Positions 1-64,000 of a stretch of DNA of 64,000 bases are shown here, one piece after another. The stretch comes from Hyphomicrobiales bacterium (lineage in GTDB: Bacteria > Pseudomonadota > Alphaproteobacteria > Rhizobiales > Xanthobacteraceae): assembly GCA_009377695.1 (NCBI GenBank), contig WHTP01000016.1, positions 1 to 64,000 on the forward strand, in the 5' to 3' direction. Position 1 is the stretch's first letter, and each line of letters opens with the position of its first letter. The notes beneath the pieces were generated by a model. That model was given only the letters and a program-made list of their open reading frames with translations. It was not told the origin of the DNA and did no database searches. The position numbers were made by a program, and so were the translations under genes.

Positions 1-69
1 AAACCGACAAAACCTCTTGCGCGCGACAATCAATGCCGCGATCATCACCACCGCCGCGACACAAGATTC

Positions 70-309
70 TCATCCAGATTGTCGCGCGCCTCTCTCCCAG
101 ATTGTCGCGCTACAGTCGGCCCGAATATAGCCCGTGAACCGGATACAGGTGTCGGAACCAGGGATGTAATAGAACCCGTCTCCGTAGAGCGTGCAGATCT
201 TCACGTACTGGACCGGCGCGGCCTTGACGGGAAGATCGGCAGCCTGCGCCCCGACCACTGCGACCATGCCGGCCGCAGAGCCGAGGAGAAGACTTTTCAC
301 CATCTTCAT
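70..309 (-). pseudogene. N-terminal remnant of an alphaproteobacterial porin (Omp2b/porin_2-like)
   Basis: MKMVKSLLLGSAAGMVAVVGAQAADLPVKAAPVQYVKICTLYGDGFYYIPGSDTCIRFTGYIRAD is the typical signal peptide and N-terminus of rhizobial porins, but the ORF stops about 15 aa after GYIRAD instead of running several hundred residues. Confidence 0.75.
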
Positions 310-960
310 ATGAACCTCCAAGTTGTCGTTCGTGGGAGGGTTCCGTCTCCGCCGGGTGCTCCGCACCCTGGAAGGTCCCCTTCAGTCCCCGTGACCATCT
401 GGTTCCGATACAAAACCCATTCCCCAAACCAGACTGGGCGACCTTGGGATGCCCCCCGCCGTCGCACGCTCACATTAGCTCAGAGCCGACTACTGGCAAT
501 GAATAAGCATCGATCTGAACAGGCGCCGATACAGTTTTCCGGTAAGTGTTGCTTGAAAAACACTCGCGATTTCGGATCGTGCGGTCTCCACGGCAATCTT
601 CGATGATCGTTTGTCCCTTCAGGTATTTATAGTTGATCTACAGAAGCTTTGTTGATATTTACGGAAAATACATACGGCAACAACTCTTCTGTTGTTTACG
701 TATCGTTTACGTCTTTTGACTGTTTCTTTATGATAAGTTTACATGCACGGCGTGTCCCCTGCTGCGGTTCCAGCTTTCTCGCACTTGCACGCAGACCAGT
801 TGTTGATGGCAGACACCGACTCAGGCTCACCCACGCCCCAAAGCCAGTGAAGGCATCGGGGGGCGCGAGCAGCTCAAAAGCGCACGACGTTGCGAATCGC
901 CAATTCTGCTGAAATCACGGCGCGTCAGGCGCCATACCCGACGTTCGCAAGTATAGATGG

Positions 961-1050
961 CGGAGAGGAAGGGATTCGAACCCTTGATACGGCTTTAGAC
1001 CGTATAACGGTTTAGCAAACCGCCGCCTTCAGCCACTCGGCCACCTCTCC
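961..1050 (-). tRNA. tRNA-Ser(GCT)
   Basis: Reverse complement GGAGAGGTGGCCGAGTGGCTGAAGGCGGCGGTTTGCTAAACC...GGTTCGAATCCCTTCCTCTCCG; class II tRNA with long variable arm, GCT anticodon, paired acceptor. Confidence 0.95.
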
Positions 1051-1500
1051 GCAGGCCGTCACCACTACAAAACCCCGTCGTTGCGGTCAAACACGGGCCC
1101 GCAACTCCGGCGATTCCTGCGACTCGGGTGGCGTTCTGCGAGTCCACAAAGTGGTCACAACGGCACTTTGCAGAACGCATTGAGGCACCGCGCGAAGCCA
1201 CAAGCGAGCACCGACAAAACCTGCTCGCCGGCGTCGCCGTCAGCGCGATCGCGCGGTCGGCAGTAGTCACAAAAGTGGTCACAAGAGATGGGGGGACTCG
1301 GTGAGCATCCCATTCCCGGCGCGGCACTCGACGATCGGCTTTTTTTTTACCGGCATCGCCGGCACCGGAAGAACCGCGTCGTCATTCCTGATCGGCTCGG
1401 AGTGTGGTGGGTCTTGCGACTCGCCCGAGACGGCAAGGCACAATTACCCTACGACGTGGTGATCTGCGGCGTCCGGCGCCGCATCATCAATGCCTGCAGT

Positions 1501-1770
1501 TCAGTGGGTGTTGTACCACGCTCGTGCCGCACGTTGCGCCGCGGCGATTTCCGCGTCCGACATTTGCGCGGCAACCTCTTGGCGCAGGCGAGCGGCATCC
1601 TCATTGCCCTGCACCGCTGCCAGGTTGAACCACTTGTGCGCGGTGACATAGTCGATCGGAACGCTGCGCCCGACTGAATACATCATACCCAGATCGAATA
1701 ACGTGCTGGCGTTGACCGGCCCCTCGCCGAGGACGGCATGATTGCATTCGCTAAGTTCAAATCGAGCCAT
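1501..1770 (-). CDS. SEL1-like repeat small protein
   Basis: LFDLGMMYSVGRSVPIDYVTAHKWFNLAAVQGNEDAARLR matches the Sel1 repeat pattern. Confidence 0.75.
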   Translation of the reverse strand: MARFELSECNHAVLGEGPVNASTLFDLGMMYSVGRSVPIDYVTAHKWFNLAAVQGNEDAARLRQEVAAQMSDAEIAAAQRAARAWYNTH

Positions 1771-2133
1771 ATCGGCCTCCCCTGTTCGCGCGCGTCCATC
1801 AGGTCGCGGGCTTCGCGCGAGTTCACTCGACCCCCCGGCCGAGCAACGCGACTATGGCCGATAAGATTTGAATGACGTTTTAAGGATCGACGTGAACCAA
1901 ATCTGAATACGAACGACGCAATTGCCGTATATACTTTTGATTAGGCAGCGAATTGCTTGGAATTCCTTGATATTCGCGGACGAGATTTTCCAGCGACTCC
2001 CGAACCTTTGGTGAAACAATAACCATCATCGCGGCGGACCGTGGTACCCGCAACCGTCCTGCGGTGCGCGCTGACCAACTCAGTTGTGTGCCTCTCGCGG
2101 CGTCGTCCTCGATGCCTTCCCCACCCGAGATAT

Positions 2134-2262
2134 TCATGGCACCGCCGGCCGCGCGAGCATGCGATCGAGCCAGCGCTTGCGGTGCGGAAATTCGTTGGTG
2201 GCTTTGTCCCTGCCGGTGCCAAGCAGCGTACCCAGCCCATGCACGGCATGTCGGCGATCCGA
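2134..2262 (-). pseudogene. C-terminal fragment of a glutathione S-transferase, frameshifted
   Basis: Reverse strand reads IADMPCMGWVR in one frame and TNEFPHRKRWLDRMLARPAVP* in another, both GST C-domain-like. Confidence 0.45.
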
Positions 2263-2554
2263 GTAAGTGCCCGAAAGGAATTCCCGGTCGATCGATCTCC
2301 GTCGATCGATCTACTGGGGATTGAAACTTGGGCCTGTTCGAGTGCCCTACCCGCCCTTTGCTGATCGCTATCGTGCCATTGGAGCGATCCATCCCCACTC
2401 TGACCCTGCGCCGCCGCGATTATGCGGAGGCCATTATGATCAACACAACCTATGGACGTGCCATAGGCTTCAAGGTTAGGCTTCGACGTTGCGCGCAGTC
2501 GTTAGAATGAGCGGCTGCGCTGTTTTATGTTTGCTCAAGGAAAGGGAGCCACTC

Positions 2555-2896
2555 ATGATCCGGTTTGTGTGTTCGGCGCTTGTCGCAGGTGCACTTCTTA
2601 TTCCCGTTGCAATGTCCACCCACGTCTCGAATCAGGCGCTTGCCCAGGCGACTGACCAGGCTGCCGAAAAGGCGGAACCGGGGAAAGCCACAAAGAAGAA
2701 AAGAGCAGCCAAGAGCAAGGCTGCAACGACAAGGAAGCGGGAACTGACCGCGGGCCAAAAGGCCGCGCGCGAGCGTCAACGGCAGTGCGGGGAAGAATGG
2801 CGCGAAGCCAAGCAGGGCGGCAAGGTCCAAAAAGGAATGACTTGGCCGAAGTACTGGAGCGCTTGCAACACGCGGCTCAAGGGCAAAGCCACCTGA
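2555..2896 (+). CDS. secreted Lys/Arg-rich hypothetical protein
   Basis: Signal peptide MIRFVCSALVAGALLIPVAMSTHVSNQALAQ then a K/R-rich region; upstream GGAAAGGGAG ribosome-binding site. Confidence 0.65.
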   Translation: MIRFVCSALVAGALLIPVAMSTHVSNQALAQATDQAAEKAEPGKATKKKRAAKSKAATTRKRELTAGQKAARERQRQCGEEWREAKQGGKVQKGMTWPKYWSACNTRLKGKAT

Positions 2897-3215
2897 TCCG
2901 GCCCGAGTGCCTGAGATCAGGCTCGGCGCGCAAATACAAATACTGAGGGCGTCGGCGAGATTCGAGAAGTCCGAGCTGGCGGCTGTTACCGCCGGCGAGG
3001 GCCGGACTTGCCGTCCCTCGCATTCCGCGTACCTCACCTCTCGGTTCGATCCGCGTGAATCTCGTACCCCTGTCTCGCCGACGCCCTCTGTCGTCGACCG
3101 AAGCCGGCGTTGTCGACAGCGGCTGCTTAGCGCTCACCGCAGGTCAACAATCGCCGGCCCGTTTGACGCGGTCATCGACATCATGCGAAGCCGAAGACCG
3201 TGAAGTAGCGGTAGC

Positions 3216-3296
3216 TTACTTCTTCTTCCGGCGCTTGGTCTTCTTCGCGCCCTTTTTTGCCGCTGACTTCGTCTTCGACTTTCTCTTCTTCGCCAT
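3216..3296 (-). CDS. 26-aa lysine/arginine-rich microprotein MAKKRKSKTKSAAKKGAKKTKRRKKK
   Basis: ORF read manually on the reverse strand, below the ORF-track length cutoff; AGGAGGG located 5 nt upstream of ATG. Confidence 0.55.
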   Translation of the reverse strand: MAKKRKSKTKSAAKKGAKKTKRRKKK

Positions 3297-3886
3297 GCTG
3301 CCCTCCTAGCCATGAGTGAGTGGCGATGTCGTAACAGTGCACGCGCGAATCGCGGGCACTGGACTCCGATTACTACAGAGCAGCGAAAAAATCAGCGTTT
3401 CCGCTTAATGAAGGGTGTACGGAGTGTTTACGACACTCGATCTTGTGGCTGCACGCGATCACGCGATCACCGCTCGCGATGCAATGAGCAACAGCATCGC
3501 GGTTCGATCTGCAAAAAGGTATCGATGTGCGACAAGTGCCGAATTTACAAGGCTTTCTGATGATTCAATATTCGCGTGGCGACAACGTCAGCGACGGTGT
3601 TGGTCGCTTCATCGATCGACCATCGACAGGCAGAAATGCCGCCTGAAGCGCGTCAACCAACCTGTGAAAAAAATTTTCGGCGACGAGCTCCAAACGGTGC
3701 CGCGCGGGACCGAATCCGACACGAATCGAGCGAATCGGCCAGGAACTGATTCGCGGCGCGGACATGCGAACAGGTCGATCTTGTCCTCGCGAGGACACGC
3801 CGACCAACATGTGAGCGGTCGAATGCGTCCGCCGTGACGGACACGAACGTCGCGTGAGCAGGAGATTGTCGACAGAGAGAGCCGTC

Positions 3887-3918
3887 TTAGACGCCGAGCT
3901 TGTTAGACGCCGAGCTTG
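3887..3918. repeat. perfect 16-bp tandem duplication TTAGACGCCGAGCTTG x2 at the gatB stop codon
   Basis: Seen directly at 3887-3902 and 3903-3918. Confidence 0.95.
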
Positions 3919-5384
3919 CGCTTGAGCAGATCGTTCACGGCCTGCGGGTTGGCCTTGCCGCCCGATGCTTTCATCACCTGACCGACAAACCAGCCAGCGA
4001 GTTTCGGATTGGCCTTCGCTTGCTCGACCTTGTCCGGGTTCGCCGCGACGATCTCGTCGACCACCTTCTCGATCGCCGAGAGGTCGGTCACCTGCTCCAT
4101 CCCACGATCCTTGACGATCTGACGCGGGTCGCCGCCTTCGCTCCAGACAATTTCGAACAAGTCCTTGGCGATCTTGCCGGAGATCGTTCCAGCCGCAATC
4201 AGATCGAGGATTGCGCCGAGTTGCGATGACGACATCGGCGAGGCAAGGATGTCCTTCCCCTCCTTGTTGAGCCGCCCGGCGAGCTCGTTGATCACCCAGT
4301 TGGCTGCCGCCTTGGCATCGCGGCCGCGGGCCACGTCCTCGAAATAGTCCGCCGCTTCGCGCTCTGCCGTGAGTACGTTGGCATCGTAAGCGGTAAGTGC
4401 GTAGTCGCGCATGAAACGCACCTTCTTCTGGTCCGGCAATTCGGGCAGATGCGACTTCAGATCGGCGACCAGCGCCGGCGACACTTCAAGTGGCAAAAGA
4501 TCGGGATCCGGGAAGTAGCGATAGTCATGCGCCTCTTCCTTGTTGCGCATCGACCGCGTCTCGCCCTTGTTCGGATCGAACAGCCGGGTCTCCTGTACGA
4601 CCGTGCCACCGTCTTCGATCAGATCGATCTGCCGGCGCGCCTCGTAGTCGACGGCCTGGCCGATGAAGCGGATCGAATTGACGTTCTTGATCTCGCAGCG
4701 GGTACCAAACGGTTCGCCGGTGCGCCGCACCGAGACATTCACATCGGCGCGCAGGCTGCCCTTTTCCATGTCGCCGTCGCAGGTCCCGAGATAGCGCAGG
4801 ATCGTGCGCAGCTTGGATACATAGGCCTTGGCCTCATCGGCCGAACGCAGGTCGGGCTTCGACACGATCTCCATCAACGCAACGCCTGACCGGTTGAGGT
4901 CGATGAACGACATGGTCGGATGCTGCTCATGCAGGAGCTTGCCGGCGTCCTGCTCGAGATGGACGCGTTCGATCCCGACGGTGATGGTCTCGCCGTCGGT
5001 CATGTCGAGAACGACCTCGCCCTCACCCACGATCGGCGATTTGTATTGGCTGATCTGGTAGCCCTGCGGCAGGTCCGGATAGAAATAGTTCTTCCGGTCG
5101 AACACCGACCTGAGATTGATCCTGGCGTTGAGCCCGAGGCCGGTGCGCACTGCCTGGCGGATACACTCCTCGTTGATCACCGGCAGCATGCCGGGCATCG
5201 CGGCGTCGACCAGCGACACGTGCGAGTTCGGCTCGCCGCCGAAGGCGGTCGACGCGCCGGAGAACAACTTAGCCTCCGACGTGACCTGGGCATGGACTTC
5301 AAGGCCGATCACGACCTCCCAGTCGCCGGTGGCGCCTTTCAAGAGTTTTCGATGGCGTGCAGGCTCGCTCATGGCGGAGGTCAT
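3903..5384 (-). CDS. gatB: Asp-tRNA(Asn)/Glu-tRNA(Gln) amidotransferase subunit GatB
   Basis: [12 protein letters not shown]..., [33 protein letters not shown]-terminal GatB/Yqey tail. Confidence 0.97.
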
Positions 5385-5539
5385 CGCAAACCCGTTCGCC
5401 CGCGTCAATTCAAGGCTGGCCGCATCCCTCACCGCCGGCCCGTTGTCGCACACCGTCCGCCGCAGTAGGCTTTGCTGGCAAGGAAACGGCATCACACCCA
5501 CCCACACATAAGCGTATGCCGCCGCCAGGGAGCCCTCCA

Positions 5540-6535
5540 ATGAACGACCCCATCATGCTGAGCCGCCGACACTTCACTGGCCTTGCCGCAGCGTCTGCTT
5601 TGGCGCCCGCCCTCGGCGGCAGCGCCACCGCGCAGACCTACCCGAACCATGTCGTGCGGCTGGTGGTGCCGTTCACGCCCGGCGGCGGCATCGATGCAAT
5701 CGGGCGTATCGTCGGCGGGCGGCTGTCGGAACTCTGGGGCCAGCAGGTCGTGGTCGAGAACAAGCCGGGCGCGGGCGCCAACATCGGGATCGAGTTCGTG
5801 GCACGCGCGGCGCCGGACGGCTACACCATGCTGATCACCGCCGGCGGGCTTGTGGTCAATCAATTCCTGTTTCCCTCGATCAACTACGATCCGGTCGCCG
5901 ACTTCGCTCCGGTCTCGCTGCTCTGCCTGTTTCCCAATCTTGTCGTCGTTCCGAAGGACTCGAAATTCCGCACCGTTGCCGACGTCATCGCCTATGCGAA
6001 AGCCAACCCGGGCAAGCTGACCTACGCCTCCCCGGGACACGGCAGCTCGCCGCACATGAGCGCGGAGCTGTTCAAAAACATGGCCAAGGTCGACATTACC
6101 CACGTGCCCTATCGCGGCGCCGCGCCTGGTTACACCGACCTGATCGCCGGCCGCGTCGACCTGTACTTTGCGGTGATGGCGTCCGGGCTGCCGCTGGTCC
6201 AGGCCGGGCAATTGCGCGCGCTCGCGGTCACCACCACGAAACGCCACAACGCCGCGCCGGAGGTGCCAACCGTCGCCGAAAGCGGCTTGCCCGGCTATGA
6301 CATGTCGTCCTGGTTTGCCTTCGTCATGCCGGCCAAGACGCCGTCGGAGATCATCCGCAAGGTGAACGCCGATACCAATACCGTGCTCGGCGAAGCAGTG
6401 GTCAAGGCGCGGTTTGACAAGCTCGGCGTCAGCGCCGCTGGTTCAACGCCAGAGGCGCTCGGCGCCCACCTCAAGGAGGAGATGGCGAAATGGGGTCCGG
6501 TGATCAAAGCCGCCAACATCAAGGTCAGCGATTGA
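5540..6535 (+). CDS. tripartite tricarboxylate transporter substrate-binding protein (TctC/Bug family)
   Basis: Tat-like leader [58 protein letters not shown]. Confidence 0.95.
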
Positions 6536-6643
6536 ACGCAGCAAGCTCGTTATCGTAATAAGCCCCTGTCGTAAGCCGATATCACAAGAAACATTTCATC
6601 CCGGTTCTGGCCGCCCTGATCGGCGGCGTCTTTGGAGTGCGCA

Positions 6644-7339
6644 ATGGCAACTGCAATCAAGGTCATCTCCTCGCAAGCGATCAAGGAGGCCTATCTCGCG
6701 TTCGCGCCGGAATTCGAGCGCACAAGCGGACACAAGGTCGTCACCACCTGGAACGGGACCAACGACATTCTCAGGAAGCTCCGCGCCGGCGAAGCCTTCG
6801 ACATGGTGATCCTGGTGACGCCTGCGATGGAGGAGATGATCAAGGAAGGCAAGGTCATTGCCGACAGCCGCGTCGATCTCGTCCGTTCAGGCATCGCCAT
6901 TGCCGTCCCGATAGGCGCGCCCAAGCCCGACATCAGCACCGTCGACGCAGTCAAGCGGGTGCTGCTCGCAGCCAAGGGCATCGGCTACTCGTCCGGCCCG
7001 AGCGGTGTGTTCCTCGAAGGCCTCTTCAATCGCTGGGGGATCTGGGATCAGGTCGGGTCGAAGATCAAGCAGACGCCGCCGGGAACGCCGGTCGGCTCGA
7101 TCCTCGCGCGCGGCGACGTCGACATCGGATTCCAGCAGGTGAGCGAGTTGCTGCTCTATCCCGGCATCCAGTACGTCGGCCCGGTGCCGCAGGAGATGGA
7201 CACCGTCAGCGTCTTTGCCGGCGGCGTCCACAGCCACGCCAGCCAGGCCGATGCGGCACGCGAGTACATCAAGTTCATCGCGTCGCCCGCTGCCCTGCCC
7301 TTCATCAAGAAGACCGGCATGGAACAAGGCGCGTCGTGA
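6644..7339 (+). CDS. molybdate/ModA-like extracellular solute-binding family protein
   Basis: IKVISSQAIKEAYLAFAPEFERTSGHKVVTTWNGTNDILRKLRAGEAFDMVI, GDVDIGFQQVSELL; no obvious signal peptide. Confidence 0.85.
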   Translation: MATAIKVISSQAIKEAYLAFAPEFERTSGHKVVTTWNGTNDILRKLRAGEAFDMVILVTPAMEEMIKEGKVIADSRVDLVRSGIAIAVPIGAPKPDISTVDAVKRVLLAAKGIGYSSGPSGVFLEGLFNRWGIWDQVGSKIKQTPPGTPVGSILARGDVDIGFQQVSELLLYPGIQYVGPVPQEMDTVSVFAGGVHSHASQADAAREYIKFIASPAALPFIKKTGMEQGAS

Positions 7340-7379
7340 GCTGACGACGGCCGCGCTCCCCGCTTCTGCCGCGAAGCGA

Positions 7380-8771
7380 TCAAAGCCCGCGGCGGAAGGC
7401 CCGGTAGATCGAATTGTTGCGGACCGCCTCCCTGCCCGCCTCGATCAGAAAGTCGACGGACTGCTGAGGAAGATAGAAACGGGTCGGGATCGCATCGAGC
7501 GCCTCGGCGCGGGTTCGGTCAAACTGGTCGAAGCCGACGCGCTCGACAAAAACGTTGACATCGTCACAGCGCCAGTTGGGACCCACGCCCAGGCGCTGCC
7601 GTTCGGCGGCGGACAAGCCGCAGCGCCAGCGTCGAACTTTTCCCACCCACTCGTTCATGAGCGCGCCGAACGCGGCATAGCTTGCGCGCGTGTTCGCCTC
7701 GGTAGCCGTATCGGCTGTTGCCATCACGAGTTCGACACCGGTCGGTCCTGGGAGCTGCTGCGCCCAATTGCCGGATGGAGCGCGGCCGGAATCCACGATC
7801 AAAAAGAACATCCGCCGAATGCGCACGGCCTGTCGCGGCGTCATGGGCTCATACGGCCGCGTCGCTGAGAGCAACGCGATACTGAAGCCTGAAAGCCCGA
7901 AATTATCGACCAGGCCACCGTCCAGCAGCTTTACGTAGCGCATTGAGCCGGTGTGGTAGCTTTCGATCGCCTGTGCGAAGTCGCGCAACAAAGGTTGCGC
8001 ATTACGGTTGGCGCGTGCGCGCACGATCCAGTCCGGCAGCTTGGTCTGGCACCGGCCTGGAAAGGTTTCGAGGACGATCGGCGCGAACACCACCGGTACC
8101 GCGGCCGAGGCTGCAACCGCTTCCGAGATCGGATAGCTCAGCAGGTCGCTGCACATCGCGTCGAAGGCGACGCTCCCGAACACGAACGGTGTGCGGTTAT
8201 AGATGTCCGACGCATTGATCCAAATGCGCGGCCGCTGATCGCGCCGGAATTCGCGGAAGGTCGCGCCGCCGAACAGGTTCTCGTCGAGCCAGCGCGGCAG
8301 ATGCGTGGCGTCGTTCAAGCCGCCGCCGAGCGCGCGGCCGAGATTGATCAGGGAGACCCGAGTGTTGAGAGACTCCTCGGCGTTGCGCAGCAGGAAGCGT
8401 TCGCGGAAGTCGGCGAGCGCGTCGCGCCGGCGCAGGCCGTAATAGGCCGCAAGCACCGACCCGCCGGACACGCCAGACACGAAATCGACGCGGTCGAGCA
8501 GCGACACGGCCTTGCCGCGATCGCGGATGCGCATGGTGTCGAGCTCTTTGAGCACGCCGAAGGAGAAGGCCGCTGCGCGGGTGCCGCCGCCGGAGAAGGC
8601 GAGGCTCAACATGACGTCGTCGGAGTTGAGCGGCAGTTCACTGCCAAGCGATGCCGCCTGCACCGGCCCGGTCAGCGGTTGATTCTGCGGCACGTTGTAA
8701 ACGCTGGTGCAGCCGCTGAGTGCGACAACACCTATTGCAGCGACCAGCCGCCCCCACGCATGCATCGACAC
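7380..8771 (-). CDS. patatin-like phospholipase lipoprotein
   Basis: Lipobox LSGC; FSGGGTRAAAFSFGVL, GVSGGSVLAAYYG and LLDGGLVDNFG patatin motifs. Confidence 0.93.
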   Translation of the reverse strand: MSMHAWGRLVAAIGVVALSGCTSVYNVPQNQPLTGPVQAASLGSELPLNSDDVMLSLAFSGGGTRAAAFSFGVLKELDTMRIRDRGKAVSLLDRVDFVSGVSGGSVLAAYYGLRRRDALADFRERFLLRNAEESLNTRVSLINLGRALGGGLNDATHLPRWLDENLFGGATFREFRRDQRPRIWINASDIYNRTPFVFGSVAFDAMCSDLLSYPISEAVAASAAVPVVFAPIVLETFPGRCQTKLPDWIVRARANRNAQPLLRDFAQAIESYHTGSMRYVKLLDGGLVDNFGLSGFSIALLSATRPYEPMTPRQAVRIRRMFFLIVDSGRAPSGNWAQQLPGPTGVELVMATADTATEANTRASYAAFGALMNEWVGKVRRWRCGLSAAERQRLGVGPNWRCDDVNVFVERVGFDQFDRTRAEALDAIPTRFYLPQQSVDFLIEAGREAVRNNSIYRAFRRGL

Positions 8772-8859
8772 GGAACCCCTGCCCAGACGTCACCCTATCA
8801 GCGGTGCGTTGCGGCATGGTCAACAGTCACTTAAAGGCGAACTTATGGTTTGGAGGCCG

Positions 8860-9147
8860 CTAACCCAGCAAATCACGGGCAATCGCGGCCCATTCGGCAC
8901 TGAATGGGCCGGTTGCCGCCGGGATACCGGCGCGCCGGTACCAATAGCGGGCGTTTTCCTCGTCCTTTTCGAGCCGGTGCAGGTAAGCGTGCACGCGCGC
9001 GCAATTCTTGCCGCCCTCGTCCATCACCAGCGCATGTGCGGTGTCCCACCGGTCCTTGCCGGCCCACCACAGTGCGGCGAGCGCCGGCGACAGCTTCGCC
9101 GGCGGCGTTCGCTTCGATAGGCTGCGTTTGAATTCCGCGAACGTCAT
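8860..9147 (-). CDS. conserved hypothetical protein
   Basis: MTFAEFKRSLSKRTPPAKLSPALAALWWAGKDRWDTAHALVMDEGGK..., coherent soluble protein. Confidence 0.75.
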   Translation of the reverse strand: MTFAEFKRSLSKRTPPAKLSPALAALWWAGKDRWDTAHALVMDEGGKNCARVHAYLHRLEKDEENARYWYRRAGIPAATGPFSAEWAAIARDLLG

Positions 9148-9155
9148 CAAGGACT

Positions 9156-9231
9156 GGTGTGGCGGTTCAGAAGTCCGCATCCACGAACGCGCCGCAAGAT
9201 AATACGAACTTCGGAGTCGAGACGCTACCCC
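9156..9231. repeat. dispersed palindromic repeat, member A
   Basis: GGTGTGGCGGTTCAGAAGTCCGC (9156-9178) matches 33321-33343 at 22/23; followed by CGAACTTCGGA, also shared with member D. Confidence 0.6.
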
Positions 9232-9458
9232 TGCTCGTGCCGTTGCCGCGCTGAAATGACGTCATTAGCTTGAAAGTTTGTCGACCACCTATGCCCCGGA
9301 TTGTCCCGCAGCCGCTCCGTTGATTTCGCGGGGAGAGCGTGGGCATTGAGGTCCGTCGAAATCAGGCATAGGTTATCCAAGACCCAAACGGCCGCGCATC
9401 ATCAGGCGACGGCCTGTCGCCGGCCGTGCGCGCCTGCTCATCGCATGGAGGTAAGGTC

Positions 9459-9926
9459 ATGGCCATCGCCCCGACCCTGCAGAAATATCTCGACCGGAAC
9501 GTCGTGTACGACGTGATCACGCACGAACCGACAGTGACGTCCGGACGCACCGCCCAGGCCTGCCATGTCTCGGGTGACCAACTCGCCAAGGCGATCGTAT
9601 TGCGCCGCAACGGGAACTATCTTCTCGCCGTGGTGCCGGCCTCGCATCATATCCGCGTGACCGACTTGAAGTCGCAACTCGGCGATGACGTCGATCTGGC
9701 TGACGAGAAGGAGCTTAAGCGGCTGTTTCCAGACTGCGTGCCTGGTGCCGTTCCTGCGGTCGGCCAGTGCTACGATCTGGACGTCATTATCGACGACAGC
9801 ATTCAGCAGCCGGCTGACGTCTATCTTGAAGGTGGCGATCACATGACGCTGATTCACCTGACTCAGGCGGAGTTTGCCCGGCTGATGGCGGATGCGCGGC
9901 ACTTCCGTTTCAGCGTCCACGACTGA
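9459..9926 (+). CDS. YbaK/EbsC-type aminoacyl-tRNA deacylase family protein
   Basis: YDVITHEPTVTSGRTAQACHVSGDQLAKAIVLRRNGNYLLAVVPASHHI. Confidence 0.85.
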   Translation: MAIAPTLQKYLDRNVVYDVITHEPTVTSGRTAQACHVSGDQLAKAIVLRRNGNYLLAVVPASHHIRVTDLKSQLGDDVDLADEKELKRLFPDCVPGAVPAVGQCYDLDVIIDDSIQQPADVYLEGGDHMTLIHLTQAEFARLMADARHFRFSVHD

Positions 9927-10081
9927 ACGACGCGCGAAACACCGAGGTTGGCCTCGGCCCCAGGCGCCACTACCGCTTCAATGGGGCAGACAGGGACTTC
10001 CGCAACCGGCAGGCATGTCCGCGCGTCGCATGCATTTGGCTGCTCTCCTGCCTCGACCTTTCCAGGAGAGAGGCGGCAACC

Positions 10082-11623
10082 TCACCACCACCGCTCTGCT
10101 TTGAACCGTCCGGCCGCCTGCTCGAGCGCCGCGCCGAGCGTAAACAGTGTCTCCTCATCGAACGGCCGGCCGATCAGCTGCAGACCGAGCGGCAGACCGT
10201 CGGCCGACAGCCCGGCCGGAACCGCGATGCCCGGCAGCCCAGCCATATTCACGGTCACGGTGAACACGTCGTTGAGATACATTTCGATCGGACTGGCCCC
10301 GGCCTTCTCGCCGATGCCAAACGCATCCGTCGGCGTCGCCGGCGTCAGGATCGCGTCAACACCTTTCGCAAAGCATTCCTCGAAGTCGCGCTTGATCAGC
10401 GTGCGCACCTTCTGCGCCCGCAGATAGTAGGCATCGTAGTAGCCGGCGGAGAGCACATAGGTGCCGATCATGACGCGGCGGCGCACTTCCGCGCCGAACC
10501 CTTCGGCGCGGGTCTTCTCATACATGCCGATGACATCGCGGCCCGGACTGCGCAAGCCATAGCGCACGCCGTCATAGCGCGCGAGGTTCGACGACGCCTC
10601 TGCGGGCGCGACGATGTAATAGGCCGGCAGCGCGTATTTGGTATGCGGGAGTGACACGTCGACGATATTCGCGCCGGCGTCCTTGAGCCACGCAACACCT
10701 TGCTTCCACAGCGCATCGATCTCTGGCGCCATGCCGTCGAGGCGGTACTCGTTCGGGATGCCGATGGTCATGCCCTTGACCGGTTTGCCGAGTGCCGCCT
10801 CGTAGTCCGGCACGGCGCGATCGACCGAGGTCGAGTCCTTCGGATCGTGCCCCGCCATTGAACGCAGCAGGATCGCAGCATCACGAACGGTACGTGTAAT
10901 AGGTCCGGCCTGGTCAAGCGACGAGGCGAAGGCAACGATGCCCCAGCGCGAGCAGCGCCCATAGGTCGGCTTGATTCCGACCGTGCCGGTGAATGTGGCC
11001 GGCTGGCGGATCGAACCGCCGGTATCGGTCGCGGTTGCGCCGAGACAGAGCAACGCCGCGACCGCGACCGCCGATCCGCCCGACGACCCCCCCGGCACCA
11101 GTGGCGTGTTCGACCCATCGCAAGTCGGGTCTACCCGACTTGCGCCCTCTTGAAGTGCCGAACTCGGGTTTACCCGAGTTCGGGTGCGCCGCCACGGATT
11201 GACGACCGGACCGAAGCACGAGGTCTCGTTCGATGAGCCCATCGCGAACTCGTCGTTGTTGAGCTTGCCGAGCATCACGGCGCCGTCGCGCCAGAGCTGC
11301 GTGGTGACGGTCGATTCATAGGTCGGCACAAAGTTGTCGAGAATGCGCGAGCAGGCGGTGGTCCGCACGTCCTTGGTCGCGAACAGATCCTTGATGCCAA
11401 GGGGAAGGCCTTCGAGCGGTCGCGCATCGCCGGCCTTGAGCCGCGCGTCCGCGTTCTTTGCCATCGCGCGGGCCGTGTCGGGCGTCTCGAGCACATAGGC
11501 ATTGAGCGCCCTCGCCTGCTCGATCGCAACGATATGCGCGTCGGCAAGCTCGGCAGCGGAGAACGCGCGCTTGCGGAGTCCGTCGCGCGCTTCAGCGAGC
11601 GTGAGTGCGGTGAGTTCCGTCAT
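10082..11623 (-). CDS. gatA: Asp-tRNA(Asn)/Glu-tRNA(Gln) amidotransferase subunit GatA, with a 23-aa insertion
   Basis: [73 protein letters not shown]. Confidence 0.97.
11117..11185. repeat. in-frame palindromic insertion in gatA (two adjacent hairpins)
   Basis: GCAAGTCGGGT-CT-ACCCGACTTGC (11120-11143) and CCGAACTCGGGT-TT-ACCCGAGTTCGG (11158-11183), perfect inverted repeats; encode [23 protein letters not shown]. Confidence 0.9.
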
Positions 11624-11805
11624 GCCTTGTCCGGAGCGTCGCAAGCAAAGGGGTTCGGCGTTTCGATGGCCCGCTTGGGCGGAACCGGCAATCCCGCCGC
11701 TTCAAAATCCTCCGGCTCGAAGCCGGGCGGAATCTCGCCGCGCTCGACCGCGATTTCGAGCTGGTAGCGCCGCCAGAGCGCCTCTTCCTCGCAGGCCCAG
11801 CACAT
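11620..11805 (-). CDS. small hypothetical protein between gatC and gatA
   Basis: [61 protein letters not shown]; stop overlaps the gatA start (ATGA). Confidence 0.8.
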
Positions 11806-11810
11806 CCGCG

Positions 11811-12098
11811 CTACTCCACCACCTTGGGGACGAGGAAATAGTTGCCCTCGCGTGCCGGCGCGTTGCGCAGCACGTCTTCGGAGATGCCGCCGTCGGTGAC
11901 CTTGTCCTCGCGCTTCTTCATCTCCATCGGGATCACCGACGTCATCGGCTCGATGCCGTCGGTGATCACCTCGGACAACTGTTCAACAAAGGCGAGAATG
12001 GCATTGAGCTCGCCCTGGAGATGCGCGATCTCATCGTCGGCAACGGCGATGCGCGCCAAATGCGCGATACGGCGGACGGTTGCGGCGTCAACGGACAT
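11811..12098 (-). CDS. gatC: Asp-tRNA(Asn)/Glu-tRNA(Gln) amidotransferase subunit GatC
   Basis: [41 protein letters not shown]. Confidence 0.96.
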
Positions 12099-12216
12099 GA
12101 GCCGTTCCTTGTGGCCAATTCTCGGGCCGTGGCGGGGGCTATAGCAGAGCGCAGTCCGCGTGAGCAATGTCGCGGCAAGGCTCCCACGCATGCCGGACAC
12201 GTCAGGGGCCGGCTTC

Positions 12217-12648
12217 TCAGATCAGGCCCAGATCCCGCAGCTCGCGGCGCATCTCCTCTGGCATGGCCCGCAATCCCGGCGCGATCCGCGTCAGGTCGCG
12301 CGGCGCGTCCTTGGCCTCGAGATAGCGCCAGCCCTGGAATGCGCGCCACGGCCTCGGCTCGACCGGTATCACCTTGGGCTCCAGCACGATCCGGCAGCGC
12401 CCGACGCCTTCCTTATCGACAAAGGGACGTACCGCCAGGACCCGCTCCCGGCACATCACCTGACCGCGGATGACCCAAAACAGGGAGCCGGAGCCGACGA
12501 TCTCGTCGGCGCGCTTGGGCACCATGCGGGTCGTGTGGATGTGCTCGGTCTTCTTGCTGCGCGTGCGCTTACGCTTCTCCTTGATCCAGTCCTCAAGATC
12601 CTGGATCGAATCGCAACCGACGCAGAGCTTGATGAGATGCAGTGTCAC
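12217..12648 (-). CDS. DUF1489 family protein
   Basis: [22 protein letters not shown]...[34 protein letters not shown]. Confidence 0.9.
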
Positions 12649-12735
12649 GCGAAGCCATTTCCCAGTTTGGCGGCATGTTAGCGCGACCGGCGGCCGTCGC
12701 CAGCAACCGCCGCGATTATCCTCAACCGAATGGCC

Positions 12736-13737
12736 TTACTGTGCGGCAGGCGCGCCGCTGCGCGCGGCGTTGAGGTCGATCGGGCCGTGCTGCTGCTGCT
12801 GCTTCTTCTTCGGCTGCGGCGCTTGTGCCGGACGACGGGGCGGCGTGCGCGCCGGTGCGGAACCCGTGGTCTCTGGCCGGCCAGCCGGTTCCGCTGTCAT
12901 AATGTTGACCGGCGGAATTGAATCCGACGACGGGAAGAACAGTTCGGGTCCATCCCGCGTCGGCGCCGCCGGCGAGGCGAAGGCCGACGCTCCCGGCGGA
13001 AGCGGCTGCGCGCCGCTCTCGGCCTGCGGCGCAGACGGAGCGCCGTTCGCGGTCGGCCCGGGGCCCGGAGCCGGCCACGCCGTGGAATATCGGCCCACAT
13101 AGAAATCATAGGTGCGCTGGGAGAGATTGGCGCTCACGCGCGCGGCGTCGCGCATCATCGCCAAAGGCGGACATTGATCGCTCGTGCAGTCGTCGCGCGT
13201 TGCCAGCACATGAGCGATCAGGCCATAACGATCGCTCTCGACAGCGCGTCGCAAGCTTGCGAGCAGCGGTTCCATTTCGGAACCGCCGCGATTGACGAAA
13301 TCGCTGACATCCACGAACAGATTGAGCTGCGCCGCGACGTAGGACACCGCCGATGCCATCGCGTCCGGTGTGGCGAACAAGGTGCGTTCGCATGAGCGTT
13401 CGACGGCGTCTCCGGCGAGAGCATCCAGGCAGGCGAGTGGCGAACCTGGCATCGTCGCCCGTGTCGCAAGCACGCCGGCGCGCGCTTCAAGCGCGCGTTG
13501 TTCTGCGGCCGTATCCTGCTTGCTGGTGCCTTCGAGGAAGAACCACGCCAAGACCGCGCCCACGAGCACGATGCGCCCAAGTCCACCGGCAATGCCTTCG
13601 CGGCCGGCACGGCTGAGCGCCAGCACGCCGAACACCACGAACAATGCCGTGACCGCGCCAGCGGCCCAAAGTGGCAGGGTCAAGGTTCCCGTCAAAGGAT
13701 CGAGACCGGGAATCCAGCCTCCGAGTGGATCGGACAT
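12736..13737 (-). CDS. hypothetical membrane protein with Pro-rich C-terminus
   Basis: Two N-terminal TM helices, then a Cys-containing globular region and a P/A-rich, QQQQ tail; long ORF. Confidence 0.75.
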   Translation of the reverse strand: MSDPLGGWIPGLDPLTGTLTLPLWAAGAVTALFVVFGVLALSRAGREGIAGGLGRIVLVGAVLAWFFLEGTSKQDTAAEQRALEARAGVLATRATMPGSPLACLDALAGDAVERSCERTLFATPDAMASAVSYVAAQLNLFVDVSDFVNRGGSEMEPLLASLRRAVESDRYGLIAHVLATRDDCTSDQCPPLAMMRDAARVSANLSQRTYDFYVGRYSTAWPAPGPGPTANGAPSAPQAESGAQPLPPGASAFASPAAPTRDGPELFFPSSDSIPPVNIMTAEPAGRPETTGSAPARTPPRRPAQAPQPKKKQQQQHGPIDLNAARSGAPAAQ

Positions 13738-13899
13738 GACCAACTATCCAGACGCCAAACATAAGTGAGCGGGAAAAGCATATGGATCACGGCAAGACAT
13801 TGTCCACCTCCGGCGGCGCACAAGCCGAATTACGCTGTGGACTGATGCCTGCAAGCCACACCCCCAGGGCGTGCTGCGATGTCGAGGCCTGCGAAGCGC

Positions 13900-14097
13900 T
13901 CAACGCGAGCGGTCGAGCTGACTTTCTTTGGCGACCCGCTCAAAGGCTTCGTTGGTGCTCTTGATGCGGTATTGGTGCTCGTCACCATCCGACGGCAGTA
14001 ATTTTACGATCTGATACGCGCCATTGGCAGTCATGTGCCCGAGAGGCTTCGCCGTAAAATATACCGTCTGGCCGAGCCGAAACTTGTGTGTGTCCAA
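13900..14097 (-). CDS. conserved hypothetical protein (65 aa)
   Basis: MDTHKFRLGQTVYFTAKPLGHMTANGAYQIVKLLPSDGDEHQYRIKSTNEAFERVAKESQL. Confidence 0.75.
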   Translation of the reverse strand: MDTHKFRLGQTVYFTAKPLGHMTANGAYQIVKLLPSDGDEHQYRIKSTNEAFERVAKESQLDRSR

Positions 14098-14400
14098 CGC
14101 TGTTCTCCTGAACTCTACTCAACACCACCCGAATACTTCCCTAAACCGCCGCTATAACGCCAAATATAGCAGTGATTTCAGGAAACCGGGCAAAAAATTG
14201 GCGTCATGCATGGCATGGTTGCTGGCCGGACGGGGCTACGGGTCCCGGGATAATCAGTGATAATCACCAATCAAACCATGGGCTTACAAAGCTCTGCTAA
14301 ACCATGCCTTCGGTCGGTATGGGACCGTGATGGAACCTATCACATTGGCGCCGCGTTCCTCGCCTACCTGACGGTCCACGGATCAAAGAAAGACAGCATC

Positions 14401-14580
14401 ATGCGCCTGTTGTTCGGTATCATCCTCGGCTTCGCGCTCACCGTGGGCGGCGTCTATTTGGCTGACCAGACCAGCACACGCGCGGACGCCCGTACGATGG
14501 TCAATTGGGATGTCGTGGCCAAGAACGTCGACCAGTTGACCGCAATGGCGCGCGACGGTTGGCGCCGCATCAGCGGCTGA
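14401..14580 (+). CDS. small single-TM hypothetical protein
   Basis: MRLLFGIILGFALTVGGVYLADQTSTRADARTMVNWDVVAKNVDQLTAMARDGWRRISG. Confidence 0.7.
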   Translation: MRLLFGIILGFALTVGGVYLADQTSTRADARTMVNWDVVAKNVDQLTAMARDGWRRISG

Positions 14581-14621
14581 TGCACCCCTCGGAGCGCCGC
14601 CACATTCGCCACCGACGAAAC

Positions 14622-14648
14622 GCAAGGGCGGCCTGGAGCCGCCCTTGC
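14622..14648. terminator. terminator-like hairpin after the 14401-14580 ORF
   Basis: GCAAGGGCGGC-CTGGA-GCCGCCCTTGC perfect stem; T-tract is weak. Confidence 0.55.
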
Positions 14649-14863
14649 GCATTTAGCAGCGAATGAAACTCTGCACACCAGAACCAGAACGTGGCGTGAA
14701 GAGTTTCGTGAACGGATGGTCAGAGTTCCTCCATTGCGGTTCCCGATACACACCTATTTTCAACGTACGGCACTGCAGGAGCAGGAACCTGCTTCCGCAC
14801 GCAGCCGTTTCACGTTGGGCCAATAATCGGCGGCACGGGCCAACCTTCTGGAGGAACGTTCGA

Positions 14864-15619
14864 ATGAAACGCAACCTGTCGATCACGACAGCGGCTGCCG
14901 CTCTCCTAGTCGGAACGGTGTTCGCCGCTGCGCAAGGCGTGCAGCGGCCCGGTGGAGCCGGCGGCGGTGCTGGCGGTGCCGAACCTGGTATGCAAGGCGG
15001 TGCACAAGGCGGCGGCAACCGCGGCATGCAGACGGCGCCGCAGGAAGGCCAGAGCAAAGGCCAGTCCGAGCAGCGGCCACGCACCCAAGGCCAAGGCGGC
15101 AGCAACCAAGTCCAGGGCCAAGGCCAGCAAGGTCAGGGTCAGAAGGGCCAAGGTCAGGCCAGACCCGAGGGCCAAGACAAAGGCAAGGTCCAGTCCAAAG
15201 AGCCGCGCACGCAAGGTCAGCGCGAACAGGGCCAGCGTGATAGGCAGCCGCAACAGGGCCAGCGGGACACACAGCAAGGTCAACGCGAAAACCAGCGGGG
15301 TCAGCGTGACAACCAGAAAGGCGCCGAAGGAAAAGGCGGCGGCGCGCAGTCAGGCGGTGTGACATTGAACGCCCAGCAGCGCACCACCATCCGCAAAACG
15401 GTGCTTCAGGGCGGCAACGCCCCGCGCGTCTCCAACGTGAACTTCTCGATCAGGGTCGGGACCGTCGTGCCGCGCACCGGTGTCAGGCTGGTGGCCGTGC
15501 CGCCGCCGCTCATCGAGATCCATCCGGCGTGGCGCAATCACCTGTACTTCGTCGTCGGTGAGCGCATCATCGTCGTCGAACCGGACACCCACAGGATCGT
15601 GGCCGTGCTGGTCGTGTAA
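14864..15619 (+). CDS. DUF1236 domain-containing secreted protein with Q/G-rich low-complexity region
   Basis: Signal peptide, GQGQ/QRD-rich repeats, C-terminal VGTVVPRTGVRLVAVPPPLIEIHPAWRNHLYFVVGERIIVVEPDTHRIVAVL. Confidence 0.88.
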   Translation: MKRNLSITTAAAALLVGTVFAAAQGVQRPGGAGGGAGGAEPGMQGGAQGGGNRGMQTAPQEGQSKGQSEQRPRTQGQGGSNQVQGQGQQGQGQKGQGQARPEGQDKGKVQSKEPRTQGQREQGQRDRQPQQGQRDTQQGQRENQRGQRDNQKGAEGKGGGAQSGGVTLNAQQRTTIRKTVLQGGNAPRVSNVNFSIRVGTVVPRTGVRLVAVPPPLIEIHPAWRNHLYFVVGERIIVVEPDTHRIVAVLVV

Positions 15620-15646
15620 CGCGACAATTGTTCCAAACAAACGCGG

Positions 15647-15670
15647 AGGGCGGCCTTGCAGCCGCCCTTT
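15647..15670 (+). terminator. Rho-independent terminator
   Basis: AGGGCGGC-CTTGCA-GCCGCCCTTT downstream of the DUF1236 gene. Confidence 0.7.
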
Positions 15671-15775
15671 CGCATGTTCGCCCCGCAATTGGACTCGCGG
15701 CCCTGCCCTACTTATTTCTGCCCAGCCGACCGATAAATTGTGCGCAGGAATGAGATGTTGCCGGCTGCAAAGGAC

Positions 15776-15805
15776 AAAAAACAACCCGGAGTTTTCTCCG
15801 GGTTG
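15776..15805 (-). terminator. Rho-independent terminator of the ABC exporter operon
   Basis: CAACCCGGAG-TTTT-CTCCGGGTTG preceded on + strand by AAAAAA (T-tract on the - strand). Confidence 0.85.
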
Positions 15806-15848
15806 CTCATTACGAATGTCGCACGAATGCCGCGCGCGCAGGCGGGTG

Positions 15849-16841
15849 CTAGGCGCGAACCTCCTGGCGTTGGAAGACCACGTAGCCGATCACGAACAGA
15901 ACGATGGTGCTGGCGATGAGCGTGACGATCTGCGGCCACACGATCAGCACACTCTGCAGCAACGGCAGCGGTGCACCAGGGATCGAGCCCGGCTCGACCA
16001 GAGCGAGCCCCATCGCCGCGAGCTGTGATTGCTGAGTGGAGCGAACAGACGGATCGAGCAGCACCGACACGATCTCCCCGAACAACGCCCCCGGCGACAG
16101 CCGCATGACCGCCTGGCGCGTCGCAAGGCCGCTAAGCAACTCGTCCGGGGAGCCCGCTTGCAGCGGCACGAAGACGTTGACTAGGTGGCCCGACAGCAGC
16201 GGCCACAAGATCGAAATGAAGAGCCACACCCCGAGCGCGGTCAGTGCAGCCGTTGCAGCCGAGCGGAATACCACCGAGCACAGCATCGCGAGCGCAAGCC
16301 AGACCCCGGCATAGGCAATGGTGACCACCAGCATCAACGCCGCGCGTGCGATCTCTTCGCCGCTCGGTGGCACGCCGAGTTGATAAAGCGCCAGTCCCAG
16401 TACCACCATCCACATTGCCGTGAGGCTGATGGCGATCGTCGCCAGGCCAGCGAGGAACTTGCCGAACAGCAGGGCATCGCGATAGATCGGCTGCGACAAT
16501 ATCCGGCTCAGGGTGCGCTGATTGTGCTCGCTGTTCACGAGGTCGAAGCCCAGCCCGATCGCCACCAGCGGCACCAATAAGGTCAGCACGAACACGAACG
16601 AAAGCTGCTCGCCGGACCTCGTAAATACGCGCAGCAACAGGAACGGGTCTTCGGCGGTCACGTTGCGGATCTGCTGCAGCGACACCAGCACGATGACGAA
16701 GCCGGTGATCACGACCAGCAATTCGATCACCAGTATGCGAACGCTGCTGAGATGATCCGCCAGTTCCTTCCCGGTCACGACGCCAAGTCCGCGCCAGGGA
16801 GAGCCTTCACGCTGCATCGCGTCCTCCCAACTCCTCATCAC
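15849..16841 (-). CDS. ABC transporter permease (ABC-2 / NosY-like)
   Basis: Multiple TM helices; [72 protein letters not shown]. Confidence 0.93.
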
Positions 16842-17757
16842 GGAAATAGCGCGTGTAGATCATTTCCAGGCTAGGCACTTCGACCGCCAGTCGCAAAAGC
16901 TTGCCGCCCGCTCCCATCACGGTGGCTGCTGTTTCCGACCGGACGTCGCGGTCCGTCTTCAACCGCCATCGGTTCGGTCCAAATGTCTCGACATCGGTTA
17001 CGCCGGGAATAGCTTTGAGCCTTGCATCGAGACCGGAGCCCTCGGCCTCGACGTCAAGATTGAAGGTGCCACCGAGGACCTGACGGCCCAACTCGTCGAC
17101 GCTGCCAAGCAGCACGATGTTGCCTTGGCTGAATAGAGCGACCCGATCGCAGACGCTCTGGACACGATCCAAGAGGTGCGACGACAACAGAACTGTCACG
17201 TCGCGCTGCTTCAGATTGCGGATGATCTCCAACAACTCGATCGTGGCCTGCGGATCGAGCCCCGAGGTCGGCTCGTCGAGGATCGCGATCTGCGCATCCT
17301 TCAACAGAATTTCCGCAATTCCGAGCCGTTGCCGCATGCCACGGGAGAAGGTTGCCACACGCCTGTCGGTGACGTCGTGCAGGCCGACATGATCGAGGGC
17401 CGACCTGATTTTCTCGTCGCACTCGCCGGCGTCTAGACCGATGAGGCGGCCGGTGTAGCGCAGGTTCTCAGCCGCTGTCAGGCTGTCGTAGAAGCCGACC
17501 GCGTCCGGCAGGTAGCCGACCCGTCGCTTCACCTGAAGCGGCTCGCGCACCGGATCGTAGCCGAGCACTCTCACCTGACCGTCCGAAATCTCGGTCAGGC
17601 CGAGCATCATCAAGATGGTGGTTGTCTTGCCGGCACCGTTCGGGCCCAGCAGACCAAAGATCTCGCCCTGCGCCACCGAGAACGTGATGCCCTTGACCAC
17701 GGGCACCCCGTTATAGCGCTTGGTAAGGTCTTGCGCCTCGATGACTTGCGCGCTCAT
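16807..17757 (-). CDS. ABC transporter ATP-binding protein
   Basis: Walker [14 protein letters not shown], signature [15 protein letters not shown], Walker [14 protein letters not shown]. Confidence 0.97.
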
Positions 17758-18926
17758 CGGCGACCGAACCTCATCACGGCGCCGAACAACACCAGCAGTG
17801 CGACGCCGATGATGCCCATGCCGACGAGACCCCACTGTGTGGAGGTTGCCACCGCCACCCGGAAGGTTTGCGAGGCGGATTCACCGCGTGCCGCGGCGCG
17901 CGTCGTCAAGACATAGTCGCCCGCCACCGCTTTGCCGCTCGGCGTGACCTTGAAGACAACTTCTTTGTTCTCGTTCGGCGGGATGCGGTCGACCGTCTTT
18001 GGGTCGGCCTCGATCTTCCAGCCGCTCGGTGCCGAGCCCGACATCTCAACCGCCTCCGCCGTCGACGTGCCGGTGTTAGTGACCGTGACGGGAATGGTGG
18101 TCTCCTGTCCCGCCGTGGCTGCCGCGTTGAGGCGGCCATCGCGGCCGGAAATCTCGATCTTCGGCGTGCCGGTGATCTCAAGCCCCAGTTCGGCGGTCGC
18201 CGTCGCGTCCTCGGCAGTCGCGCGCGCGGTCACCTTCTGCGGGCCAACACCGATGGTGTTCGGCGGGCGGACCTTCAGCTTGACGTCCTTGGACTGGCCG
18301 GCGTCGAGCGGGACGGCGTTGAGTTCCTGGCTGCCGTATTGCTCGGTGAACGAGACTTCAAAGTTCGGCGGTGCAGTCGCGGCCAAGCTCGCGACGATCC
18401 GCTTGCCGCTCTCATTCTTGATCGCGAGTTGATACTCGAAGGTCGAGCGCGAGTTGCCGCGCAGTTCCGGCAGCGCCGGTGTCAACGTCAGCTTGGCGGG
18501 CAGGTCCTTCACCAGGGTGACGGCCACCGGCAGCGAGATGGAGTTGGCGCCCTTGGCGTTGACCGTGAGATTGGTCGTGCCCAGCGTCGCGTCCTTGGGG
18601 ACGTCGAGACGAAGATCGAACGACACGCTGGAGTTGGTCGCTGGCAGCACGGCCTCGATCGGCTGGCCGCCGCCGACTACGGTCGAGGTCCAGCCCTTTG
18701 GCACGCCATCCACCGAGATCTGCAGCCGTTCGGGCGGCATCGCGTAGTTCTGCAGGCGTAGATTGATCGTCGCCGTCGTGCCCGGGCGAACGCTGATGGC
18801 CGGATAGTCGGTCAGCAGGAAGAGCCCTTTGACATCAGGCTTCGAGGTCTCCTGCGATACCGCCGGACTGCCGACGGTCAACGCGGAGAAGGCGAGCAAA
18901 ATCAGGGCGATAAGACGATATCGCAT
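17754..18926 (-). CDS. membrane-anchored NEW3/COG1470-type protein
   Basis: Signal peptide, Ig-like NEW3 repeats ([51 protein letters not shown]), C-terminal TM. Confidence 0.88.
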
Positions 18927-19088
18927 AGTATTGGCTCCCGGACGATAAAGGTAAGGTTGGTCCCGCTTTTAAGACCCCCGCCGCAGCACCGCAATATCAC
19001 GGGTGCCGCAGCGGGTGCGACTATTCTTCGTCCCCGCGGTGCTTTCAATACAAATCGGCGACATTTTTTGGGCCAGTTGCCGCGATGC

Positions 19089-19769
19089 TTAAAGCGAGTT
19101 GCGCAGCACAGTTGGCCAGTCGACCTCGTCTTCCGGCAGCACCCACGTCTCCTTGATCGCCGCGGCGCGCCATTCGGCCCATGCCGGCAAAGCCGTCATA
19201 GCCTTCATATAATCCTGCGCCACCGCACCAACCTTGACGACGTAGGTCTGAAATCGGGAGACGACCGGAGCATACATCGCGTCCGCTGCGCCGAAGCGGC
19301 CGAACAGGAACCGCCCGCCCTGCCCGAAGCGCGTGCGACAATCTGTCCAAATTTGCTCGACGCGCCGCACATTGGCGAGGACGTCGTCCGGCAGTTCCCG
19401 CGGCATCGGCGGTCGCCACATGTTCATCGGCAGATGGCGGCGCATCGGCACGAAGCCGGCATGCATCTCCGAGGCAGCCGCCCGGGCGTAGCCGCGCGCT
19501 TTCAGGTCGGAGGGCCACAGGCCAGCATCGGGAAATCTCTCGGCGAGGTGCTCGAGGATCGCAAGCGACTCCCACACATGGACGTCGCCGTCGGACAGCA
19601 CCGGCACCTTGCCGGTACCCGACACCTTCGAGACGCGCTCCTTGAAGTCGGTCGCGTTAAGCGAAATCACTTCTTCGGTGAAGGCGATGCCGGCCGCCTT
19701 CATGGCGATCCATGGCCGCATCGACCAGGACGAGTAGTTCTTGTTTCCGATGATGAGCGAAAGAGCCAT
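19089..19769 (-). CDS. glutathione S-transferase family protein
   Basis: LIIGNKNYSSWSMRPWIAMKAAGIAFTEE, VPVLSDGDVHVWESLAILEHLAERFP. Confidence 0.95.
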   Translation of the reverse strand: MALSLIIGNKNYSSWSMRPWIAMKAAGIAFTEEVISLNATDFKERVSKVSGTGKVPVLSDGDVHVWESLAILEHLAERFPDAGLWPSDLKARGYARAAASEMHAGFVPMRRHLPMNMWRPPMPRELPDDVLANVRRVEQIWTDCRTRFGQGGRFLFGRFGAADAMYAPVVSRFQTYVVKVGAVAQDYMKAMTALPAWAEWRAAAIKETWVLPEDEVDWPTVLRNSL

Positions 19770-19853
19770 GTTCCCTTATCCGGCGAAGAGAAAGCTACCA
19801 CATTGCCCGGACCTGGTTCGAGTGGCAGCATCACGGCGAGCCGGAATCATGAC

Positions 19854-20561
19854 ATGCCGCTGTTTTCGATCCTCGACGTCGTCGCGCTCGGCGCCTTCAT
19901 CGTCGCCTGGGGCGGTTATGCCTATCTCAACGAGCGCAGCCGGGCCAGCCGCGGCGGTCTCAATGCGATCATGGACGGCTACCGCGAGGTCTGGATGCGC
20001 CGCATGCTGGCGCGCGAGCAGCGGATGGTCGACATGCAGATCATGGCGTCCCGCCAGAACGGCACGGCGTTCTTCGCCACGACCTCCTTGTTCGCGATCG
20101 GCGGCGCGCTGACCATCCTGCGTTCGAGCGGCGAGATGGCTGCGATCGCCGCAGACCTCCCGGTCGGCATCGAAACCTCGCGCGGGTTGTGGGAAGCCAA
20201 GGCGATCGGCCTCACGGTGATCTTCGTCTATGCCTTCTTCAAGTTCGCCTGGGCGTACCGGCTCTACAACTACGTCGCGATCCTGCTCGGCGCGACGCCG
20301 ATGCCGGAGGCCAAGGACACGCCGGAAGCCGAGGCCCATGTGGTGCGCACCGCGCGGCTGTTCACGACGGCCGGCCGCCATTTCAACCGCGGCCAACGTG
20401 CCTTCTTCTTTGCGCTCGGCTATCTCGGCTGGTTCGCCGGACCACTGGTGCTGATGATCACGACGGTGGTCATCGTGGTGGTGATGTGGTGGCGACAATA
20501 CAAGTCCGACTCGCTGCGCGCCGTCGCGGACAGCGAAATCAGCTCATCGTCCCGGCGTTGA
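19854..20561 (+). CDS. DUF599 family membrane protein
   Basis: VVALGAFIVAWGGYAYLNERSR...MDGYREVWMRRMLAREQRMVDMQIMASRQNGTAFFATTSLFAIGGALTIL. Confidence 0.9.
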   Translation: MPLFSILDVVALGAFIVAWGGYAYLNERSRASRGGLNAIMDGYREVWMRRMLAREQRMVDMQIMASRQNGTAFFATTSLFAIGGALTILRSSGEMAAIAADLPVGIETSRGLWEAKAIGLTVIFVYAFFKFAWAYRLYNYVAILLGATPMPEAKDTPEAEAHVVRTARLFTTAGRHFNRGQRAFFFALGYLGWFAGPLVLMITTVVIVVVMWWRQYKSDSLRAVADSEISSSSRR

Positions 20562-20568
20562 GACGCCG

Positions 20569-20721
20569 TCAGTTCAGGCCCATCGCCACCGCCACGAAGC
20601 CCGCGAGCAGCACCGCCGCCGCGCCCGCCGTAAGATTGGCCGCGATCAGGAGCCGTTCGGCGATTTGTGAATAGTCGATCGAAAGCCGTACCGTAAGCAC
20701 GGCAGCGCGAATCGCACGCAT
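20569..20721 (-). CDS. 50-aa putative single-TM protein
   Basis: Manual read: MRAIRAAVLTVRLSIDYSQIAERLLIAANLTAGAAAVLLAGFVAVAMGLN; below ORF-track cutoff. Confidence 0.5.
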   Translation of the reverse strand: MRAIRAAVLTVRLSIDYSQIAERLLIAANLTAGAAAVLLAGFVAVAMGLN

Positions 20722-21084
20722 ACGCAGACCCCGCTACGCAACACGACGCAACTGACTACTGTCTGACACCCATCGCGCCCGCCTTCCACCAACCCAGCCC
20801 CTGTTCCAGATCGGCGGTTGAGCGCGATAGCTCGATGCACGTACTCGCGTGGATTGGCAATTTGATGACGAAGCGATCGGCGATCGCGATCAATCTTGTG
20901 GATGCATCATCGCCGTGGGCAACAGTCGCACACCGTCCATATGCGGTGACAAGCTACCGGCATTCTTAGCCGTCAGGTCAGGCTCAGCGCCGCCGCGACA
21001 AACGGATGCGAGCGCGACCACCACCATTGTCGCCAGAATGGTTGCCGTGCGGGTGACGACGCCCGGCCGCGCGAGATCCCCGGG

Positions 21085-21939
21085 CTATGGCCGGCAATTG
21101 TCTTGGGCGGCATTTTGGCCAGCGCGATCGCATTCTCCGCGCTGGAGCGGGCCGGGAAAGAGCTCCGATGTTCGCCCGCTCAACCAATAGGCAACGAGGC
21201 CAATCCATTCCCGAACCGCCGTGTCCGTTCGCCGCAGGCCGTCGCCCAGAGTCGGAAACGGGCGCAACGCGTCGCCGGCGCCCCGGGTCCGCCAGTCGAC
21301 CGGATAGGCCTCGACCGGAAAGCCGGCCTTGCGGAAGACGCCTATGGCACGTGGAAGATGGTAGGACGAGGTGACGAGCAGCCAGCGCTCACCCGGCTTC
21401 GGCTGTGCGAGCTCCCGCGAAAACAGTGCATTTTCAACCGTGTTGCGAGACCGATCCTCGGCAACGACCCGATCCCGCGCGACGCCGAGGTCCTCGAGCA
21501 GCCGCAGCGCGAATTCCGCCTCCGGCCGCTCGTCAAATACCAGTGCGGCCGAGCCGCCTGAGAAGATAATGCGCGCGTCGGGGTAACGCTTCGCGAGCTG
21601 GGCGACCTCGGTCAGCCGCTCGCCGGCCTCATTGAGCGCAACCGTGTTGCGGGCGTGCGAAACATCGGGGCTGATCGCGCCGCCCAGCACCACGATGCCA
21701 TGCGGAGCGCCCCGGCTATCGTCCCAGGCCGGGAAGCGACCTTCCAACGGGACGATCAGCGCGTTGCCGACCGGGGAAAGCCCGACGACGGCAAGGAGGA
21801 TCAGGCTGCCGATGATTATCGGCCAGCCGGCGCGGGAAAACCGCGTGCGCAGCAGCAGCGCGCCGACGATGCCCACGAGGATGATGAAATTAGACGGGAT
21901 CGTGAAGAAGCCAACGATCTTGGACGCGTAGAAGAACAT
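21085..21939 (-). CDS. YdcF/SanA family (DUF218) protein
   Basis: GIVVLGGAISPDVSHARNTVALNEAGERLTEVAQLAKRYPDARIIFSGGSA...WLLVTSSYHLPRAIGVFRKAGF. Confidence 0.93.
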   Translation of the reverse strand: MFFYASKIVGFFTIPSNFIILVGIVGALLLRTRFSRAGWPIIIGSLILLAVVGLSPVGNALIVPLEGRFPAWDDSRGAPHGIVVLGGAISPDVSHARNTVALNEAGERLTEVAQLAKRYPDARIIFSGGSAALVFDERPEAEFALRLLEDLGVARDRVVAEDRSRNTVENALFSRELAQPKPGERWLLVTSSYHLPRAIGVFRKAGFPVEAYPVDWRTRGAGDALRPFPTLGDGLRRTDTAVREWIGLVAYWLSGRTSELFPGPLQRGECDRAGQNAAQDNCRP

Positions 21940-21943
21940 GGCT

Positions 21944-22016
21944 AGTGCCGCCGATTTGAAGTTCCTACAGCAGTTGCAGCGAACTCGGCCGGGAACTTCA
22001 AATCAAAAGCGGCACT
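21944..22016. repeat. imperfect inverted repeat, member B
   Basis: Arms AGTGCCGC(CG)ATTTGAAGTTCC and reverse complement of GGAACTTCAAATCAAAAGCGGCACT. Confidence 0.85.
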
Positions 22017-22032
22017 GGAACTATAGAGTGCT

Positions 22033-22105
22033 AGTGCCCCATCGTTTCCGAAGTTCGTGTCAGAGTATGCTGCAAGCGTATCACGAACTTCGGAAACGGG
22101 GCACT
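22033..22105. repeat. imperfect inverted repeat, member C
   Basis: Arms AGTGCCCC(ATC)GTTTCCGAAGTTCGTG and reverse complement of CACGAACTTCGGAAACGGGGCACT. Confidence 0.85.
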
Positions 22106-22128
22106 CGTCCCCTGCGCGTCGTAGGCGG

Positions 22129-22836
22129 TTAGCGGCGGCTCTTCTTCCAGGCCTCGTAGCGCGCCTTGGTCTCATCGTTCATCGGATAGAGGCCGGGGAG
22201 CTTCGCGCCCTTCTCAACCTCGTTGACGATGTAGGTCTCCATCAGCTCGTGCTCGGGCCCTTCCTCGGCCACGAATGCGAGCAGGTTCTGCGGAATGACT
22301 ACCGCGCCGTCGTCGTCGCAGACGATCGTGTCGCCGGGAAAGATCGCGCAGCCGCCGCAGGCGATCGGCTCGTCCCAGCCGACGAAGGTCAAGCCATTGA
22401 CCGACGCCGGCGCAGCGACGCCGGCGCACCAGATGGGCAGCTTCGAGGCCAGCACCCCGGCCTTGTCGCGGATGACGCCATCGGTGACCAGCGCCGCGAC
22501 GTTGCGCTTCATCATCCGCATCGTGAGGATGTCGCCGAAGATGCCGGCGGTGGTGACGCCCATGGCGTCGGCGACCGCAACGCAGCCTTCCGGCATCGCC
22601 TCGATCGCGCCGCGGGTCGAGATCGGCTTGGCCCAGCTTTCCGGCGTCGCGAGGTCCTCGCGCACCGGGATGAAGCGCATGGTGAAGGCGGGCCCGATGA
22701 TGCGCCGGCCGGACCCGTCGAGCGGCATCGGGCCCTGCATCCAGCAGCGGCGGATGCCCTTCTTAAGCAGCATTGTGGTGATGGTGCCGGTGGTGACGTC
22801 CTTCAGCCTGTCGTAGAGCGCGGCACTCATCGCCAA
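22129..22836 (-). CDS. RraA family protein (HMG/CHA aldolase-like)
   Basis: GPAFTMRFIPVREDL, GCVAVADAMGVTTAGIFGDILTMRMMKRNVAALVTDGVIRD. Confidence 0.93.
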   Translation of the reverse strand: MAMSAALYDRLKDVTTGTITTMLLKKGIRRCWMQGPMPLDGSGRRIIGPAFTMRFIPVREDLATPESWAKPISTRGAIEAMPEGCVAVADAMGVTTAGIFGDILTMRMMKRNVAALVTDGVIRDKAGVLASKLPIWCAGVAAPASVNGLTFVGWDEPIACGGCAIFPGDTIVCDDDGAVVIPQNLLAFVAEEGPEHELMETYIVNEVEKGAKLPGLYPMNDETKARYEAWKKSRR

Positions 22837-22920
22837 CCTCGTTTGAACTTTGTATCATCGATTGTTGATGTGAGTCGTGTTGGTACGGCCGGCTCGGTCG
22901 GCTCCGAGTTCGCTGCACTT

Positions 22921-23508
22921 TCACGCGCTCGCCATGCCGGTTCTTTCATCGCGGCGGCGAAGCCAGGCGACGAACGGAATCGACAGCAACACCATCCAGG
23001 ATTTGCCGACCACCTGCCCGGCCAGGAAATCGAGCGAGCCGAACGCAAGCCAGAGAAACACGATGGAGTCGACCACGAGCCCGACCAGGCTCGAAGCGAC
23101 CACCGCCATGATCAGGCGGCGGCGGGCCAGCGGTGTGTAGACCGCGAAATCAGCGAGCTCCGACAGGAGGAATGCGGCCGCCGATGCGACCACCAGCGCG
23201 GGCGGCGCGACCAAAGCGGAGAGCGCGGCGCCGGCGAGGATCGCGCCCGCCGCGACGCCGACGCCGAGACGGCGTTGCGCCAGATCGCGCAGCACGAGCG
23301 CGATGCCGATCATGGTAACGCCCGATGGCGCCATCAGGCCTGGCGCCACCGGGATCAGGCATGGCCCGTTGGGCACGCATTTAGTGCCGGCATTGCCGAT
23401 CAGCCAGTTGGCGGCAGGGATGGTCAGCGCAAACAGGATCAGGAACGCGATCCCCTCCCACCGGCGCCGGGTATCGAGATTGTCTGTCGTCAGCATTCGG
23501 CCTTCCAT
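22921..23508 (-). CDS. VUT family / queuosine-precursor transporter-like membrane protein
   Basis: ANWLIGN...[56 protein letters not shown]; overlaps queC. Confidence 0.85.
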
Positions 23509-24200
23509 TTCGCAAACCCGTCAGCCCGCAACCGGCAGGCGGGGCATGTGCCGCAGCCATAACCCCAGCGATGGCGGCGCGAGCGGTCGCCGAGATAGCA
23601 GGTGTGGGTCTCCTCGACCAGCAGGTCGACGAACGGGTCGCTGCCGATCTCCTGAGCCATCGCAAAGGTCGCGGCCTTGTCGATCCACATCAGCGGCGTA
23701 TGGATGACGACGCGCCGGTCCATGCCGAGCGTAAGCGCAACCTGCATCGCCTTGATCGTGTCGTCGCGGCAGTCGGGATAGCCGGAGAAATCGGTCTCGC
23801 ACATGCCGGCGACGAGATGTTTGATGCCGCGGCGATAGGCGAGCGCACCGGCGAAAGCCAAGAACGCGAGATTGCGGCCGGGTACGAACGTGGTCGGCAG
23901 GCCGCTCTGGGCAATCTCGATGGCGACGTCGCGTGTGAGCGCGGTCTCCGAGATCGCGGCGAGCGCATCGAGCTTGATCATGTGGTCGTCGCCGAGCCGC
24001 GACGCCCAATCCGTCCGCAATGCCTTGATCCGCTCGCGGATGTGCGGACGCACATCGAGCTCCGTCCGGTGCCGCTGGCCGTAGTCGAAGCCGACGGTCT
24101 CGACCGACGCAAAATGCTCGAGCGCCCAAGCCAGGCAGACGGTGGAGTCCTGCCCGCCGGAGAACAACACCAGCGCGTTCTGGTCATTACCCTCAGGCAC
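23490..24200 (-). CDS. queC: 7-cyano-7-deazaguanine synthase QueC
   Basis: [59 protein letters not shown], CxxC near the C-terminus. Confidence 0.97.
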
Positions 24201-24227
24201 CCGTCACTCCACAACTCCACGTCACAT

Positions 24228-24971
24228 TCATTGCCGGCAACGTCGCACGACGTCTCGCAGCCGGCGGAACGGCACGCCGAGATAATACTTCCGGAAGAAC
24301 CGCAGGCGACCGCCGAAGTTCAGCGCCGGCTTTGATCCCGCTGATACATACCATGAGTTCAGCCCGGTTCTGCGCGTCCATATGTATCCACGCGAGACAA
24401 GATCGTTGTGCAGGTGTCGATGCAGCACGTGGTCTTCGATCAAGATCAGGCGTGGGCGCCAACGGTCAAGGTCAAGGCCACGCAGAACCTCGCGCTCGTG
24501 CCCCTCGACATCGATTGAGATGAAATCGATGGGCGACGGCGCGCCGGCATTGGCGAGCACCTCGTCAAGTGTCTTGATCGGCACGTCGATTGACCCCGCG
24601 ATGGTCGCGCCCGCGACGCGCGGCAGCCGATTCAGGGTCGAGTAAGGGCCGGCAAGCTTGAGGGGCATTGTTCGGCCGGAATTCTCCGGCGACGAACAGG
24701 CCACCGCATAGACGCGGGCCTTGCTACGCGCACGGAGTGCTTCCGCAAGCTGCGGCTGCGGTTCGATCAGCACGCCGTTCCAACCCACCTGCTCGAGATG
24801 GAACGTTTGCGACCAATGGGTTGGATCGTTGGCACCGACGTCGACGAAATACCCGCGATGCGATTGAAAGAATTCACGCACGAGGCCGGTTTCTCCGTCG
24901 GGCGGCAACATCACTCCCCGATGGTCGTCATCGGACCGCCACATGGAGACGTTCTCCGCCATCAATCCCAC
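24228..24971 (-). CDS. FkbM family methyltransferase
   Basis: GYFVDVGANDPTHWSQTFHLEQVGWNGVLIEPQPQLAEALR, IDFISIDVEGHEREVLRGLDL. Confidence 0.93.
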   Translation of the reverse strand: MGLMAENVSMWRSDDDHRGVMLPPDGETGLVREFFQSHRGYFVDVGANDPTHWSQTFHLEQVGWNGVLIEPQPQLAEALRARSKARVYAVACSSPENSGRTMPLKLAGPYSTLNRLPRVAGATIAGSIDVPIKTLDEVLANAGAPSPIDFISIDVEGHEREVLRGLDLDRWRPRLILIEDHVLHRHLHNDLVSRGYIWTRRTGLNSWYVSAGSKPALNFGGRLRFFRKYYLGVPFRRLRDVVRRCRQ

Positions 24972-25789
24972 TTTGGGCGCCCGGAGAATGACCAGTCAAC
25001 GATGCGGCCGTCGCGGTGCGCGAGGCCGGCGACCTCGGACATCTCGGCGTCGGTCAGCGCGAAATCGAAGATCGTGAGGTTCTCTTCCAGCCGCTCGATC
25101 TTGCTGGTGCGCGGGATCACCACGACGTCCTGCTGCACGAGATAGCGCAACGAGACCTGTGCCCCGGTCTTGCCATGCGCCTTGCCGATGCGAACGAGTA
25201 TCGCATCGTTCTTGGCATTACCGCGCGCGATCGGGCTGTAGGCCACGACCGCCATGCCTTTGGCACGGCACGCAGCAACCAGCTTCGACTGTTCGAGGAA
25301 CGGATGCATCTCGAACTGGTTGCAGACCAAGGGTTCACGCGAGAGCGAGACCGCCTCGTCAAGCAGCGCGATGTTGAAATTCGATACGCCGATATACCGC
25401 GCCATACCGTCCTGCTTGACCTTGCAGAGCGCGCCAAGTGTCTCCGCCAGCGGGATCTGCGGGTTCGGCCAGTGCAGCAGCAGCAGGTCGACCTCCGACA
25501 TCCGCAATTTGACGAGACTGTCCTTGGCAGTGCGCTCCAGCTCACGCGGGGCGAAATGCGACGGCCACACCTTGGTGGTGACGAAAACGTCGGTGCGCGG
25601 CACGCCGGAGGCGCGCAAGCCCTCGCCTACTTCGCGCTCGTTATCATACATCTCCGCGGTATCGATGTGCCGATAGCCGAGCCGCAGCGCCTGCTCGACG
25701 ATGCGGGCGCAGGTGCGTCCGCGCAGGTCCCAGGTGCCGAGACCAACGAACGGGATGCGGGCGCCTTTCGCTTCGACGGTGGGGACCAT
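24962..25789 (-). CDS. aldo/keto reductase
   Basis: IPFVGLGTWDLRG, GYRHIDTAEMYDNEREVGEGL, LLLHWPNP, VSNFN. Confidence 0.95.
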   Translation of the reverse strand: MVPTVEAKGARIPFVGLGTWDLRGRTCARIVEQALRLGYRHIDTAEMYDNEREVGEGLRASGVPRTDVFVTTKVWPSHFAPRELERTAKDSLVKLRMSEVDLLLLHWPNPQIPLAETLGALCKVKQDGMARYIGVSNFNIALLDEAVSLSREPLVCNQFEMHPFLEQSKLVAACRAKGMAVVAYSPIARGNAKNDAILVRIGKAHGKTGAQVSLRYLVQQDVVVIPRTSKIERLEENLTIFDFALTDAEMSEVAGLAHRDGRIVDWSFSGRPKWD

Positions 25790-25965
25790 GGTTGCGGTCA
25801 ACTCCTTCGCAGAACCAAAAAACACTTACACCATATCGCCCGCCATATCGCCCTTGAATTGCCGACAGCGAGGCTGACAACGCCGTCGAACTTTTCGATG
25901 ACAAGTTATACCAGTCGGGAATATCGGCGGCACAATAACGCAGAAGAAAAAAAGGCCTTAGCGCC

Positions 25966-27000
25966 ATGCAAATTGGCTATAGTTACTTACAGCGGTTGCG
26001 ATCCATAATCGGGAGGAAATTGCACGTGACCATCAATCGACGTGCGGCGCTGACTGGCCTGGCTGGAGGATTAGTGCTGCGCCGAACCGAGGCATTTAGC
26101 CAGGAAGCCAACTATCCATCGCGAACAGTGAAAATCACCGTTGGTACCGGCGCCGGGGGTGCTGCCGATACCACCGCGCGCGTCGCGGCGAAGGTCCTCT
26201 CGGACGCACTCGGCCAGAACTTCGTGGTCGAGAACCGACCCGGCGCCCAGGGGCTTGTGGCGCTCAGTTCCTTCGTGAAGGAGCGCACCGATGGCTACAG
26301 CCTGTTCATGCTGGCAAGCAGCCAGGCGGTGCTGCCTGCACTCTATCAACTACCTTACGACCCGGTTAACGACATCACGCCGATCGCGCGTCTAACGGTT
26401 GCGTCGGTGATCCTGGTCGTCAACCCTGAACTGCCGGTGAAGTCGGTCAAAGATCTGGTCGACTATGCCAAGAAAAATCCCGACAAGGTATCGTACGGAT
26501 ACCAGGGCGGCCCGATCCAGATTGCTTGTGCGCTATTCGCAAAGCTTGCGGGCTTCCAGCCGGTCGCCGTCCCGTTTACTGCGTCCGCCCGGGTGACGAC
26601 GGAAATGCTTGCCGGCAGGCTGACCTACACCGTCATGACGGGCGAGCAGGCCAAGCCCCTGGTCGATGCCGGCAAACTCCGGGCACTGGCGACGGCCGGA
26701 AAAACCCGCGCACTGGCATTCCCCGATATTCCGACGCTGGAAGAGCTAGGCTACCCGGCCTACGGTGATGGCTGGTTCGGTCTGATTGGTCCGAAGAACC
26801 TCCCGAAACCCATTGTCGACAAGCTCTACACGGCCTTCAAGGATCACTATTACGGCAAGCAACCCCAACATACCCTGGTCGCGCGCGGAATGGAGCCGGC
26901 GGACGAAGGCCCCGAGGCATTCACGGCTTTCCTCAAGGCGAATATTGCGCGCTGGATTGCTGCAGGGGAGCAGCTCGGCATCTCCAAGGTCAAACCCTAA
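25966..27000 (+). CDS. tripartite tricarboxylate transporter substrate-binding protein (TctC/Bug family)
   Basis: VKITVGTGAGGAADTTARVAAKVLSDALGQNFVVENRPGAQGL. Confidence 0.93.
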   Translation: MQIGYSYLQRLRSIIGRKLHVTINRRAALTGLAGGLVLRRTEAFSQEANYPSRTVKITVGTGAGGAADTTARVAAKVLSDALGQNFVVENRPGAQGLVALSSFVKERTDGYSLFMLASSQAVLPALYQLPYDPVNDITPIARLTVASVILVVNPELPVKSVKDLVDYAKKNPDKVSYGYQGGPIQIACALFAKLAGFQPVAVPFTASARVTTEMLAGRLTYTVMTGEQAKPLVDAGKLRALATAGKTRALAFPDIPTLEELGYPAYGDGWFGLIGPKNLPKPIVDKLYTAFKDHYYGKQPQHTLVARGMEPADEGPEAFTAFLKANIARWIAAGEQLGISKVKP

Positions 27001-27066
27001 CCGACGCCGCAAGACGAAAGCGCCTCGCGCGGACGTCATCCGGGCGAAGCGCAATTTTTCACTGCT

Positions 27067-28254
27067 TCAGTTCCATAGCCTTCGCGTCGCAATCTCTGTC
27101 CCCTCGCTCAAGGCCTTGAGCTTCGCCCACGCCACGTCCGGATGCATCTCATCACCGGCTCTCGCAGTGGCAAAGCCGCAATCTGTGCCGGCGATGACAT
27201 TCTCTCGACCGACCACACTGGCAAAGCGTTCGATGCGGTCCGCGACAAGCTCCGGATGTTCAACCTGATAGACGCAGTGCGACACCACGCCCGGAATGAG
27301 AATCTTGCCGGGCGGCAACTTCACCTCCTGCCACACGCGCCACTCGTGTTCATGGCGCGGATTGGCCGCTTCGATTGAGTAGGCCTGTGCGCGAACCTGC
27401 AGCATCAAGTCGACGTAGTGCTTGAGCTCGAGATCATGGACCCGCGGCGCGACATTGATGCTGTAACAGGTGTGAAAACGAACGCGATCCTCAGGAATAC
27501 CCTTCAGCGAATAATTCACCGCCTCCACGCGCGCGGCGATGAACTTCCGATTGTCCTCCACACTCAGGTCTGGCTCGCGATTGTAGTGAGTGATCAGGCG
27601 AGGATCGTCGATCTGCAGCAGGAAGCCGGCGTCTACGATCGCGCGGTATTCCTTGTTCATCGCTTCAGCCAGCGCAGCGAGATATTCCTCGCCGGTCGCG
27701 TAGTACTCGTTCTTGAAGTACATCTCGAGATTGGTGGGAGATATCGCGGTGATGAAGGCTTCCTTCACATCGAGGCCGGCCAGCGCGGCCTTCAATGTCT
27801 CGATATCTTCGCGCACTTCATCATGACCGATGTAGGTGATCGGTCCCGTGCAAACCATGGACGTCGTGTCCGGCAGCCGACCCGCATGCTTCATCTTCGC
27901 TGCGAACATGACCTTCAGTTCCTCGTAGACCTTCGGAAACTGCAGCGCGTCCCGCGTCGGCCTCGCGGTATGCGCCGGGGGCGCGCGCATCCTCTCAAGG
28001 CCGCCGATCCGCGACGCTGCATAATTGGAAAAGCTCGACTTGCTTTGCTCGCCGTCGTCAACGACATCGATTCCAAGGTCGACCTGCCGGCGAACGACAT
28101 CGGCAATCGATGCCCGAATATCATTGGTCAAAGCATCGCGATCGAACGCTTCGCCGGAATCTTTCGCGTGCAGCGGAGCAAGCACAGAACGAGGACGCGG
28201 AAGGCTTCCAGTGTGTGTTGTCAAGACGCGATCGGTGCTGCGGTTCATCGTCAA
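27067..28254 (-). CDS. cobalamin-independent methionine synthase-like / UROD-MetE-like protein
   Basis: TTHTGSLPRPRSVLAPL, DIVDDGEQSKSSFSNYAASRIGG, LLQIDDPRLITHY, IAGTDCGFAT. Confidence 0.9.
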   Translation of the reverse strand: MTMNRSTDRVLTTHTGSLPRPRSVLAPLHAKDSGEAFDRDALTNDIRASIADVVRRQVDLGIDVVDDGEQSKSSFSNYAASRIGGLERMRAPPAHTARPTRDALQFPKVYEELKVMFAAKMKHAGRLPDTTSMVCTGPITYIGHDEVREDIETLKAALAGLDVKEAFITAISPTNLEMYFKNEYYATGEEYLAALAEAMNKEYRAIVDAGFLLQIDDPRLITHYNREPDLSVEDNRKFIAARVEAVNYSLKGIPEDRVRFHTCYSINVAPRVHDLELKHYVDLMLQVRAQAYSIEAANPRHEHEWRVWQEVKLPPGKILIPGVVSHCVYQVEHPELVADRIERFASVVGRENVIAGTDCGFATARAGDEMHPDVAWAKLKALSEGTEIATRRLWN

Positions 28255-28348
28255 TACCAGTTCAGTTTTGGATCACGCAAGCACGATGCGATCGTCGCCT
28301 AGCGGCGTCAACGCGCACATTGCGCGTCCCACCTTCACGCATCCCCTG

Positions 28349-29182
28349 TCACGCGTCCCACTTGGGTGAATGCGCGGGATTGACGACGCGGCCGTCAGGC
28401 TTCGCGAGCTTGGCGATCTCGGCCATCTCAGCCTCCGTCAGCGCGAAGTCGAACACCGCGAGGTTGGCCGCGAGATGCGCCGGTGTCGCCGTGCGCGGAA
28501 TCGGGACGATGCCCTGCTGCACGAGATAGCGCAGCGCGACCTGCGACGCGCTCTTGTCGTGCGCTTTCGCGATACGCTCCAGCGTCTCGTTGCCGGGCAC
28601 CTTGCCGCGCGCGATCGGGCAATAAGCGGTGATCGACATCCCGTGCTTCTTGCAAGCCGCGACCACCTTGGTCTGGTCGAGGAAGGGATGCACCTCGATC
28701 TGGTTGGTCACCAGCGGCTCGGTCGCCAGCTTGGCTGCTTCGTCGAGCATGGCGGTGGTGAAGTTCGCCACGCCCACGTGTTTGGCCTGGCCGTTCTTCT
28801 TGGCGCTGCACAGCGACTTGATGCTGTCCGACAGCGGCACCTTCGGGTTGTTCCAGTGGATTAGCAAAAGGTCGACCCAGGGCAGTTTGAGCTTCTTGAG
28901 GCTGTCCTCGACTGATTGCTCGAAATCGCCGGGCGCGAGCTTGTCCCAATAGACCTTGGTGGTGACGAACACGTCCTCGCGCTTGAGGCCGGTTTCGGCG
29001 AGGCCCTGATGCAGCCCCTCGCCCACCCATTCCTCATTGCCGTAGCGCTCGGCGGTGTCGAGATGGCGATAGCCTAACTTGAGCGCGGTCTTCACGGCAT
29101 CGATGCACACCTGCTCCTTCAGGGTCATGGTGCCGAGCCCGATAGCCGGAATGCGCGCGCCGTTGGCTTCAATGACGGTCAT
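28349..29182 (-). CDS. aldo/keto reductase (paralogue of 24962-25789)
   Basis: IPAIGLGTMTLKEQ, GYRHLDTAERYGNEEWVGEGL, LLIHWNNPKVPL, GVANFTTAMLDEA. Confidence 0.95.
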   Translation of the reverse strand: MTVIEANGARIPAIGLGTMTLKEQVCIDAVKTALKLGYRHLDTAERYGNEEWVGEGLHQGLAETGLKREDVFVTTKVYWDKLAPGDFEQSVEDSLKKLKLPWVDLLLIHWNNPKVPLSDSIKSLCSAKKNGQAKHVGVANFTTAMLDEAAKLATEPLVTNQIEVHPFLDQTKVVAACKKHGMSITAYCPIARGKVPGNETLERIAKAHDKSASQVALRYLVQQGIVPIPRTATPAHLAANLAVFDFALTEAEMAEIAKLAKPDGRVVNPAHSPKWDA

Positions 29183-29332
29183 GGCTTGATCACTCTCGCT
29201 GATGTCGATGAGCGCCCTCGGGCTCGACTACACGCGAACCGATTGGGGCACGGGAAGATGCAATCGCGACGGAGTCTACCGGCGACCGATGGGCGGGGGC
29301 AATGGGGCCGGCTGGTGTCGTAGCATGTCCGC

Positions 29333-29677
29333 TCAGTGCGTCGTCTTGGCCGTTCCCAGCACCGCGAACGCGACCTGCGGCGCCTTCTCGATCAGCTTCA
29401 GCAGCGCGCGAGCCGGTCCGCGTGGCGAACGCTTGCCCTGCTCCCAGTTGCGCACGGTCTCGATCGGCACGCCGATGCGGGATGCAAATTCGGCCTGGGT
29501 GAGCTTGGTCTGCGCACGCACGCCGCGCGCATAGGCGGCGGCGCCGGGGCCACTGCCGTCGCCACCCGCACCGGCACGATGGCCAGCCGGGCTCGTAAGC
29601 TCTCGCTCCGTGCCGTCTGGCAGGATTTCCACGATCCGGCCGTCGGCTTTCAGTCGAACGCGCATCATGGTGGTCAT
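29333..29677 (-). CDS. helix-turn-helix XRE-family transcriptional regulator
   Basis: KLTQAEFASRIGVPIETVRNWEQGKRSPRGPARALLKLIEKAP. Confidence 0.9.
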   Translation of the reverse strand: MTTMMRVRLKADGRIVEILPDGTERELTSPAGHRAGAGGDGSGPGAAAYARGVRAQTKLTQAEFASRIGVPIETVRNWEQGKRSPRGPARALLKLIEKAPQVAFAVLGTAKTTH

Positions 29678-29743
29678 GGCCTACGTGATTCCCTCAAAAA
29701 CGCCAAGGACTTGATGGCTGTCGCCGTCCGTTCGGGATCATGC

Positions 29744-31633
29744 TCATCCCGCCGCCCGCATCGTCGCCACCGGCAATGCTTGGCCGGCGGCCACAATCCG
29801 ATCGATCTCCTCGGCGGTTCCCGGTTTCGCGAACAGGAAGCCCTGCATCTCGTTGCAGCCGGCGAGCCGCAGCAGCACGCGCTGCTCCTCGGTCTCGACG
29901 CCCTCGATCAGCACGCTCATGCCGAGCGCCCGCCCAAGCGTCACAATCGCCTGGATGATCACGCCGGTGTTCGCCGACTGGTCGAGTGCGGCGACAAAAC
30001 CGCGATCGATCTTGAGCTTGTCGAAGGGAAGCTGCTGCAGATAGGCCAGGCTCGAATAGCCGGAGCCGAAGTCGTCGAGCGCAAGCTGCACGCCGAGACG
30101 ACGCAAATCCTCAAGCCGCGCCTTCGCGGTCAAGGGATCGTCGATCAGCACCCCTTCCGTGATCTCCAGCACGACACGTGACGGATCGGTCCCGGTCTCG
30201 GCGAGGACCTTCCCGACCAGATCCACAAACCGACGGTCGCGCACCTGCACCGGCGAGAGGTTGACCGCGACGTAAAGACCGGGCCACCGCGCGGCATCCG
30301 CGAGCGCCTGGCGCAGTACGAACTCACCAATCTGATCCATCAGTCCGGCGTCCTCGGCAACCTGCACGAACAAGCCAGGAGCGATGTAGCCGCGGCTCGG
30401 ATGGTTCCAGCGCAGCAGGGACTCGACGCCGACGATCGCGCCGCTGTCTGCCCGCACGATTGGCTGGTAGTGGATCACGAACGATCGCGCTGCGATCGCA
30501 CGCGACAGCTCGCGCTTGATGAAGCGCCGCTCGTCGAAATCACCCTCCATGCCATCGGCGAATGGCATGACAAGTCCGCGACCACGCCGCTTGGCGGCGC
30601 GCAGAGCAAGATCGGCACGCCGCATGAGGTCTTCGCGATTGGTACCGTCGCGCGGCGCCATCGCAAGTCCGGCATTGGCGCTGACCTGGACCACTTGGTC
30701 GATCCAGATGGCGCGGGAGATCGCGTCGCGCGTGACCTGCACCGCGGCAAGCGCCTCGTCGGCGTTGCCGGTCCGCATCACAAGGCCAAACGTGTCGCCG
30801 CGCAGCCGCGCGACCAGCGCGCCGGCAGGCACATCGCTGCGCAGCCGCTTGGCGATCTCGGTCAGCACCTCGTCCTCGCCGACATCGCCGATCGCATCCT
30901 TCATCTCGTCGAAGCCGCCAAGGTCAACCAGCGCAACCACCACCAGCTCGTTCGAGCGGCGCTTACTGAGCGCCTGATCGATCGCCTCCCGCATCCGATG
31001 CAAGTTCGGCAGGCCGGTGACCGCATCCTCGTAGGCCAGCCGTTGCACCTCGCGCGTGCTCTGCCCAAGCAAGGCGTCAAGACGGCGCAGCCGTCTCATC
31101 GCCAGGATCGCCAAACCGAGCAGCCCAAGCGCAATCAGGGCACCGAACGGCAACAGCCGCGCAACCATCTCGGTCGCAGGACGATCTGGCTCCCAGGTGA
31201 GCCAACCAACGATCCGCCCCTTGGAATCGATCAGCGATTGGACCTCGTGCGTCTCCGCCGGCGGTGCTTCCGCGAGCCGCAAGCCCGTGAGACCCGAGGC
31301 CCCTTCGAGAATGCGGATCACGTTCGGATCGACGTGAGCCGGGTCGATTTGGACGAGATCGGGCGAAACCGCCTGCAGCGCCTCGACCGCGCCGACCAGC
31401 GCCTGACGATGAGCGTTCTCACGCTGGTCGTCGGCTTGCTTCGCCAGCACAAAGGCGAACACGCCGCCCAGCACGGTCGCGGCGATGACGACCATTACCA
31501 GCGACGACATCAGCTTCACGAGCGGTGCTTCATCACGCCGACCACGCCCCGTGCCCCGTAGCCGGCTGCCCAATGACGCATCACGCGACCGCCGCGCCGA
31601 AGCCCGGTTCGCGGTCTCGTTACTCAATTCCAC
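29744..31633 (-). CDS. membrane GGDEF/EAL protein (probable cyclic-di-GMP phosphodiesterase)
   Basis: Two TM helices, degenerate GGDEF (LRGDTFGL), EAL domain (GVESLLRWNHP, ALDDFGSGYSSLAYLQQLPFDKLKIDRGFV, EGVETEEQ). Confidence 0.95.
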   Translation of the reverse strand: MELSNETANRASARRSRDASLGSRLRGTGRGRRDEAPLVKLMSSLVMVVIAATVLGGVFAFVLAKQADDQRENAHRQALVGAVEALQAVSPDLVQIDPAHVDPNVIRILEGASGLTGLRLAEAPPAETHEVQSLIDSKGRIVGWLTWEPDRPATEMVARLLPFGALIALGLLGLAILAMRRLRRLDALLGQSTREVQRLAYEDAVTGLPNLHRMREAIDQALSKRRSNELVVVALVDLGGFDEMKDAIGDVGEDEVLTEIAKRLRSDVPAGALVARLRGDTFGLVMRTGNADEALAAVQVTRDAISRAIWIDQVVQVSANAGLAMAPRDGTNREDLMRRADLALRAAKRRGRGLVMPFADGMEGDFDERRFIKRELSRAIAARSFVIHYQPIVRADSGAIVGVESLLRWNHPSRGYIAPGLFVQVAEDAGLMDQIGEFVLRQALADAARWPGLYVAVNLSPVQVRDRRFVDLVGKVLAETGTDPSRVVLEITEGVLIDDPLTAKARLEDLRRLGVQLALDDFGSGYSSLAYLQQLPFDKLKIDRGFVAALDQSANTGVIIQAIVTLGRALGMSVLIEGVETEEQRVLLRLAGCNEMQGFLFAKPGTAEEIDRIVAAGQALPVATMRAAG

Positions 31634-31820
31634 CGGATGCTCCGGTTAAAGCCACGCGTTACAACGACTTTTCCCGCCTCTGAGCATTACGCGGAGATGG
31701 TGAAGAAGCGGTGAATTTTGAGCCCGCGTCGCGGGCGTAATAAGCGCGTCCATGCGCGTCGTAGACACACTATGGCGGCAGGAAGTGCCGCCGTGCGCCC
31801 GGGACACGAGATCGTGCCAG

Positions 31821-33227
31821 CTACCGCAGGCCGAACCAGATCGTCGCGATACCAAGGAACGACAGGAACCCGACGACGTCGGTGATGGTCGTCACGAACG
31901 GCCCGGACGACACCGCCGGATCGACCCCAAGCTTGGTCAGGACGAGCGGTATCAGGATTCCGCCGAGCGCAGCCGCCGTCAGCACGGTCACCATGGCCAG
32001 CCCGATCACGAGACCGAGGTCCGTGACATGGAACCAGAGCGCGGCGACCACCCCCAGGATGGTGGCGAACGCCAGCCCGTTGAATATCCCGACCATAAGC
32101 TCGCGCCGGATGATCCGCGTGGCATTGGCGCTCGACAATTCTCGCGTCGCGAGCGCGCGCACGGTGACGGTCATGGTCTGGGTGCCGGCATTGCCGCCCA
32201 TGCTGGCCACGATCGGCATCAGCACGGCGAGCGAGACCATCTTGGCGATCGAGCCCTCGAAGTTGCTGATCACCCAGGCTGAAACCAGTGCGGTGAAGAG
32301 ATTGGCGAGCAGCCACGGGAAACGGCTCTTGGTGATGGTCCAGACCGAATCCGAAAGTTCTTCTTCGCCGCTTACGCCGCCGAGCGCCTTGATGTCTTCC
32401 TCGGCCTCCTCCTCGATCACATCCACGATGTCATCGAAGGTGATGACCCCCACCAGGCGGTTGTCGTCGTTCACGACCGGCGCCGATACCAGATCGTAGC
32501 GTTCGAACAGGCGCGCCACCTCTTCCTGGTCGTCGGTGGCTTTCACGGGACGCATGTCTTCTTCGAACAGATCGCGGATCGGGACCGGCCGCTTGGTCCG
32601 CAGCAGCCGATCGAGGGCGACCACGCCGGTCAGCCGGCGCTCGCCATCGACCACGTAAATCTCCCAAAACCGCTCGGGCAGATCGGGCGTCTCGCGCATA
32701 TAGTCGATGGTCTGACCAACCGTCCAATCCGGCCCGACCGCGATGAACTCGTCTTGCATCCGCCGGCCGGCGGAATATTCCGGGTAGTCCAAGCTGCGCT
32801 TGAGCGCGATACGCTCGATCGGCGGCAACTGTTCGAGGATCTCGGCCTGATCCTCCTTCGGCAGGTCCTCGAGAATGGCGACAGCATCGTCGGAATCGAG
32901 CTCGCGCACGCCCTCAGCAACGGTCTCGGGCGGAAGCTCGTCGAGGATTTCCTCGCGTGTCGTGTGGTCGACGTGGGTCAGCGCCGTGAAATCGAAAGCC
33001 GACCCCATCAGCGCGATCAGGCGCGGGCGCAACTCCGGGTCGAGCGCCTCGAGAACGGCACCGGCGTCGGCCTCATGAAGTTCGCCGACGAGCTCGCCCA
33101 ATGCAGCCGCATTGCCGGCGTCGAGCGCCTTGACGACTTCCGCGACATAGTCGGCGCGCAACGTTCCATCCGCGTCGCGCGGCGCAACGGCGGGTAGCGT
33201 CGCGGTCATGTCTTTGCCGTCGATCAT
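31821..33227 (-). CDS. mgtE: magnesium transporter MgtE
   Basis: DDAVAILEDLPKEDQAEILEQL, CBS domains, VLMPIVASMGGNAGTQTMTVTVRALA. Confidence 0.97.
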   Translation of the reverse strand: MIDGKDMTATLPAVAPRDADGTLRADYVAEVVKALDAGNAAALGELVGELHEADAGAVLEALDPELRPRLIALMGSAFDFTALTHVDHTTREEILDELPPETVAEGVRELDSDDAVAILEDLPKEDQAEILEQLPPIERIALKRSLDYPEYSAGRRMQDEFIAVGPDWTVGQTIDYMRETPDLPERFWEIYVVDGERRLTGVVALDRLLRTKRPVPIRDLFEEDMRPVKATDDQEEVARLFERYDLVSAPVVNDDNRLVGVITFDDIVDVIEEEAEEDIKALGGVSGEEELSDSVWTITKSRFPWLLANLFTALVSAWVISNFEGSIAKMVSLAVLMPIVASMGGNAGTQTMTVTVRALATRELSSANATRIIRRELMVGIFNGLAFATILGVVAALWFHVTDLGLVIGLAMVTVLTAAALGGILIPLVLTKLGVDPAVSSGPFVTTITDVVGFLSFLGIATIWFGLR

Positions 33228-33320
33228 GCCGGGCCTTCAGGTCGACGTCGATATGCGAGGACTTTTTCGTGCTTGTACGCCGCTGCCTTCACAGTGGCAA
33301 TTCGAGTCGAAACGCTGGCC

Positions 33321-33413
33321 GGTGTGGCGGTTCAGAAGTTCGCCATCCCTGGCGGCTGGGAATCCGAAGTTCGCAGCACGGGTGTGCGAACTTCGGATTC
33401 AGGACACCACCGT
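33321..33413. repeat. dispersed palindromic repeat, member D
   Basis: GGTGTGGCGGTTCAGAAGTTCGC shared with member A, then AATCCGAAGTTCGCA(33361-33375)/TGCGAACTTCGGATT(33385-33399), 15-bp perfect stem. Confidence 0.85.
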
Positions 33414-33550
33414 GGCAATCGAGGCACAGCATCTCGCGAATCTGTACCAGTCCACCGGATTAAGTGCCCATTAAGTTGCCCGCACCTACTGTCCCAGTAC
33501 AGTGCGGAACCACTGTCGTCCGGGTGCCTCTCCGGGCTGCCGAACTGGGG

Positions 33551-34939
33551 ATGGGGATTACCGGACGCATGCGAACTGCTGCCGCGCTTTACGGCCTGCT
33601 GGCATCGCTGATCGTTGCCGCACCGGCCTCGGCGGTCGAGTGCCTTGGCAATCCCGATGCATTGGGGACCAGCCGCACCATCGTCGTCGATCCATCCGAG
33701 CACAGTCTCCTCGGCGGCCACCAGTATCGGGAATCGCTGCCGCTCAAAGATAAGGAAGTCGTCATCACCTTCGATGACGGCCCGCTACCCCCCTACTCAA
33801 CGCGCATCCTCGACATCCTGGCCCGTGAGTGCGTGAAGGCGACCTTTTTCATGGTCGGCAAGATGGCGCGTTCGTTCCCGCGGATCGTCCGCCGCACCTA
33901 CGAAGAAGGCCACACGCTCGCCAATCACAGCGAGAGCCATCCGCTCAACTTCCACACAATGCCGGTGCTCGATGCCGTGCGCGAGATCGATGGCGGCTTC
34001 GAGTCGATTGCGGTGGCGGTCGGCGATCCTGCCAAAGTTGCGCCGTTCTTCCGCTTCCCCGGCCTGCGCCGGCAGGACTCGGTCGAGCGCTACCTGGTGT
34101 CAAAGAACATCATGAGCTGGAGCGTCGACTTCATGGCCGACGATTGGACGCGCATCAATTCGCGCGAGATCGTCCGCCGCGCGCTCAGCCGGCTCGAAGC
34201 CAAGGGCAAAGGCATCCTGCTGCTGCATGATATCCAGCCCGCGACCGCGCTGGGTCTTCCAGAACTGCTGAGCGAGTTGAAGGCGCGCGGCTATCGGGTC
34301 GTGCACGTCGTTCCGGCGAGCGCCGAGCGCCCGCGCACCATCACGACCGCCAAGCAATGGCTGGTGCGACATCCGCCAGCCGTGGCGAGCCACGAGCCGA
34401 GCGTCTGGCCGCGCGTCCTGCCCCACCGGTTCCGGACATTCGTCGCGGCCCTGCAGGTGCCGAGCGTCACGAGCTTCGGTGCGGAGACGCCGGATCACGA
34501 TGTGCCGGTAACACTGGTGTCACCGCCGGGAACGCTGCGCAGCGATACCGGCGAGCTCAAGTTGCCGACCCCGTGGCCGGAGCAAGTCATCGCCATCGCG
34601 GCACTGCCCGAGGTAAACCTCCTCCCAGCGCCGGCCGCGGAAAATTTCCGCTACAATCGCAAAGCTCGCAAACGCGCCAAGAAAGGCAAACGCAGGCCGA
34701 ACCGCGAGATCACCCGTTCGATCAATTCGGACATCACCGGCTCAATCACCGAGAACGGCAGCCGGGAGCCTAGGGCGGCCAAGTCCGGCAAGAACCACAA
34801 GTCCGGCAAGAACCACAAGTCCAGCAAGAACCACAAGTCCGCCAAACCTCGCAGCAACGACCGCCCCGGTTCCACGGTGCCGCTGACCGGACACCAGATC
34901 CAGATCACGCGGCCGCAGGCGAGCCTGACCCGCCGCTGA
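33551..34939 (+). CDS. polysaccharide deacetylase family protein with basic C-terminal tail
   Basis: VVITFDDGPLPPYSTRILDIL, GHTLANHSESHPLNF, FFRFPGLR, ILLLHDI. Confidence 0.93.
   Translation: MGITGRMRTAAALYGLLASLIVAAPASAVECLGNPDALGTSRTIVVDPSEHSLLGGHQYRESLPLKDKEVVITFDDGPLPPYSTRILDILARECVKATFFMVGKMARSFPRIVRRTYEEGHTLANHSESHPLNFHTMPVLDAVREIDGGFESIAVAVGDPAKVAPFFRFPGLRRQDSVERYLVSKNIMSWSVDFMADDWTRINSREIVRRALSRLEAKGKGILLLHDIQPATALGLPELLSELKARGYRVVHVVPASAERPRTITTAKQWLVRHPPAVASHEPSVWPRVLPHRFRTFVAALQVPSVTSFGAETPDHDVPVTLVSPPGTLRSDTGELKLPTPWPEQVIAIAALPEVNLLPAPAAENFRYNRKARKRAKKGKRRPNREITRSINSDITGSITENGSREPRAAKSGKNHKSGKNHKSSKNHKSAKPRSNDRPGSTVPLTGHQIQITRPQASLTRR
34781..34842 (+). repeat. 18-bp in-frame tandem repeat AAGTCCGGCAAGAACCAC (about 3.5 copies)
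   Basis: Encodes KSGKNH KSGKNH KSSKNH KSA. Confidence 0.95.
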
Positions 34940-34972
34940 GCCGTTAAGGCGTCTTTTTCGTCAGATCAGGGG

Positions 34973-35057
34973 TGGTGCGGCCGAGAGGACTCGAACCTCC
35001 ACGGGTTGCCCCGCTAGCACCTCAAGCTAGTGCGTCTACCAATTCCGCCACGGCCGC
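34973..35057 (-). tRNA. tRNA-Leu(GAG)
   Basis: GCGGCCGTGGCGGAATTGGTAGACGCACTAGCTTGAGGTGCTAGCGGGGCAACCCGTGGAGGTTCGAGTCCTCTCGGCCGCACCA on the reverse strand; encoded CCA. Confidence 0.97.
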
Positions 35058-35182
35058 AGATGAGGTGAAACGCGCACCATCCCAGTGGCGTCGCGTCGAG
35101 AGATGGCGCCCATGTAACAAATCGGTCCGCTGGGAACAAGGCCGAAAAGGCCGGTGATTTCCGAGGTCAGGAACGTCGGAGA

Positions 35183-35467
35183 TCAGCGAACGTCGGACGA
35201 CTTCGGGGCCATATCCTTGACTTCGACCGCAATGCGGTTTCCGCTCACGATCACACTGCCCGTGGCCACTCGGAAATTGTTGGCGAGGATATGCACCTCG
35301 TCGTCTTCCGATGACTCGAGCTCGATGATGGCGCCGCGGCCGAGCCGCAAGACCTGATGGATTGGCATGGTCGTGGTGCCGAGCACCACCTGGATATCGA
35401 GCGAGACATTGTCGAGCTTGGGCACTGGCTTATCCTTGAACGAAAAGTGACGACTCCACGTCACCAC
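35183..35467 (-). CDS. FliN/SpoA-domain protein (orphan flagellar motor switch/T3SS C-ring-like)
   Basis: [66 protein letters not shown]. Confidence 0.88.
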
Positions 35468-35481
35468 GGTATGGTTACGAG

Positions 35482-36204
35482 GTGGTTAACATACGCAGCG
35501 AGCTCTGGAATGGGCGCTTGGAAACGCTTGATCCGGCGGCAGAATTGCCGCCGGTGGAATGGCGCGTGGCTGCGCATCTGGTCCCCTACGAGGAGGCCGT
35601 TTCGACCATGGCTGCTCGCGCGGCGGCGATCGCCGATGGGCGCGCCCCGGAATTGGTGTGGCTGATCGAGCACCCGCCGCTCTATACGGCCGGCACCAGT
35701 GCCAAGCCCGAAGAGTTGATCGACGCGCGCTTCCCTGTGCACGCGACGGGCCGCGGCGGCCAGTTCACCTATCATGGCCCCGGCCAGCGCATCGCCTATG
35801 TGATGCTCGATCTCAAACGGCGCGGCCCCGACGTGCGGCGCTTCGTCGTGACGCTGGAGGAATGGATCATCCGCACGCTCGCGTCGTTCGGCGTTGATGG
35901 CGGGCGGCGTGACGAGCGCATCGGCGTCTGGGTGCCGCGGTCCGACAAAGGCGCAGGTCATGAGGACAAGATCGCAGCCGTCGGCATCCGGGTGCAGCGA
36001 TGGATCACGCTGCACGGCATCGCGATGAACATCGCGCCGGAGCTTGCGCATTTTTCCGGCATCGTGCCGTGCGGCGTCTCCGACGCCCGCTATGGTGTGA
36101 CCAGCCTGGCTGATCTCGGCGTCAGCGCGACCTTGGCGGAGGTGGATACGGCGCTGCGGCGCGAGTTTGGGGAGCTGTTCGGAAGGACGGAAATTGCTGG
36201 CTGA
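35482..36204 (+). CDS. lipB: octanoyltransferase LipB (GTG start)
   Basis: [64 protein letters not shown]. Confidence 0.97.
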
Positions 36205-36206
36205 CG

Positions 36207-36506
36207 TCACACCGTCGGCAACACCGAGAAACCATCCGCGCCTCTACGCATGGCAAGCTCCGCCGGCCCGGCGTTGTGGACGTCGACGGCATCGACCCGG
36301 GCGCTGTCGGGCCCGATGCGGCAGGCCTCAATCATGGTGTCTACGGCCTCGGCCGAACCAGCGAACACCGCCTCGACCGTACCGTCGCACCGGTTGCGCA
36401 CCCAGCCGTCGAGGCTGCTCAGGATCGCGGTGTCCTCGGTCCAGGCGCGATAGCCGACGCCCTGCACGCGGCCACGCACCACGACGCGGCGGATGATGGT
36501 ATTCAT
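36207..36506 (-). CDS. acyP: acylphosphatase
   Basis: VVVRGRVQGVGYRAWTEDTAILSSLDGWVRNRCDGTVEAVFAGS. Confidence 0.95.
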   Translation of the reverse strand: MNTIIRRVVVRGRVQGVGYRAWTEDTAILSSLDGWVRNRCDGTVEAVFAGSAEAVDTMIEACRIGPDSARVDAVDVHNAGPAELAMRRGADGFSVLPTV

Positions 36507-36967
36507 CCGATCTCTCCGGAGTCCTTCGTTCGGGCGCCCGCCCAGGCGGATGGCGACCAGCGCATCAGCGTGCGAATATAAGGCTCCGGCAGCGCCCAGT
36601 CGCGCGCGGCTTCGACCACGAGCGCCATATAGCCGGGGCGCGGCGTCCCCTCGCCTTGCCGCACGGCAATGTAGACCAACGACGTTTGACGCTTGCCCTC
36701 ATGCAAGACCGGCAACATCCGCCGCACATAGAGACCGCCCGCGACGTTCTCGTAGGCATTGATCGCGGCAAGGTCGCGCGCGCCAAGCTTCCAGAGCACG
36801 CCGTGAACGAGACCGCCGGGTTGCGGCGCGATCGAGCCGTATCCGTCCGGATTGATGACGAACCGCCATCCGGCCAGCGTTGCGGTGCCGAGCGCAGTCG
36901 CGCCGGGGCAGCGCGCCTGCATGTGCGGGCGGCTCATGTTCGAGCCGTATGCGAAATGCACGGTCAC
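36503..36967 (-). CDS. gamma-glutamylcyclotransferase family (AIG2-like) protein
   Basis: FAYGSNMSRPHMQARCPGATALGTATLAGWRFVINPDGYGSI. Confidence 0.92.
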   Translation of the reverse strand: MTVHFAYGSNMSRPHMQARCPGATALGTATLAGWRFVINPDGYGSIAPQPGGLVHGVLWKLGARDLAAINAYENVAGGLYVRRMLPVLHEGKRQTSLVYIAVRQGEGTPRPGYMALVVEAARDWALPEPYIRTLMRWSPSAWAGARTKDSGEIG

Positions 36968-37473
36968 GGGGTCGCGCTCGGTCGGGTGCCGACCCAGACT
37001 GTGAAGATGATGGCGATCACGATCGGCAGCATCACCAACGCGATCACGCCGAGCAGGACATAGCCGAACATTCCGAGGTTCGGATCGCCTGCGATCGTGC
37101 CGATCAGGAACAGGACCAGGAATATCTGGAATGCGCCGGCGAAAGGACTCGCTTCCGGTCCAGTCGGCCGCGCCGACGGGTCGATTGCGAGCATCACCAA
37201 CAGCAGCAGCACGATCGCAAGCGAATAGAGCACCGTCAGCGCGATGGCGGAGCCAGTGGGTCGACCGGCGTCGCGCAAGCGCCGGACATGGAGGGCGTAC
37301 CAGGTCCAGGCGATCGCGATCTGCACCAGCAGAAACGGCACGACGCTCGCGCGCACGGTGATCGGCGCAGCCAGAAGGAATTGCGAGAGGAAGCTGGCGA
37401 GATAGACCGCGATCGCCGCCAGCGCGAACGGCTTGGGCGCAATGCGACCGGATGCGGAGAAGAGCTTGTCCAT
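36964..37473 (-). CDS. DUF805-like membrane protein
   Basis: MDKLFSASGRIAPKPFALAAIAVYLASFLSQFLL...RRLRDAGRPTGSAI. Confidence 0.8.
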   Translation of the reverse strand: MDKLFSASGRIAPKPFALAAIAVYLASFLSQFLLAAPITVRASVVPFLLVQIAIAWTWYALHVRRLRDAGRPTGSAIALTVLYSLAIVLLLLVMLAIDPSARPTGPEASPFAGAFQIFLVLFLIGTIAGDPNLGMFGYVLLGVIALVMLPIVIAIIFTVWVGTRPSATP

Positions 37474-37537
37474 TTCACCGGCATGGTGACATGGCATCGC
37501 CCGGAATTCACCAGGAACCCCGCTTGGGGCGCCACAA

Positions 37538-38386
37538 TCATGCCACCACGTTCCCACCATTGGGATGCATAATCTGGCCGCTGATGTAGGACGCGTCCTC
37601 ACTCGCCAGGAACACGTAGCAGGGAGCGACCTCGTTCGGCTGGCCGGCGCGTTGCATCGGTGCGCTCGCGCCATGCTTTGCCGTCTTCTCCGGGCTGAAC
37701 GAGGCCGGGATCAACGGTGTCCAGATCGGACCGGGCGCCACCGCGTTTACGCGAATACCCTTCTCAAGCAGTATCTCCGAGAGCGACCGCGTCATCGAGA
37801 CGATAGCGCCTTTGGTCGCGGAATAGTCGAGCAGCGTCCGGTGGCCTTGGAACGCCGTGATCGAGGTGGTGTTGAGGATGCTCGCGCCCTCCTTCATGTG
37901 GCGCAACGCGGCCTTGGTGAGAAGGAAGAAGCTGAACACATTGGTGCGGAAGGTGCGTTCGATCTGCTCGGCGGTCAGATTCAGCGGGTCGTCGACCTCG
38001 TGCTGCTCGGCGGCATTGTTGACCAGCACATCGAGGCGCCCGAAGGTTTTCACGGTGTCGTCGGCGACCTGTTCGCAAAAGCTCTCGTCTGCGATATCGC
38101 CGGCGAACTTGATGGCCTCCGTGCCTTCGTCGGCCACGAGGCGGACGGTCTCTTCGGCGTCCTTGTGCTCTTCGAGATAGACGATTGCGACCTTGGCCCC
38201 TTCGCGCGCCATCGCGACTGCGACCGCGCGGCCGACACCGCTGTCGCCGCCGGTGATCAGCGCGACCTTGTCCTTGAGCCGTCCGGAACCGGGAAATTTC
38301 GGCAGGTATTCCGGCAGCGGACGCATCTCGCTCTCGCGGCCGGGCTGGCGATGCTGTTTTTGTGCGGGTTGCAGCCGCCTGTTCAT
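37538..38386 (-). CDS. SDR family oxidoreductase
   Basis: KVALITGGDSGVGRAVAVAMAREGAKV, VNNAAEQ, YSATKGAIVSMTRSL. Confidence 0.96.
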   Translation of the reverse strand: MNRRLQPAQKQHRQPGRESEMRPLPEYLPKFPGSGRLKDKVALITGGDSGVGRAVAVAMAREGAKVAIVYLEEHKDAEETVRLVADEGTEAIKFAGDIADESFCEQVADDTVKTFGRLDVLVNNAAEQHEVDDPLNLTAEQIERTFRTNVFSFFLLTKAALRHMKEGASILNTTSITAFQGHRTLLDYSATKGAIVSMTRSLSEILLEKGIRVNAVAPGPIWTPLIPASFSPEKTAKHGASAPMQRAGQPNEVAPCYVFLASEDASYISGQIMHPNGGNVVA

Positions 38387-38459
38387 GCCGGGGCTCCATT
38401 GGCCTCCCCGGTTATGAACGCTGCGATGGATGGGGCGGTTCCGTCTAACGTCCTTTGGC

Positions 38460-40463
38460 TCACGCAAATTCGAGGATCACGGCATCGACAGCGAGGCTCT
38501 CGCCGGGCCGGGCATGAATGCGCCTGACGACGCCGTCGCGCTCGGCACGCAGCACGTTTTCCATCTTCATGGCCTCGACCACGGCTAATGCTTCGCCGGC
38601 CTTGACCTCCTGCCCTTCCGTGACGGCGATCGACACAACTTGGCCCGGCATCGGGCAACGCACCGCCTTGCCGCCGTCGGCGGCGATCCGTGGCGGCACC
38701 ACGCGGGCAACCTCCGCCTCGCGCTCGGTGAAGACATAGGCGCGGACGTCGGTGCCGCAATGCATCAACTCGAAACCGTTGAGCACCGGCCGCACCTGCA
38801 CGGTGAGCGGATCATTATCGACTGTGCCGGTCCAGAGCGCCCCGCCCGGCTTCCAATCCGACGAGACCACGTGGCGCTTTGCGTCGCCGTCGAAGCGCAC
38901 CGCTAGTCCATCATCTTCACGGTTGATGTCGAGCACGAACTCGCTGTCGCCGAGCCGCACGACGCGCCGGCGCTCGCGCGTCACCGCCGCATCCAGGCGC
39001 TGCCCCGAGATCCGGCGCTTGCGCTCGCCGAGCACATGATCGATCGCCGCCGCGACCGCAGCGAGGGTCTGCCCCGCCTCGCCTGCCGGAGCGGCCGGGT
39101 GAAAGCCCTTCGGGAATTCCTCGGTAATGAATCCGGTCGACAGCTGTCCAGCTTTCCAACGCTCCAACTGCATCAGCGCGGCCAGGAACGGAATGTTGTG
39201 ACGGATGCCATCAATCACAAAGCTATCAAGCGCATCGGCCTGCGCTGTGATCGCGCCCGCGCGCGTCGGCGCATGGGTGACGAGCTTTGCGATCATCGGA
39301 TCGTAGAACAGCGAAATCTCTGAGCCCTCAGTCACGCCGGTGTCGACGCGGACGGTGACGCCGCCCTTGACCGTTTCCGCTGGCGGCCAGTAGCGTGTGA
39401 GCCGCCCGGTCGATGGCAGGAAGTTACGGTATGGATCCTCCGCATAGATGCGCGTCTCCACCGCCGAGCCCTTGAGCTTGACGTCGCTCTGGCGGATCGA
39501 GAGCTTTTCCCCCGCTGCGACCCGGATCATCTGCTCCACCAGGTCGAAACCGGTGACCAATTCCGTCACCGGATGCTCAACCTGCAGCCGCGTATTCATC
39601 TCCAAAAAGTAGAACGACTTGTCCTGCGCGGCGACGAATTCGACCGTCCCGGCGGAGTCGTAACCGACTGCCTTCGCCAGCGCGACCGCCTGCGCGCCCA
39701 TCTTTTTGCGCGTGGTTTCATCGAGCAGCGGCGACGGCGCCTCCTCCACGATCTTCTGGTTGCGGCGCTGGATCGAGCATTCGCGTTCGCCGAGATGGAT
39801 GACGTTGCCGTACTTGTCACCCAGCACCTGGATCTCGATGTGGCGTGGGTTCTCGATGTACTTTTCGACGAACACGCGATCATCGCCGAACGAGCTCTTC
39901 GCCTCCGAACGCGCGCGCAAAAAGCCCTCCGCGACCTCGGCCTTGTCGCGCGCGATGCGCAGCCCCTTGCCGCCGCCGCCGGCGGCCGCCTTGATCATCA
40001 CCGGATAGCCGATTTCGGCGGCGACCTTCTGGGCCTGCGCCTCGTCGGCGATCTCGCCCTGATAACCCGGCACGGTCGAGACCTTGGCCTTGGCCGCGGC
40101 CTGCTTGGCCGCGATCTTGTCGCCCATGGCATCGATGGCATCGGGATGGGGACCAATGAACACGACGCCGGCCTTGGCGAGCGCGCGCGGAAACGCCGCC
40201 TGTTCCGAGAGGAAGCCATAACCCGGATGTACCGCCTCAACATGACTTGAGCGGCAAGCCTCAACGATCGCCTCGATCGACAGGTAGCTCTCGGCCGCGG
40301 GCGGCGGACCGATCCGCACCGCCTGATCGGCCATTTCCACATGCAGCGCGTCCTTGTCCGCATCGGAATAGACGGCCACCGCCGCGATGCCGAGCCGGCG
40401 CGCGGTCTTGATGATCCGGCAGGCGATTTCGCCGCGATTGGCAATCAGAATGCGCTTGAACAT
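38460..40463 (-). CDS. acetyl/propionyl/methylcrotonyl-CoA carboxylase alpha subunit (biotin carboxylase + BCCP)
   Basis: [38 protein letters not shown], biotinyl site EAMKMENVLRA. Confidence 0.96.
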   Translation of the reverse strand: MFKRILIANRGEIACRIIKTARRLGIAAVAVYSDADKDALHVEMADQAVRIGPPPAAESYLSIEAIVEACRSSHVEAVHPGYGFLSEQAAFPRALAKAGVVFIGPHPDAIDAMGDKIAAKQAAAKAKVSTVPGYQGEIADEAQAQKVAAEIGYPVMIKAAAGGGGKGLRIARDKAEVAEGFLRARSEAKSSFGDDRVFVEKYIENPRHIEIQVLGDKYGNVIHLGERECSIQRRNQKIVEEAPSPLLDETTRKKMGAQAVALAKAVGYDSAGTVEFVAAQDKSFYFLEMNTRLQVEHPVTELVTGFDLVEQMIRVAAGEKLSIRQSDVKLKGSAVETRIYAEDPYRNFLPSTGRLTRYWPPAETVKGGVTVRVDTGVTEGSEISLFYDPMIAKLVTHAPTRAGAITAQADALDSFVIDGIRHNIPFLAALMQLERWKAGQLSTGFITEEFPKGFHPAAPAGEAGQTLAAVAAAIDHVLGERKRRISGQRLDAAVTRERRRVVRLGDSEFVLDINREDDGLAVRFDGDAKRHVVSSDWKPGGALWTGTVDNDPLTVQVRPVLNGFELMHCGTDVRAYVFTEREAEVARVVPPRIAADGGKAVRCPMPGQVVSIAVTEGQEVKAGEALAVVEAMKMENVLRAERDGVVRRIHARPGESLAVDAVILEFA

Positions 40464-40673
40464 TGAGCCCGGGGCGTCTTGTTGCGCGCGCAAGGTCGCG
40501 GTGCGCCGGCCGATTGTCAACTGACGGGCGCAGCAACAATGTGCCGCGAGCACGTGTGACCGCAGCTCTATCTGAGTGCGCTCGATACGCGCGAACTCGC
40601 GAATGCCTCCTGCTCCGCGCCCACGGCCGCGCAAACGCTGGCGGCAACTCCGGGCAACTCGTTCGCGGAGACC

Positions 40674-40967
40674 CTACTCGGCCGGCACGGCAACCGCCGA
40701 TCGCGAAGCGATCATCTCGCCATTCAGGATGCGCGCGCCCAGCTCTTCACTGTTTTGATGGCGATAATAGTCGAGGACGAACAAGCGAATGGCTGACGAC
40801 AAATTGCCGTGCTGCCGTTCGCCATCGATCGCGGCGACAACTTCCGACAAGGTCATGTCACGGCCCCCCGCGATGTCCTTCAATCCCTTCCAGAACGCAT
40901 CTTCAAGGCTGACGCTGGTCTTGTGGCCAGCGATAACAATCGAGCGTTTAATGACTGGTGATTTCAT
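40674..40967 (-). CDS. ribbon-helix-helix domain protein
   Basis: IKRSIVIAGHKTSVSLEDAFWKGLKDIAGGRDMTLSEVVAAIDGERQHGNLSSAIRLFVLDYYR. Confidence 0.9.
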   Translation of the reverse strand: MKSPVIKRSIVIAGHKTSVSLEDAFWKGLKDIAGGRDMTLSEVVAAIDGERQHGNLSSAIRLFVLDYYRHQNSEELGARILNGEMIASRSAVAVPAE

Positions 40968-41435
40968 TCGCTCATCTCCCGTATAGACCCGGTCTCGTAA
41001 CGGGATTTTCGCGTCGCGCGCGGCCTCAAGACGACGATCCGCCTTTTGGGCGGCCGTGCTGCCGGCTAAGGCGCTGCTCTATCCCATGCAGCGACCGGCC
41101 GGCTGTCTTGTGGGCCATGCAAATGTTGATGACGTCGCCCATCCCGTGTGATCGCTAACGCCGGGATTGTTGGTAGGTTCCCGCCTTTTTTAGATGCGGA
41201 CCGATGAAATCGGTATAACGGCACCTCAAAGCACTGGTTCGGCGCGAAAATCGCTCTTTGGACATGGCACGCGCTTACAAGCCAAGGGTCAGCGGCGGTC
41301 TCGCGGCCCCCTATAACTGGCCGAACAACCCCAGGCGCTCTGTGGCGAGGTGTCAGAACACCAGCATCAGGGGCGACAGTGTCAATGGCACGGCGGGGTT
41401 CCGCGTGCGGTGATGAGAGGCGGTTGACGCTTCAG

Positions 41436-42734
41436 TCAGCCGGCGGGCGCGACCAGCAATGCCGACCATAACCCGGCTAGACCGGCCACCGTCGCCGCCG
41501 CCGACATCAGGACGAGGTCGCGCGCGAAACGGCCAGGGCCGAGCCCCGCACCGATGACGAGCTTGCTCAACGTATTGCTCGCGACTGCCGCCAGGATTGC
41601 AAAGGTCCCGTCGCGGGGGCTCAGCGGCTGCGGCACCAGTCGCGTCATCGATACCGTCACTGCATCGACATCGAACAGTCCGAGCGTTGCCGCGCCGACG
41701 ATGGCGCCAGACGACCCGAAGAACTCGTTGAGGAAGCGGCCCGTGAGGACGATGACACCCATGCTGAGCGCCAAACCGATCACTGACCAGAAGCCGAAGG
41801 GATTGCGGAGTTTCACGGCCGCCTGAATGCCATCCTTGTCGGCGCGCCAGTAGACCCGGAAGAATGCAAGACCAAGAGCGACGATCGTCGCCGCCAAAAG
41901 CGGCGGGGCGAGCAACACCAGCAGGCTCGGCCTCAGCACGGTAACGATGGCGAGCACGCGCCCGAACGACACTGCCATGGCGAGCGCCACGCCGGCCGCC
42001 AGCAATTGGGGCACGCCTTCGCCGGCCGCCGCCCGCCGCGCGTTGGCAAGCGTGACCGCCGTCGACGAAACGAGCCCGCCGGCCGCGGCGGCCAGAAGAA
42101 CTCCGTGCCGTTCGCCGAAGTACTTCACCGCCGCATAGCCGAGGAACGATACGCCAGCGAGGACGATCGCGATCAGCCAGATTTCGCGAGGGTTGACGCC
42201 GCCGAACGGCCCGACCGGATCGTTGGGCACGACCGGCAACGCGATGAACGTCATCGTCAGCAGGACGAGTCCGGACCGCAGCTCCGGCCAGGTCAGCGAT
42301 TTGACCCAGCCGTGGAGACTTTCGCGCAGCGCCAGAAGCCCGGCGGCCGCCACTGCAACCGCCGCGGCGATGCCCATCTCGCCGATCACCGCATAAATGC
42401 CAAGTGCAAACGTGAGAATGGCGGCAATCGCCGTCGTCGCCGAATAAATATTGTCGGCGCGATTTTCTTCCAGACAGAACACCGTGATCACGGTGGCGAA
42501 TGCCGCAAACGCGACGCCGATCAGCACGCCGCTGCCCGCACTCGTGGCACCGCCGACCGCAAGCGCGAGCATGCCCACGACGCCGCCGAGCAGCGCCGAA
42601 ATCGCAAAGGTTCGGAATCCGGCGGTGCGGCTGCCGGGCTTTTCGTCCCGTGCACGCCAACCGCGTTCCAGTCCGATCAAAAGCCCGATGCCGAGCGCGA
42701 CGGCAAACCGCGACAACAGCTCTTCAGTGTGCAT
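41436..42734 (-). CDS. MgtC/SapB family membrane protein with DUF4010
   Basis: VALGIGLLIGLERGWRARDEKPGSRTAGFRTFAISALLGGVVGML; about 12 TM helices. Confidence 0.92.
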   Translation of the reverse strand: MHTEELLSRFAVALGIGLLIGLERGWRARDEKPGSRTAGFRTFAISALLGGVVGMLALAVGGATSAGSGVLIGVAFAAFATVITVFCLEENRADNIYSATTAIAAILTFALGIYAVIGEMGIAAAVAVAAAGLLALRESLHGWVKSLTWPELRSGLVLLTMTFIALPVVPNDPVGPFGGVNPREIWLIAIVLAGVSFLGYAAVKYFGERHGVLLAAAAGGLVSSTAVTLANARRAAAGEGVPQLLAAGVALAMAVSFGRVLAIVTVLRPSLLVLLAPPLLAATIVALGLAFFRVYWRADKDGIQAAVKLRNPFGFWSVIGLALSMGVIVLTGRFLNEFFGSSGAIVGAATLGLFDVDAVTVSMTRLVPQPLSPRDGTFAILAAVASNTLSKLVIGAGLGPGRFARDLVLMSAAATVAGLAGLWSALLVAPAG

Positions 42735-42855
42735 GCCTGGCCGGCTCGGCTCCAGATGATCGGAACCAATTCTAGGCCATCAATGGGCAGATGGGATAGA
42801 TGACCACGGATAGGGCCAGGAGCCACCGAGCCGTTCTTCGAGCGCGTCGTGGACT

Positions 42856-43062
42856 TCAGGAAAGCGTGGCTGGTCGCGGCACGTGCGAGCCGAGCCAATC
42901 GAGAATGACGGTGTCGATATCGGCAGGCTCTTGCAGCTTGCACCACCCCGCGAAATCGCGCGGGTTTGACGCGGCAAACTCGGGCGCGCGCACGATGATC
43001 GGCGACGCGGCTATGGCGGCCAGCAACGACTGGAGGTCAGCGTTGTCGTTGAATTCCGTCAT
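42856..43062 (-). CDS. small hypothetical protein
   Basis: MTEFNDNADLQSLLAAIAASPIIVRAPEFAASNPRDFAGWCKLQEPADIDTVILDWLGSHVPR. Confidence 0.5.
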   Translation of the reverse strand: MTEFNDNADLQSLLAAIAASPIIVRAPEFAASNPRDFAGWCKLQEPADIDTVILDWLGSHVPRPATLS

Positions 43063-43559
43063 TTAATTGTTGGCTCCCGTCCCTGCCCGGCGACTTCCGA
43101 TGCGCCCGGCGCGCCGGGGTTTCCGGATAGGAGTTGGTCGCGGGATCTGCGGTTTCGGTTCAACAGTTCAAGACCAGTTTGCCGACAGAGCTGGACCGGC
43201 CGACGGCGGCCGCGAGGCAAAGTTAAGGCATGTGCAGAAGTCGCTGGAATTACGTTGAAATCCTGCGAATTGAGGCTATCCTGGATTACCGGCATACAGA
43301 TCTTCGCCGCAGACGTCGTCCGTTGCGCCTCCCAAATGGTAGCATCCGTTGCCGCTCCGAATGGCAGTACAGGATTCCACGGGGGACCGGTCGACGGCGC
43401 CTGTCATACTCCGAAGTTCCTGACCACGAGAAGATCGGTACTTTCGGATCGGTTCAGCTTGGCGCGGTCCTATGCTGTCTCTTATATGCGGTACAATAGA
43501 CGGGTCATCGACTGGCTTTCCCCATCCCCCAAAGCCGGCAAACACGCGGAGGATATGCC

Positions 43560-44222
43560 ATGACATTGCAGATTGGCGACACGGCCCCGGATTTCGAGGC
43601 GCAAACGACGGAAGGCAAAATCCGGTTTCACGACTGGGTCGGCGATTCCTGGGCCGTCCTGTTCTCTCATCCGAAGGATTTCACGCCGGTGTGCACCACC
43701 GAGCTCGGCTATATGGCCAGGATCAAGCCGGAATTCGACAAGCGCGGCGTCAAGATCATCGGCCTCTCGGTCGATCCGGTCGAGAACCATTCGAAATGGG
43801 CGAACGACATCCAGGAGACGCAGGGCTTCGCACCGAACTACCCGATGATCGGCGACACTGATCTGTCGATCGCGAAAGCGTGGGGCATGCTGCCCGCAAG
43901 CGTCAATGGCGATGCCACGAAGCGCACCGCGATGGACAATCAGACGGTGCGCAACGTCTTCGTGATCGGCCCCGATAAGAAGATCAAGCTCGTGCTCGTC
44001 TACCCGATGACCACGGGCCGCAATTTCGACGAGGTGCTGCGCGTGATCGACTCGCTGCAGCTCACCGCCAAACATAAGGTCGCAACGCCGGTGAACTGGA
44101 AGAACGGCGATGACGTGATCATCGCAGGCTCGGTGTCGGACGACGACGCCAAGAAGGCCTACCCGCAAGGCTGGAAATCGCCGAAGCCGTACATCCGTAT
44201 CGTCCCGCAGCCGGGCAAGTAG
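43560..44222 (+). CDS. 1-Cys peroxiredoxin (Prx6 family)
   Basis: GDTAPDFEAQTTEGKIRFHDWVGDSWAVLFSHPKDFTPVCTTELGYMARIKPEFDKRGVKIIGLSVD. Confidence 0.96.
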   Translation: MTLQIGDTAPDFEAQTTEGKIRFHDWVGDSWAVLFSHPKDFTPVCTTELGYMARIKPEFDKRGVKIIGLSVDPVENHSKWANDIQETQGFAPNYPMIGDTDLSIAKAWGMLPASVNGDATKRTAMDNQTVRNVFVIGPDKKIKLVLVYPMTTGRNFDEVLRVIDSLQLTAKHKVATPVNWKNGDDVIIAGSVSDDDAKKAYPQGWKSPKPYIRIVPQPGK

Positions 44223-44250
44223 GCAGCGCGCCGTCGCCGCGGTAAGGACC

Positions 44251-44282
44251 AAGGCCGCGCATCATCGCGCGGCCTTTTGTTA
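44251..44282 (+). terminator. Rho-independent terminator after peroxiredoxin gene
   Basis: AAGGCCGCGC-ATCATC-GCGCGGCCTTTTGTT, 10-bp perfect stem with T-tract. Confidence 0.9.
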
Positions 44283-44289
44283 TGCGGCG

Positions 44290-44487
44290 TCAGTGCGCCA
44301 TGAATACGCGATACTGACTGCCGCCGTCGGCAAGCCGGGCCTCGTATTTGGTCCACTGATGGACGCATCCGCATGCCGGGCAGACCGTCGTCGCCGTCAC
44401 CGCCGGAAGCTGCTCGACATCGAGCATTTCGATGCCGGTCGAGACCTCCCGCCCGGTCGAAGGGCACTGGATCATGATCACACCCAT
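44290..44487 (-). CDS. small zinc-ribbon-like hypothetical protein
   Basis: MGVIMIQCPSTGREVSTGIEMLDVEQLPAVTATTVCPACGCVHQWTKYEARL; CxxCGC motif. Confidence 0.75.
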   Translation of the reverse strand: MGVIMIQCPSTGREVSTGIEMLDVEQLPAVTATTVCPACGCVHQWTKYEARLADGGSQYRVFMAH

Positions 44488-44782
44488 GGTTCCCTCTTCG
44501 TGTTCGATCGACTGGAACCTCACCCCCCGAGCGTGTCGCGAAGGTGGCGTTTCCAATCAACAGTTCGTGGTTGGATGACCTGCGCCGGGGAAAGAAACTC
44601 GAAAGCGCTGATCAAACAGCAGGTTAGAAGCCGGATTTGGGAACCCACAGGAACTGTGGCCGAAACGTGCGAGCCTTAACGAAATGCCAAGGAACGGCTG
44701 AGAAAACGAAGACAAATTTTCGCCGCTTGATTACGGCACGAATTATCAGCTGTCGGTCGGGATTATCGGGGGGAATCGGTCC

Positions 44783-45220
44783 GTGCGGTTTCTTGTGTCG
44801 GCCCTGCTCGTGCTGGCGAGCGTGCCCGCCCATGCGGATTACCGCATCACGCGCGATTTCGGCGGGCTGGTCGAGCAATACAAAGCCAAATACACGAAAA
44901 TCCGCGACCGCGGCGAGCGCGTCATTATCGACGGCATCTGCAATTCCGCCTGTACCCTGGTGCTCGGGATCGTGCCGGCCAACAAGATCTGCGTGACGCC
45001 CAAGGCAAGCCTCGGCTTCCACGCCGCCTATTTCGACAAGGCCTATACCTTCGGCGTCAAGGTAACGAGCTACGCCGGCACCGCCGACCTGATGTCCTAT
45101 TACCCCTCGACGGTGAAACAGTGGATCGCGCGCAAGGGCGGCCTCACGCCGGAAATGAAGCGGTTGCGCAACGGTCCCGAACTGTGGGCCATAATCGACC
45201 CCTGCCCCGATGAGTTTTAG
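44783..45220 (+). CDS. secreted ClpP-like-fold hypothetical protein (GTG start)
   Basis: Signal peptide; VIIDGICNSACTLVLGIVPANKICVTPKASLGFHAAYF resembles the periplasmic ClpP-like family. Confidence 0.75.
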   Translation: MRFLVSALLVLASVPAHADYRITRDFGGLVEQYKAKYTKIRDRGERVIIDGICNSACTLVLGIVPANKICVTPKASLGFHAAYFDKAYTFGVKVTSYAGTADLMSYYPSTVKQWIARKGGLTPEMKRLRNGPELWAIIDPCPDEF

Positions 45221-45282
45221 CTTTTGGTGGCCGCGTTTTCTGCGGAAGACCGGTGTCCACTCCTCCGGAAAGCGCCCCGGGC

Positions 45283-46299
45283 TTACATCCCCTTCCGCAG
45301 ATCCTGCGCGACTGCGACCATCACCTTGAGCTTCTCGCGCGCGAGATCGCGGCTAATCGTCATGAGTCCGCAGTCGGGCGACAGCATCACCCGCGCCGGA
45401 TCGAGATAGTCGAGCGCACTGGCGACGCGCCGTTTCACCTCATCGACCGTCGGTGCCGGCGTGTTGCCGGGGTCGATGCAGCCGAACATGAACAGCCGCT
45501 CCCGGTAGGGCTTCAAGATCGACGGATCGTATGTGCTGCGTCCAAACTCGACGGTGAAGCCTGCGATGCGCGTCTGCATGAGCCGGTCGAGCAGCTCAGG
45601 ATACGTGTACTGGTGCTGCAGCGCGGCGCCACCGGGATAGCCGTAGCAGAGATGCACGATCACCGGCACCATCACGCCGTCGAGGCAGCGGTCAAGCGCA
45701 GCGGCGCCGTAATCGAAAACCTTCTCGTGGTAACGGGTCATGGCCGGCTCGTCGAGTTGCAGCAGGTCGCAGCCCGCCGCCTGCAGATCGATGAGCTCGG
45801 CATTCACCGCGGCCGCGATATCCATCGCCATCTCGCCTTCGTCGGCATAGGCGTCGTTGAGCGATGAGTCGATGACCGTCATCGGGCCGGCGAGCGCCAT
45901 CTTCACCGGACGATTTGTGTAGGCTTTCGCGAATTTGACGTCGTCGACGGTTGCGGGCGAACGGCGCTTGAGCTTGCCGGTCACGCGCGGGACCATCCGC
46001 GGATTGTTGCGGCGGCGGTAGACCTCCTTTTGCACCTGGTTGACGAGATCGATGCCGTCCCAGGTCCGGCACATGTGGAAGATGAAGCCTTCGCGCCGCT
46101 GCTCGCCATCGGTCACGATATCGATGCCAAGGGCCTCTTGCTCGCGCAGCGTCACGATGGTGGCGTCGTCCTGCGCCTCGTCCAACGCCCTACCCTCAAG
46201 CCGGAAGGTCACGCGATTGCGCTCGGTCTCGCCCATCCAGCGCGGCCGCGGCATGCTGCCGACATGGGTGGTGGCAAGCGGTGGAAATCTCAATGTCAT
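45283..46299 (-). CDS. MetE-like / cobalamin-independent methionine synthase C-terminal-like protein
   Basis: TTHVGSMPRPRWM, DIVTDGEQRREGFIFHMCRTWDGID, LLQLDEPAMTRYHEK, LSPDCGLMTI. Confidence 0.9.
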   Translation of the reverse strand: MTLRFPPLATTHVGSMPRPRWMGETERNRVTFRLEGRALDEAQDDATIVTLREQEALGIDIVTDGEQRREGFIFHMCRTWDGIDLVNQVQKEVYRRRNNPRMVPRVTGKLKRRSPATVDDVKFAKAYTNRPVKMALAGPMTVIDSSLNDAYADEGEMAMDIAAAVNAELIDLQAAGCDLLQLDEPAMTRYHEKVFDYGAAALDRCLDGVMVPVIVHLCYGYPGGAALQHQYTYPELLDRLMQTRIAGFTVEFGRSTYDPSILKPYRERLFMFGCIDPGNTPAPTVDEVKRRVASALDYLDPARVMLSPDCGLMTISRDLAREKLKVMVAVAQDLRKGM

Positions 46300-46567
46300 T
46301 CTGATGGGCCCGTCGCGCCGCCCAGTTGTAGACCGACTTCACGCGCTCGAACAGTGCTGATGGAAGAGGTCCACCGCCGCAATTTGCCCCTGAATCTTGA
46401 TATTTCTGCTCACGCGATGCAAGTCGCAATGATAGATGACGGTCCCATGGCCGCACCGCGTGTGGATTGCGTCCAGCTTTACGGGATATAAGATTAGTGT
46501 GGTCTGAGGGGGCAACCCGACCCAGTCTGTTTACGTTCAGCGAATCAACGACCCAGGGACAATAAGA

Positions 46568-47185
46568 ATGTGGAGCACGCGCGTTCTTCCTTTTGCTTGC
46601 ATGATCACTGCCGTTGCTTGTGCGGTGCTGACAATCTCGTCCGGATCGACTTGGGCGCAGCCCGGCCGCACCATGGCGATCGAGGATCAGCCCGGATTCG
46701 TCCCTGATGCGCGCGACGAACAACTGCCCGCCGCGTATCAGCGGCAAGCGGTCTTCTACCGGACCAACGAGCCGCCGGGCACCATCATCGTCGATACGGC
46801 CGATCGCTTCCTCTACCTCATCCAGGGAAACAACCGGGCGATCCGCTACGGGATCGGTGTCGGCCGCGAAGGCTTTCAGTGGCAGGGCTTGCTCAAGATC
46901 AGCCGGAAGGCCGAATGGCCCGATTGGACCCCGCCGCCGGAAATGATCCAGCGCCAGCCGTACCTGCCGCGCTTCATGGCCGGCGGTCCTGGCAATCCTA
47001 TGGGCGCGCGCGCTCTCTATCTGGGCGCAACGATCTACCGGATCCACGGGACCAATCAGCCCCAGACGATCGGAAGTGCCGTCTCCTCGGGATGCTTTCG
47101 GCTCGTGAATGACGACGTGGTCGATCTCTACGGGCGCGTCCCCGTGGGGACCAAAGTCGTCGTCCGGCACCGGCCGACCCTGTGA
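46568..47185 (+). CDS. L,D-transpeptidase (YkuD) with signal peptide
   Basis: GTIIVDTADRFLYLIQGNNRAIRYGIGVGREGFQWQG, YRIHGTNQPQTIGSAVSSGCFRLVNDDVVDLY. Confidence 0.95.
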   Translation: MWSTRVLPFACMITAVACAVLTISSGSTWAQPGRTMAIEDQPGFVPDARDEQLPAAYQRQAVFYRTNEPPGTIIVDTADRFLYLIQGNNRAIRYGIGVGREGFQWQGLLKISRKAEWPDWTPPPEMIQRQPYLPRFMAGGPGNPMGARALYLGATIYRIHGTNQPQTIGSAVSSGCFRLVNDDVVDLYGRVPVGTKVVVRHRPTL

Positions 47186-47277
47186 GATTCGACATGCCGT
47201 CTACAGACCCAAGTTTGGCGCGACCAGGGTCGTTTCGTGCGACCTCCGCTTCCCTTTCCGCACAGCGAGATCAAATC

Positions 47278-48321
47278 ATGATTGCAGATCGACATCCCCG
47301 CCACGCCCGCACCATCCTCTCCGTGCTGGCCATGCTCGGAGCTGGATTGCTCCTGTCCGGTACGGCGTCCGCCCAAACGCTGGAAAAGGTGAAGGCGCGC
47401 GGAAACGTCGTGTGCGGGGTGAACCCTGACCTCCAGGGTTTTTCCATGCACGACGCCCAAGGAAGCTGGAGCGGGTTCGACGTCGACTTCTGCCGGGCGT
47501 TGGCCGCTGCGATCTTCAACAATCCGGGCAAGGTACAGTACGTGCCGCTCGGCACGACCGATCGCTTGCAGGCGTTGCAATCCGACAAGATCGACGTGCT
47601 ATCTCGCAACACCACCTGGACATTCGCGCGAGAAGCGTCGCTCAAGCTGAACTTCGCAGCCGTGACCTATTATGATGGCCAGGGCTTCCTTACGCGCCGC
47701 AGCGCCAACGCCACGTCCGCGCTCGAGCTCGACAACGCCTCGGTCTGCGTCCAGAAGGGCACCACCAGCGAACTCAATTTCGCGGACTTTTTCCGGACCA
47801 ACAATCTGAAGTATCAGGTCGTCGCGCTCGATGGCCTGGACGAACTGCTGAAGGTTTACGATCAGGGGAAATGCACGGTCCTGACCAGTGACACGTCGCA
47901 GCTTTTCGCCGCCAGGCTTCGGCTCGACGCGCCCGACGATCACGTCGTGCTGCCGGATATCATCTCCAAGGAGCCGCTCGGGCCGTTCGTGCGTTTCGGC
48001 GACGACCAGTGGCTTGGGATCGTCAAGTGGACGCACTTCGCGATGGTGAACGCTGAAGAGCTTGGCGTAAGCTCGAAGACGATCGACGAGGCGCTCAAGT
48101 CGAACAAGCCGGACGTGAAGCGCCTCGTCGGCATCGACGGGAACTACGGCGAGCAAATGGGCCTGACCAACGATTGGGCGGTCCGCATCATCCGGCATGT
48201 CGGAAATTACGGTGAGGTGTTCGAACGCAATGTCGGGACCGGCACCAAGCTCGCCATTCCTCGCGGCATCAACAGTCTCTGGACCAATGGTGGCATCCAG
48301 TACGCGCCACCGATCCGCTGA
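47278..48321 (+). CDS. general L-amino-acid ABC transporter periplasmic binding protein (AapJ/BztA-like)
   Basis: TLEKVKARGNVVCGVNPDLQGFSMHDAQGSWSGFDVDFCRALAAAIF...QSDKIDVLSRNTTWTFARE. Confidence 0.95.
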   Translation: MIADRHPRHARTILSVLAMLGAGLLLSGTASAQTLEKVKARGNVVCGVNPDLQGFSMHDAQGSWSGFDVDFCRALAAAIFNNPGKVQYVPLGTTDRLQALQSDKIDVLSRNTTWTFAREASLKLNFAAVTYYDGQGFLTRRSANATSALELDNASVCVQKGTTSELNFADFFRTNNLKYQVVALDGLDELLKVYDQGKCTVLTSDTSQLFAARLRLDAPDDHVVLPDIISKEPLGPFVRFGDDQWLGIVKWTHFAMVNAEELGVSSKTIDEALKSNKPDVKRLVGIDGNYGEQMGLTNDWAVRIIRHVGNYGEVFERNVGTGTKLAIPRGINSLWTNGGIQYAPPIR

Positions 48322-48393
48322 CGCGGGCATGCTGCAGCCGGCTGCCCTCGTTTTTTCAGATTGCCGGATGCGGTGCTCGAAAGGAGCATCCTG

Positions 48394-49386
48394 TTGACGG
48401 ATTACTATTCCATTCTCTCGCGTGCCGTCGCTCAGCTCGACCGCAACACGGCGCAAGCGCGCGCCGCGCTGTTTGAGCGCGCGCGCAGGATTCTTGTTGA
48501 CCAAATCGAGAGTGATCGCGAGCGCTGGACCGACAAGGCGGCGTTGGCGGAGGTCGCCAACTTCGACGCCGCAACCGATCGCATCGAAGCCGACGTCGCC
48601 AGGCGCATGACAAGCGACTCGATCGGCCGCCACCGGCAACATCAACCGGCTGATATAAGACCGTCCGCGCCGGCGGATGTTGCTCCCGATGAACCGAAGC
48701 GCGGCCTTGGTCGCGTTGCGGTGTTAGGTGGAGCGGGCGTGCTCGCACTTCTTCTGGGGGTCGGCATCGCCGTGTATGCCTTCCGTGGCGGGCAGACGAC
48801 CTCTCCGCAGACCAAGGCGCCAGCCGCCGGTGTCGTAGCGAAGGCACCGGAGGCGAACACAACCGTTTCGTCCCGCCCGTCCCCCGATGGCGATGATCTT
48901 GAGCCCGGGGTCGACGGCGGCTCCACGGATGCCGGCCTGCCCTACTACCTGCGACGCCAAGCGGTCTATTACCGAACCGTCTATTCTCCCGGAATGGTCG
49001 TCGTCGACCGCTCGCAACGGTTTCTCTATCTCGTGCAGGCGCAGGCCAGAGCCTTGCGTTACGGCATTGGCGTCGGCGGGGAGTGTAACATCAGCCCTGG
49101 CCTCTACCGGATCAAAAGCAAATCGCAGCAGTGGCCGGCATGGTCACCCTCGCCGGAACTGCTCAAGCGTCGCAGCTACCCGGCGCGTGTCCCCGGCGGA
49201 CCCGGGAACCCGCTGGGCGCTTACGCACTGTATTTCGAGAGCAGCCTTCCGGGAATCCACGGCACCAACGCGCCGAGATCAATTGGCCAGGCACCGACAC
49301 TCGGTTGCTTCCGACTCATCAATGATGACGTGGTCGATCTCGAGAAGCGTGTCACCATCGGAACCGGCGTTGTGGTGCTAAACTAG
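48394..49386 (+). CDS. membrane-anchored L,D-transpeptidase (YkuD) with N-terminal cytoplasmic region (probable TTG start)
   Basis: N-terminal soluble region, TM VAVLGGAGVLALLLGVGIAVYAF, then YkuD domain with IHGTNAPRSIGQAPTLGCFRLINDDVVDL; AAGGAG 7 nt before TTG. Confidence 0.9.
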   Translation: MTDYYSILSRAVAQLDRNTAQARAALFERARRILVDQIESDRERWTDKAALAEVANFDAATDRIEADVARRMTSDSIGRHRQHQPADIRPSAPADVAPDEPKRGLGRVAVLGGAGVLALLLGVGIAVYAFRGGQTTSPQTKAPAAGVVAKAPEANTTVSSRPSPDGDDLEPGVDGGSTDAGLPYYLRRQAVYYRTVYSPGMVVVDRSQRFLYLVQAQARALRYGIGVGGECNISPGLYRIKSKSQQWPAWSPSPELLKRRSYPARVPGGPGNPLGAYALYFESSLPGIHGTNAPRSIGQAPTLGCFRLINDDVVDLEKRVTIGTGVVVLN

Positions 49387-49410
49387 TCTCCCGGTTCCGA
49401 AGCTCGTGTC
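49384..49410. repeat. solo arm of the dispersed palindromic repeat, member F
   Basis: TAGTCTCCCGGTTCCGAAGCTCGTGTC aligns to the left arm of member C (TAGTGCCCC-ATC-GTTTCCGAAGTTCGTGTC), 23/27 plus a 3-nt gap. Confidence 0.45.
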
Positions 49411-49611
49411 GTCTGCCGCGCGGCGCGGGACGCGCGGCATCAGTCAGAACGGCCCTTCTGTTCCGCAAATTCGGATCAAACTTGACAATTGCTGCAAAGC
49501 CTCCCGTGAGGAGGTTCCGGTAGGCTGCTCAACGGGTTCCGGGGCCCTCTGGAACCGCGTGAGCCCGGCCTGCGTTGAATTGGCGCCGGGAGACGGTCGA
49601 AGGAAAGCGCC

Positions 49612-50001
49612 ATGAACCTCGTCGCCAAAGTGATTATGTGGATTGTCCTGTCGCTGTTTGCTGCCCTAGGCGCAAAGGCTGAGAACGCATCGTCCCAGGA
49701 CGTGCAGGCGGCACGGCTTGTGATCTGCGGTTCAGCCGAAAAGGCGCAGCTCTTCGCGGCGGAGAATCAAGACATTCAGGCCGCAATGGCCGATGAAAAG
49801 GCAACCGGTGCTTCCGCATCCTGCCTGGTCGCCGGCATCGCCTATATCTCCGGCCGGCAGATGGAGCGCGTGACGAACAAGGACGGATCATACAATGTGA
49901 CGGAGATCATGATCGTCGGCGTCGCGACGCCCTATGGCATGCTCGCGATCGAGCCATCCGTCGTTTACACGCTCCTGAAGGCGCAGGAAGAAGCGGCATA
50001 A
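49612..50001 (+). CDS. secreted hypothetical protein
   Basis: Signal peptide MNLVAKVIMWIVLSLFAALGAKAENA; coherent ORF. Confidence 0.7.
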   Translation: MNLVAKVIMWIVLSLFAALGAKAENASSQDVQAARLVICGSAEKAQLFAAENQDIQAAMADEKATGASASCLVAGIAYISGRQMERVTNKDGSYNVTEIMIVGVATPYGMLAIEPSVVYTLLKAQEEAA

Positions 50002-50132
50002 AGCATGGGTCTTCCGCGAGGAAATGTCTGTTCGAGATACGGCGTGAGACATTTCCGAATATCGACCCGAGCTTGAGAGCTTGGACCCGGTGACCCTGCT
50101 CGTCATCCCGTTCGCCCGGTTGCTGCTGAGCG

Positions 50133-51404
50133 TCATCGTCCTCCGTGCGATGATGGCTGCGACGACGGTCTAAAGCCGACGCTCTTCGCCAACTTTGCCT
50201 GGTTCGGCTCCATCACGTTGCGCGCTGGAAATCGCGCTGTTTTGGCAAACGCCAGCGGCAACGCCGCAGCGACGGCGAGGAGCACGGCGATCAGCGATAA
50301 CGCCGCGCGATAAGGAACGATAGCGATCAGCATCGGACCAGCGATAGCGCCCGCGGCCCAGGCCGACAGCATCGCACCATAGATCGTTCCGGCATTGCGC
50401 GCGCCGAACACATCGGAGGTGAACGCCGGCATCGTGCCGAAGCCTCCGCCATAGCAGAGCGCTACGACGGCGAACGGAACGAGCAGCATGTTGAAGCCGT
50501 CGATCGCCGGCATCAGCGCAAAGGTGATGGCCTGGATCAGGAACAGGGCGAAGAAGGTACGGGCACGGCCGATCGCATCCGACAGCGTTCCCCAGAGCAG
50601 GCGGCCGAGACCGTTAAACAACGCAATCACGCCCACCGCCACCGCGCCCAGCGCCGGACCAACCTGCGTCAACTCTTCTGCCAGCGGTGCGGCGACGGAG
50701 ATCAGCGCCGCCCCGGCGGCGATGTTGAGCGCCAGCATCCACCAGAGCAGATGCCAATGCGGAGTTCGCAGCGCCTGCGCGAGCGTCATCGGCGTGCCGG
50801 CGCGCACGCTCCCCTGCTGCGCAGGCGTCCAACCGGGTGGCGCATAGTTGTCTGGCGCGGGCTGCAAGACCTGCGCCGCCGACACGACCACGACAAAATA
50901 GCTCGCACCCAGAATTATCAGCGTGTTCTCGACGCCATGCATCTTGATCAGTTCGGTCGCAAGCGGGCTCGTAATCAAGGCGCCGAGTCCAAACCCGGTC
51001 ACCGCCAACCCGCTGATAAAGCCGCGTCGGTCGGGAAACCATGCGATCAACACGGCAAGCGGCACGATGTAGCCGAGACCAAGCCCCATCCCACCGATCA
51101 CGCCATGCGCGAAATAGAGCATCGAGAGATTAGGCGCGAGGCCGGCGAGCATGGTGCCGAAGCCGTAGAGCAGACCGGCGAGAGTCGCGGTGGCACGCGA
51201 GCCGATGCGGCGCTGCAGGCTGCCGCCGAACCCCGCCGTCAGGCCAAGCACGGCAAGTGTGATCGTGAAGGTCAGGTTGACCGCGGGCCTGCTCGCACCG
51301 AACTTGTCCTGCAGCGGATTGAGAAACACGCTCCAGCCATACACTGCGCCGAGCGCGAGCTGCATGCAAAACGCGGCCGCGGCAATGCCGGCGCGTTGTG
51401 ACAT
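50133..51404 (-). CDS. MFS transporter, OFA (oxalate/formate antiporter) family
   Basis: LALGAVYGWSVFLNPLQDKFGASRPAVNLTFTITLAVLGLTAGFGG, GGMGLGLGYIVPLAVLIAWFPDRRGFISGLAVTGFGLGALI. Confidence 0.93.
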   Translation of the reverse strand: MSQRAGIAAAAFCMQLALGAVYGWSVFLNPLQDKFGASRPAVNLTFTITLAVLGLTAGFGGSLQRRIGSRATATLAGLLYGFGTMLAGLAPNLSMLYFAHGVIGGMGLGLGYIVPLAVLIAWFPDRRGFISGLAVTGFGLGALITSPLATELIKMHGVENTLIILGASYFVVVVSAAQVLQPAPDNYAPPGWTPAQQGSVRAGTPMTLAQALRTPHWHLLWWMLALNIAAGAALISVAAPLAEELTQVGPALGAVAVGVIALFNGLGRLLWGTLSDAIGRARTFFALFLIQAITFALMPAIDGFNMLLVPFAVVALCYGGGFGTMPAFTSDVFGARNAGTIYGAMLSAWAAGAIAGPMLIAIVPYRAALSLIAVLLAVAAALPLAFAKTARFPARNVMEPNQAKLAKSVGFRPSSQPSSHGGR

Positions 51405-51607
51405 CCCGAAACCGCGAAACCGATAAAGTCCGACCGCTCCATCGCCCCTGTGGAACCCTTGCATCCATCTTCTCCGCTACCAGACTGACGCCCAGCGAGG
51501 CGTGACCCTAGGCGGGCCGCCGGGCGGCGACATGTGAGCTGCCTCACTGTGCGGAGATTTGTTTTGGCCGGTGGCGGCCGGTGCGGCGCGAGGGTATGAG
51601 CATTGCG

Positions 51608-53341
51608 ATGAAGATCGCGAGCTTCAACATCAACAATGTGCGGCGCCGCCTGCCGAACCTCCTTGATTGGCTCAATCGCGCGAAGCCTGACGTCGCGTGC
51701 CTGCAGGAGCTGAAGTCCGCGGACGCCGAATTCCCGGCCGACGCGCTGCGGCAGATCGGCTACGAGGCGATCTGGCGCGGCGAGAAGACCTGGAACGGTG
51801 TTGCGATCCTCGCGCGCGGGGTCATGCCGGTGGTCACCCGCACCGAATTGCCGGGTGATCCGGATGACCGGCAAAGCCGCTACATCGAGGCTGCCGTCAA
51901 CGGCATACTGATCGCGTCGCTCTACGCGCCCAACGGCAACCCGCAGCCGGGACCAAAATTCGACTACAAGCTCGCCTGGTTCCGGCGCCTCACCCGTCAC
52001 GCAGCCACGCTCAACAAGGCGAGCATTCCGGTCGTGCTGGCGGGTGACTACAACGTCGTGCCGACCGCGCAGGATATCTACCCGACAACGTCCTACGACG
52101 ACGACGCGCTGCTGCAGCCGCAGAGCCGCGCTGCCTACAAGCGCCTTTTGGCGCAAGGCTGGATCGACGCCATCCGCGTGCTGCACCCGGACGCGCCGAT
52201 GTATACGTTCTGGGATTACAAGCGCAAACGCTGGGAGCGCGACGCCGGCATGCGCCTGGACCAGGTCCTTCTGACCCCCGACCTGCATGCGCGATTGGTC
52301 GACGCCGGGGTTGATCGGACCGAACGCGGCGAGGCGAACGCCAGCGATCACGTGCCGGTCTGGGTGGTGTTGCGCGACGCTGCCAGGCAGCGTGCGAAAC
52401 CGACGCGCGGAGCTAGCACTGCGCCGCAACCGCCTAAGCCTGCACCACGAGTTCAGCGAAGCAAGCCCGCCGCGACAGCAAAAGAACGCCGGCCACTGCT
52501 GGTGATCGACGGGGACTCATTCGCACACCGCGCGTATCACGCCCTGCCGAAAAACATCATGAGGGCTGGCCGCAAGTCCGCCGGCGCGATCCTCGGCTTT
52601 GCCAACTACCTTTTACGCTTCTACCAGACTGAACAGCCGCGCGCTGTCCTGGTGGGCTGGGACACGCTGACTGCCGAAACTTATCGGCACGAAAGTTTCC
52701 CGGATTACCAGGGCGGACGGGAATTTGACGACGCACTCATCGAACAGCTCGACATCCTGCCGACACTGGTCGCCGCCTGCGGCTTCGCGAACGCCAAGAA
52801 GGCGGGTTACGAAGCCGACGATTTCCTCGCCGCAGCGGCGGCGCGAGAGGAACGGCGCGGCGGCATCACGCTCGTCGCAAGCGGCGACCGCGACACGTTC
52901 CAGCTTGCGTCGGACGCTACGACGATCCTCTATCCGGTCCGCGCCGGCGAGATCGCGCGCATCACGCCGGCCGATGTGCGGACGCGCTACGGTGTTGACC
53001 CTGCACAGGTGCCGGATTTCATCGCGCTGCGCGGCGACCCTTCGGACCGGCTGCCGGGCGCGAAAAATGTCGGGGCGCAGGGTGCGGCCGATGTCCTGCG
53101 CCGGCATGGATCGCTGGAAGGCGCGCTCGCCGCCGGCCGCTTCGCGGCCCAGGCCAAAGAGCTGCGGCTCTACCGTTCGATCGCCACGATGGACCGCAAG
53201 GCGCCGCTGCCGCCCCTCCCCGATGAGACGCCAAGCTGGTCGAAAGCATCTGCGCTCGCGCGCACTTGGCAGCTCAACCAGCTCGCCGACCGCCTCGCAG
53301 CCATGTCGGAAGCCCAAAGCAGGCAGGCCGTGCGAGGCTGA
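51608..53341 (+). CDS. fusion protein: exonuclease III/AP endonuclease + 5'-3' (FEN-type) exonuclease
   Basis: N-half: MKIASFNINNVRRRLPNLLDWL, CLQELKS, NGVAILARG, GDYNVVPT, SDHVPVWV. C-half: LLVIDGDSFAHRAYHALP, YEADDFLAA, SGDRDTFQL, ALRGDPSDRLPGAKNVGAQGAADVL. Confidence 0.95.
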   Translation: MKIASFNINNVRRRLPNLLDWLNRAKPDVACLQELKSADAEFPADALRQIGYEAIWRGEKTWNGVAILARGVMPVVTRTELPGDPDDRQSRYIEAAVNGILIASLYAPNGNPQPGPKFDYKLAWFRRLTRHAATLNKASIPVVLAGDYNVVPTAQDIYPTTSYDDDALLQPQSRAAYKRLLAQGWIDAIRVLHPDAPMYTFWDYKRKRWERDAGMRLDQVLLTPDLHARLVDAGVDRTERGEANASDHVPVWVVLRDAARQRAKPTRGASTAPQPPKPAPRVQRSKPAATAKERRPLLVIDGDSFAHRAYHALPKNIMRAGRKSAGAILGFANYLLRFYQTEQPRAVLVGWDTLTAETYRHESFPDYQGGREFDDALIEQLDILPTLVAACGFANAKKAGYEADDFLAAAAAREERRGGITLVASGDRDTFQLASDATTILYPVRAGEIARITPADVRTRYGVDPAQVPDFIALRGDPSDRLPGAKNVGAQGAADVLRRHGSLEGALAAGRFAAQAKELRLYRSIATMDRKAPLPPLPDETPSWSKASALARTWQLNQLADRLAAMSEAQSRQAVRG

Positions 53342-53810
53342 GCCACGAGATGAGTGGCGATATAATAGATATAATTAGATGCAGAGAATTTCGCGATCAG
53401 CACTCTCCGCGCGTTGTGCAGAGGCACTCAGCCCGTCAGCTCAACCCGAACTTCTGCCGCTGAGGTTCTCCCCCAGTCTCGAGCGAATGGTATTAACAAA
53501 TTTGTCACAAATCTTAAATTCTATTTACCACTCCTAATGACCTCGGCCCGGGTCGGGCTACGGTTGTTGGGACCGTGGCGGTCTTTGCGGCCATTGCGAC
53601 GCCGCGAGCGGGCCGGCTGCAAATCCGCGTGCGGTAACAACACACACGCAATGAGCGGGAACAAAATCCGATCGCGTGGGAGCTTCGTGTGCCCGGACGC
53701 GCGCAATCGCGAAATGCAGCATGAGCAAACCGCGCGTGCGCATCTTGCGAGGCTGTCTCGTGGTCGCTTGAATGCCGAGATCGAGCCGATCGGGCGGCGC
53801 GATCGAAACT

Positions 53811-53887
53811 TGGAGGCCCAGCCTGGACTTGAACCAGGATACGAGCGGTGCCCCGCCCTCGCGTTTGCCACTTCCGCGCACCGGGCC
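53811..53887 (-). tRNA. atypical or degenerate tRNA-like sequence with encoded CCA (Cys-like discriminator U73)
   Basis: GGCCCGG-TG-CGCG-GAAGTGGCAAA-CGCG-A-GGGCGGGGCACCGCTC-GTAT-CCTGG-TTCAAGT-CCAGG-CTGGGCC-T-CCA; acceptor, D and T stems pair, anticodon loop abnormal. Confidence 0.45.
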
Positions 53888-54042
53888 GTTGCCGGGCACC
53901 GTAGTCATACAGGGAGGAACTGCAATCGCGAGTCCCGAATATGCTTAAAGTCCAGAATTCGCCGCTCTATCACGTAGTCATCACTGTGAACCCAGCGCTG
54001 AACCTAGCGCTGTCGCGCAACCTTGGCTGGTAGCACCAATCT

Positions 54043-54830
54043 ATGACGCACAACGGCGAAACGCCGCTCCAAGGCGGAGGCAGGACGGCGGTGGCGCGCC
54101 GCGGCGGCTTCGTTCTTCGCGAAACGGGTCCTTGGGCGCCTTCAGTGCACGCTCTGCTTCGCCACCTTGAACAGAAAGACTTCGCGGCAGCGCCCCGAGT
54201 CGTTGATGGTGGCTTGATGACCAGGGGCGCGAAGTTCTCACCTACATCGAAGGCGAGATCGTCAATCCGGCGCTCTGGTCTGACGAGGCGATTCACGAGC
54301 TCGCCGTGCTGATCCGACGGATGCACGATGCGACGAGTTCGTTCCAGCCGCCGCCGCATGCGCTCTGGCGTCCGTGGTTCGGCCGGGAGGTTGGCCGGCC
54401 CGACATCATCGGACACTGCGACGCGGCGCCTTGGAATATCGTGTCGCGCGACGGCATGCCGGTCGCCCTGATCGATTGGGAAGTCGCCGGTCCCGTCGAC
54501 CGGCTGACCGAAATCGCCATGACGGCATGGAACAACGCGCAGCTTTATGACGACGACGTCGCCGAGATGAACGGGCTGAAAGAGGCCTCGGCACGGATCC
54601 AGCAAGTTCGCGTCTTCGCGGATGGATATGGCTTGTCGGCCGAAGACCGGCGGCATCTGACCTATCGAATGATCGAATTTGCTGCGCACAGCGCAGCCAA
54701 TGAAGTGGCTGAGCAGCGGATCACACCGGAGACCGAATATGCGCCCCGTGTGTGGGGGATCGCCTGGCAGGCACGCAGCGTCGCCTGGCTCATGCGCAAT
54801 CGCTTGGCTCTGGAGGCAGCCCTGGCGTGA
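54043..54830 (+). pseudogene. aminoglycoside phosphotransferase (APH) family protein, frameshifted
   Basis: GGRTAVARRGGFVLRETGPWAPSVHALLRHLE then, after a shift near 54206-54215, WLDDQGREVLTYIEGEIVNPALWSDEAIHELAVLIRRMHDAT...IIGHCDAAPWNIVSRDGMPVALIDWEVAG. Confidence 0.85.
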
Positions 54831-54997
54831 GCCAAATCCATCCAAACAAGCTCATGCAAACTGTCGTTTGAGAAGCAATGTTTCGATGCGATTGAGAAGT
54901 CCGCCCTCCATCGCCACGCCGGTCCAAAGCACCGGCACGTAGAATTAACGTGGTGCCGGCCTTATGTCAGCAACCGTACGAATGTAGGAGCATGCAA

Positions 54998-55318
54998 ATG
55001 AAGAAACGTCTCATTTACCATGCAACAGGCAACCATCGCACCCGCCGTCTTGTCACTGCCTTGGCTGTTTTGGTCCTGTCGGCTTTCGCTTTTTCGCAGG
55101 CAGCGTCGGCCCAAGCCAGCCCTCCCCCAGGCACCCAGCCGAGCATGCAGCCCAAGTCTCAGGCCGAGTCCGACCCGCGCCTGAAGGCGCCGATCGGTCA
55201 TCGTCAGCCGCGGCCTTCGGACTTGCCGCCAAGCATCCAGCGTGACGAAACACAAGGGCGTGCGACCCCGGACGAGCGAGCCCTCGACCGGAAGCTCAAG
55301 ATCTGCAAGCAGTGCTAA
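54998..55318 (+). CDS. secreted hypothetical protein
   Basis: MKKRLIYHATGNHRTRRLVTALAVLVLSAFAFSQAASAQ signal peptide, Pro-rich body. Confidence 0.65.
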   Translation: MKKRLIYHATGNHRTRRLVTALAVLVLSAFAFSQAASAQASPPPGTQPSMQPKSQAESDPRLKAPIGHRQPRPSDLPPSIQRDETQGRATPDERALDRKLKICKQC

Positions 55319-55452
55319 ACTCGCCGGTCCAAGCGATATCGCCGGGATGACGGCGCCTCCGGGTCGACAAACAGAGAACTCCGTTTCCGCCGGAGCCCTT
55401 GCGGTCGCGGCTGCCGATCGGCATCCGCGAGCATCCGAAGCCCCACCATCCG

Positions 55453-56141
55453 CTACGACTGCTCGTCCTTGCCGCACATCAAATCAGCGGCATCAATCAG
55501 CCCGCGCTTGCGGGCGACTTGTTCGGCCGTCAGTCCGTCCTTGTTGGTCACACTTGGATCGGCGCCATGCGCGAGCAGAAGCGTCGTCATCTCGACGGCC
55601 TCGTCCTCGTCGTCAGGCAGACAGAACAGCGGCATCACGACGGCACGAGGGTGGAGCGCGTTTGCAAGTCGGCCATGGCAATGTGGCGTACACGAGCGCC
55701 TCTTCGCGCAAGGACCGTTTCGAATAGGCGTGCACACCGTTGGGATCGGCGCCATGCACGAGCAGCCATTCGGCACGCTTGATGTGATTATACGCTACGG
55801 CGTTTCCGAGCAGATAGTCGAGCGCGCTCAGCGGAACGCGTCCGCCGATCTTGGACGTCTCGGGAATGGCGCGCCATTCCTCCGTCAGTCCACGCTGCTC
55901 GGAGTGCGTCTAGAGAAATTCAAGCCAGCCCCTGTCGTCGCGTGTGATCGACGTGTTGTAGAGCGCCTGCGTATCGTAAGGGCTAGCGCCGCGTTCGATC
56001 AACAGCGTGGCGAATGCTGCCGCGTGTGGATGCGGCGGCTTGTCGCCTTCGCCCTCGCCGAGAGGTTCGTCCAGCCGTCCGTGAAACGCGCATTGGGATC
56101 GGCACCGTGATCGAGCAAGGCGCGCGCCATTTCAAGTGTGT
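55453..56141 (-). pseudogene. ankyrin-repeat protein, multiply disrupted
   Basis: LEMARALLDHGADPNARFTDGWTNL; ATLLIERGASPYDTQALYNTSITRDDRGWLEFL(TAG at 55910-55912); AEWLLVHGADPNGVHAYSKRSL; MTTLLLAHGADPSVTNKDGLTAEQVARKRGL in different frames. Confidence 0.8.
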
Positions 56142-56473
56142 GAGTGTGTCCCCTCGACAACCCCTTCGGACCAAAAGTGTTACCCATGTCTCCGGAATAA
56201 ACCGTAACCCATGTGTCCGGAACGGACCTAAGGTCGGTTTGGCGCGCCGCTCTGGATGAAAGTGAGAACTACGTTTTCGCTGGCGCTCTCTGATATTGCG
56301 ACCGCAAGCGCGCGATAGCAGCCAGAAGTATCCGGCGCTCGCCAAAGCCACCACGACCGCCCGCGCGCGAATTGCACCGTTGCGTAGTGGGCGGGCAGAA
56401 GTCTGCAATCACCGGAACGCACCATTCGGCTGGCTTTTCGGTGTGGCCGCTTGCGAAGCGCGTTGGGCGACGC

Positions 56474-56503
56474 TTGACTCCGTACTATGATACAGAGTGC
56501 ATC
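56474..56503 (+). promoter_or_regulatory. MerR-type promoter/operator upstream of merR-HMA
   Basis: TTGACTCCGTACTATGATACAGAGTGCATC; 23/30 identical to 57343-57372. Confidence 0.65.
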
Positions 56504-56510
56504 GTAATCG

Positions 56511-57233
56511 ATGAGACGCGCCATGGCGACAGGAATGACCATCAGCCGCGCCGCTGAGCAGGCGGGCGTCGGCGTCGAAACCATCCGCTTCTACGAGCGG
56601 CGCGGGCTGATTAAGCAACCCGCCCGGCCAAGGAGCGGCAGTTACCGCTTCTATGACGATGGGGTCGTCGAGCGCATTCGCTTCATCCGGCAAGCGCAGG
56701 AGCTCGGCTTCTCTCTGCGCGAGATTGCGGAGCTCCTCTCGCTGCGAGCCGATCCTGGGGCCGATTGCGGCGATGTCCGAACACAGGCGGTGATCAAACG
56801 CGAAGAGGTCGACCGCAAGATCGCACAGCTTCAGCACATCCGGGCTGCACTCAGCGAGCTGATCGCGTCCTGCCCGGGTGGCGGTGCTTTGCGCGCTTGC
56901 ACGATCATCGATGCCTTGAACGGGCGGAAAGGCACGACAGCCGCCCGATCCGCATCGCGGGCGCCGCGATCTCCCGGCGATTCACCGGATCAGCCACCTG
57001 CAGCGAAAGGAAGCAAGGTGAGGACGGCTACGTTCAAGATCGACGGGATGTATTGTGACGGTTGCGCGCGCACCATCGAGGCCCTGGTTTCATCGGAGAC
57101 AGGCGTGCGCAAGGCAACCGTGTCGTTCAAGACGCAGGAAGCCCGCGTCCTGTTCGATCCGCTCGTCGTGAGCGAAGATCGTCTCACGGCAGCGATCCAC
57201 CAGTCAGGATATTCGGTCATCGCCCGGTCGTGA
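56511..57233 (+). CDS. MerR family (mercury-type) regulator fused to C-terminal HMA domain
   Basis: TISRAAEQAGVGVETIRFYERRGLI HTH; Cys triad with C-35-C-9-C spacing as in Hg MerR; C-terminal TFKIDGMYCDGCARTIEALVSSETGVRKATVSFKTQEARVLFDP. Confidence 0.94.
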   Translation: MRRAMATGMTISRAAEQAGVGVETIRFYERRGLIKQPARPRSGSYRFYDDGVVERIRFIRQAQELGFSLREIAELLSLRADPGADCGDVRTQAVIKREEVDRKIAQLQHIRAALSELIASCPGGGALRACTIIDALNGRKGTTAARSASRAPRSPGDSPDQPPAAKGSKVRTATFKIDGMYCDGCARTIEALVSSETGVRKATVSFKTQEARVLFDPLVVSEDRLTAAIHQSGYSVIARS

Positions 57234-57342
57234 CCAGCTCAGGCTGGTAGTGCTCGGGCGAGGGCGACGCTCCACCCCATCACTACCCCTCCCGTTCCCG
57301 CGTGACTTAGCCGAGCTCTCTTCTACCTGGCCGCTGCTGCCC

Positions 57343-57372
57343 TTGACTCCGTATGTTGGTACAGGGTGCAGG
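57343..57372 (+). promoter_or_regulatory. MerR-type promoter/operator upstream of P-type ATPase
   Basis: TTGACTCCGTATGTTGGTACAGGGTGCAGG. Confidence 0.7.
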
Positions 57373-57440
57373 CTTACCTTGAGAGCGCTCGGATCGAAGC
57401 CAGACGATTTGTCCGGGCAATTGCCTCATGGGAGGCTACC

Positions 57441-59891
57441 ATGACCATTGCGACAGCGACGACGACAGCTTCTACCGCCCTTCCACGCTGGACCGAGGAG
57501 CCCGCGAGCCGCCCGGATCGGGCGCGCCTCCGCGCCCGCATCGGCGGGCTCCACTGTTCGCTCTGCAGCAGCACCATCGAGAAGGCGCTCGGCCGCAAGC
57601 CCGGCGTCGACAAGGTGGCGGTGAGCCTCACCCACGAGCAGGCGCTCGTTGAATACGACCCAGCCGTGGTCGCGCCAGCTGAACTCCTGCAGACGCTGCG
57701 CGACATCGGCTATACACTGCACGATCCGCGCAAGCTGCGCGCCTTCGAGGAGGAGGAGCGCGACCTCGTGCGCGAAGGTCGGCGCTTCCTCGTCGCCGTC
57801 ACATTCAGCCTGGTCGCCATCGCGCTTATCGCCAGTCCGACGGGCATCTGGACGATCGTGCTGCCGCTCGTCGCGGCGCTTGGCCTCATCGGCTTCGTGT
57901 TCCTGGTGTTGCGCTCGCAAGGGCTATGGGTCGCGTCCTTGAGCGCCGCGGGGCTTGGTGTGCTCGCCGGCACATTGCTCCTGTTCCGCGAGACACTTGG
58001 TTTGACACCGGCCACGCCGTGGCTGGTCGGTGTGCTTGCCGTTGTCCTCGTCTTTGGCGTCGCCCGTCACATCCTGCACATGGCGGTCCAGGCGCTGCGC
58101 CGCGGGATACTGAATCAGCACGTGCTCTTGGAAGCGGGTGCTTTCGCCGGCCTCACGGGCGGCCTGATCGGGCTCGTCTTCAATCCATCCGGCTATCCGA
58201 CCGCGCCGTTCTTCGCGGTCGCGGTCATGGTCGCCACCTACCACCTGTTCTCCGAATGGCTGTCGCTCATTGTCAAGACCCGTAGCTCGCAGGCGGTGAA
58301 GAGGCTGCTCGACCTCCAGCCCGATATGGCACGCGTCGTGCGGAACGGCCGCGAGGTGGAGATCCCGATCGATGCGGTCACCGTCGGCGACCTCGTGCGC
58401 ATCCGCCCGGGTGAGCGTTTGCCCGTCGATGGCGAAGTGGTGGAGGGCCATTCCTCGGTCGACCAGGCGCTCGTCACCGGCGAGCCGATTCCAGTCGAAC
58501 GCACGGTCGGCGACGGCGTCATCGGTGGATCGATCAACGGCATCGGCACGCTGTTGGTTAGGGTCACCGCCGTCGGCGAGGAGAGCTTTCTGCAACGGGT
58601 GGCGCGCGAGGTCGAGGATGCCCGCGCGCTGAAGCCGGGCCTTCTGCACCTCGTCGACCGCGTGCTCGTCGTTTATACACCGACAGTACTCACGATCGCG
58701 GCGCTCGCAACGCTCGGCTGGATCATTGTTCCTTTGCTGCTCGGTAGCGAGCCCGACCTGCAGCGGGCGGTCTTCGCCGGCCTGAGCGTGCTCGTCATGG
58801 GCTATCCCTGCGCCGTCGGCATCTCGGCGCCGCTGTCGATCGTGCGCGGCGCTGGTGAAGCGGCCGAGCGGGGAATCCTCATGCGCACCGGCGAGGCGTT
58901 CCAGGGCTACCGCCTGGTGAACCAGGTCGCCTTCGACAAGACCGGAACGCTGACCGAGGGGCGGCCGCGCCTTATCGAGATCGAAGCTACAGGCATCGGC
59001 GAGGAGGTTCTGCTCGGGGTCGCCGCCGCAGCCGAGGCCTCCTCCGAGCATCCGCTCGCTGATGCGATTGTAACGGCCGCCTTCGAGCGAGGCATCACGC
59101 CGCCTGAGGTGGAGCACTTCGAGGCTGTTCCGGGCAAGGGCGTCCGAGCGCGCATCGGCACGGAAACGGTGCTGGCCGGCAGCCCACGCTTCATGACCGA
59201 GAGCGGCGTCGACTTGGCGCTGCTGGCGAGCCGCATCGAAGCGATCGAAAGCGCCGGGCGCACCGTCATCGCGGTCTGTCGCAACGGGCAACCTCTTGGC
59301 CTTCTCGCCCTTGGCGACACCGTGAGGAGCGAGGCCGGTCAAGCGGTGGTCGCGCTCAAGCATGCGGGCCTCAGAACCGTGCTGGTGACCGGCGACAACG
59401 AGCTCACGGCTCAACGGGTCGCGGCCGAAGTCGGGATCGACGAGGTTCACGCCGGAATCCTGCCCGGTGAGAAGGCGGAACTTGTCCGGCGGCTCCAGCA
59501 GGACGGCCAGGTCGCCATGGTCGGCGACGGCATCAATGACGCCCCGGCCCTGATGCAAGCGGATGTCGGCATCGCCATGGGCGGCGGCACCGACATCGCC
59601 ATCGATTCCGCCGACATCATCATTCTCAGCAACCGCCTCGACGCGGTGGTGACCGCCCGCGAGATCAGCCGGCGCAGCTACCGCAAGATGGTGCAGAATG
59701 TCTCGCTCGCCTTCCTGTTCAACGGCATCGGCGTGCCGCTGGCGACCACCGGCCTCATCTATCCGGTCTGGGCAATGGCGGCGATGGCGGTGAGCGTGAC
59801 CACGATCTTCCTCAACTCGCTGTGGGGCCGACCATCGCTGTTCTTCCAGGCGATCCTGAGCGTTGGCAAGCCGGTGGAGCGACGGCCGTGA
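57441..59891 (+). CDS. heavy-metal translocating P1B-type ATPase with N-terminal HMA and variant YPC motif
   Basis: HMA GGLHCSLCSSTIEKAL; VLVMGYPCAVGISAPLSIVRG; DKTGTLTEG; GDGINDAPAL; RBS GGGAGG. Confidence 0.96.
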   Translation: MTIATATTTASTALPRWTEEPASRPDRARLRARIGGLHCSLCSSTIEKALGRKPGVDKVAVSLTHEQALVEYDPAVVAPAELLQTLRDIGYTLHDPRKLRAFEEEERDLVREGRRFLVAVTFSLVAIALIASPTGIWTIVLPLVAALGLIGFVFLVLRSQGLWVASLSAAGLGVLAGTLLLFRETLGLTPATPWLVGVLAVVLVFGVARHILHMAVQALRRGILNQHVLLEAGAFAGLTGGLIGLVFNPSGYPTAPFFAVAVMVATYHLFSEWLSLIVKTRSSQAVKRLLDLQPDMARVVRNGREVEIPIDAVTVGDLVRIRPGERLPVDGEVVEGHSSVDQALVTGEPIPVERTVGDGVIGGSINGIGTLLVRVTAVGEESFLQRVAREVEDARALKPGLLHLVDRVLVVYTPTVLTIAALATLGWIIVPLLLGSEPDLQRAVFAGLSVLVMGYPCAVGISAPLSIVRGAGEAAERGILMRTGEAFQGYRLVNQVAFDKTGTLTEGRPRLIEIEATGIGEEVLLGVAAAAEASSEHPLADAIVTAAFERGITPPEVEHFEAVPGKGVRARIGTETVLAGSPRFMTESGVDLALLASRIEAIESAGRTVIAVCRNGQPLGLLALGDTVRSEAGQAVVALKHAGLRTVLVTGDNELTAQRVAAEVGIDEVHAGILPGEKAELVRRLQQDGQVAMVGDGINDAPALMQADVGIAMGGGTDIAIDSADIIILSNRLDAVVTAREISRRSYRKMVQNVSLAFLFNGIGVPLATTGLIYPVWAMAAMAVSVTTIFLNSLWGRPSLFFQAILSVGKPVERRP

Positions 59892-60612
59892 TCGAACTCG
59901 AGCCATTGATGCAGGAGATCACGGCGCTCACGCCATACGCCGTCGCACTCGTGGCGCTGGCTGGCCTCCTTGTGGGGATCGCGCCGAGCTCGTTTCCGCT
60001 CATTTCGGTGGCGGCCGGCCTCGCAACCGGGCAAGGTGCCGCGTCGTCGGGCGCGTGGCGCATTGAGGGACTGCGGCTCTCGGCGGGCTTCGTGCTCGGC
60101 ATCGTCACCGTCGATGCCATGCTCGGGGCCACGTTCGGGCTCGTCGGTTTCGCAGTGCTGCGGGTCCTGGCGAGCTACCTTGCTCTCACATATCTCCTGC
60201 TCGCCATCGTTTTGATCGTGGTCGCGTTGACGCTCTTGCGCGTCATTCACATCGTCATCCCCACGCTTGCGCCATCGCCGAAGCCGACCCGCACCTTCAT
60301 CGGCAGCTATCTGCTCGGCCTTCCCTTCGGCCTGTCGACATGCCCAGCCTGCACCCCGCTCCTGTTCCCGGTAGTGGCCGCGGCACTGGAACGGCCGATC
60401 CATTAATGGGCAGTGTTCTCATGGCGACCTTCGGCCTCGCGCGCGGCGTGCCGATCATGGTGGCAGGCATCGCCGCTGGAGCTCTTGCCCATCTTCGGCG
60501 CACGCGTTGTTTCGTGCTTTGGGCCGAACGCGTTGGCGGCGCCTTCATGCTCGCTGCCGCTGCTTACTTCCTTTATCAGGCCGCTCTCTATGGCGGCTGG
60601 TTCTCATTGTAA
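59888..60612 (+). pseudogene. CcdA/DsbD-like cytochrome c biogenesis family membrane protein, single frameshift
   Basis: GTG start overlaps ATPase stop; ALAGLLVGIAPSSFPLISVAAGLATGQ...GLPFGLSTCPACTPLLFPVVAAAL then DPLMGSVLMATFGLARGVPIMVAGIAAGALAHL in the next frame. Confidence 0.85.
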
Positions 60613-60691
60613 TCCAGTATTGGCAGCGGAAATCCGACAAGCACACGCGCAGATCGCCGATCGTACGCAGAGGTGGCCGATTGTGCGATGG

Positions 60692-60765
60692 CGCGCTCGG
60701 AGAGATTCGAACTCCCGACCCTCAGATTCGAAGTCTGATGCTCTATCCAGCTGAGCTACGAGCGC
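60692..60765 (-). tRNA. tRNA-Arg(TCG)
   Basis: GCGCTCGTAGCTCAGCTGGATAGAGCATCAGACTTCGAATCTGAGGGTCGGGAGTTCGAATCTCTCCGAGCGC on the reverse strand. Confidence 0.95.
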
Positions 60766-60894
60766 TGATTGGACCGCCTGTCCGTCCTGGACACAATACA
60801 GTCGCCGGTGCAATTTGGAAGAGCGCATCGCCTTGCGCGCGCCCGCCTCCTCCCCCGCCTCACTCCTTTCTTTCAGACCGCACCGAGGATTGAT

Positions 60895-61311
60895 ATGAAA
60901 ACTTGGGATGCTTCGCCCTTCATCAAGTTCATGGGCGTGAACGTTATCAGTCGCGGGGCCAAGCGCAGCGAGGCCGAACTCGTCAATCGCGAGGACCTGT
61001 GCAACCGGCGCGACGTCATGCATGGCGGCGCGATCATGGCGCTAGCCGACATCATGGGCGGGATGACGGCCTCCGCTTCCCTCTCCCCCAATCAGGCCAC
61101 CGCCACCATCGAGAGCAAGACCAATTTCCTTGCGCCGATCCCGAAGGGGGACAAGGTGCACGCGGTCTGCACGCCACTGCATTCCGGCCGCACCACCATC
61201 GTGCTGCAAACGAACATCACCCGCGGCGACGGGCGGCTCGCCGCCATGGTGACTCAGACCCAGATCGTGCTGCCCAAGAGCGGATCGCCGGCCACATCAG
61301 CGACGAATTGA
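60895..61311 (+). CDS. PaaI family hotdog-fold thioesterase
   Basis: NRRDVMHGGAIMALADIMGGMTASASL...TIESKTNFLAPIPKGDKVHAVCTPLHSGRTTIVLQTNI. Confidence 0.93.
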   Translation: MKTWDASPFIKFMGVNVISRGAKRSEAELVNREDLCNRRDVMHGGAIMALADIMGGMTASASLSPNQATATIESKTNFLAPIPKGDKVHAVCTPLHSGRTTIVLQTNITRGDGRLAAMVTQTQIVLPKSGSPATSATN

Positions 61312-61374
61312 CCGTAGACGTCGGGATCGTCCGGCGGCAGTCTTGTGCGCCTGGCCACCCTGCGGAGGTGCACG

Positions 61375-62457
61375 ATGCGGCGATCGACCCCCTTCATGCT
61401 GGCGGCGCTGACGCTAACGGCGCTGTCGGCATTCGCTGCGATCCCCGTCCATGCCGATCCGGTCGCCGAATTCTATACCGGCAAGCAGATCAGGTTCATC
61501 ATCCGCTCCGGCGTCGGCGGCGGCTATGACCAGTATTCACGGCTGCTGGGGAGGCATATTGGCAAACACATCCCCGGGCAGCCATCGGTCCTTCCGATCA
61601 ACATGCCGGGCGGCGGCGGCATCCGCGCCGCGAACTACGTCGCGAAAATCGCGCCGCAGGACGGCACTATCCTGACCATCGTGAGCCAGGGGCTGCCGGT
61701 CGATCAGGCGCTCGGGCTCAACCCGAGCTTCCAGGCCGACCTGCGCGACTTCCTCTGGGTCGGCAACCTGAGCTCGTCGAACCAGGTGCTGGTAACGTGG
61801 CACACCTCGCCCACCAAGACGCTCGCCGATCTGATGAAACGCGAGACGACGATCGGATCGACGCAGGCGGGGTCGATCTCGGTGCAAATGCCGGCAGTGC
61901 TGAACAACGTCGTCGGCACCAAGATCAAGATCATTTTCGGCTACCCCGACGGACGTGACGTCAACCTCGCGATGGAGCGCGGAGAGGTGGAAGGTCGCGC
62001 CACTAACCCATGGGCCAGCTACATGGCGGTGACGCCGCACCTGATCGAAAAAAAGCTGATCATTCCGATCATCCAGGTGGGCATGGTGAAGGACCCCGCG
62101 CTGCGCCACGTGCCGCTGATGCGGGACCTGAAGGCGATCAACCCCGACGATCAGGCGGTGCTGGAGTTCATGTCCAGGGCGACCGTGGTCGGCCGCCCGA
62201 TCGCGACCACGCCGAACGTACCGGCGGACCGCCTTGCCGCGCTGCGCCGGGCGTTCGATGCAACCCTCAAGGACCCCGAATTCATCAAGGAGGCGCAGAC
62301 ACAGCGCGCCGAGATGCAGCCGATGACCGGGACGGAGCTCACGCAGACCGTCCACGAGATCATCGCAACCCCCGCCGCCCTGCGTGAGCGCGTGAAGGCC
62401 GCGATCCAGCCGAAGGATGCGCGGGCGCTGCCCGGCAAGAAGAGGCAGAGCAATTGA
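61375..62457 (+). CDS. TctC/Bug-like tripartite tricarboxylate substrate-binding family protein
   Basis: EFYTGKQIRFIIRSGVGGGYDQYSRLLGRHIGKHIPGQPSVLPINMPGGGGIRAANYV. Confidence 0.92.
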   Translation: MRRSTPFMLAALTLTALSAFAAIPVHADPVAEFYTGKQIRFIIRSGVGGGYDQYSRLLGRHIGKHIPGQPSVLPINMPGGGGIRAANYVAKIAPQDGTILTIVSQGLPVDQALGLNPSFQADLRDFLWVGNLSSSNQVLVTWHTSPTKTLADLMKRETTIGSTQAGSISVQMPAVLNNVVGTKIKIIFGYPDGRDVNLAMERGEVEGRATNPWASYMAVTPHLIEKKLIIPIIQVGMVKDPALRHVPLMRDLKAINPDDQAVLEFMSRATVVGRPIATTPNVPADRLAALRRAFDATLKDPEFIKEAQTQRAEMQPMTGTELTQTVHEIIATPAALRERVKAAIQPKDARALPGKKRQSN

Positions 62458-62658
62458 TGAGCGGGCGGCGCGCTCTCTCCGCCTCATCCTGAGAACCTGC
62501 GCAGCAGGCGTCTCGAAGGACGAGGGCGGCCCCGACGCTCGCGGCGCCAACTGGGTCTGCGGATCGAGACGGTCGGCCTTTCGGCCTCCCTCCTCACCAT
62601 GAGGATCGAAGACTATAGTTTCGCAACATCGCTGCTACGGCGGAGTAGGAGGACATAC

Positions 62659-63786
62659 ATGGACGTACGCGCGGCGCTCGCAGTCGCGGCCGGCAAGCCG
62701 CTTGAGATCACGACCGTCCAGCTCGAGGGCCCCAAGGCCGGCGAGGTGATGGTCGAGATCAAGGCGACCGGCATCTGCCACACCGACGAGTTCACACTGT
62801 CGGGCGCCGATCCGGAAGGGCTGTTCCCTGCGATCCTGGGGCATGAGGGCGCCGGCGTCGTGGTCGAGGTCGGCCCCGGCGTCACCTCGGTGAAGAAGGG
62901 CGACCACGTCATCCCGCTCTATACGCCGGAATGCCGGCAGTGCCCGTCCTGCCTCTCGCGCAAGACCAATCTGTGCACCGCGATCCGCGCAACCCAGGGG
63001 CAAGGCGTGATGCCCGACGGCACCTCACGCTTCTCGATCGCCGGCAAGAAGCTGCACCACTATATGGGCTGCTCGACCTTTGCGAATTTCACGGTGCTCC
63101 CCGAGATCGCGGTCGCCAAAATCCGCGAGGACGCCCCGTTCGACAAGGTCTGCTATATCGGCTGCGGCGTCACGACCGGCATCGGCGCGGTGGTCAATAC
63201 CGCCAAGGTCGCGCCCGGCGCGAAGGCAATCGTGTTCGGGCTCGGCGGCATCGGGCTCAATGTCATCCAGGGGCTGCGCCTCGCCGGCGCCGACATGATC
63301 ATCGGCGTCGACATCAACAACGACAAGAAGCCCTGGGGCGAACGCTTCGGCATGACGCATTTCGTCAACGCGAAGGAGGTCGGCAACGATCTCGTCGCGC
63401 ACCTCGTCAACATGACCAAGAGCGGCGCCGACCAGATCGGCGGCGCCGACTACACCTTTGACTGCACCGGCAATGTCACGGTCATGCGTCAGGCGCTGGA
63501 AGCCTGCCATCGCGGCTGGGGCGAGAGCATCATCATCGGCGTCGCCGGCGCGGGCCAGGAGATCGCCACCCGCCCGTTTCAGCTCGTTACGGGCCGGGTC
63601 TGGAAGGGCACTGCATTCGGCGGCGCCCGTGGCCGCACCGACGTGCCCAAGATCGTCGACTGGTACATGGACGGAAAGATCGAGATCGACCCGATGATCA
63701 CCCACACGATGCCGCTCTCCGACATCAACAAAGGCTTCGACCTGATGCACGAAGGCAAGAGCATCAGGAGCGTGGTGATTTATTGA
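62659..63786 (+). CDS. S-(hydroxymethyl)glutathione dehydrogenase / class III alcohol dehydrogenase
   Basis: [74 protein letters not shown]. Confidence 0.97.
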
Positions 63787-64000
63787 GGCCCCGGCGCGGC
63801 ACTCCTTAGCCCGCATCGAGCGGTGGCGAAAATGCGGGACAAGCGCCGCCGTCCGTCCCGGATTTCGCCATAGCGCGTCGAAGATGCGCGTAGACGCGCC
63901 AATGGCTCAATCCGGGCTACAGGCTGGACGACCACGCGCGGGCGCGGCTGCAGGTCACGCCTGCATCGCCTGGATTTCCTCCGTAAACGCGCCCACCCGC

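Follow-up and report, generated by a model that had tools for sequence, protein, structure and literature searches.

An ExoIII-type nuclease (XTH) and a PolA-type 5' nuclease (FEN) are encoded as one polypeptide in the window analysed here, a stretch of 64,000 nucleotides from a Hyphomicrobiales soil bacterium. Weighing its residues, its relatives and their genomic context, we lean towards the view that the product is a two-headed DNA-end processor, most likely serving Ku/LigD end joining (NHEJ). The features of the gene are collected in Table 1.

Table 1. Features of the fused gene and its product, in window coordinates
Feature	Residues	Positions	Strand	Remarks
xth-fen fusion gene	577 aa + stop	51608..53341	+	Single open frame; start MKIxxFN conserved in orthologues
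ExoIII (XTH) domain	1-255	51608..52372	+	TIGR00633, TIGR00195, PF03372; nearest solved relatives NExo 2jc4/6fk4
N109, equivalent to NExo N108	109	51932..51934	+	Residue associated with 3'-phosphatase activity (PMC6294502); Asn in all 50 subfamily rows
L168, at the NExo H167 position	168	52109..52111	+	Gly or Ser at this site brings AP-site cleavage (PMC6294502); Leu in all 50 subfamily rows
Linker, Pro/Ala/Arg/Lys-rich	256-294	52373..52489	+	Disordered in model, fast-evolving
5'-3' exonuclease/FEN catalytic domain, PF02739	297-462	52496..52993	+	Profile match, acidic residues
Q368 in YQxGR motif, at the catalytic Lys site (Taq K82 / T5 K83)	368	52709..52711	+	Gln in 89/89
H3TH / C-terminal FEN domain, PF01367	463-535	52994..53212	+	Profile match

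The earlier note had read this stretch as one ORF carrying a complete ExoIII and a complete PolA-type 5' nuclease with a helix-3-turn-helix and no polymerase, and had proposed a domain search as a check; on each of these points the reading holds. The frame runs from an ATG at 51608 to a TGA at 53339-53341 with zero internal stops; alternative in-frame starts lie upstream of 51608 (ATG 51596 and GTG 51581), and the orthologues begin at MKI(A/T)(S/T)FN. The XTH domain scores 218.7 bits against TIGR00633 and 218.6 bits against TIGR00195, exceeding the curated ExoIII cut-offs of 99 and 182.6, respectively, and 85.5 bits against PF03372. The FEN half matches PF02739 with 125 bits and PF01367, the helix-3-turn-helix profile, with 47 bits, both above the gathering cut-offs. 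The NCBIfam pola profile aligns only over positions 1-226 of its 890 and stays below its cut-off, so that the polypeptide holds two nucleases and no polymerase domain by this profile. PolA of the window genome is a separate gene on a different contig, and two more ExoIII paralogues, of 41% and 34% identity, are found on other contigs. The linker of some 40 residues contains 9 Ala, 8 Arg, 7 Pro and 4 Lys. An AlphaFold model calculated from a 23-row alignment consists of two folded domains (mean pLDDT 83.6, pTM 0.53) joined by a segment, residues 260-292, that is disordered, with pLDDT < 50. At this pTM, the relative placement of the XTH and FEN domains carries no confidence; the input alignment is thin, and the XTH loops 152-168 and 200-215 are of low confidence. 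Comparison of the model with known structures using Foldseek relates the XTH half to NExo (TMt 0.90) and the FEN half to Mycobacterium FenA (TMt about 0.77). Elsewhere in the window, at 54043-54830 (+), a phosphotransferase gene (APH, PF01636) is split between two frames, 54043-54312 and 54306-54830, and is probably a frameshift or a pseudogene.

Intact orthologues of the fusion are present in about ten genomes besides the window genome. Three of them share 82% (G001), 70% (G005) and 71% (G018) identity with the window protein; two others lie in single-contig genomes (G085 and G068), and the architecture recurs in the MAGs L041, L044, L051, L066 and L093. In a sample of 399 genomes from the GTDB family of the window organism, 16 carry this FEN subfamily, and among these the fusion is intact in the window genome, G001, G005, G018, G085 and G068, truncated at a contig end in G004 and frameshifted in G160. 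Frameshifted XTH-FEN genes, attributable to decay or assembly error, are also seen in an isolate of Methyloceanibacter marginalis (L110:3473-5249) and in a Hyphomicrobiales MAG (L067:8957-10816).

Comparison of the window gene with that of G001 (given also as L004) yields dN/dS values of 0.094/0.763, or ~0.12, for XTH and 0.118/0.729, or ~0.16, for FEN, while the dN of the linker is 0.38, three to four times that of either domain. These values imply that XTH and FEN are both constrained and that the linker is not; judged by these substitution ratios, the two halves are under purifying selection. The window genome is a draft in 235 contigs, a state in which two genes might be united by faulty assembly. 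Such an artefact has a negligible probability here and we reject it: the identical fusion occurs in independent genomes, single-contig ones included, and coding selection acts on both halves. A missing stop or frameshift between the domains, the first of two objections anticipated in the earlier note, is excluded by ORFs of the same architecture in G001, G005, G018, G085, G068 and the MAGs; the second, that homologues might always be encoded as two separate genes, is answered by the intact fusions in about ten other genomes.

The best solved match to the XTH half, in both sequence and fold, is the Neisseria enzyme NExo (PDB 6fk4/6fk5/2jc4), with 36-37% identity in Foldseek. The expected ligands N7, N9, E34, D147, N149, D218, D247 and H248 are all present. 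The catalytic set N7, E34, Y106, D147, N149, D218 and H248 corresponds to NExo N7, E34, Y105, D146, N148, D217 and H247, and it is invariant across 50 subfamily rows, save that the H247 position is gapped in 2. NExo differs in being a single domain without a FEN, and in having a histidine, His167, where the XTH half has leucine. This member of the ExoIII family acts as a 3'-phosphatase and has no AP-endonuclease activity; its H167 blocks the AP site and its N108 supports the phosphatase reaction (PMC6294502). The fused XTH shares the asparagine (N109); at the second position, the bulky Leu168 is neither the histidine of NExo nor the Gly or Ser of an AP endonuclease. Within the window genome, the paralogue on contig C130 is AP-endonuclease-like, with Ala at the N108 and Ser at the H167 position, and the canonical-type paralogue on contig C2 has Asn and Leu.

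In its specificity residues, the XTH half is closer to NExo than to the AP endonucleases, which suggests that it is a 3'-end cleaner. The invariant Leu, the retained NExo Asn and the separate AP-endonuclease-like paralogue make AP endonuclease the less likely main activity. The earlier proposal of a 3'-end/AP processing nuclease stands as regards the ExoIII catalytic residues, which are intact, and is weakened as regards AP cleavage, since Leu168 is not Gly/Ser.

These residues bear also on the chief rival to the NHEJ reading, long-patch BER, in which XTH would incise AP sites or clear 3' blocks, strand displacement would fall to Pol I or another polymerase, and FEN would remove the resulting flap. 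The classical partnership of ExoIII and FEN in BER, together with the fully intact XTH catalytic residues, speaks for this role. The leucine at the AP-site position argues against it, as does the fact that Pol I already has a FEN domain of its own. We hold long-patch BER to be rather unlikely, on these grounds and on those of gene neighbourhood considered below.

The FEN half has the PF02739+PF01367 fold of the PolA 5' nuclease domain and of mycobacterial FenA, and shares with them nine metal-binding acidic residues. These Cat1/Cat2 residues, D301, D352, E402, D404, D405, D427, D429, D477 and D480, are near-invariant in 89 members of the FEN subfamily. It differs from PolA and FenA in standing without a polymerase and in the substitution, throughout the subfamily, of Gln for the catalytic Lys. 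At the position equivalent to Q368, Lys is found in 14 of 14 PolA-like relatives as well as in Taq, Msm Pol I and FenA. The statement that both halves keep their metal ligands is thus upheld for every acidic ligand named, while the catalytic Lys of the FEN half has become Gln. This lysine (T5 K83 / Taq K82) has been reported to be conserved in all prokaryotic FENs, and its replacement by Ala strongly reduces the activity of ExoIX and T5 FEN (PMC3783174). An invariant Gln set against Lys elsewhere defines a distinct FEN subfamily, and the substitution could mean weak FEN catalysis.

Carried further, the loss of a lysine whose mutation weakens ExoIX and T5 FEN (PMC3783174) might mean that the FEN has reduced catalysis and serves as an arm for structure-specific DNA binding, placing XTH on flaps or gaps. 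The Bauldia relatives described below, in which the partner of the FEN is a ligase domain without its active-site Lys, would be in keeping with this. The nine acidic residues, essentially invariant in the 89 members, point instead to retained metal catalysis, and we consider a reduced FEN improbable.

In being a second, polymerase-free bacterial FEN, the FEN half resembles E. coli ExoIX (Xni). ExoIX is without the Cat2 aspartates and has the Lys (PMC3783174), whereas the fusion FEN has D429, D477 and D480 and has lost the Lys. E. coli and B. subtilis are viable only if they retain the polA FEN domain or xni (PMC3783174). This requirement, and the similarity of the FEN half to the PolA/FenA 5' nucleases, would suit a backup nuclease of the ExoIX or FenA type, acting in Okazaki-fragment maturation or gap processing, with XTH adding 3' or RNase H-type trimming. 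Such a role has little likelihood in our estimation: the patchy distribution, in 16 of 399 family genomes, argues against a housekeeping function, and the invariant K-to-Q change and the links to NHEJ also speak against it.

A survey of domain order across 80 loci bearing the FEN subfamily revealed that the two nucleases are also joined the other way round. Four intact FEN-XTH genes were found, in Acetobacteraceae (L056), a lichen Rhizobiales (L068), Methylobacteriaceae (L076) and Enterovirga (L085); in a fifth, from Rhodospirillales (L075), the frame shifts within the linker. In the FEN tree, the XTH-FEN proteins are clustered, with standalone FENs nested within, and FEN-XTH appears at two other places. 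Trees in which all fusions form a single clade are rejected, with p-AU 0.0098 for the FEN half and 0.0385 for the XTH half, so that there have been at least two separate fusions. A single origin is not rejected for XTH-FEN alone (p-AU 0.58) or, on the FEN tree, for FEN-XTH alone (p-AU 0.72); in the XTH tree, starred branches divide FEN-XTH into at least two groups. Fissions or losses are likely to have occurred in addition. On this phylogenetic evidence, the fusion of XTH and FEN is recurrent and convergent. Convergent fusion in either order argues strongly that a single pathway couples the cleaning of 3' ends to the removal of 5' flaps, and indifference to order, together with a variable linker, suits a plain tether better than a rigid assembly. 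Strict co-dependence of the two nucleases was considered and discarded, as standalone FEN occurs both with and without the subfamily XTH.

The connection with NHEJ comes from the relatives of the two halves. Linkage or fusion to Ku/LigD is seen for relatives of each half and not for the window gene itself; whether in the window or at the fused loci retrieved, the fused gene has neither ku nor ligD beside it. On the XTH side, Sinorhizobium medicae (CP140910.1, L186:2825-8774) has a run of five genes, ligD-ku-TPR-alpha/beta-hydrolase-xth, of which xth is the last. The same run recurs in eight genomes from Devosia, Rhizobiaceae and related organisms (L188-L194 and L197, the last cut by a contig end); as eight Rhizobiales operons with one shared arrangement, these are few independent events. 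The xth genes of these operons are the closest free-standing relatives of the fusion XTH. We know of no role in NHEJ for the TPR and alpha/beta hydrolase genes, which merit study. Of 26 subfamily XTHs, 11 have Ku and/or a LigD-type ligase within the stretch retrieved, which reaches up to about 10 kb on each side; none of 20 canonical ExoIII paralogues does (Fisher p=0.001). The comparison draws on many related genomes and about four distinct arrangements.

Direct fusions extend the connection. In a Xanthobacteraceae MAG (JAIESI, L201:5067-7949, minus strand), a single ORF of 961 aa has the order XTH-LIG-POL and is divergent from ku at 7924-8718. Both LigD domains, ligase and polymerase, score above cut-off, with an intact KxDG motif. 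A PE domain was not detected in the ORF, and XTH occupies the position usual for PE in LigD. For the XTH of the fusion we propose a 3'-end healing role analogous to that of PE, to which it is not homologous as far as tested (the fusion gives no PE match). The swap suggests that different nucleases can substitute for one another in the 3' healing of NHEJ. On the FEN side, two Bauldia loci (L070:930-2543 and L111:4526-6187, both on the plus strand) have the subfamily FEN fused behind a LigD-type adenylation domain. This domain has lost the motif-I active-site Lys, reading EILFEG as against EIKFDG, and the product is a pseudo-ligase-nuclease.

Ku was found in 59 of 59 FEN-bearing genomes tested, compared with 49 of 150 in the order, the kinship of the genomes from the named loci not being given. 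In the window's GTDB family, the background is already 167 of 200 and the FEN-bearing genomes score 16 of 16 (p=0.08); with Ku so common there, co-occurrence within the family is uninformative. The window genome itself has Ku and a LigD that keeps a PE-like N-terminus in addition to LIG and POL.

A LigD-like neighbour does not by itself imply NHEJ, given that in mycobacteria a complex of the LigD-like LigC acts with ExoIII/XthA in BER (PMC5663958). One subfamily XTH, in L035, indeed lies near a stand-alone LigC-like ligase with Ku absent from the stretch, which favours long-patch BER. The strongest neighbourhoods, on the other hand, include Ku itself, and this tells against it.

LigD has a PE domain for the conversion of 3' blocks and nothing for 5' tails. 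In the NHEJ reading that we prefer, the N-terminal NExo-like ExoIII would clean blocked 3' ends, removing 3'-phosphate or phosphoglycolate and performing short 3' exonuclease trimming, and the C-terminal FEN would cut 5' flaps or displaced 5' ends on the other strand after annealing or fill-in; the flexible linker would let both heads work one break. Ku would bind and the ends align, blocked 3' termini would be turned into 3'-OH ends, 5' tails left unpaired or displaced would be removed, and the LigD polymerase and ligase would then act. XTH would thus supply or supplement the 3'-healing function of LigD PE, and FEN the 5' trimming that LigD is missing. We infer the activities, the substrate preference and, in the window organism, where the genes are unlinked, the action with Ku/LigD. 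The 'self-contained' repair enzyme of the earlier note is probably wrong, because genomic context links relatives of both halves to Ku/LigD; the fusion is more likely to serve a ligase-polymerase complex. More tentatively, it may be a nuclease dedicated to end trimming in NHEJ, in which a healer of 3' ends resembling NExo was joined to a Lys-to-Gln FEN in at least two independent fusions of opposite order, and an instance of a modular, swappable nuclease arm beyond Ku/LigD, the same XTH replacing LigD PE and the same FEN being tied to a pseudo-ligase.

To our knowledge, the usual account of bacterial NHEJ has Ku and LigD as its components and no dedicated 5'-flap nuclease. If the fusion acts in NHEJ, it would fill this gap and provide a testable accessory module. 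The invariant Lys-to-Gln subfamily likewise tests the role assumed for that lysine. In the part of the open-access literature available, we found no description of an ExoIII-FEN fusion or of ExoIII in a ligD-ku operon, and in a large NHEJ survey exonucleases are nowhere mentioned; ExoMeg1 is unrelated. Both halves belong to known families; their union in one protein, its convergent origin, the link with NHEJ and the FEN subfamily with Gln in place of Lys appear, within the same body of literature, to be undescribed. The earlier note did not regard the architecture as standard, and it is unusual in this sense, but it is recurrent in both domain orders and not a one-off.

The FEN subfamily ranges over Alphaproteobacteria and Actinomycetota (Gaiellaceae/Thermoleophilia). 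It was not found on plasmids at E<=1e-60, and its identification as a phage or defence gene was rejected, PADLOC giving no hit and PHROGs generic nuclease families only. Apart from XTH, no conserved FEN neighbours are evident in Alphaproteobacteria, and recurring neighbours are found mainly at the actinobacterial loci. The FENs in long actinobacterial ORFs have no additional Pfam domain, and these ORFs are therefore probably over-read frames in GC-rich DNA. At the actinomycetotal loci L074-L118, standalone FENs lie in a recurring chromosomal neighbourhood with a probable sigma-factor (rpoD-like) gene.
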